DNA of 33,545 bases from Bacteroidales bacterium (GTDB lineage Bacteria; Bacteroidota; Bacteroidia; Bacteroidales; UBA7960). The notes beneath the pieces were generated by a model. That model was not told the origin of the DNA and did no database searches. It saw only the letters and a list, made by a program, of their open reading frames with translations. Location of the stretch: the NCBI GenBank assembly GCA_007132585.1, contig SLOJ01000187.1:1-33545 (forward strand). Reading direction: 5' to 3'. Below, one piece after another: positions 1 to 33,545 of this stretch. How positions within the stretch are numbered: the stretch's first letter is position 1; each line of letters starts with the position of its first letter. Both the position numbers and the translations under genes were made by a program.

Positions 1-165
1 AATCATTGTGGTAAAAAGATGAAATAAGCATGTTTACTTTACTCACACACAGGATGATGTTCATACATGCGATTCCATGTGACCTATTTAAAACAAATTA
101 TGAACACATGAAAAATTGCCAAAAATCCGGGTGAAGCAGAATTTCATCGGGCAGCTGACCGTCGT

Positions 166-3100
166 TTAGCCTTTATTCTTTTTTCTTTTGCATTTTTTTG
201 GCATGTAAATAAGTGATGCCCGCTTTTTTCCATCCATTATTACCTCAAGTGGTTTATGGAAACGCACATGATGGAAATATCGGGTTTTGTTGATCGTTGT
301 ACAGTTTTCGAGTTCATTCCAGTTGATGTAATCAATCAGATCGTTGTGTTTTACGGAAAAGTATCCTACGTTCATTGAAATTACATTATGGAAGAAGTGC
401 GAACCCAGCGATGCATCCAGGGGAAAATCTTCCATGCTTACTTCCACAATAATCTTCGCATTGGAAATCTGCGACCATACTACCGGTATTCCAATAAACC
501 GATCGCGGGTTCCCCAGCGACCCGGGCCAATAAGAATATATTTCCGGTTTTCTTTCACCATTTTATTGTTGAGCATTTCAATTTCATCGCGCATCTTTTC
601 GGTTTTCAATTTATCGAAAGCCTCCATGTTAACATAAATAACATCTTCAATGTCATCTATGCGGCCATTGCCCATTCCGTTTTCCGAGTATAATAACAGA
701 CGTTCATTGTCAACTTCATCAAGACTGATATCATTGTCGATGATATTCTTGATAAGCGGTTTTATTTGTAACAGGTAGAATGATGCCATGCTGTTTTTAT
801 CTTTGTTCAGATCAATGGCAAATTCAATTTCAATGGGTGATCCAAGCGATTCGGAAACAATATCAAGGATTACCTCAATGGTTTTTGCCATCGGAATATA
901 GTCGTATTTGAGAATATTGGCGAAGTTTATAACCCTTGGGCCCGGATCGGTAAGGCCAGGAATGGTACGTTCGCTTGACATATCGTAAACTGAAGCTGAG
1001 TGTTTAATGGTACTGTGTTCTTCGGCTTTGGAAATCTCCAGTTTGCTCAGCGATGCATCATCGCCCTGCAACAAGTTTATTTCTTTACGTGCCATGTCAA
1101 TGGCATAAAAGTGAAGTTGAGAGTTTTTAAAAAGGTCTTTCGGGGTGTATATTTCCAGCTGCGGATGTGCCGGTGAAAACCGGTAGGTTTTTTCTCCTTC
1201 TACAACATACTTGCCAAGTCCTACAGCAGCTACCGCAAATCCTTCGTCGGGTTTCATATAGGAATATGGATAGAAGTTATAGGATTGAGCCACACCGCTG
1301 ATATGAGGGTAGAAGTAATCTTCAAAACGGTTACCGGCAACTTCCTGAATGATCACGGCCATTTTCTCTTCTTCAATCTTGTAGTTTACCGCTTTAAAAT
1401 ATGCCTGTGCAGTAGGGGAGAATATGGATGCAAAAACCAGTTTTATGGCATCCATTAGTTGCTTCAGGCGCACTTTCATATCGGGGTGATTGTTCGGAAG
1501 CAGAAAGGTATCAAATATTCCTGCAAAGGGCTGCATAAGTGAGTCTTCAAAAAGGCTCGATGATCTTATGGCCAGGGGTTTGTCAATAATATTCAGGTAG
1601 GTTTTTAACTTTTTAATAAGGGTGCCGGTAAGCTCGCCGGCCACAAACATCTCCTGAATTTTTTTATAGTTGGTTTCGGTGTAGATTTTATCATGCAGGT
1701 TATTGCGCTGTATGAACATTTCAAACTCTTCTGTACCAATGATTGATGTTTTTGGTGTTCGGATATTGATATCAGGCACCAAATCATTGAAAGAAAAATT
1801 GTTAATGATCATATTGATGAAGGAAAGCCCTCTGCCTTTACCTCCCAGCGAACCCGGTGCCAGCCTCACAACATTGGTTTCGTCGGTTAGAGCAGATTCT
1901 TCAAAATTAATAACCTTGCCTCGTTGCCTGTCGTGGATGCACGCCTCTATAATATCAATCATATACTGACGAACACCCTTGGGGCATTCAAAGTCTTCTA
2001 CCCTTAAAGGTTTGATCTTTTTCGCAATTTGTATTTCACCCCGTGCCATTAACCAGTGCGAGAAATGGTTTTTTCGTGCATGATAAATAAGAGATTTTTC
2101 GGGAATGGATTTCAGATGCGATTGAAATTCTTTCATGGAGCGTGCAACGGCAATTTCTTTGCGTCCTTCTTCATCACGATATACAAAATTTCCAAACCCC
2201 AGGTAATAATTAATGAAACTCTGAAGATCCTGTTTGAGGGTTTCTGAATTTTTATTGATAAAAGTTGATTTTAATAAATAAGCATTCCTGGCATTTTCAA
2301 CATCAGAAGACTGCAAAACCACGGGCAGGTCGGGCATCTGGTCGCGTACATAACCCGCAAGGTTCAAACCTGCACGACTATCAAGTTTGCCATCTTTTTC
2401 AAACTTCACATCAGAAATCAAACAAAGCAGGTTCTCACGGTATTGCTCAAAAAGTGTAATGGCCTCGTTGTAGTTTGATGCCAAAAGAATTTTTGGGCGA
2501 ACCCGCATTTTAAGCAATTTGTGGGTTTCATCGGTATGTATTTCTTCTATTAGCTGACGGGTTTGTTCAATAACAATGGAATAAAGTATCGGGAGGTAGC
2601 GGGAGTAGTATCGTGCTGAGTCTTCCACTAAAAGGATTACCCTAACCATACCTATGTTAATATCATTTTCCACGTTCATACGGTCCTCTATGAACTTTAC
2701 CATGGCCAAAAATACATTGGAGTCGCCGTTCCACACAAAAACCTTGTCAATGTATTTCAGATTTTTACTGCCATCGGCAAACAGTCCTATATCGCTGTTA
2801 TTGTTAAGCAACAGGAAGATAGGAATATTCAAATAAATTTGTTTGATGATACGGCTTAATTGAATTGGGGTGGTTTTATCAACTCCCATCATTACAATAA
2901 CCATGTCAAAATGTTTTTCCTGCATTTTTTCAAGGGCTTCTTCGGGAGTTGATACTCCTGTGATTCTTGGGGCCGATGAAAGATTCAGCTGATAATATTC
3001 ACCACGCACCTGCTCAAAGAAACGGCCTTCCTGCTCAATAATGTATGCATCATAAAGGTTGGCAACCAACAGTATTTCGCGCACTTTGTACTGCATAAGG

Positions 3101-3723
3101 TCGTGATAAATATCACGGTCAGAGTTATGTTTTACAAGAAATTTTTGCAGTAATTGCCTGCTCATGGCTGCGTGAGAACGAGCTGTTTCAGGTTGCTCTT
3201 CTTTTTGCTGCGTAGCTGTTTTTTGAAGAAGATCCTTGCCGATAAATGTATTGAGATATCCGGAAATTAAACTGCTGAGATTATTGATAAGATCCCGTTC
3301 TTCCATCATGAACGGGCCTTCATCGATTTCGGGATGTTTTGACAGGTAAAAGATTTCAATTAAACCCACTTTGCCGTCAATGGTTTCAAAGGATTTTTTC
3401 TGGCACCATTCGGTTTCACGGAACTTTGAGTTGCTAACCACATTGGTTTTCCCATATTTAATTCTTGCCACAGTATCATCGGGGTAATGCCAGGCAGATG
3501 GAAGAACCTGGCAGATTTCCTGAAGCATTGTATTTATGGGTTTATCTTGTCTGAGAATTTGTGTAGTCTGATTTATGGCCCCCAACTCCTTAAGACGCTC
3601 GCGCTTTTCGGAGAGAATTCTCTGAATTTCTTCCCTGCTGATAATAGATTCAGGCAAACTTCCCTCCGTAATGGTTTTTGGAGAGTTGCTGTCATTTTCG
3701 GGATTGAAAGCAGAGTCTTTCAT
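166..3723 (-). CDS. PEP/pyruvate-binding (PPDK N-terminal, ATP-grasp) domain protein with N-terminal GAF-like and two receiver-like domains
   Basis: 1185-aa ORF. PPDK_N-type motifs (LAPGSLGGKGRGLSFIN, LAIRSSSLFEDSLMQPFAGIFDTF, MAVIIQEVAGNRFEDYFYP). REC-like segments (ILLVEDSARYYSRYLPIL...LISDVKFEKDGKLDSRAGLNLAGYVRDQMPDLPVVLQSSD). Confidence 0.85.
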   Translation of the reverse strand: MKDSAFNPENDSNSPKTITEGSLPESIISREEIQRILSEKRERLKELGAINQTTQILRQDKPINTMLQEICQVLPSAWHYPDDTVARIKYGKTNVVSNSKFRETEWCQKKSFETIDGKVGLIEIFYLSKHPEIDEGPFMMEERDLINNLSSLISGYLNTFIGKDLLQKTATQQKEEQPETARSHAAMSRQLLQKFLVKHNSDRDIYHDLMQYKVREILLVANLYDAYIIEQEGRFFEQVRGEYYQLNLSSAPRITGVSTPEEALEKMQEKHFDMVIVMMGVDKTTPIQLSRIIKQIYLNIPIFLLLNNNSDIGLFADGSKNLKYIDKVFVWNGDSNVFLAMVKFIEDRMNVENDINIGMVRVILLVEDSARYYSRYLPILYSIVIEQTRQLIEEIHTDETHKLLKMRVRPKILLASNYNEAITLFEQYRENLLCLISDVKFEKDGKLDSRAGLNLAGYVRDQMPDLPVVLQSSDVENARNAYLLKSTFINKNSETLKQDLQSFINYYLGFGNFVYRDEEGRKEIAVARSMKEFQSHLKSIPEKSLIYHARKNHFSHWLMARGEIQIAKKIKPLRVEDFECPKGVRQYMIDIIEACIHDRQRGKVINFEESALTDETNVVRLAPGSLGGKGRGLSFINMIINNFSFNDLVPDINIRTPKTSIIGTEEFEMFIQRNNLHDKIYTETNYKKIQEMFVAGELTGTLIKKLKTYLNIIDKPLAIRSSSLFEDSLMQPFAGIFDTFLLPNNHPDMKVRLKQLMDAIKLVFASIFSPTAQAYFKAVNYKIEEEKMAVIIQEVAGNRFEDYFYPHISGVAQSYNFYPYSYMKPDEGFAVAAVGLGKYVVEGEKTYRFSPAHPQLEIYTPKDLFKNSQLHFYAIDMARKEINLLQGDDASLSKLEISKAEEHSTIKHSASVYDMSSERTIPGLTDPGPRVINFANILKYDYIPMAKTIEVILDIVSESLGSPIEIEFAIDLNKDKNSMASFYLLQIKPLIKNIIDNDISLDEVDNERLLLYSENGMGNGRIDDIEDVIYVNMEAFDKLKTEKMRDEIEMLNNKMVKENRKYILIGPGRWGTRDRFIGIPVVWSQISNAKIIVEVSMEDFPLDASLGSHFFHNVISMNVGYFSVKHNDLIDYINWNELENCTTINKTRYFHHVRFHKPLEVIMDGKKRASLIYMPKKCKRKKNKG

Positions 3724-3848
3724 GTTTTATTTCTTTTGGAGTTTTGGGTGTTCTAAAATACTAATTCTCATAAACAACTTTCCTTTTTTATGGAAAAAGT
3801 TTTGGAGTTTTTGATGCAGGTCGCAATGTTATTAGGTTATCGTAGTGA

Positions 3849-3884
3849 AGCGAAGATCACGAGAGCGATTAGCGATCCGGGATT
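3849..3884 (+). repeat. Dispersed intergenic element, copy A
   Basis: AGCGAAGATCACGAGAGCGATTAGCGATCCGGGATT; matches the reverse complement of 6383-6417 at about 30 of 36 positions by hand alignment. Confidence 0.75.
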
Positions 3885-3892
3885 GAGTTATT

Positions 3893-3957
3893 AGCAAAGT
3901 AGAAAAGTAAGAAAGTGAGAAAGTAAGAAAGTGATTAAAATGAGAAAGTGAGTAAGT
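3893..3957. repeat. Tandem octamer repeat, consensus RAGAAAGT, imperfect
   Basis: AGCAAAGT AGAAAAGT AAGAAAGT GAGAAAGT AAGAAAGT (gattaaaat) GAGAAAGT GAGTAAGT; same family as 28023-28078. Confidence 0.85.
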
Positions 3958-4158
3958 GAGATGTGATGGCATTCCCTTTAGAAGTTTAGCATAGGAGAAA
4001 ATGAGAAAATCTTGCAATACCAAAACTCATAACTTATAACAAAATATTTCATATAAACAAGAGAAATATAAAAAATATTTGTTTTAAAAATTTTTCATGT
4101 TGGATATATAAATGAACTAAAATTGTGTAAAGAATTCAAACCAGTCAAATCTATTTAA

Positions 4159-5517
<1,359 letters not shown>

Positions 5518-5544
5518 ATTCCGTTTTTGTTCGTAATGAGGGTG

Positions 5545-5581
5545 GGGTGCCCGGGTGGTTTTTACCCGGGTGTCCTTTTTT
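5545..5581 (+). terminator. Rho-independent terminator downstream of gdhA
   Basis: GGGTGCCCGGGT / ACCCGGGTGTCC stem (12 pairs counting G-U), followed by TTTTTT. Confidence 0.8.
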
Positions 5582-5582
5582 A

Positions 5583-5617
5583 TGTCAAATGTCAGATCTC
5601 AGATGTCAGATGTTGAA
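5583..5617. repeat. Period-7 tandem repeat (TGTCAGA-like)
   Basis: TGTCAAA TGTCAGA TCTCAGA TGTCAGA TGTTGAA read directly from the sequence. Confidence 0.8.
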
Positions 5618-5650
5618 GACTGAACACTCCTAAACCCATCAACCCAAAAC

Positions 5651-6355
5651 CTACTTCACCCTCCCATGATACTTCTTCAGGTAAAACTTGCAAAAAGAAT
5701 GAAACAGATTGATGTCGTCTTTATTAAGGAGCATAAGCCGTTCCATGATGCGGCGGTAGATAAGGTTGTCGGGTTGCATATCCACATCGGCAAGGATCTG
5801 GCGGGCTTTTTCACGTGCGATGGGCAGTTCTGCTTCCACGGGTAAATCCGGGGTTTTCTTTTTCCATGTTAAGGTTATTTTGCTGAGATATGTGGCATAT
5901 ACCATAACAGACTGTGCCAGATTGAGTGATGGGTATTTCCGTTGCATGGGTATGGTGGAAAGAAAATGACATTGGGCGAGTTGTTCGTTACTCAGTCCGG
6001 ATTCTTCTCCACCAAAAACAATGGCTGTACTTTTTATGGTAGTACCCTTATCGAGGATAATTTGCGGCAGGTCTTCCACCGGATGAAAGGTTTCGGCAAC
6101 ATTTCTTTTTTTAGCTGTTGAGCCTATGACAAAATCAATACCCGCAATGGCATCTGAAAGATTATGGAATATTTTAGCGTTTTCCAGTATATCATTTGAT
6201 CCATGAGCTGTAGCACGCGCTCTTTCACCCAGATGATTTGCAACGGGAGCAACCAGATATAATTGTGAAATACCCATGGTTTTAATAGCCCTTGCCGCTG
6301 CCCCGATATTTTCTTCACGCGCTGCATTTACCAGAATAAAGATCAGGTCGGTCAT
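5651..6355 (-). CDS. trmJ: SpoU/TrmH-superfamily RNA methyltransferase, TrmJ-like
   Basis: 234 aa. N-terminal VNAAREENIGAAARAIKTMGISQLYLV, central IVFGGEESGLSNEQLAQCHFLSTIPM, and PSLNLAQSVMVYATYL knot motifs. Confidence 0.85.
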   Translation of the reverse strand: MTDLIFILVNAAREENIGAAARAIKTMGISQLYLVAPVANHLGERARATAHGSNDILENAKIFHNLSDAIAGIDFVIGSTAKKRNVAETFHPVEDLPQIILDKGTTIKSTAIVFGGEESGLSNEQLAQCHFLSTIPMQRKYPSLNLAQSVMVYATYLSKITLTWKKKTPDLPVEAELPIAREKARQILADVDMQPDNLIYRRIMERLMLLNKDDINLFHSFCKFYLKKYHGRVK

Positions 6356-6382
6356 TGGTTTCTTTTTCTAAATCTCAACATT

Positions 6383-6417
6383 AATCCCGAATCGCTAATT
6401 ACTCCCGGGACTTCGCT
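6383..6417 (-). repeat. Dispersed intergenic element, copy B (inverted relative to copy A)
   Basis: Reverse complement AGCGAAGTCCCGGGAGTAATTAGCGATTCGGGATT. Confidence 0.75.
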
Positions 6418-6434
6418 AAAGCTCAGCCTTACAC

Positions 6435-7169
6435 TTAACCTTCTAAATATATAAACTTCAGATATCTGTCGCGGATGGCCGTAAGTTTTTCAAGGGTAAG
6501 ATTTTCACGGTAAATTCTTACCATATCTACAATTTTCCCGTGTTCCATAAATGCTGTTCGGGCGGCATCAAAAAAGATCAGGGATGTATCGTATTTAACT
6601 TCCGTAGTGATTTTTTTAAATTCTTCCCAATCAACATAACGTGGTATAACAAAGAACCCCCTGTGGGTAGTATCTTTATCCAGGTAAATACCATCATCAA
6701 CGGGTTTCAGATGGAGAAATTTATTCAATTGAATAAATCCCATCTTATTGGAAATCTTACGTGTTCCCTTTTTAAGATTGATTCCCATTTTTTCAAACAT
6801 AGCCTGTACAGTGGTGATCTGATTGTACTGGCCCAGATTTAACATTCTGATTACGGGGTAACTTTCATTCATTATATGAACCTGCCCACAAGCCCCGTCA
6901 ATTCGTCTGTTGCAGTTTTGCCGGATGTATTCAAGAGCACGTGCAATGTGTTCCATGGGGTAATGCCTTTCAAGAAACCAGTAAAGGTACTGGGGTTTGC
7001 TGGTTTTGGGTTGGTCGGCATAATAGCCAAAGAATGGCGATACGGCCTCAAGAATGCAAATGTTCAGGTTGAGATTGACATCGGTTATACATGAAAGAGG
7101 TTCTTCTTTGGTGATCCATCCAAACCTTTCTATAACAAGCTCAGTGTCTTTTTTTTCTATTGCTTCCAT
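6435..7169 (-). CDS. Hypothetical protein, no family recognised
   Basis: 244-aa ORF on the same strand as both neighbours, with no long overlapping ORF on the opposite strand. I cannot assign a domain. Confidence 0.75.
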   Translation of the reverse strand: MEAIEKKDTELVIERFGWITKEEPLSCITDVNLNLNICILEAVSPFFGYYADQPKTSKPQYLYWFLERHYPMEHIARALEYIRQNCNRRIDGACGQVHIMNESYPVIRMLNLGQYNQITTVQAMFEKMGINLKKGTRKISNKMGFIQLNKFLHLKPVDDGIYLDKDTTHRGFFVIPRYVDWEEFKKITTEVKYDTSLIFFDAARTAFMEHGKIVDMVRIYRENLTLEKLTAIRDRYLKFIYLEG

Positions 7170-7224
7170 TGGTCAGTTCTTTTAGGCTTTTGCAATAAAA
7201 TTAGTGTATTTTCCCGGTAAAAAC

Positions 7225-7266
7225 AAAAAAGCCCTCCGGAATTTTATGTTGTTTATCCGAAGAGCC
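7225..7266 (-). terminator. Rho-independent terminator downstream of the mscS-like gene
   Basis: On the minus strand GGCTCTTCGG ... CCGGAGGGCT (10 pairs with G-U), then TTTTTT. Confidence 0.7.
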
Positions 7267-7292
7267 TCTGTAAAATATAAAATAATTTACTA

Positions 7293-8108
7293 TTATTTTT
7301 GCTGGTGCAGGTGCACATCCATTTGCGGAAAAGGAATATTGATACCTTCTTTTGCGAAAGCTTTGTAAACTTTCTCGTTCATATCGAAAAACACACCCCA
7401 GAAATCACCTGAATTGGCCCATGCTCTTACAGTAATATTAACACTGCTATCGCCCAGTTCGCCCAGTGCAATAAAAGGTGCGGGATCTTTGAGAATTCTC
7501 TCATCTTCTTCAATAAGCTTAAGAAGTACTTCTTTTGCTTTATCAAAACTATCGCCATAAGCAATACCAAATGACCAGTCGGCCCGGCGGATGGGTTTTG
7601 CTGAGAAGTTGGTAAGGGAATTGGTGGCCAGTGGTCCGTTAGGAATAATGATTGTTACATTTTGCGGGGTTTTAAGATAAGTAACAAATATCTGAATATC
7701 CTCCACCGTACCCGAATGCCCTTCAGCGGTTATGTAATCTCCCACTTTAAAGGGCTTGAAGATAAGCAGTATCACTCCGCCGGCAAAGTTTTGCAGTGTT
7801 CCTGATAAAGCCAGACCAATGGCAAGACCGGCGGCACCCAGAATGGCAATAAAGGAGGTTACCGCAATGCCCACCATACTCATCACACTGATTACCAGCA
7901 GTACTTTCAGTAAAATAGCGATCATACTGGAAAGAAAACCACGAAGCGATGGGTCCATTTCCCGCTTTTCAAATGTGTTTTTTATTACCTTGGTTATATG
8001 GCCAATAATCCATAAACCTATTATAAGAACCACAATGGCTCCTAGTACCTTGGGACCGTAGTCAACCAAAAATTCTACTAATTTCTCCTGCAAATTTTCC
8101 ATTTTCAA
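7293..8108 (-). CDS. Small-conductance mechanosensitive ion channel, MscS family
   Basis: 271 aa. TM segments, then GAAGLAIGLALSGTLQNFAGGVILLIFKPFKVGDYITAEGHSGTVEDIQIFVTYLKTPQNVTIIIPNG. Confidence 0.93.
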   Translation of the reverse strand: MKMENLQEKLVEFLVDYGPKVLGAIVVLIIGLWIIGHITKVIKNTFEKREMDPSLRGFLSSMIAILLKVLLVISVMSMVGIAVTSFIAILGAAGLAIGLALSGTLQNFAGGVILLIFKPFKVGDYITAEGHSGTVEDIQIFVTYLKTPQNVTIIIPNGPLATNSLTNFSAKPIRRADWSFGIAYGDSFDKAKEVLLKLIEEDERILKDPAPFIALGELGDSSVNITVRAWANSGDFWGVFFDMNEKVYKAFAKEGINIPFPQMDVHLHQQK

Positions 8109-8230
8109 TTTTTGTTTAGTGAATAATATATTAAGGAGTCGTTCCTTTGTTAATCAAAGTTAAATAAATTTAAGATAGAATTATCGAAAAAATCCAGCGA
8201 TTTCCTGATATAGCATACTTTTTTCATGAT

Positions 8231-8261
8231 AAAAAAAGACCGCCCTTTTCAGAGCGGCCTT
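8231..8261 (-). terminator. Rho-independent terminator ending the DUF5689/TonB operon
   Basis: On the minus strand AAGGCCGC ... GCGGTCTT stem followed by a T run. Confidence 0.75.
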
Positions 8262-8320
8262 CAATAGAACAAAAATAATTTAAATGATTTTGTATTAAAA
8301 TTACCACATTCAACGCAAAA

Positions 8321-10015
8321 TCAGTCAGCTTCATAAAGTTTTACATTATCAACCCTGAAGGTACCAGTATTTCCCTGAGGGGCAGCACTTACATATTTCC
8401 ATGCAATATGCACTATCCCAGAATAAGAAGAAAGATCAATAAGGCCTGAATGTATCCACGCATTATCTGCATCACTTTGTCCTGCTAAAACAGCATCAAG
8501 TGTTTGCCAGTCAGCATCAGTAACATTTTCCCCATCAAAATTGGTTGAAATATGCAGGCTGAAACCATCGTGTGTATAAAAAGCTTTGGCCGACTCAAAC
8601 TCAAAAGTTGGATTGGTCATGGCATCTAAATCAATTGGCGGAGTAATCATCCACATGATATTTTGCGCGTCAGCTGAATTATATGCTGTAGCCTGTGCAT
8701 AATGATTATCCTGGTAGGTACGGCATATCCAGTTTCTTGAGCCGGCTTCTGCATATGCTGTCCAGCCATTATCATCAATAATATCATGATCCGGGTAGGA
8801 TTGAAAGTCTTCGTCAATAAAAGTAACTGGATCTGGTAGATCAGGGTCATCAGGATCATCGTCATCTTCCATCCAGTAATCTGAAGTGTCTCTCATGCCC
8901 GGCACACCGAAGTAGGCCGCAAGATTTCCTTTGAGTTTTACAGAAACTCCAAGTCTCTGCGGATTATCCACCAGATTAAGGGCTACCCGCGGGCTGCTTC
9001 CGAAAGGCAACTGAACAATGAGTGCATTGTTCATATTGGTTTCATCAGGATCATCGGCAATAATAATGTTGGAATTGGTGCTGAATGGTGCTGTAAAGCT
9101 GGGTTCAAATGGGTCAACTGAGGTTTCCATAACACCGATAATATATCCTTGTACCCAAATATCATTACCTGAATTGTTGTTGTATGCATATGCAATGTTG
9201 TAGGGGTCATCAAAAGTGCCGGAGCCACTTTCACCGGTATCTATCACACACCTGTCATTTGCCATAGTAAGCTCATTGGGGTCACGCACATATAATTGCC
9301 ATACATCACCAAACTGGCCCACAATGCCAATAAAACTTCCGTTGCCTTCGGGCAGTATTTCGTTGGCAAAATCGGCATAACCACTGGTTCTTACTATAAT
9401 GGTATTGTTATCGCAATCCTGCAGGGTGCGGTTAACGCTATTGAGGTTTATGGCATCGGCCCAGGTTTCACCAAGTTCGTTTTCAAGAAATTGCACATTG
9501 TTAATCTGAACCAGTTGTGCCTGGTATCCGCCGGCTTTAATCTCATTAATGGTAAGTACTTTAGGTTCTATAAACTTTTCTTCAGCCTGTTTTACAATTT
9601 GTTTGGTTCCATCAACCGAATCGAGTTGAAGCATATTGTTGAAATAACTTATAGATGCACCATCAAGCGAAAGACGAATGGAGTCACCCACTGTCAAGTT
9701 AGCACTCACAGCCATGCGCAGGTTAATTGCACCGGTAGGATCCTGGATATATGCCTGACGATATATATTGCCGTTACGTTGATCCATGGTTACAGTGGCA
9801 AAAAGTTGGGTGCCAGTATTGTGAAAAGTATAGGTTTCGCCCGGCACGATCATTTCCCTGATATCACCCAGGTTAATAATATCATCAGGGTTAATGCTTT
9901 CTATGGGAGGTATGTCTGTATCATCTTTTGTACATGAAACAAAGGCGAATACAAAAAGCAAACCTGCCCCGATAAAATTTCTGAAATTATTCATATTGAT
10001 TGATATAGTTTTCAT
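8321..10015 (-). CDS. Lipoprotein with DUF5689 (OB-like), DUF6359-like and choice-of-anchor J domains
   Basis: 564 aa. Lipobox-like FVFAFVSC. DUF5689-type block (MDQRNGNIYRQAYIQDPTGAINLRM...NMLQLDSV). GSGTFDDPYNIAYAYNNNSGNDIWVQGYIIG (DUF6359-like). C-terminal EDFQSYPD...WMITPPIDL...FRVDNVKLYE (choice-of-anchor J). Confidence 0.82.
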   Translation of the reverse strand: MKTISINMNNFRNFIGAGLLFVFAFVSCTKDDTDIPPIESINPDDIINLGDIREMIVPGETYTFHNTGTQLFATVTMDQRNGNIYRQAYIQDPTGAINLRMAVSANLTVGDSIRLSLDGASISYFNNMLQLDSVDGTKQIVKQAEEKFIEPKVLTINEIKAGGYQAQLVQINNVQFLENELGETWADAINLNSVNRTLQDCDNNTIIVRTSGYADFANEILPEGNGSFIGIVGQFGDVWQLYVRDPNELTMANDRCVIDTGESGSGTFDDPYNIAYAYNNNSGNDIWVQGYIIGVMETSVDPFEPSFTAPFSTNSNIIIADDPDETNMNNALIVQLPFGSSPRVALNLVDNPQRLGVSVKLKGNLAAYFGVPGMRDTSDYWMEDDDDPDDPDLPDPVTFIDEDFQSYPDHDIIDDNGWTAYAEAGSRNWICRTYQDNHYAQATAYNSADAQNIMWMITPPIDLDAMTNPTFEFESAKAFYTHDGFSLHISTNFDGENVTDADWQTLDAVLAGQSDADNAWIHSGLIDLSSYSGIVHIAWKYVSAAPQGNTGTFRVDNVKLYEAD

Positions 10016-10026
10016 TTATTACTTTT

Positions 10027-12015
10027 TTATTCTTCAATATCATCCAGATTTCTCATAAGTACCTGGGGTGCATTGAAGTAAGATGCAATAGCGGTAAGAG
10101 TAACAGGAACCTGGGGCAATGATTCATTTGCAAAAGTGGCATCGTTCCGGGTAAACATAATGATATTACCGGTACCGTCGTTTACAGTTCTTTCACCCTG
10201 GAAGTTACTGCCTCCTGTTATGGTAGCATTAGAAATTTGTACAAGTGTCGATTCAAATGACTCCAAATTGTCAAGCAGGTTTTCTATAGTAGTTTCAACG
10301 GGTTCAACTGAAACGTTGCTTTGCTGCACAAAGGCATTACCATTGGGAATATTATTTATTTGCAAAAGCCCATTAAATAATGAGATCTCTGCAGTACCAA
10401 TGTGTATTTTTACCTCATCACCAAGATTAAGATCATGATTTGAGAGAAATCTCACAACAATACCTGCCGTTTCATCCTGAATAACCATGTTTCTGCCTGT
10501 AATGTTTTCGTTATCCTTATCTGATATAACAACACCTTCTATCTCAGCTCCTGCAGGAGCTGAAGATGCCCCTTCGTTAAATAGTTGTCTGATTTGAGCA
10601 ATGGTATAAAGATTCTCTTCTCCCGGATCGTAGTCGTCAACAAATTCAAGGTCATCAAGGCTTCTAAGTAATAGTTGTACCTGGTTAAAATATGATGCAA
10701 TAGCGGTAATATTATAAACGCCTGGTGTTACAGGAGTATTTGCGAAACTTGCATAACTGTAAGTGTACATTATCGCTTCATCTGTATCATCACTGATGAT
10801 AATGTTTCCGTTAAAAGTACCGGCAGGAGGGATGACAACATTTTCTATATGAATCAATGTTGATTCGTAATCGTCAAAATTGTTTTTAAGTTCAGCAATT
10901 GTTAAAGTCTGGGGTTCAGGTATTACTCCATCACCCAAAACAACGCCATTTCCAAGGGGGATATCACTGATTTGCAATAATCCGTTAAAACGCGATATAG
11001 GCAGGCTGCCTGCCAGAATACGCAGCTGATCACCCAGATCAAAGTCGTGGAATGCCGCAAAACGAATTGCGAGGCCATCGCCATTTTCATCCATAATATA
11101 TAGGTTCTGTCCCGGGTGGTTATCATGTTCTCTGTCTGATATAACTACCCCTTCGAGTCTTCTGTTGGGTGGTACTGTTGTTGTACCCTGATCAAAGAGT
11201 TCTTTGATCTCGGCAATGGTTATTGGATCCATGTCTTCCCCGGGAACAGGACATCTTTCATCATCGAGCATAACTTCATCAATGCTCCTGATATACAATT
11301 GCCTGTCGTCGCGAAACTGCGCCAGGATAGCTATAATGCTCCCATTCCCTTCAGGTAACATTTCATCAGCAAAGTTTGCATAACCACTGGTTCTTACAAT
11401 AATCTGGTTACCGTCGCAATCCTTCAAAATACGGTTATGAGCAACAAGGTTTTCGCCATCGGCAAAAGTTTTTTCCAGTTCACCGGAATGAAATTCTACA
11501 TTTTCCAGTTTAATAAGTCTGGCCTGGTAAGATGGATCAGAAAGTAATGTATTGATATTGGTAACTTCCGGCTCCATCTCAACCATGGTGCCCAGTTTTT
11601 CAATACGGTTACCTACGTGCACTGAATCTATCTGCAACATATTTTCATATGCTCCCAGTGTGCTGCCTTTAAGATTGATGCGCACAGAGTCACCCTGATA
11701 AAGCCCCCCCGGCGACATAAGCCGCAGGTTTATGGCTGCAGTTTCATCTTCCAGAAACGCACTGCGATAAATATTACCTGAGGTGGCATCCATGGTTATT
11801 ACACCGAATATCGTAATATCCTCAGTAAACTTAATGGGTTCATTGCCTCCGGCAACAAATATTTGTCGCAGATCGGCAATGGTGTGCACCTCTCCGATGG
11901 GAATATCCAGAGGATCGGGTGCTTCGAAATCTTTGTCAACACAAGCTGTTATCAACAAGGCCCCTGCCAGCAGGATAGCGATCTTTTTGATGGTAGTCTT
12001 TATATTTCGGATCAT
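10027..12015 (-). CDS. Lipoprotein with three DUF5689-like units
   Basis: 662 aa. Lipobox ALLITAC. Three blocks starting TIADLRQIF, TIAEIKELFDQG and TIAQIRQLFNEG, each with (E)GVxx.../...N(G/M)LLQI. Confidence 0.82.
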   Translation of the reverse strand: MIRNIKTTIKKIAILLAGALLITACVDKDFEAPDPLDIPIGEVHTIADLRQIFVAGGNEPIKFTEDITIFGVITMDATSGNIYRSAFLEDETAAINLRLMSPGGLYQGDSVRINLKGSTLGAYENMLQIDSVHVGNRIEKLGTMVEMEPEVTNINTLLSDPSYQARLIKLENVEFHSGELEKTFADGENLVAHNRILKDCDGNQIIVRTSGYANFADEMLPEGNGSIIAILAQFRDDRQLYIRSIDEVMLDDERCPVPGEDMDPITIAEIKELFDQGTTTVPPNRRLEGVVISDREHDNHPGQNLYIMDENGDGLAIRFAAFHDFDLGDQLRILAGSLPISRFNGLLQISDIPLGNGVVLGDGVIPEPQTLTIAELKNNFDDYESTLIHIENVVIPPAGTFNGNIIISDDTDEAIMYTYSYASFANTPVTPGVYNITAIASYFNQVQLLLRSLDDLEFVDDYDPGEENLYTIAQIRQLFNEGASSAPAGAEIEGVVISDKDNENITGRNMVIQDETAGIVVRFLSNHDLNLGDEVKIHIGTAEISLFNGLLQINNIPNGNAFVQQSNVSVEPVETTIENLLDNLESFESTLVQISNATITGGSNFQGERTVNDGTGNIIMFTRNDATFANESLPQVPVTLTAIASYFNAPQVLMRNLDDIEE

Positions 12016-12073
12016 TATTTCAGTTTTTTCTGTTGTATAATTTAAGTGATCTGTATGGCTTGTATGCTAAATT

Positions 12074-14641
12074 TTACATCCTGAAAGCCAGGTTGATGAA
12101 AAATGTTCTGCCGTATAAATAAAAGTATTTTGGCGGGAATCGGTCAATGTCATTACTGTCGTACCGGAGTTGTTCGAATCCGCCGATACGGAAGTCGGTA
12201 TTATCGAGCACATTGCTGATACTTACATTCAGGTTTATAAAATACTTTCTTTGAATTCTCCATGACTTACCACCGAAAATATCAAGCGTAAAAGCGTTCT
12301 CCAGTTTTTTCTGGTTAATGATATCTCTCCAGCCCGGGTCGGTATCTACAAAATTTGCCAAAGCTTCTTCGGTGCGGCGATCAGGGTTAATGTCAAGATA
12401 GATATCGTCAAAGTAGTTTAGGTTTGTACCTATAAACCAATAGCGTGGTGAGTTGTATCTCATTCCTACAGATGCAGCGGTATGGGTCATGCCTCCCACT
12501 TTAAAATTTTCCCAATACACGGTTTTTTCTTCGGCGAGGAGTTCTCTGTCGTTATCACGTGTAATGGTAACGGTGGGGCGGCTTGAATAGATATAATCAC
12601 CCAATCCTCCAACCAGCGACATAGAAAGGGTAGATGTAAGATTGATATCCATTCCCAGTTCGGCACCCATATGGGTTTGGTCAACGCCTGACATGCTGTA
12701 GTTTACAAACGTACGGAACTCTTCATGGTAGAAGCTTCTGCTCCAGGTTTTATCGCGGAATTCGGTATAAAAGAGAGTAAGCCTTGATTTTACAGTGGGC
12801 GTACGTACAATATAACTCAAATCTCCACTCATAATTTTTTCACTATTCAGCACGGGAATAAGATCGTCACGCACTCTCGATGAAATGTATGCATTTCTGA
12901 AAAAGGGTGCACGGGTAAGGTATGCGGCATTACCGGTAAAGTAATGGCGACCGGTGAGCTTAAAGGTAGTACCGGCTTTTAAACCGAAATTGGTAAAATT
13001 CTGTTTTTCACTGTCGCCCAAAGAGTTCTCGGGGAAACGACCGTTTTGCATATGGCCTGTTCGCCAGAATGTGGTTTGTGAAAGATTTCCGGCTACAAAG
13101 AAGTCCCACCGGGGCAATACCCATTCAGCCTGAACAAAAGCTTGATATTCATTGATATTGCCGGTAAAGTCATAGCCGAACCTGTCACCTTCTGTTACCA
13201 GCCGGTTGGGGTTCTGCAGGTCATTTTGAGCAAAATCTTCATCGGTGGCATCCCTGAGTGCAAATTGGTCAATATCTACCCACCAATCACCACCCAAAAG
13301 GTCATCAACAAGTTTGTACTGATGGGTTTTGGCCAGTGAAATATTGATGCCTCCGCTTAGGTGGGTCTGAGGGTTTAGCTGTGCATTGGCAAAGGAGTTA
13401 AACACAAACTGATCGCGGTCATTGCGGCGATCCTCCACCATAAATTTGGAGCGCAATCCTTCAATACTATTTCCGGCAATGCCATCCACATCGGTTTGTG
13501 TAAAAAGATTTTTCATGTTGTACTGGTACATGAGATCCCAGTTCAGTTGTCCAAAGTTTTCATTGTTTTGCCAAAGATCGGTATACAGGTTGAACAGGTG
13601 TGGATCATCGGCATAAAAACTCGGGAGGTAACGATAGTAGTCGGGCCTTGGATCATGGCCTTCAAACTGGCCGGGAAATGGTTTCTCACCATCAAACCAG
13701 TTGAGTGCCGTTGAACTTCCTTTTCCGAATGTATAGGCCGCGGATGTTTGTATATTAACCTGCGGTGTGGGATCATAGTAATGGCTGAAGATGATCCATG
13801 GAGAGTGATAGTTGTTGATCCGGGAGTTTCTGACTTCACCATTTTGAATCCCCCAGTTGGGGTTGTAATAGTTGTTTCCGGTCAGGTCATATGCTTCCTG
13901 TGTTGAAACCCCGGGTCTGCCGGTTTGTGAAGGTGCGCCGAAAGCAATAAGCCCGAGGCTGTGCTGGTCATTGATCTTTCTTTCGGCCGATAAAAAGTAA
14001 GCCCATGCATCATAAAATGTTCCTTCAACAAACCCTTGCCCCATTTGTGCAAGCCTTCTTGAGCCGCTTAGTGTGAGAGCCCATCCGTTTTCCTGCATTC
14101 CTGTTGCATGGGTAAACATTGCACGATGGGCATAGCTGCGGTTTGAATTGGAGTAAGTAAGCCGTGTATTAGGGCTATATTGTGAAGCCCGTGTGGTAAT
14201 ATTGGTTGCTCCCCCAATACCGCTGAATTTCTCGCGCGATACTCCTATTCCGCTATGGGTAACTGTCATACGTGTAGCATCATTAAGTCCACCCCAGTTG
14301 GAATAAAATGCCCTGCCGGTTTCAGGATCGTTCACAGGAATACCGTTTATCATAACCAAAGTATTTTCATTGTCATACCCTCTTATGCGGTAACGTGCCT
14401 GGCCAAAGGTAAAACCTGCCGTGGATACATATATATCACGTGAGCCCTGCAACAGACTTGATATGTCGTATGATTCCGCATCTCCTTCAATATCTTCAAT
14501 ACTGATTACAGGGAGATCAAACTCGGGCCTTTCAGGCTCTTCGATGGTATCGTTAACCGCAGTTTCTTCTGTGGTTTGCGCCCAAAGCACAGTTGCTGAA
14601 AGAACCATGCAAACAGTTAAAATGCTTGGAATTTTATTCAT
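12074..14641 (-). CDS. TonB-dependent outer-membrane receptor
   Basis: 855 aa. Signal peptide; plug-like QARYRIRGYDNENTLVMINGIPVNDPETGRAFYSNWGGL; many amphipathic beta strands; C-terminal YGRTFFINLAFRM ending in an aromatic-rich strand. Confidence 0.9.
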   Translation of the reverse strand: MNKIPSILTVCMVLSATVLWAQTTEETAVNDTIEEPERPEFDLPVISIEDIEGDAESYDISSLLQGSRDIYVSTAGFTFGQARYRIRGYDNENTLVMINGIPVNDPETGRAFYSNWGGLNDATRMTVTHSGIGVSREKFSGIGGATNITTRASQYSPNTRLTYSNSNRSYAHRAMFTHATGMQENGWALTLSGSRRLAQMGQGFVEGTFYDAWAYFLSAERKINDQHSLGLIAFGAPSQTGRPGVSTQEAYDLTGNNYYNPNWGIQNGEVRNSRINNYHSPWIIFSHYYDPTPQVNIQTSAAYTFGKGSSTALNWFDGEKPFPGQFEGHDPRPDYYRYLPSFYADDPHLFNLYTDLWQNNENFGQLNWDLMYQYNMKNLFTQTDVDGIAGNSIEGLRSKFMVEDRRNDRDQFVFNSFANAQLNPQTHLSGGINISLAKTHQYKLVDDLLGGDWWVDIDQFALRDATDEDFAQNDLQNPNRLVTEGDRFGYDFTGNINEYQAFVQAEWVLPRWDFFVAGNLSQTTFWRTGHMQNGRFPENSLGDSEKQNFTNFGLKAGTTFKLTGRHYFTGNAAYLTRAPFFRNAYISSRVRDDLIPVLNSEKIMSGDLSYIVRTPTVKSRLTLFYTEFRDKTWSRSFYHEEFRTFVNYSMSGVDQTHMGAELGMDINLTSTLSMSLVGGLGDYIYSSRPTVTITRDNDRELLAEEKTVYWENFKVGGMTHTAASVGMRYNSPRYWFIGTNLNYFDDIYLDINPDRRTEEALANFVDTDPGWRDIINQKKLENAFTLDIFGGKSWRIQRKYFINLNVSISNVLDNTDFRIGGFEQLRYDSNDIDRFPPKYFYLYGRTFFINLAFRM

Positions 14642-14776
14642 AAAATATTTTTTGAATTAAAATGTAAATCTGGTTAAAGTTATAAAGAATTGATAATAAA
14701 AAACTTTTAACATCTGAGTGCTTCTTATGATGTTTTTTACGTTACGAAAATAAGTTCCTTATTGTCTTAAAATGAT

Positions 14777-14784
14777 TATTTTTG
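14777..14784 (+). promoter_or_regulatory. Possible Bacteroidota -7 box (TATTTTTG) upstream of the nuclease gene
   Basis: Matches TAnnTTTG, but no good -33 TTG at normal spacing. Confidence 0.3.
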
Positions 14785-14934
14785 GGGCATCAAAAATACA
14801 TAATTCTTTATAATTAAGACTTCTTTAAAAGTTAAAAGAATATAGCAATACAATTATAAAGGTTATTTTGCATTTCTAATAAAAAAATTATGTATAAAGG
14901 GAACAATTCATTCAAAAATAAAAAGGAAATAATA

Positions 14935-15996
14935 ATGTATTTTATTCGATTAACAACAGCAGGTATAGCAATGATTTTCTTTTACCTGTTTACAGGAATA
15001 TATCTTTCTTACGGACAGCAGAACGACAAACAGTTTCTTGCTGTTTGTGTAGCATATTATAATGTTGAGAACCTTTTTGATACCATAAATGATCCTGATC
15101 GTAATGATGATGATTTTACCCCTGAAGGATCTAACCGCTGGACATCTGAAAGATATTATGAAAAACTTGACCGGCTGGCTGAAGTCATTTCAAAACTGGG
15201 TCTCGAAATAACCCCCGATGGCCCTGCAGTTATAGGCCTGAGTGAGGTTGAAAATGAAGAAGTGGTTCAGGACCTGGCTCGCCAGGAGCGCATCAAAGAC
15301 CGCAATTACCAGGTTATACATTACCGCAGTCCTGACCGACGCGTTGATAATGCTTTTATGTACAATCCAAAGTATTTCGAGGTTACCAATACCAAACCCG
15401 TGCCCACCATTGTCCCCGGCAGGCCCGATTTTCGCACCCGCGATCAGTTGGTTGTCTCGGGTTTAATGCTTGGCGAACCTATGCACTTTATCGTGGTGCA
15501 CTGGCCTTCGCGAAGAGGGGGTGAAGCCCGAAGCCGACCCCTGCGGATTGCAGCAGCCGATATTGCCAGGTCAATTATTGACTCCCTCAAGACCGAAGAT
15601 CCCGATGCAAAAGTCATTTTTATGGGCGACCTTAATGATGACCCCACCGATATTAGTGTAAAAAGACATTTAGACGCTCATGGTGATAAAAATAAACTGG
15701 AAGAAGGGCAACTGTACAATCCGTTTGTTGAATTTGCCCGCAGAGGAATTGGTACTCTGGCATGGCGTGATTCATGGAACCTCTTCGACCAGATAATCCT
15801 TACCCAGTCATTACTGGGCGATGACTACAGCACCTTTAAATATCACCGGGCTGAAGTGTTCAACAGACCTTTCCTGCGTCAACCTTCAGGAAGGTTCCAG
15901 GGGTATCCTTTCAGAAGTTATGGGGGTGGTGTTTACCTTGGCGGGTATAGCGACCACTTTCCCACTTATGTATTTTTAATCCGTGAAATAAATTGA
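14935..15996 (+). CDS. Secreted endonuclease/exonuclease/phosphatase (EEP) family protein
   Basis: Motifs YNVENLFD, GLSEVEN, VVHWPSRRGG, FMGDLNDDP, DQIIL, GYSDHFP. Start moved from 14890 to the ATG at 14935, which gives a cleaner signal peptide (MYFIRLTTAGIAMIFFYLFTGIYLSYG). Confidence 0.88.
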   Translation: MYFIRLTTAGIAMIFFYLFTGIYLSYGQQNDKQFLAVCVAYYNVENLFDTINDPDRNDDDFTPEGSNRWTSERYYEKLDRLAEVISKLGLEITPDGPAVIGLSEVENEEVVQDLARQERIKDRNYQVIHYRSPDRRVDNAFMYNPKYFEVTNTKPVPTIVPGRPDFRTRDQLVVSGLMLGEPMHFIVVHWPSRRGGEARSRPLRIAAADIARSIIDSLKTEDPDAKVIFMGDLNDDPTDISVKRHLDAHGDKNKLEEGQLYNPFVEFARRGIGTLAWRDSWNLFDQIILTQSLLGDDYSTFKYHRAEVFNRPFLRQPSGRFQGYPFRSYGGGVYLGGYSDHFPTYVFLIREIN

Positions 15997-16002
15997 TTTG
16001 CC

Positions 16003-16323
16003 ATGCCTAAAACCATTATTTCCAAGCTTCAGGAGAATCCCAATTTTTTGAGAGCATCCAACAGACGGCCCAAAAGGAAAAAAGTGAAGTACAAACAGCT
16101 CACTTTTAAAATTACAGAAGGACAGAAAAAAGCACTTGAGGTAATGTGTAAACGGCAAAAAACAACTCCTATCAGGTATCTGAAAGCCTTGGTAAATAAT
16201 CAAACTGCCAGGTATAAAGCTGATCCGCAGCCGGTAAGCTATGTTACTGAAAACCAGCTGCAACTCTTTGATCTTGAGAAAGAATCAGTAAACATTCCTA
16301 AAAAAAAGAAAACGATACCATAA
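16003..16323 (+). CDS. Small basic protein, ribbon-helix-helix-like
   Basis: 106 aa, starts 6 bp after the nuclease stop. Core KQLTFKITEGQKKALEVMCKRQKTTPIRYLKALVNNQ resembles a beta-alpha-alpha RHH layout; lysine-rich. Confidence 0.7.
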   Translation: MPKTIISKLQENPNFLRASNRRPKRKKVKYKQLTFKITEGQKKALEVMCKRQKTTPIRYLKALVNNQTARYKADPQPVSYVTENQLQLFDLEKESVNIPKKKKTIP

Positions 16324-16345
16324 TAATTTTGTAAGAGATTATTAG

Positions 16346-16377
16346 AGCCTGTAGCCGTTAATGGTTACAGGCTTTTT
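16346..16377 (+). terminator. Rho-independent terminator
   Basis: AGCCTGTAGCC gttaat GGTTACAGGCT then TTTT. Confidence 0.85.
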
Positions 16378-16495
16378 GCCTTTTGACATTGTTAATATCT
16401 CATTTAGCTCCTTGCAACTGCCGTTTCAAACTGCTAAGTTTTGTTTTTTTGATGTAGAATTTCGGATATTAAGACAATTGATTGAATAAAATAGG

Positions 16496-16503
16496 TAAAT
16501 TTG
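16496..16503 (+). promoter_or_regulatory. Possible -7 box (TAAATTTG) upstream of the hybrid kinase
   Basis: Exact TAnnTTTG match 41 bp upstream of the ATG; no well-spaced -33 TTG. Confidence 0.4.
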
Positions 16504-16543
16504 AAAATAATCAGAATAAAATTCATTCTCAGCTTGTTTTTCT

Positions 16544-19021
16544 ATGTTGCTTGTATCTCTGCATACATTGAGTTTTGTCATTTATGATCTGGCATTGATC
16601 ATATTTGTTCTATCCGCCGTTTTTTTTCTCCAGCTATTGTGGTATTATTTAGTATATGAAAATATAGAAATACTTCACAAAACAAAGGGAAGGTTATCGC
16701 AATTACATAAGGAGAATAAAGGGAAGAAATCAATTTTTGAAGAAATACCTGATAACACATATCGTGAATTCTCTGAGATGCTTCCCGAGATAGTTTATCA
16801 ATGCGATCAAAACGGAAAACTGCTGTTTACAAATAAGGCTGGGTTAAACATTCTTGGCATTACAACAGATGATATAAAATCGGGTATAAATGTTTTTGAT
16901 TTTATTCATAAGGATGACCTTAGGGATGCAGAATTTCTTTTAAAAACAAATTATTCGTATGATGAGCCCATCGATAACGAATACAGGATTGTTACACGAA
17001 AGGGAGAAATCAGAAATATTCTGGCTTATACGATGCCTGTTTTTAATCAAAACGGTGATTATACAGGTATTCGTGGCCTTGCTGTGGATATCTCGCAACG
17101 AAAAAAGAATGAAGACACACTGCATATCCTTCAGGATATTGTATCGAATATGAAACTTGGTTTAAATGTGTTTAGGGCCGATGATCCTGACAATCCATCT
17201 GCGTTCAGACTGGAAATCGTAAATGAAGCGGCAGGCAAATTAATGCGGTTCTTTTCCCAGGCAAATATTGGAAAAACCATTGACGAACTTTCACCAATAA
17301 TTAGAAAAAACAGGTTGCACAATATCTTTTTCAATGTGGTGAAAACCCAGACTCCCTCAGAGATAGAAGAATTTGTTTATCAGCCTGATGCAAAGAAAAC
17401 TGCGTTGATTTTTAATCTTAAGATTTATCCCCTACCGGCCTATAGAGTGGCTATGTTTATTGAAGATGTTACTCCCAAGAAAAATACGGAAGCTACACTC
17501 AAAATGACCCGGTTTGGTATTGAAAATGCCGGTGACCTTATTCTCTGGATTGATGAAAATGCCGATATTACCTTCGCTAACCAAACAGCTTCAGTTCAAT
17601 ACGGCTTTTCAAAAGAAGACCTGTTGAAAATGAGTTTGCCTGAAATCGATACCCGTATAACAGCCATGCAATGGTATGAACTTGTTCAAATACTTGAAAC
17701 AAAGCATTCCATTACCATGGAGTCTATACACAAAACCAGGAGCGGAAAAACGTTTCCTGTTGAATTATCAATTAATAAAGTAATTTATGAAGGCAAAAAG
17801 CAATACTTCGCTTTTGTGAGAGACATAAAAGAAAGAAACCTTAATATTGAACTGGAACAAAAAATCCAGATAGCCCGCAAATCTGCTGCACTTAAGCAAC
17901 AATTTCTTGCCAACATGAGTCATGAGATCCGTACGCCTATGACCGGTATTATGGGTATGACGTCTTTACTCATGCGAAGCAATCTCAGCCTTCCGCAACA
18001 GGAATATGTCCGTAACATCAAAATCTCATCTGAAAACCTTCTGAACATTATAAATGACGTTCTTGATCTGAGTAAAATTGAAGCCGGTAAGATGGAACTT
18101 AAACCCACGCGCATTGTGGTTGCAGAATTCGTGAACCAGATCAGGGAAATGTTTCAGCATCAGGCTGAAAGAAATGAATTAAAATTGTCAACATCCATTG
18201 ACCCGAGAGTCCCCGGAGTAATATTTGTTGACGACAACAGATTAAAGCAACTTATCAATAACCTGATGTCTAATGCCTTTAAATTTACAGATGATGGCGA
18301 GGTGGGTATCAGTTTTGGATTAAAAGAAAAACATGATGATTATATTTTACTTTCCTGCGAAGTGAAAGATACAGGAATGGGTATAAGCCAAAAGAATCAA
18401 AAACAAATTTTTGAGAAATTTACACAGATTGACTCATCACTTATAAGACCATTTGAAGGAACAGGTCTGGGACTCGCCATTTGTCGCGAACTAACCACAC
18501 TCATGGGTGGAGATATTAAAGTAGACAGTGAACTCGGCAAGGGTAGTACCTTTACTTTCACATTCCGTGCCGGTTATGATAAAAGTGATGATCAAAAGCC
18601 TGTTGATATCTCTCCCGGAGAGTTGAAAGATTTAAATCTTAATGTGCTGCACGTTGAAGATAAACTATTGAATCAAAAAGTAGTGGGATTTATTCTGATC
18701 AATGCCGGTTGTAATGTCGACTTTCTTACCAATGGCAAAGATGCAGTTGAAAAATATGAACCGGGGAAGTATGATATCATTCTTATGGATATCCAGATGC
18801 CGGTTATGGATGGTATTTCAGCCTATAAAGAACTAAAAAAGCTGCATGGCTCAAAGTTATGCCCTGTGATTGGCCTTAGTGCCAATGCCCTTGAAGGAGA
18901 TGCTGAGAAATTTATGGAAATGGGCCTTGATGATTATATTGCCAAACCTTTTAAACCACAGCAGCTTTACGAAAAGGTTGTCCAATGGTCGGGTAAAATA
19001 TCAGGACAAAAAGAAAATTAA
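16544..19021 (+). CDS. Hybrid sensor histidine kinase (TM, PAS domains, HisKA, HATPase, C-terminal receiver)
   Basis: 825 aa. FLANMSHEIRTPMTGIMGM (H-box), GTGLGLAICRELTTLMGGDIKVDSELGKGSTFTFTF (G2), receiver YDIILMDIQMPVMDG and PVIGLSANAL...DDYIAKPF. Confidence 0.96.
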   Translation: MLLVSLHTLSFVIYDLALIIFVLSAVFFLQLLWYYLVYENIEILHKTKGRLSQLHKENKGKKSIFEEIPDNTYREFSEMLPEIVYQCDQNGKLLFTNKAGLNILGITTDDIKSGINVFDFIHKDDLRDAEFLLKTNYSYDEPIDNEYRIVTRKGEIRNILAYTMPVFNQNGDYTGIRGLAVDISQRKKNEDTLHILQDIVSNMKLGLNVFRADDPDNPSAFRLEIVNEAAGKLMRFFSQANIGKTIDELSPIIRKNRLHNIFFNVVKTQTPSEIEEFVYQPDAKKTALIFNLKIYPLPAYRVAMFIEDVTPKKNTEATLKMTRFGIENAGDLILWIDENADITFANQTASVQYGFSKEDLLKMSLPEIDTRITAMQWYELVQILETKHSITMESIHKTRSGKTFPVELSINKVIYEGKKQYFAFVRDIKERNLNIELEQKIQIARKSAALKQQFLANMSHEIRTPMTGIMGMTSLLMRSNLSLPQQEYVRNIKISSENLLNIINDVLDLSKIEAGKMELKPTRIVVAEFVNQIREMFQHQAERNELKLSTSIDPRVPGVIFVDDNRLKQLINNLMSNAFKFTDDGEVGISFGLKEKHDDYILLSCEVKDTGMGISQKNQKQIFEKFTQIDSSLIRPFEGTGLGLAICRELTTLMGGDIKVDSELGKGSTFTFTFRAGYDKSDDQKPVDISPGELKDLNLNVLHVEDKLLNQKVVGFILINAGCNVDFLTNGKDAVEKYEPGKYDIILMDIQMPVMDGISAYKELKKLHGSKLCPVIGLSANALEGDAEKFMEMGLDDYIAKPFKPQQLYEKVVQWSGKISGQKEN

Positions 19022-19036
19022 GGTTGATTGGGACCA

Positions 19037-19843
19037 CTAAACCTTTTTCCCTGTTACTTTGATACTGAAATATTTGTCGGGGAGACGGTAGGGAACAAGC
19101 TCATTCGTTTCAACCTCTTCATTCAGATACACAGCACACATGGTATTGGAAACATGGTAAATATGTTTTCTCTTATCGGGCGGGCAGCTATCAAGGATGG
19201 CCAGTAAAACTTCCCATCTGACATGTTCAGGCGATGTCATACAATCATGCCATACAATGATTGACTTTTCAGAGTTCACAATACGGAATGCAGTTTCAGT
19301 GTCTTTTTTAACGGCATCATAATGATGATCGCCATCAATGAATATCAGATCAAATTTTGTTTTTAAACTGTCAAAATCAAATTCATGCGAATTGGCAGCA
19401 ATATGTGTAACATTTGGCAGGTTTTGCGAGAAGAATTTGTGTGATTTAACATAGTCTGTGTTTTCGGTAACATCAAGAATATGCATATCGGGAAGGTTAA
19501 CGGTATAGCAGTTTTTTACAACTGAAGCTACATTTGCCACACTTTCTCCGCGCCAGGTGCCGATCTCAAGATAATTCTCAACAGCATACTTCTTTGCCAG
19601 GGCTTTTAACAATGCAATATCGGTAGGAAGCGATCCGCCTTCCAGAAATGCATAAGGTTCAATAGTTTCTTCAAATTGAGGAAACAGATGCATGATATCA
19701 ATGGTAGGTAATCCTGCATATAATTTGTATCGTTTGGCAACGATTTTTCTATTGTCTTCACCATGATGAAGTATTTCATTCATCAACCAGGGGTTTTTGA
19801 ATAATAATAAAAGGCCGCTGAAAAATTTTTTGATTTTATGCAT
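19037..19843 (-). CDS. Class I SAM-dependent methyltransferase (Methyltransf_24-like)
   Basis: 268 aa. NYLEIGTWRGESVANVASVV and FDLIFIDGDHHYDAVKKDTETAF motifs. Confidence 0.82.
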   Translation of the reverse strand: MHKIKKFFSGLLLLFKNPWLMNEILHHGEDNRKIVAKRYKLYAGLPTIDIMHLFPQFEETIEPYAFLEGGSLPTDIALLKALAKKYAVENYLEIGTWRGESVANVASVVKNCYTVNLPDMHILDVTENTDYVKSHKFFSQNLPNVTHIAANSHEFDFDSLKTKFDLIFIDGDHHYDAVKKDTETAFRIVNSEKSIIVWHDCMTSPEHVRWEVLLAILDSCPPDKRKHIYHVSNTMCAVYLNEEVETNELVPYRLPDKYFSIKVTGKKV

Positions 19844-21116
19844 CTTTACTGAAAATTTTTTTAATAAAGTCTGAATATTCCCTGATATCTGCTTTGCCCG
19901 GGAGAAAATAAGTAAGCGGGAAACCTGAGAGTTTTTTTAAAACCCAAAATGTATATAACGAAGTAGCCGTAAAAGAAATGGTTGCAGCAATCGCTGCTCC
20001 GTAAAAATCGAAAAGTGGAATCAGAATAAGGCCGAAAACCAGCGTAGCAATCAATCCTGCTGCCGATGCAATCGTGTTGATATGATATTTGCCTATTCCT
20101 GAAAAATAGTGACCAGGGATGAGGTAGAAATTATACACCAGGATACCGGGCATGAGCAAAACAATGATCCTTTTTACCGGTGCAAATTCTTCTCCGAAAA
20201 GGAACTGAAAAAATGATGCCGGCAAAATGGCCAGAAAAAGTATCATAAGTATACTAAAGATCAGGGATGATTTCAGCAATTTTACCGTTAGTCGTATATT
20301 GTAAACTTTATCAATGCTGTTGGTTATCCGCGCATATTGCACCGTAGCAATACTTTTGCTTATCAGCCATACCGATTCAATAATAGCAACCGCTATGGAA
20401 TATATTCCTACGCTTTCGTTGCTGTAGTAGATCAGCAAGAGATAATAACTCAGCCTGAGACTCAACATTTGTGTAATGTGCGCCAGCTGATTATAAAAGC
20501 CATAGCGAAACATGCCTGCAAGCAAAGGTTTTTTTGTTTTTTCTGTTACTTTCTCACCTGCATTCCAGTATTTTAATAATAGAATAAGGCTTATTGCAAG
20601 CGACATTCCATACCCGAAATACAACGCATGGATGTAAGCATAAATATTTTGTATATCGAAAACAAAAATGGATAACAGTAAAAAAATGGCCACTGAAAAG
20701 ATCTGCATTATATGAATCAGGTTTTTTGCAAGTATCTTTTCCTTTCCGAGCAGCATCATGGCATTGGCTGATGCCAAAGCACTTATGAAAGTAAGAATAA
20801 AAGTATGTATAAGCAGTTCATGATTTAAACCCGGGAATAACCGGGTAACACCAAATGCCCCTGAACAAATAATAAATGCCCACAGATAGGAGTAAAGCAT
20901 TACTTTTCGGTTGTTGTACCTGGGAACTATGTAAACAAGTGTTGCACCGCCAATAATATTGTTAAAAAGCAGAATAATAACAATATTGGTAAGTATAATG
21001 CTTTGCTCTCCTTTTACTTCTGCACCCAGAGTTTGAGAAATTACCACTGCTATTAAAAGGTTCAGCAGGGCAGAAGCAAAGTTGGTTGCAAATGTGGTAT
21101 AAATGTTCTTAAACAA
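19836..21116 (-). CDS. Polysaccharide flippase/transport protein (Wzx/MATE-like)
   Basis: 426 aa, multi-TM. NFASALLNLLIAVVISQTLGAEVKGEQSII N-terminus; called start is TTG overlapping the upstream stop. Confidence 0.85.
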   Translation of the reverse strand: MFKNIYTTFATNFASALLNLLIAVVISQTLGAEVKGEQSIILTNIVIILLFNNIIGGATLVYIVPRYNNRKVMLYSYLWAFIICSGAFGVTRLFPGLNHELLIHTFILTFISALASANAMMLLGKEKILAKNLIHIMQIFSVAIFLLLSIFVFDIQNIYAYIHALYFGYGMSLAISLILLLKYWNAGEKVTEKTKKPLLAGMFRYGFYNQLAHITQMLSLRLSYYLLLIYYSNESVGIYSIAVAIIESVWLISKSIATVQYARITNSIDKVYNIRLTVKLLKSSLIFSILMILFLAILPASFFQFLFGEEFAPVKRIIVLLMPGILVYNFYLIPGHYFSGIGKYHINTIASAAGLIATLVFGLILIPLFDFYGAAIAATISFTATSLYTFWVLKKLSGFPLTYFLPGKADIREYSDFIKKIFSKDA

Positions 21117-22287
21117 GTTTTTGTCTGGTTATTACAGTTGTGTATATCTGGGTAAAACTATTTCCAATTGTTTCATAACTGAAATTTTCAGCGGCATATT
21201 TATGCAGTTGTTCGCTGTTGTATGCATCAGAACTATCAAGTAGCTTGTTGATAGCATTAAGCAGAGCCGGTTCATCAAGTGGAGCTATCAATACTCCTTT
21301 ATCAGGTGTAAGATGCTCTTTTATGCCTCCCACATCTGTTGATATTACCGGTAATCCTGCGGCAAAAGCTTCAATGATAACGCATGGAAGATTCTCATAA
21401 TTGCTGAAAAGCACAAACAAATCGGCGTTTTGCATGGTTCGGGCAATTTCTTGTGTACTCATAGTTCCGTAGAAACTAACCCAATCATTATCAATCTTTA
21501 GTTTGGAAGCATATTCAATGTGGGGCGACAGATCCCCATCTCCCACAATCTTTAATGTAAAATCGTTTCTCAAAGCAGAAAGCTTTCGTATTACCCGTAA
21601 TATCCCCGAAACGTTCTTATGCTCATCATTGAGGTGAGAAACATGCAGGATAGTTTTCTTCTCAGTTTTCTTATTCTCTTTCAAAGGAAAGAAATATTTA
21701 ACATCTACAACATTGGGGATAACCCTGTAATGATTTTTTAAGCCTTTACGAACCATCGCTTCCTTGAGGTTATGGGTAACGGGCATGATAACTTCAGCAT
21801 TCCTGGCAACAATTCTTCGTAGCGCTCTTACTAATTTGCTTTCCTGTATTTGATTGTCTGGCAGGTAACCGGTCCAGTGTTCTGATATTACGTATTTCAA
21901 CCCGAACAACCATTTGAAGAGCAAGGCAATTGCGCCTGATGGAAAAACAACATTCAAATGAATAATATCAGGTTTGCCCCATTCCTTTTTCAATTGCCGA
22001 AATGATTTCAGATAATATTTTACATAAAGGAAGCCATTGATAAGTTTCCCGACCTTACCGTTACTTTTCCTGAAATACAGAATATGGGTTTTTACCCCGG
22101 CTTTGGTAAAATTATCAGCTTCAAAGGGTGCAGATGCATCGGGGTCGGCAACTACATGCATAGCAACAACTTCATTATAAATGGCGGCTGCTTCTGCAAA
22201 TTTTTCATTGAAATTTCCGTCGGTGGGGTTTAATCTGTTCGGATACCAACTGGATAAAAACAATACCCTGTGCCTGTTAACGTTCAT
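21109..22287 (-). CDS. Glycosyltransferase family 4 (GT-B)
   Basis: RVLFLSSWYPN...FNEKFAEA, VISEHWTGYLP, VIPNVVDVKYFFP, FVLFSNYENLPCVIIEAFAAGLPVISTDVGGIKEHL. Start moved from 22335 to the ATG at 22287; a -7-like box lies inside the longer version. Confidence 0.88.
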   Translation of the reverse strand: MNVNRHRVLFLSSWYPNRLNPTDGNFNEKFAEAAAIYNEVVAMHVVADPDASAPFEADNFTKAGVKTHILYFRKSNGKVGKLINGFLYVKYYLKSFRQLKKEWGKPDIIHLNVVFPSGAIALLFKWLFGLKYVISEHWTGYLPDNQIQESKLVRALRRIVARNAEVIMPVTHNLKEAMVRKGLKNHYRVIPNVVDVKYFFPLKENKKTEKKTILHVSHLNDEHKNVSGILRVIRKLSALRNDFTLKIVGDGDLSPHIEYASKLKIDNDWVSFYGTMSTQEIARTMQNADLFVLFSNYENLPCVIIEAFAAGLPVISTDVGGIKEHLTPDKGVLIAPLDEPALLNAINKLLDSSDAYNSEQLHKYAAENFSYETIGNSFTQIYTTVITRQKLV

Positions 22288-22309
22288 ATATCTGCTTATG
22301 ATGCAAGCA

Positions 22310-22317
22310 CAAAGATA
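22310..22317 (-). promoter_or_regulatory. Possible -7 box (TATCTTTG on the minus strand) upstream of the glycosyltransferase operon
   Basis: Reverse complement of CAAAGATA; exact TAnnTTTG match. Confidence 0.4.
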
Positions 22318-22396
22318 AGCCATTTTCACATACATCTGCGGGGCTTAAGACCGCACTGTTATTTACGTTCTTAGATTTTTAAAAAAATGAAAATCT

Positions 22397-22429
22397 TTGT
22401 TTTTTCAGTGAAAAAAATTTCTATATTTG
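22397..22429 (+). promoter_or_regulatory. Bacteroidota-type promoter of tRNA-His
   Basis: TTG (22397-22399), 22-nt spacer, TATATTTG (22422-22429); tRNA begins about 12 nt downstream. Confidence 0.75.
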
Positions 22430-22440
22430 CACTCCCAAAC

Positions 22441-22515
22441 GGTGGATGTAGCTCAGCAGGTTAGAGCATCAGATTGTGGTTCTGAGGGTCGTGGGTTCGA
22501 GTCCCATCTTCCACC
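22441..22515 (+). tRNA. tRNA-His (anticodon GTG)
   Basis: Cloverleaf folded by hand: acceptor GTGGATG/CTTCCAC with G-1 (22441) opposite C73 (22515), D-stem GCTC/GAGC, anticodon stem TCAGA/TCTGA with loop TTGTGGT (GTG at 22476-22478), T-arm GTGGG TTCGAGT CCCAT. CCA not encoded. Confidence 0.96.
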
Positions 22516-22530
22516 CAAAAAAATCAACCC

Positions 22531-22559
22531 GCCTGTAAGTTTTCTTGCAGGCTTTTTTT
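22531..22559 (+). terminator. Rho-independent terminator after tRNA-His
   Basis: GCCTGTAAG/CTTGCAGGC stem followed by TTTTTTT. Confidence 0.8.
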
Positions 22560-22749
22560 GTATCCTTCCATTTGCGGTATTATTGCTGTTTTTTTCTGTA
22601 ACTACGGTATTATCCGGTATAAAATTCAGTGATTAACCTAGAAATTTCATTATAAACTCGCTGTATTTTTACCTTGTTAATCAGAGGCGTTTTACGGCAC
22701 ATCATTTCTTATAAAATACCGGCATCGCAAAACATTTAAAAAAAATAAT

Positions 22750-25700
22750 ATGAAGGCATTTGTACAATTCATTTCATTGCCCTTTTTTCTGGCAATTTTC
22801 TGGAGCGCATCCGGCTTTGCGCAAATTATCCCTGAACCATATAAACCGGGGACAGAACAGCAGGAGAAGGCTGAATTACAACTTAAAAATGTTGAAGATA
22901 TCATATGGTACGAAGACTTCAACGAAGGTTTACCGGGAGATTGGGATAATATAGATGCTTCAGGTCTGGTATCTTTTGAATATACTTTTGCAGGACCACA
23001 GGGCCCGTTTTCAATTGGCATGCCTGCTTTGCATTCGGTAACCTCATCCAATGGTTTTATGATTCTGGATACCGACCTTGCCACGTCGCAAAACCCCGAT
23101 GGTTTGTTTTCCGATGCATGGATACAATCGCCTCCGATCGATTTGAGCGAATATGAAAGAATACAGTTGCGTTTTCAGCATAACTACAGGTATTGTTGTT
23201 CGCCGGCGCAGGTTGAAATGGTAGCTGAAGTTAGTACCGATGGCGAAAACTGGACAAGCTGGGATGTTCGTAACGGACTTGCTCCAAACAATACCAGTGC
23301 CAATCCTGTAAACCAGGTTATTAATATTTCGCATGTGGCCGCCGGGCAAGATCAGGTTTGGATACGTTTCCGCAAAACCGGTGCAACGCACTACTGGTGG
23401 ATGATTGATGATGTAATGCTGGTGTCTTATGTCGATAACGACATGGAAATCAAGAATATAACCTATAATAACGGATATACTAAAATTCCTGCAGGCCAGC
23501 AGCAGCCCTTTCAGTTTTCTGCTGAAATACGCAATGCCGGCGGGTTTGTACAAAACAATATAGTGCTTGAAACTGCTGTAAATAACCTGCTGTTCAATGC
23601 AACTACCGACACTATTGACGCTATGGACCCTGGTCAGCAACTGAAACTTATGCTTCCGGGTGAGTTTATGCCACCTTCCAGGGGAAAGTATACGGCAGAA
23701 TTTGTATTATCACAAATGCAGATTGATGAAGTGCCTGCCAACAACCTTGCAACAGCTGAGTTTTTTATTACCGATACGGTTTACTCCCGCTCACTTGATG
23801 TTTACAATCCCGAAATGTATTATTCTGGGGAAGCAGGAGATCTGACCGCAGGAAATCGCTTCAGTTTGCTCAGTGAGATGGGAGCCACTTCGGTGGGTTT
23901 TGTTTTGCACGAAAACTCCGAACCGGGGGCCCGGTTGAAAATTAAACTTTACAGCTATACCGATAGTAGTTTTACCGAAATATATGAATCAAATGATTTT
24001 TATATACTCACAGCTGATGATATAACACCTGCAGATTCAGAAGAGCCTGTATTTCTTGTTCTTCCCCTGGATGAAACTTTAATTATGCCTGCCGGCGATT
24101 ATATTGTGGCCGCCCATGCACCTGCAGGAGATCAGGTGGTGCTTGCCTCCCAGAATCTTGTAAAGCAATCTGCTTCTGCAGCATTTGAATTTGCAGATAA
24201 CAGCTGGAATGAGCTGGCTATAGTTCCCATGATCAATCTGCATTTTGGTAACCATGAAGTAGCATGCGACCCATTGTATGACTTTATTGTTCAGGATGCA
24301 GTTTGTGGCACTGAAAGTGGTTCTATCGAAGTGGTTCCCCTAAGCGGAACGGGTCCGTGGAGTTACCTTTGGGATGATGATCCAATGCTGAATTCACCCA
24401 TTCGAGAAAACCTGCCTGCCGGTGATTACGAAGTTACCGTAACCGACGGATATGGTTGCCTTGCCGATCTTTCTGTTACTGTTGAAGATGTGGATATCAG
24501 TATGGATTTTGAAATAACAGATGCCATGTGTGCCACCGATGGTGTTATTACCATGATTCCGCTCAATGGCCAGGAACCTTTTGTGTATGAATGGTCGCAT
24601 GACGAAACCCTTGACGGACCGGTAGCTGAAGAACTTGCACCGGGAAGTTATAACGTTATTATTGCCGATGCCAACGGTTGCGAAACCAATATAACAGTAG
24701 AAGTAGGAAATATTGATGAGATGCCTGTTGATGTTTTTGCCCAGTCAGCATATTGCGGAAATGCCAATGGAAGCATAGAACTTGTGCCCCAGGCCGGCGT
24801 GGCTCCATTTACTTTTGATTGGGAAGGATTTGATACAAGTACTAACGGGTTACTGGATAACCTTACTGCCGGACATTATACTTTTTCAGTTACTGATGAT
24901 AATGGCTGTTTCTATGAAGGCGATGTTATCATTTCTGAAGAAATATACGACCTTGAGTTGGATTATACTGTTTCTGATGCCACTTGCGGACTGCATAATG
25001 GTGAGATCGTAGTGGAAATTACCAATGGCAGCGAACCTTATAATTTTCAATGGTCGAACAGTCTGGATCAGCCTGCTATCGGTAATCTTGCACCCGGAAA
25101 CTATGTTCTGCAGGTTGCAGACCAGTTTGGTTGTGATACAGAGCAAAGTTTTATTATAAACAGCATAGGAGAAATGCCGCTGGTCAACTGGGGTGTTACC
25201 GATTCTGATAATTGCGGTGGTAATTCAGGAGTTATTGCTATTTATTCACAGGATCCCCAGGCAACATACCTCTATACCCTTATCAATGATAAAAACGGAG
25301 TTATAGTTGAAAATCCAGGTGGTGGTGATGATTCACCCGACTTTTTGGTGGAAGAACTTCCTGCGGGGCAATTCCTGATCAGTGTGCTAAGTGAAGATGG
25401 ATGCGAAAAAATTCTAACACTCGAAGTCAGCGATGCAGGTGCACCCGAAATAACTGCCAATCTCAAAAGTATCAGCTGTCATGGCGAAAATGACGGGGCA
25501 ATACAAGTTACTGTAAATGGAGGAGCTAATCCGCAATTTCTCTGGAATGATGAAAATGAAAGCACTACACCCGAAATCAACAATCTTTCTGCCGGGCTTT
25601 ATACCCTGCAGGTTACCGATGATGGTTGTTTCGGAATGGAATCCTTTGAAATTACTGAGCCTGCACCTCTTCTGGCCAATGCTACTATCGAACATATAGT

Positions 25701-26391
25701 TTGTGCCAATGATGAACAGGGAAGCATTTACCTGCAAACCCTTGGAGGCACTGCTCCCTATACCTATATCTGGAACAATGGGGTTTCTAACCTGAATCTG
25801 GTTAATATTCAGGGTGGAGATTACACAATTACCATAACCGATTTCCATAATTGCATATTTAACAATTCATACACTGTAAATACCAACGATTCGCTTATAA
25901 TGGATGCTGATATTATTCACAGCAATGAGGGGTCTGACAACGGTAGTATCATTGTAAGTGTAAGCGGAGGTGGGGGTGAATATACCTACTCGTGGGATAG
26001 CGGCCAGCAAACTCCTGTTCTTACAGGTCTGGCGCCCGGTTCATACACTATTACCGTTACCGATGAGGCAGGATGCTTCATCACGGAAACCTTTATGATT
26101 GGAACCGTAAATGTAGAAAGTGATCTTACTGCTGAAGAAGCAGTGAAGGTTTATCCAAACCCAGCCAGTCAGGTTCTTTATGTGGAAACTACGGCCGGTT
26201 TTTGCACAGAAGCTGGTATAAGCGTTGATATTACCAATATAGTCGGCAAAAATGTAAAAAGCCTTTACTTTGATAATACCGGTGGCGCTGAAAAAATAAA
26301 TATTGATGTTGGCGATATGTATCCCGGAATTTATATTATTACTGTAAAATGTGGTAATAAGGTGAAACAATCAAAATTTGTAAAAAGATAA
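22750..26391 (+). CDS. T9SS-secreted protein with choice-of-anchor J domain and about eight SprB-type repeats
   Basis: 1213 aa. Signal peptide; EDFNEGLPGDW...WMIDDVMLV; repeated LxxGxYxVxVTDxxGC units; C-terminal VKVYPNPASQVLYVE...GIYIITVKCGNKVKQSKFVKR (T9SS type A sorting domain). Confidence 0.92.
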   Translation: MKAFVQFISLPFFLAIFWSASGFAQIIPEPYKPGTEQQEKAELQLKNVEDIIWYEDFNEGLPGDWDNIDASGLVSFEYTFAGPQGPFSIGMPALHSVTSSNGFMILDTDLATSQNPDGLFSDAWIQSPPIDLSEYERIQLRFQHNYRYCCSPAQVEMVAEVSTDGENWTSWDVRNGLAPNNTSANPVNQVINISHVAAGQDQVWIRFRKTGATHYWWMIDDVMLVSYVDNDMEIKNITYNNGYTKIPAGQQQPFQFSAEIRNAGGFVQNNIVLETAVNNLLFNATTDTIDAMDPGQQLKLMLPGEFMPPSRGKYTAEFVLSQMQIDEVPANNLATAEFFITDTVYSRSLDVYNPEMYYSGEAGDLTAGNRFSLLSEMGATSVGFVLHENSEPGARLKIKLYSYTDSSFTEIYESNDFYILTADDITPADSEEPVFLVLPLDETLIMPAGDYIVAAHAPAGDQVVLASQNLVKQSASAAFEFADNSWNELAIVPMINLHFGNHEVACDPLYDFIVQDAVCGTESGSIEVVPLSGTGPWSYLWDDDPMLNSPIRENLPAGDYEVTVTDGYGCLADLSVTVEDVDISMDFEITDAMCATDGVITMIPLNGQEPFVYEWSHDETLDGPVAEELAPGSYNVIIADANGCETNITVEVGNIDEMPVDVFAQSAYCGNANGSIELVPQAGVAPFTFDWEGFDTSTNGLLDNLTAGHYTFSVTDDNGCFYEGDVIISEEIYDLELDYTVSDATCGLHNGEIVVEITNGSEPYNFQWSNSLDQPAIGNLAPGNYVLQVADQFGCDTEQSFIINSIGEMPLVNWGVTDSDNCGGNSGVIAIYSQDPQATYLYTLINDKNGVIVENPGGGDDSPDFLVEELPAGQFLISVLSEDGCEKILTLEVSDAGAPEITANLKSISCHGENDGAIQVTVNGGANPQFLWNDENESTTPEINNLSAGLYTLQVTDDGCFGMESFEITEPAPLLANATIEHIVCANDEQGSIYLQTLGGTAPYTYIWNNGVSNLNLVNIQGGDYTITITDFHNCIFNNSYTVNTNDSLIMDADIIHSNEGSDNGSIIVSVSGGGGEYTYSWDSGQQTPVLTGLAPGSYTITVTDEAGCFITETFMIGTVNVESDLTAEEAVKVYPNPASQVLYVETTAGFCTEAGISVDITNIVGKNVKSLYFDNTGGAEKINIDVGDMYPGIYIITVKCGNKVKQSKFVKR

Positions 26392-26435
26392 ACCACTTCA
26401 GATTAAAATACTTTTCAAATTGATTTTTTGTAACT

Positions 26436-26459
26436 AAGGGGCTGTCATGTGCAGCCCTT
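26436..26459 (+). terminator. Possible terminator hairpin
   Basis: AAGGGGCTG tcatgtg CAGCCCTT with one bulge; following T tract is weak. Confidence 0.45.
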
Positions 26460-26470
26460 CTCTTTTACAT

Positions 26471-26502
26471 TTGGAAATTTTTAGCAAATTGGTGTATCTT
26501 TG
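26471..26502 (+). promoter_or_regulatory. Bacteroidota-type promoter of ccmB
   Basis: TTG (26471-26473), 21-nt spacer, TATCTTTG (26495-26502). Confidence 0.7.
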
Positions 26503-26520
26503 CCTGAATTGATTATACCC

Positions 26521-27180
26521 ATGGTATTTAAAGAAATTGTTAACCTGATGCATAAAGAGTTTTTGCTTGAATGGCGGCAAAAACATGCCCTGGGTGGTAT
26601 TGTACTTTACCTTGTATCTACCATTTTTATCTGTTATCTTTCCTTTGCAGGCATCATGACGGTAGCCACCTGGAATGCGCTTTTCTGGATCATCATTGCC
26701 TTTGCAACCCTTAACCTGGTTTTAAAGAGCTTCAATGACGAAACTTCCGGCCGTAAATTGTATCTGTATACCCTGGTGTCGCCATCAGCAATTATATTTT
26801 CCAAAATATTGATCAACGCCATTGTAATGATGGTGCTTGGCATATTGGGATTTTTACTTTTCAACCTTTTTATGGGCAATATTGCCGGTACAAACGTATC
26901 TTACTGGCTTGTGTTGCTTATCGGTGTAGTTGGGTTTGCTTCATTGCTTACCATGATTTCAGCAATTGCCAGTCAGGCAAAGAACAATTTTACACTGATG
27001 GCCATATTGGGTTTCCCGCTTTTGTTGCCATTGCTACTGGTATTGATAAGAGCTTCCCTGGCAGCAATACAGGGTGCAGGTATTTTGGATATTGTAGGCG
27101 ATCTGCTGGTAATATTGCTGTTGGTTATGATTTCTTTAACATTATCAAGTATTTTGTTTCCGTATCTTTGGAAAGAATAA
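26521..27180 (+). CDS. ccmB: Heme exporter membrane protein CcmB
   Basis: MVFKEIVNLMHKEFLLEWRQKHALGGIVLYLVSTIFICYLSF...; six-TM pattern and adjacency to ccmC. Start set to ATG 26521 instead of TTG 26500, which lies in the promoter. Confidence 0.9.
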   Translation: MVFKEIVNLMHKEFLLEWRQKHALGGIVLYLVSTIFICYLSFAGIMTVATWNALFWIIIAFATLNLVLKSFNDETSGRKLYLYTLVSPSAIIFSKILINAIVMMVLGILGFLLFNLFMGNIAGTNVSYWLVLLIGVVGFASLLTMISAIASQAKNNFTLMAILGFPLLLPLLLVLIRASLAAIQGAGILDIVGDLLVILLLVMISLTLSSILFPYLWKE

Positions 27181-27195
27181 AACCGTAATGCTTAC

Positions 27196-27885
27196 ATGAC
27201 TAAAAAATACTGGAATTATACCTGGAAAATATTCACAATCTTACTGCTCGTATATGTTATTATGGGTGGTTTGTTGTTTGATGTGCCGGCCCTTCCCGTT
27301 ATTCATCAAACCATCAGAAATATTTACTTTCATGTGGGCATGTGGTTCTCAATGATATTTATCCTGTTTTTGGGTTTTCTGTTCAGCCTGATGTATCTGC
27401 GCAGCTTCGATCTTAAATATGACCGTATGGCTTTTGCTACTGTAAAAACAGGACTTGTATTCGGTATTCTTGGAATAATTACCGGTATGATCTGGGCGCA
27501 GAATACCTGGGGAACCTGGTGGCTAAATGATCCTAAACTCAATGGAGCAGCAGTGGGAATTTTGGTTTACCTGGCTTATCTTATTCTTAGGGCATCCCTT
27601 GATGATCCTGAGAAAAGGGCCCGGCTGGCTGCAGTATATAAAATTTTTGCGTTTGTAATTATGTTTGTTTTTATCATGATTTTACCGCGCATTTCAGGTC
27701 CTTCAATTCATCCGGGTGTTGATGGAAATCCTGCCCTGGCAACCGGTGACCTCGCTCCCGTGATGCGAAAAGTATTTTTCCCTGCCATATTGGGGTGGAT
27801 ATTATTCTCTTACTGGATATATACGATCGTAGAAAGAACCGACAAAATATCAGAAAAAATTAATTATCTAAACTCAGAAAATTAG
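27196..27885 (+). CDS. ccmC: Cytochrome c biogenesis protein CcmC
   Basis: WWD-domain-like NTWGTWWLNDPKLNGAAVGILVYLAYLILR; flanking conserved histidines (HVGMWFS, SIHPG). Confidence 0.93.
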   Translation: MTKKYWNYTWKIFTILLLVYVIMGGLLFDVPALPVIHQTIRNIYFHVGMWFSMIFILFLGFLFSLMYLRSFDLKYDRMAFATVKTGLVFGILGIITGMIWAQNTWGTWWLNDPKLNGAAVGILVYLAYLILRASLDDPEKRARLAAVYKIFAFVIMFVFIMILPRISGPSIHPGVDGNPALATGDLAPVMRKVFFPAILGWILFSYWIYTIVERTDKISEKINYLNSEN

Positions 27886-27886
27886 A

Positions 27887-28048
27887 ATGGAAATACAGGA
27901 TAATATATTTGTAGTTGCATTGGTGCTTGCCATTATTTTTGCAGGACTGGCTCTGTTTCTGTTTTCTCTTGAACGAAAACTAAACAAGGTGGAGAAGAAA
28001 ATATCGGAAATGGAGGAGGAGAGAGAAAGTGAGAAAGTGGGAAAGTAG
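27887..28048 (+). CDS. CcmD-like small membrane protein
   Basis: 53 aa, translated by hand: MEIQDNIFVVALVLAIIFAGLALFLFSLERKLNKVEKKISEMEEERESEKVGK. Single TM followed by charged coiled segment; sits between ccmC and ccmE. Below the ORF-track length cut-off. Confidence 0.75.
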   Translation: MEIQDNIFVVALVLAIIFAGLALFLFSLERKLNKVEKKISEMEEERESEKVGK

Positions 28049-28078
28049 AAAAGTAAGAAAGTAGGAAAGTAGAAAAGC
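28023..28078. repeat. Tandem octamer repeat, consensus RRRAAAGT, 7 units
   Basis: GAGAAAGT GAGAAAGT GGGAAAGT AGAAAAGT AAGAAAGT AGGAAAGT AGAAAAGC. Confidence 0.9.
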
Positions 28079-28112
28079 AGGGATGAGTTGTTAAATTAAT
28101 TTGGGAATAAAA

Positions 28113-28508
28113 ATGAAAAAAACACATATTGCCGCACTTATTTTTGTTGTTATTGCTGTAGCGGCCATCATTACTACAGTGTATGATGCTGATACATATT
28201 CAAGCTTTGCCGAAGCCCGCGAACATCCCGGCAGGCAGTTTCATATTATTGGCGAGTTGAATCCCGACAAGCCCATTGAAGAAAAAATAGAACAAAACAC
28301 ACTAATCTTCTCTTTTTACATGTTTGATAATGATGGAGAAGAGAGCAAAGTAATATACTTTGGTGGCAAGCCCCAGGATTTTGAAAAGCTTGATCAGATT
28401 GTTCTGGTTGGTTCATACAATCAAGATAATTTTGTGGCATCGCAATTGCTGCTCAAATGTCCGTCGAAGTATAATGCTGATGAGTTTGCCGATACAGTTG
28501 AATATTAA
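28113..28508 (+). CDS. ccmE: Cytochrome c maturation heme chaperone CcmE, CxxxY-type
   Basis: MKKTHIAALIFVVIAVAAIITTVYD...; VIYFGGKPQDFEKLDQIVLVGSYNQDNFVASQLLLKCPSKY. Start set to ATG 28113 rather than TTG 28101. Confidence 0.88.
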   Translation: MKKTHIAALIFVVIAVAAIITTVYDADTYSSFAEAREHPGRQFHIIGELNPDKPIEEKIEQNTLIFSFYMFDNDGEESKVIYFGGKPQDFEKLDQIVLVGSYNQDNFVASQLLLKCPSKYNADEFADTVEY

Positions 28509-28527
28509 GATATTAATGTATAAAAAT

Positions 28528-28566
28528 AACCCCCTGAATGCTTTTGAGTATTCAGGGGGTTTTTTA
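28528..28566. terminator. Bidirectional terminator between ccmE and lpxD-like genes
   Basis: AACCCCCTGAAT ... ATTCAGGGGGTT 12-bp perfect stem with T run on the plus side and A-rich sequence on the other. Confidence 0.88.
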
Positions 28567-28584
28567 TTTCAGGTTTGTAAAATG

Positions 28585-29511
28585 TTATAGGTTGTCAAGT
28601 ATATCGGGAAGCTTTTTCAACAGTGCCAGTTCTTTCATTTTATCTCTGGCTTCCTGCACGGGTGAACCGAAATAGGTTTTACCACCTGTAATGCTTTTTG
28701 AAAGCCCCGATTGGCCTAACACAACGGCGCCTTTTCCAATGGTAAGGTCCTTCTGTACACCCACCTGCCCCCAGAGAATCACATCATCTTCCACAATTAC
28801 ACAACCTGCCACACCCACCTGCGACGCAAAGAGACAGTTCTTTCCAATTACCGTATCATGGCCGATTTGTATGAGATTATCAAGCTTGGTGCCTTTACCG
28901 ATAACTGTATCGCCGCTAACACCCTTATCAATTGTGCACGATGCGCCAATCTCCACATTGTCTTCAATTATAGCCCTGCCGCATGATTCCATTTTGTCCC
29001 AGTATTCGGGCCGGCGTTTGAAATAAAAAGCATCAGCCCCGATGACAGTTCCCGAATGAATTATCACATTATCTCCAATAACACAGTGGTCGTAAATAGC
29101 TACGTTAGGATGAATGATACAGTTTTTACCGATGATAACATGATTTCCAACAAAAACATTGGGTTGCAGAACTGTTCCCTCACCAATAATGGCAGTTGAG
29201 CTGATCATGCTTTGCGAGGGTTCAAAGGGTCTGAATTGTTTGGTGAGATAAACATAATCCCGGAAAGGATCATCAGAAAAGATCAGTGCCTTTCCTGGCG
29301 GGCAATCCACTTCTTTATTGATGATAATGGTAGTTGCCTTTGACTTCAGGGCCTTGTCGTAGTATTTGGGGTGATCCACAAAAGTAAGATCACCGGATTC
29401 AACCTTATGAATTTCATTGATACCGGTGATCTCAAAATCCGGACTGCCTGCAAAGGCCGCGTCTATCATGCCTGCAATCTGCTGCAGTGTTTGAGATGGT
29501 TCTAATCTCAT
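28585..29511 (-). CDS. lpxD: UDP-3-O-acylglucosamine N-acyltransferase (LpxD-like, left-handed beta helix)
   Basis: 308 aa. Hexapeptide repeats (GKNCIIHPNVAIYDHCVIGDNVIIHSGTVIGADAFYF...GKGTKLDNLIQIGHDTVIGKNCLFASQVGVAGCVIVEDDVILWGQVGVQ). Confidence 0.88.
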   Translation of the reverse strand: MRLEPSQTLQQIAGMIDAAFAGSPDFEITGINEIHKVESGDLTFVDHPKYYDKALKSKATTIIINKEVDCPPGKALIFSDDPFRDYVYLTKQFRPFEPSQSMISSTAIIGEGTVLQPNVFVGNHVIIGKNCIIHPNVAIYDHCVIGDNVIIHSGTVIGADAFYFKRRPEYWDKMESCGRAIIEDNVEIGASCTIDKGVSGDTVIGKGTKLDNLIQIGHDTVIGKNCLFASQVGVAGCVIVEDDVILWGQVGVQKDLTIGKGAVVLGQSGLSKSITGGKTYFGSPVQEARDKMKELALLKKLPDILDNL

Positions 29512-29533
29512 TGTAAAATATTAAGGTTAAGGA

Positions 29534-30097
29534 TTATTTTACACGTTCAGAGTATGAACCATCGCGTGTATCTACCTTGATTTTTTCGCCTTCTTCAATA
29601 AAAAGGGGCACATTAACTGTTGCTCCGGTTTCTACAGTTGCCGGTTTTAGCGTGTTGGTGGCAGTATCGCCTTTCACACCGGGTTCGGCATAAGTAACTT
29701 CCAGTTCTACAAATGGAGGCAACTCGCAGCTCAGCGGAGTTTCAGTATCGGCATGAAAAACAATCTCTGCAGTCTGGCCCTCTTTCATAAGAGCAGGTGC
29801 ATTGATGATCTCTTCCGGAATAGGGATCTGTTCATATGTTTCAGTATGCATAAAATGGTAGCCCATATCATCCTTATAAAGGAACTGGTATGGTCTTCTT
29901 TCCACCCGTTGCACATTGATCTTTACACCTGCATTAAAAGTATGCGGAATAACCTTACCGGTTTTCATGTTCCTGAGTTTGGTACGCACAAAAGCACCGC
30001 CTTTTCCCGGTTTTACATGCAGAAATTCTACCACAGCAAATAATTCATTGTTCAACTCAATGCAAAGTCCGTTTTTAATATCCGAAGTTGTTGCCAT
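29534..30097 (-). CDS. efp: Translation elongation factor P
   Basis: 187 aa. [53 protein letters not shown]...[11 protein letters not shown]. Confidence 0.97.
30034..30064 (-). other. N-terminal coding region of efp (no separate element claimed)
   Basis: Placed only to note that the efp promoter proper lies further upstream at 30134-30164. Confidence 0.1.
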
Positions 30098-30133
30098 AAA
30101 TGTAATTTAGTCAGTGATTTATAATTTTGGGTG

Positions 30134-30164
30134 CAAAAGTACGGATTTTATTTTTTGATGACAA
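30134..30164 (-). promoter_or_regulatory. Bacteroidota-type promoter of efp
   Basis: On the minus strand TTG (30162-30164), 20-nt spacer, TACTTTTG (30134-30141). Confidence 0.75.
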
Positions 30165-30390
30165 TTTTAACTTTGAAGTTCAGAAGGAAAAAATGAGCCT
30201 GGTCTTGATTGATTTTCAATATTAAGAAAAAAGTTTGATTTGTTAAAAGTTCTTGTTTTTTAATTCAAATCTGAACAAAAATTAACCTATTCTGGGTTTA
30301 ATTTTTTTCCGAACTATAAATTATCATTAATTAATTATTTGCGAACACTTAATCTTCTCAAATTGTTAATACAAGTAAAAATTTTTGGAG

Positions 30391-30398
30391 TACTTTTG
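30391..30398 (+). promoter_or_regulatory. -7 box (TACTTTTG) upstream of the protease-like gene
   Basis: Exact TAnnTTTG 34 bp before the ATG; nearest upstream TTG is 25 nt away, longer than usual. Confidence 0.5.
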
Positions 30399-30432
30399 GC
30401 ATCTTAAAATAAAAAAAACCAAAGCTCAAATT

Positions 30433-33400
30433 ATGAAAAAATATAACCTTCAATTTTATTTCGTTTTTTTTCAATTAATCTTTGTTTTTACAATCCATTC
30501 TTTGTATGCCGGAGGAGGAACCGCTCATCCACGCACTATCTCAGAGTCTTTCAATCTGGAATCAATAGAAACCCTATATCTCACACATACAAAGGACGAT
30601 ATCGTTGATAATAAAAATTCGGCGGACGATTTGCCTGAGTGGGCAGGTTTTTCGCTTAAAACTTATATTACCCCTGATATTTCGGGTAACTTATTGAAGT
30701 GGGACGATGGCACTAGATCATGGGCATTAAGGGCTAGTTCTCCTGGTGCACCTACTCTTTCTCTTGTTTTCGAAGATGCCCGGCTAGCCCCTAATTCTGT
30801 ATTATACATTTATTCTGAAGATAATCCGGAGCAGTATTTTGCTATTAAAGCAGAAGAAATTGTGGGTGGATACATTTCTACACCTCCAGCCATTGGAGAT
30901 GCTTTAATTATTGAATATCATGAACCTGATGCCACTGATAAGTTGCAAGGTACTTTTGCTATTACTGACCTTGTAGTAATTGTTAATGGTTACGAAGCTT
31001 TCCTGAACGAAACCAAAAACTTAGGTAGTGCTGATGAATGCCTTATAAATATTAATTGCGAAGAAGGTGATAACTGGCAGACACAAAAAAGAGGTATTGC
31101 ACGTATTATTCTTAGATCAGACACACTTTGGTATTATTGTTCCGGTTCTCTCATCAATAATACTGCCCAGGATGGAACCCCCTATTTCCTTACTGCCAAT
31201 CACTGTGGTGCCAATGCATCAGATGCTGATCGTAATGTATGGCAATTCCATTTCAATTTTGAACGCCCGGGTTGTGCAAATGTAGGAACTCCTCCGCAAA
31301 ACGTTTTAACAGGCAGTCAGCTCAGGGCAAGTGGCCCTGTTGCCGGTTCTTCTGATTTCCAGCTGTTAGAATTAAATTCAATACCTCCAGAGAGCTGGAA
31401 TCCATACTATAATGGTTGGGACCGTAATAATACTGCTTCCCCCAGTGGTGTGGGTATTCATCACCCGGCCGGTGATGCCATGAAAATTTCTACCTACACT
31501 ACAGCTACTCTATCATTTACCCCCACCATTAGTGGTCAAACAATGGCGTCAAATGCCGCATGGAGAGTGAATTGGGCCCCCACTGTAAACGGGCATAGTG
31601 TAACCCAGGGAGGATCATCCGGTTCGCCACTTTTTAATCCTGATGGTTTGATAATTGGAATATTATCAGGGGGGTCGTCAAATTGTGATTCTCCTAACTT
31701 CCCCGATTTTTACGGTAAGTTTTCTTATAGTTGGGAATCGCATGGAACAACTGATGAGGATAAGCTCAAACCATGGCTTGATCCCCTTAATACAGGAGTT
31801 ATGACTTTAAATGGATTAGATCCCTACGCTGATATCACTCCCGGTTTTAATGCGAACAAACTTATTGTGAAAACAGAAGAGGATGTAGTTTTTTTAAATA
31901 CAACTTTTGGTGGAGAGCCTGAAACATTTGAATGGAATTTTGGTGAAAATGCTGAACCCTTAACAGCTGAAGGTTTTGGACCTCATACTGTTTTTTACAC
32001 ATCTTCCGGTTACAAAGATATTACCCTTGTTATCGATGATACAATTGTATATACAAAAGAAAATTTCATTTATGTTCGCGGAATTCAAACTGCTACCTTC
32101 CATGTAACTGATCAGCAGGGTGATCCTATCGAAGATGTTATGATTACCGTTTCTCCAACAATTCAAAAAAAGCATTTTTTATTGGAAGAGAAGAGCATAG
32201 GAAAGGAAATTAAAGCAGAAGATCCCTCTGTCGGGCAAAATATTATCAACCAGGGTAACTTGTCAGCCAGGGTTTTTGAACCGGTAAAGACCAAAATCAA
32301 TGATAATAAGGAAAAAACCGAAACCGGCCAATGGATACATTGGGACAACGGAGTCAATCACGTTGGCATAGGAACTGATAGTATAGCCAACTTTAATGTT
32401 GCCAGCCGTTGGGAACCTGGCGATCTTGCTGAATTTGATGAGCATGTAATAACGAGTATCAGATTCTTTCCGAGGGAAGTCAACTGTGAATATACCATAA
32501 AAATATGGACAGGTGAAGAAGCCAATGAGGTATACTCTCAGCCGGTTATTAATCCCACAATTAATACGTGGAATACAATAGAACTTGCAGTACCCCATTC
32601 TATCGATAATAATCGGGAACTTTGGTTTGGATATAATGTAAATACTCTGACAGGGTTTCCTGCCGGAGCAGATTCCGGCCCTCAGATTGCAGGCAAAGGT
32701 AATATGATCTCTTTTAACGGAGAATGGGCTGAACTCAGCGATCTTAATGAGGGATTTACATATAACTGGAATATTCAAGCCTTTATACAGCAAGTACCCA
32801 CCACGGTGATATATACTGATGCCAATGGACAGGCTGAATTTGAAGATTGGGATGGCGATTACGACTTTATTGTAGAAAAGGAAAACTACCAAACCCAAAC
32901 AGATAAATTTACTATGAAGGGCTCTGATATTGATATTCCTGTTACACTTTACGACGATGATGGTAAATATACCATCACCTTCAATGTAAATATGTATAAT
33001 GTAGAAGGATTTGATGCTGATATCAATAACGTTTATCTGACCGGTACATTTACTGATTGGGCTGACCCCGGTAGCGAAAACTCTATTCTTATGCAAAGGC
33101 TGGGAAGTAAATCAGGTGATGATGTGGTTATGCACGAAGACTTCTCAATTTTTCCACCCTTAGGCTGGCAGTTGGAACCAACATCGTCAAACACCTGGGA
33201 ACAGGCTCAAAGCATTACCGTTGGTCAAAATGTGGTAACACCTGTAAAAGGTACTCATTTTACCTATTGTAATTGGCAAGAAACAGACGCACAGGATGAG
33301 AAGCTTATTACCCGTAGTATGGATTTCTCTATTATGGAAAGTGCAGAGCTGTCTTTTCATTTCTTTGGAAACTATAGTTGGTCTGTTGCTCCTGATGATA

Positions 33401-33545
33401 ATTGCGACTTGTTTGTAAAAGTTTCTGTTGATGGTGGCGATTGGGTACAAATCTTTACTGAAACGGATCATCCTCTTTTTATAAATGATGATATAAATTA
33501 TGTTTGGTTGCATATGGTTCTCGACCTTAATGATTACATCGGAAG
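30433..33545 (+). CDS. Secreted trypsin-like serine peptidase (lysyl-endopeptidase-like) with PKD-like and choice-of-anchor J regions; 3' truncated by window
   Basis: ORF open from ATG 30433 to the window end (not in the ORF track). Protease motifs YFLTANHCG (His 31201-31203), SSDFQLLELN (Asp 31354-31356), QGGSSGSPLFNPDGLIIGILSGG (Ser 31618-31620). Later FEWNFGENAEP...GYKDITLVI (PKD-like) and HEDFSIFPPLGWQLEP...SADELSFHF-type anchor J region. Confidence 0.88.
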   Translation, partial: MKKYNLQFYFVFFQLIFVFTIHSLYAGGGTAHPRTISESFNLESIETLYLTHTKDDIVDNKNSADDLPEWAGFSLKTYITPDISGNLLKWDDGTRSWALRASSPGAPTLSLVFEDARLAPNSVLYIYSEDNPEQYFAIKAEEIVGGYISTPPAIGDALIIEYHEPDATDKLQGTFAITDLVVIVNGYEAFLNETKNLGSADECLININCEEGDNWQTQKRGIARIILRSDTLWYYCSGSLINNTAQDGTPYFLTANHCGANASDADRNVWQFHFNFERPGCANVGTPPQNVLTGSQLRASGPVAGSSDFQLLELNSIPPESWNPYYNGWDRNNTASPSGVGIHHPAGDAMKISTYTTATLSFTPTISGQTMASNAAWRVNWAPTVNGHSVTQGGSSGSPLFNPDGLIIGILSGGSSNCDSPNFPDFYGKFSYSWESHGTTDEDKLKPWLDPLNTGVMTLNGLDPYADITPGFNANKLIVKTEEDVVFLNTTFGGEPETFEWNFGENAEPLTAEGFGPHTVFYTSSGYKDITLVIDDTIVYTKENFIYVRGIQTATFHVTDQQGDPIEDVMITVSPTIQKKHFLLEEKSIGKEIKAEDPSVGQNIINQGNLSARVFEPVKTKINDNKEKTETGQWIHWDNGVNHVGIGTDSIANFNVASRWEPGDLAEFDEHVITSIRFFPREVNCEYTIKIWTGEEANEVYSQPVINPTINTWNTIELAVPHSIDNNRELWFGYNVNTLTGFPAGADSGPQIAGKGNMISFNGEWAELSDLNEGFTYNWNIQAFIQQVPTTVIYTDANGQAEFEDWDGDYDFIVEKENYQTQTDKFTMKGSDIDIPVTLYDDDGKYTITFNVNMYNVEGFDADINNVYLTGTFTDWADPGSENSILMQRLGSKSGDDVVMHEDFSIFPPLGWQLEPTSSNTWEQAQSITVGQNVVTPVKGTHFTYCNWQETDAQDEKLITRSMDFSIMESAELSFHFFGNYSWSVAPDDNCDLFVKVSVDGGDWVQIFTETDHPLFINDDINYVWLHMVLDLNDYIG

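Follow-up and report, generated by a model that had tools for sequence, protein, structure and literature searches.

What could a TonB-dependent receptor (TBDR), two lipoproteins and an exported enzyme of the endonuclease/exonuclease/phosphatase (EEP) superfamily accomplish together? This question is raised by a locus from a Bacteroidales bacterium, lying in a stretch of 33,545 nucleotides that was analysed as a whole (hereafter the window). A sequence-only reading had proposed a scavenging system, in which surface lipoproteins with OB-like folds capture extracellular DNA or nucleotides, the EEP enzyme cleaves them and the receptor imports the products. Our analysis supports, with fairly good confidence, another purpose for a similar machinery: the locus would serve natural transformation, as an outer-membrane module for DNA uptake like the one defined by genetics in Riemerella anatipestifer.

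Organization and conservation of the locus

The open reading frames and their divergent layout are as first described. The minus-strand side of the locus (12074-8321(-)) consists of the TBDR gene followed by two DUF5689 lipoprotein genes. The receptor (12074-14641(-), 855 aa) carries a Plug domain, detected by profile search at 31.5 bits against a cut-off of 23.9. The first lipoprotein (10027-12015(-)) contains three DUF5689 domains (profile match of 361 bits), and the second, 11 bp downstream (8321-10015(-)), combines DUF5689, DUF6359 and choice-of-anchor J domains according to domain scans. In the divergent direction lie the gene of the exported EEP enzyme (14890-15996(+); PF19580, 411 bits) and, starting 6 bp past it, that of a small basic protein of 106 aa and pI 10.4 (16003-16323(+)).

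Stem searches placed terminator-like stem-loops at both ends, one with a T run 3' of the lipoprotein genes (8262-8235(-)) and one of 14 pairs 3' of the EEP/small-protein operon (16344-16375(+)). These proposed terminators are the two longest stems found, even though terminator-like sites in total are not in excess (10 found versus 9.1 expected from shuffles). Between the two transcription units, a probable bidirectional promoter, TATTTTTG-N6-CAAAAATA (14777-14798, both strands), is formed by two symmetric Bacteroidota -7 elements (TAnnTTTG), one per strand. Among 15 relatives of the same family (L039-L053), 14 show this symmetric pattern, for a background of 0.0047 per kb, which points to a conserved element.

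The scavenging proposal had been made to depend on a conserved adjacency of the EEP gene to the TBDR-DUF5689 pair. Indeed, all 20 loci fetched from the same order keep the arrangement EEP<- ->TBDR-DUF5689, as do most of those fetched from class Bacteroidia, while the flanking genes vary. DUF5689 is encoded downstream of the TBDR in every locus considered (20/20 in the order, 17/17 in a phylum sample, 12/12 in Weeksellaceae and 76/76 named contigs), and a divergent EEP gene accompanies the pair in 20/20, 14/17, 11/12 and 66/76 of them, respectively, 7 of the 76 named loci being cut by contig ends. In a 36-genome class sample, the TBDR (score >600 bits) was detected in 21 of the 24 EEP-positive genomes versus none of the 12 EEP-negative ones. 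Single genomes depart from this association in both directions: one (G164) holds the TBDR pair with a sole, signal-less EEP, and another (G191) an exported EEP without a strong TBDR. The recurrence of this gene order, kept in 20/20 loci of the order, greatly exceeds chance, and the module is deeply conserved. A second receptor paralog seen in relatives (e.g. L060) was set aside, as its downstream gene lacks DUF5689. The small basic protein was likewise dropped from the core module, being kept only in the source organism's own family; its description as RHH-like finds weak backing (PF10723 at E 7.7e-4 for one relative; RHH_9 at E 0.016), and it is possibly an RHH DNA-binding protein.

The lipoproteins and their Riemerella counterpart

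TonB-dependent receptors co-encoded with lipoproteins are also the hallmark of the SusC-SusD nutrient importers of Bacteroidota. However, neither lipoprotein of the window has a SusD match in Pfam or NCBIfam, as had been anticipated, and the receptor has no SusC family match; the lipoproteins are of DUF5689 (predicted OB) type and the spread of the module is near-core across the class. A SusCD locus was accordingly dropped, as was an anti-phage defence function, none of the five locus proteins having a PADLOC match.

The OB-type fold attributed to the lipoproteins is supported by structure prediction: the DUF5689 model resembles tandem-OB proteins, its best PDB match being Teb1 AB (E 6.5e-7), and the lipoprotein model also matches the MNDA HIN/dsDNA structure (HIN-200, E 3.5e-5), with TM-scores of these tandem-OB matches that are low (0.35-0.42 by target length). 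The domain is therefore predicted to be a tandem OB fold of a nucleic-acid-binding type, and by analogy the three DUF5689 domains of the lipoprotein at 10027-12015(-) could form up to six OB folds. One DUF5689 relative weakly matches the Pfam OB nucleic-acid-binding family, and a fusion of DUF5689 with a PLD-type domain is encoded elsewhere in the same genome. When the TBDR and the triple-DUF5689 lipoprotein were compared by sequence with solved structures, no informative relative emerged. Both lipoproteins are very acidic (computed pI 4.05 and 4.17), which speaks against direct DNA binding unless it is metal-bridged.

A counterpart of known function exists in the duck-associated R. anatipestifer. 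In strain CCUG25054 (L126), as in R. columbina DSM 16469 (L127), an EEP gene (-) is divergent from TBDR (+) and DUF5689 (+) genes. Past the EEP gene, loci L114, L116 and L126 continue with a carboxyl-transferase gene, a 145/140-aa gene and comEC, an order that agrees gene for gene with locus tags RS04895 (ComEC) to RS04920. The domains agree with the published ones as well (PF13620 on the receptor; DUF5689 and DUF5017 on the lipoprotein). By gene order and domains, the block thus appears to correspond to RA0C_RS04910 (EEP), RS04915 (TBDR) and RS04920 (DUF5689).

Compared with this locus, the window contains an orthologous TBDR and DUF5689/choice-of-anchor J lipoprotein in one transcription unit, the latter again adjacent and in the same direction; its divergent EEP gene also occupies the corresponding position. 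The receptors match at BLAST E 8e-137 (33% over 864 aa; aligned globally, 36% identity over 822 aa), the EEP enzymes at 2e-81 and the lipoprotein at 8321-10015(-) at 1e-24. In contrast to R. anatipestifer, the window encodes two lipoproteins (3x DUF5689; DUF5689-DUF6359-choice-of-anchor J) and has no neighbouring comEC, and a domain scan found no CarboxypepD_reg domain on its receptor; this domain is present in L074, L114 and Riemerella, where it is not a known requirement. The window lipoproteins also score 158 (8321-10015(-)) and 95 bits against the NCBIfam model lipo_M949_1556 (NF052645; cut-off 475), versus approximately 590-600 for both R. anatipestifer proteins, and are thus relatives lying outside this narrow subfamily. 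Since comEC lies within about 10 kb of the module only in Riemerella, a general comEC linkage was abandoned.

The genetics of R. anatipestifer bear on the purpose of the system. Markerless deletion of RS04915 or RS04920 brings natural transformation below detection, RS04910 featuring in the same study only as an upstream transcription control (PMC8459023). TonB contributes too, as transformation is reduced in tonBA and tonBB mutants (PMC8383284), and R. columbina, which bears the same locus, is also competent (PMC7965970). The 2021 study placed the receptor in Flavobacteriaceae and gave Flavobacterium homologs (PMC8459023); the named Flavobacterium loci do carry the module. Yet F. johnsoniae showed no competence in the laboratory (PMC7965970), so that the locus alone is not sufficient for competence.

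Import of DNA, as first proposed, hence stands as the likely activity, whereas its nutritional or phosphate-scavenging purpose is not supported. In such a scheme, the lipoproteins and receptor would import DNA or oligonucleotides that a periplasmic EEP degrades as a source of phosphate, carbon or nucleosides, and Riemerella would transform as a by-product or through co-option of the system. It would fit the joint conservation of a nuclease-like enzyme with machinery for importing DNA, as well as the presence of an extra non-specific endonuclease (PF01223) within this gene run in one relative (L071); moreover, most carriers are not known as competent, and F. johnsoniae was not. We nevertheless judge it unlikely: the annotated neighbours (MscS, hybrid kinase, glycosyltransferase) include no nucleotide or phosphate genes, the block adjoins comEC in R. 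anatipestifer, and its near-core spread (lipoprotein in 113 of 120 Weeksellaceae) is unlike that of patchy nutrient loci. Furthermore, phosphate omission lowers transformation in R. anatipestifer (PMC8383284) and raises it in R. columbina (PMC7965970). Transformation is thus a likelier purpose than feeding.

The exported EEP enzyme and the proposed strand-degrading step

The catalytic pattern of the superfamily (N, E, H, D..N, D-H) is present in the EEP enzyme: N58, E119, H204, D247, N249, D355 and H356 are invariant in sets of 32 and 41 sequences, as is E121. Its AlphaFold model (pLDDT 90) has TDP2 as best PDB matches and fits TDP2-DNA structures. Because its N-terminus is a signal-type helix with no lipobox or type IX tail, the enzyme is probably periplasmic after Sec export; of its supposed secretion, export holds and an extracellular location probably does not. 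Cutting of DNA at the surface before import is unlikely for the same reason, proteins with type IX or surface-anchoring tails being encoded in the genome. A hydrophobic N-terminus is found in 98% of 108 TBDR-adjacent EEPs and is missing from several flavobacterial paralogs located elsewhere. Outside class Bacteroidia, EEP-family enzymes occur without this receptor. No mention of PF19580 was found in a literature search.

The extracellular nucleases ExeM/NucH (NF033681) belong to the same superfamily, but the window enzyme reaches 23 bits against a 300-bit cut-off, is shorter, and lacks their OB region and any surface or extracellular tail. As the superfamily includes lipid and dinucleotide hydrolases, and Nocturnin and neutral sphingomyelinase are among the fold matches, the EEP could instead be an unrelated envelope phosphodiesterase or phosphatase, with another ligand imported or sensed by the TBDR and its lipoproteins, and with an indirect loss of transformation in R. 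anatipestifer through an envelope defect. The acidity of the lipoproteins would suit this explanation, and the Riemerella lipoprotein matches the family model of R. anatipestifer M949_1556, which a title cited in PMC12566107 describes as affecting antigenicity and pathogenicity. It seems to us improbable, however, as transformation fell below detection rather than being merely reduced, as the top fold matches of both lipoprotein and EEP are DNA-binding or DNA-processing proteins, and given the DUF5689-PLD-type fusion.

Returning to DNA uptake, one strand of the incoming DNA is degraded elsewhere by ComEC, through its C-terminal nuclease domain, or by EndA. The source genome, a draft of 257 contigs, contains comEC and dprA, but the Lactamase_B (nuclease) domain was absent from nine of nine Bacteroidia ComEC proteins scanned, and found in both ComEC proteins of a positive control (f39/f57). 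The EEP is therefore a candidate for the missing nuclease. A one-to-one relationship between ComEC nuclease loss and EEP was dropped, since EEP-negative Bacteroidia lack the domain too. With EndA of Streptococcus pneumoniae and the beta-lactamase-like domain of ComEC (PMC5031224), the EEP would share the dsDNA-to-ssDNA step, although its fold is EEP/DNase-I-like and theirs beta-beta-alpha-metal or metallo-beta-lactamase.

Surface lipoproteins, through their tandem-OB DUF5689 domains, would capture double-stranded DNA and pass it to the TBDR, whose plug would be opened by TonB-ExbBD energy, letting DNA into the periplasm. There, the exported EEP may cut or degrade one strand, and entry into the cytoplasm as single-stranded DNA would occur through ComEC, with DprA and RecA then acting there.

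DNA uptake in the Bacteroidia

Bacteroidota are dominant members of many communities in the gut and in aquatic settings, and gene exchange is extensive in them. Of their route for DNA across the outer membrane, what is known from R. anatipestifer is only the requirement for two genes. In Proteobacteria, the type IV pilus, PilQ and ComEA carry DNA across this membrane for ComEC; the window locus, in contrast, has no pilus or secretin genes, and a TonB-energised receptor is proposed instead. More tentatively, and at somewhat less than even chances, transformation in class Bacteroidia at large could rely on pilus-independent DNA import powered by TonB, with a periplasmic EEP nuclease dedicated to it and, in the source family, co-expressed via the symmetric bidirectional promoter; this enzyme would stand in for the nuclease domain missing from the ComEC of the class.

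New here are the EEP as a conserved exported partner of the TBDR-DUF5689 pair, its candidacy as nuclease beside the nine ComEC proteins without a recognisable nuclease domain, the probable conserved symmetric promoter and, judging from sequence comparison, the extension of the module, with predicted multi-OB lipoproteins, outside Flavobacteriaceae. The receptor-lipoprotein pair is an ancient module reaching well past this family, to which the EEP adds a conserved third component with a concrete candidate job, that of the missing strand-degrading nuclease.

A conserved receptor, lipoprotein and EEP module

On the minus strand of the window, a TonB-dependent receptor gene (12074-14641) leads into two lipoprotein genes, the first encoding three DUF5689 domains (10027-12015) and the second, 11 bp beyond, combining DUF5689, DUF6359 and choice-of-anchor J domains (8321-10015), with a terminator-like stem after it. 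The plus strand carries, divergently, genes for an enzyme of the endonuclease/exonuclease/phosphatase superfamily (EEP, family PF19580; 14890-15996) and for a small basic protein (16003-16323), followed by a second terminator-like stem. The sequence-only reading described these genes and their coordinates (8321-16323) correctly, and the co-occurrence it proposed between EEP and receptor-DUF5689 genes is borne out. At 20/20 loci of the order (L039-L058), DUF5689 lipoprotein genes lie downstream of the receptor gene, and an EEP gene is divergent from it. Among 76 named contigs with the receptor, the EEP gene is divergent in 66, seven of the other 10 being cut by contig ends; a DUF5689 lipoprotein lies downstream in 76/76 by construction, as these contigs were found by lipoprotein search, which leaves the EEP count unaffected. 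The sample of 148 genomes of the phylum included 36 of the same class besides the window's own; within these, the receptor (score >600 bits, the next-best being 296) was present in 21 of 24 EEP-positive versus 0 of 12 EEP-negative genomes (Fisher p ~4e-7, hand-computed and uncorrected for kinship).

Full-length orthologues of the window receptor are 62-86% identical across its own genus and family; for several of the order's other families the figure is approximately 39-50%. The MscS channel and hybrid kinase flanks are retained in the genus only; the window's PAS-containing hybrid histidine kinase (16544-19021, plus strand) adjoins the module there and not in the family's other genera. At L071, co-directional EEP, receptor, DUF5689 and peptidase M3 genes directly follow a gene combining BACON and DNA/RNA non-specific endonuclease (PF01223) domains (4947-6122, plus strand). 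Separately, a paralogous receptor with CarboxypepD_reg, about 26-37% identical to that of the window, precedes a ~440-aa protein without Pfam match in L059 (own genome, contig C4), L060, L062 and L063, and most relatives have one; contig C4 also encodes an incomplete DUF5689 protein carrying a type IX tail. The window further encodes, next to tRNA-His (22442-22516), a large protein that has SprB repeats and a type IX secretion tail (22750-26391, plus strand).

The region separating the two divergent units contains TATTTTTG-N6-CAAAAATA (14777-14798), a symmetric pair of -7 elements, TAnnTTTG being the Bacteroidota promoter consensus. Of 15 divergent regions from the same family (L039-L053), 14 have the element, with a centre of 4-7 bases (most often 6); its background frequency is 0.0047 per kb. 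It is lineage-specific, occurring in 1 of ~90 other regions, and probably directs expression of both units from a single site.

Predicted folds and location

The AlphaFold model of the EEP enzyme (pLDDT 90) most closely resembles the DNA-end-processing enzyme TDP2, with Nocturnin and a sphingomyelinase also similar. The signal-type helix at the enzyme's N-terminus, the absence of a lipobox or type IX tail from its sequence, and the hydrophobic N-termini of 98% of 108 receptor-adjacent EEPs argue for a location that is most likely periplasmic. Several flavobacterial EEP paralogues away from the receptor have no hydrophobic N-terminus; the second, signal-less copies in L077, L081, L095, L107 and L108 are presumably cytoplasmic. 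Outside the class (L089, L104), an EEP-family gene is divergent to DNA polymerase I, with no DUF5689 receptor nearby.

With a mean pLDDT of 69.8, the 8321-10015 lipoprotein was modelled well in DUF5689 and in the C-terminal domain, and poorly in the stretch between. In the PDB, the model is best matched by Teb1, a telomerase subunit with tandem OB folds, and HIN-200 dsDNA-binding domains are also listed, in line with the OB fold anticipated earlier; given low TM-scores, these matches support the fold type, not the binding mode. Cleaved-adhesin, MAM and carbohydrate-binding-module folds were also matched, as expected for the C-terminal domain. Elsewhere in this genome (L068, contig C22; 1883-4159, minus strand), DUF5689 is joined to a possible secreted nuclease: the 758-aa product bears a type IX secretion tail and combines DUF5689 with fn3 and with two stretches of PLD-type nuclease/phosphodiesterase.

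Relation to the Riemerella transformation locus

Both published work and an NCBIfam lipoprotein family, lipo_M949_1556, pointed to Riemerella anatipestifer, where transposon and markerless mutants show that natural transformation requires both RA0C_RS04915 (receptor-like, PF13620) and RA0C_RS04920 (DUF5689, DUF5017, choice-of-anchor J) (PMC8459023). Locus L114, from a close relative of L126 (which is named R. anatipestifer CCUG25054), has comEC, a gene for a 145-aa protein, the carboxyl-transferase gene and the EEP gene in that order, and next to these, divergently, the genes for the receptor and the DUF5689 lipoprotein, matching RS04895, 04900, 04905, 04910, 04915 and 04920 one for one; by position, EEP is therefore RS04910, used as the gene upstream of RS04915 (PMC8459023). 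No experimental test of RS04910 was found in open-licence PMC papers, and later work elsewhere may exist. The same block is present in R. columbina (L127), also competent (PMC7965970). Given that both R. anatipestifer genes are essential, taking up DNA for transformation is a likelier role than the scavenging of extracellular nucleic acid or phosphate first suggested. TonB mutants of R. anatipestifer show lower transformation, one of the two also reducing iron uptake (PMC8383284), a drop as expected if the receptor were the gate.

The metallo-beta-lactamase domain of ComEC is the predicted competence nuclease (PMC5031224). Pfam did not find it in any of nine class Bacteroidia ComEC scanned, including those of the window genome and R. 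anatipestifer, whereas the same search found it in 2/2 from f39 and f57, two other families of the phylum; this comparison drew on L069 (4661-6802, minus strand) and L206-L234. Hence we propose, as a candidate role, that EEP would supply the missing nuclease. However, the domain is missing also from ComEC of genomes without EEP, and other classes have EEP-family enzymes in the absence of this receptor.

Against transformation, some carriers, for example in Flavobacterium, are not competent under laboratory conditions. Moreover, the window lipoproteins are strongly acidic and score below the narrow lipo_M949_1556 cut-off, and the window receptor lacks the N-terminal domain present in that of Riemerella. 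For these reasons, we call the window locus a variant of the R. anatipestifer-type transformation locus, rather than the same machine.
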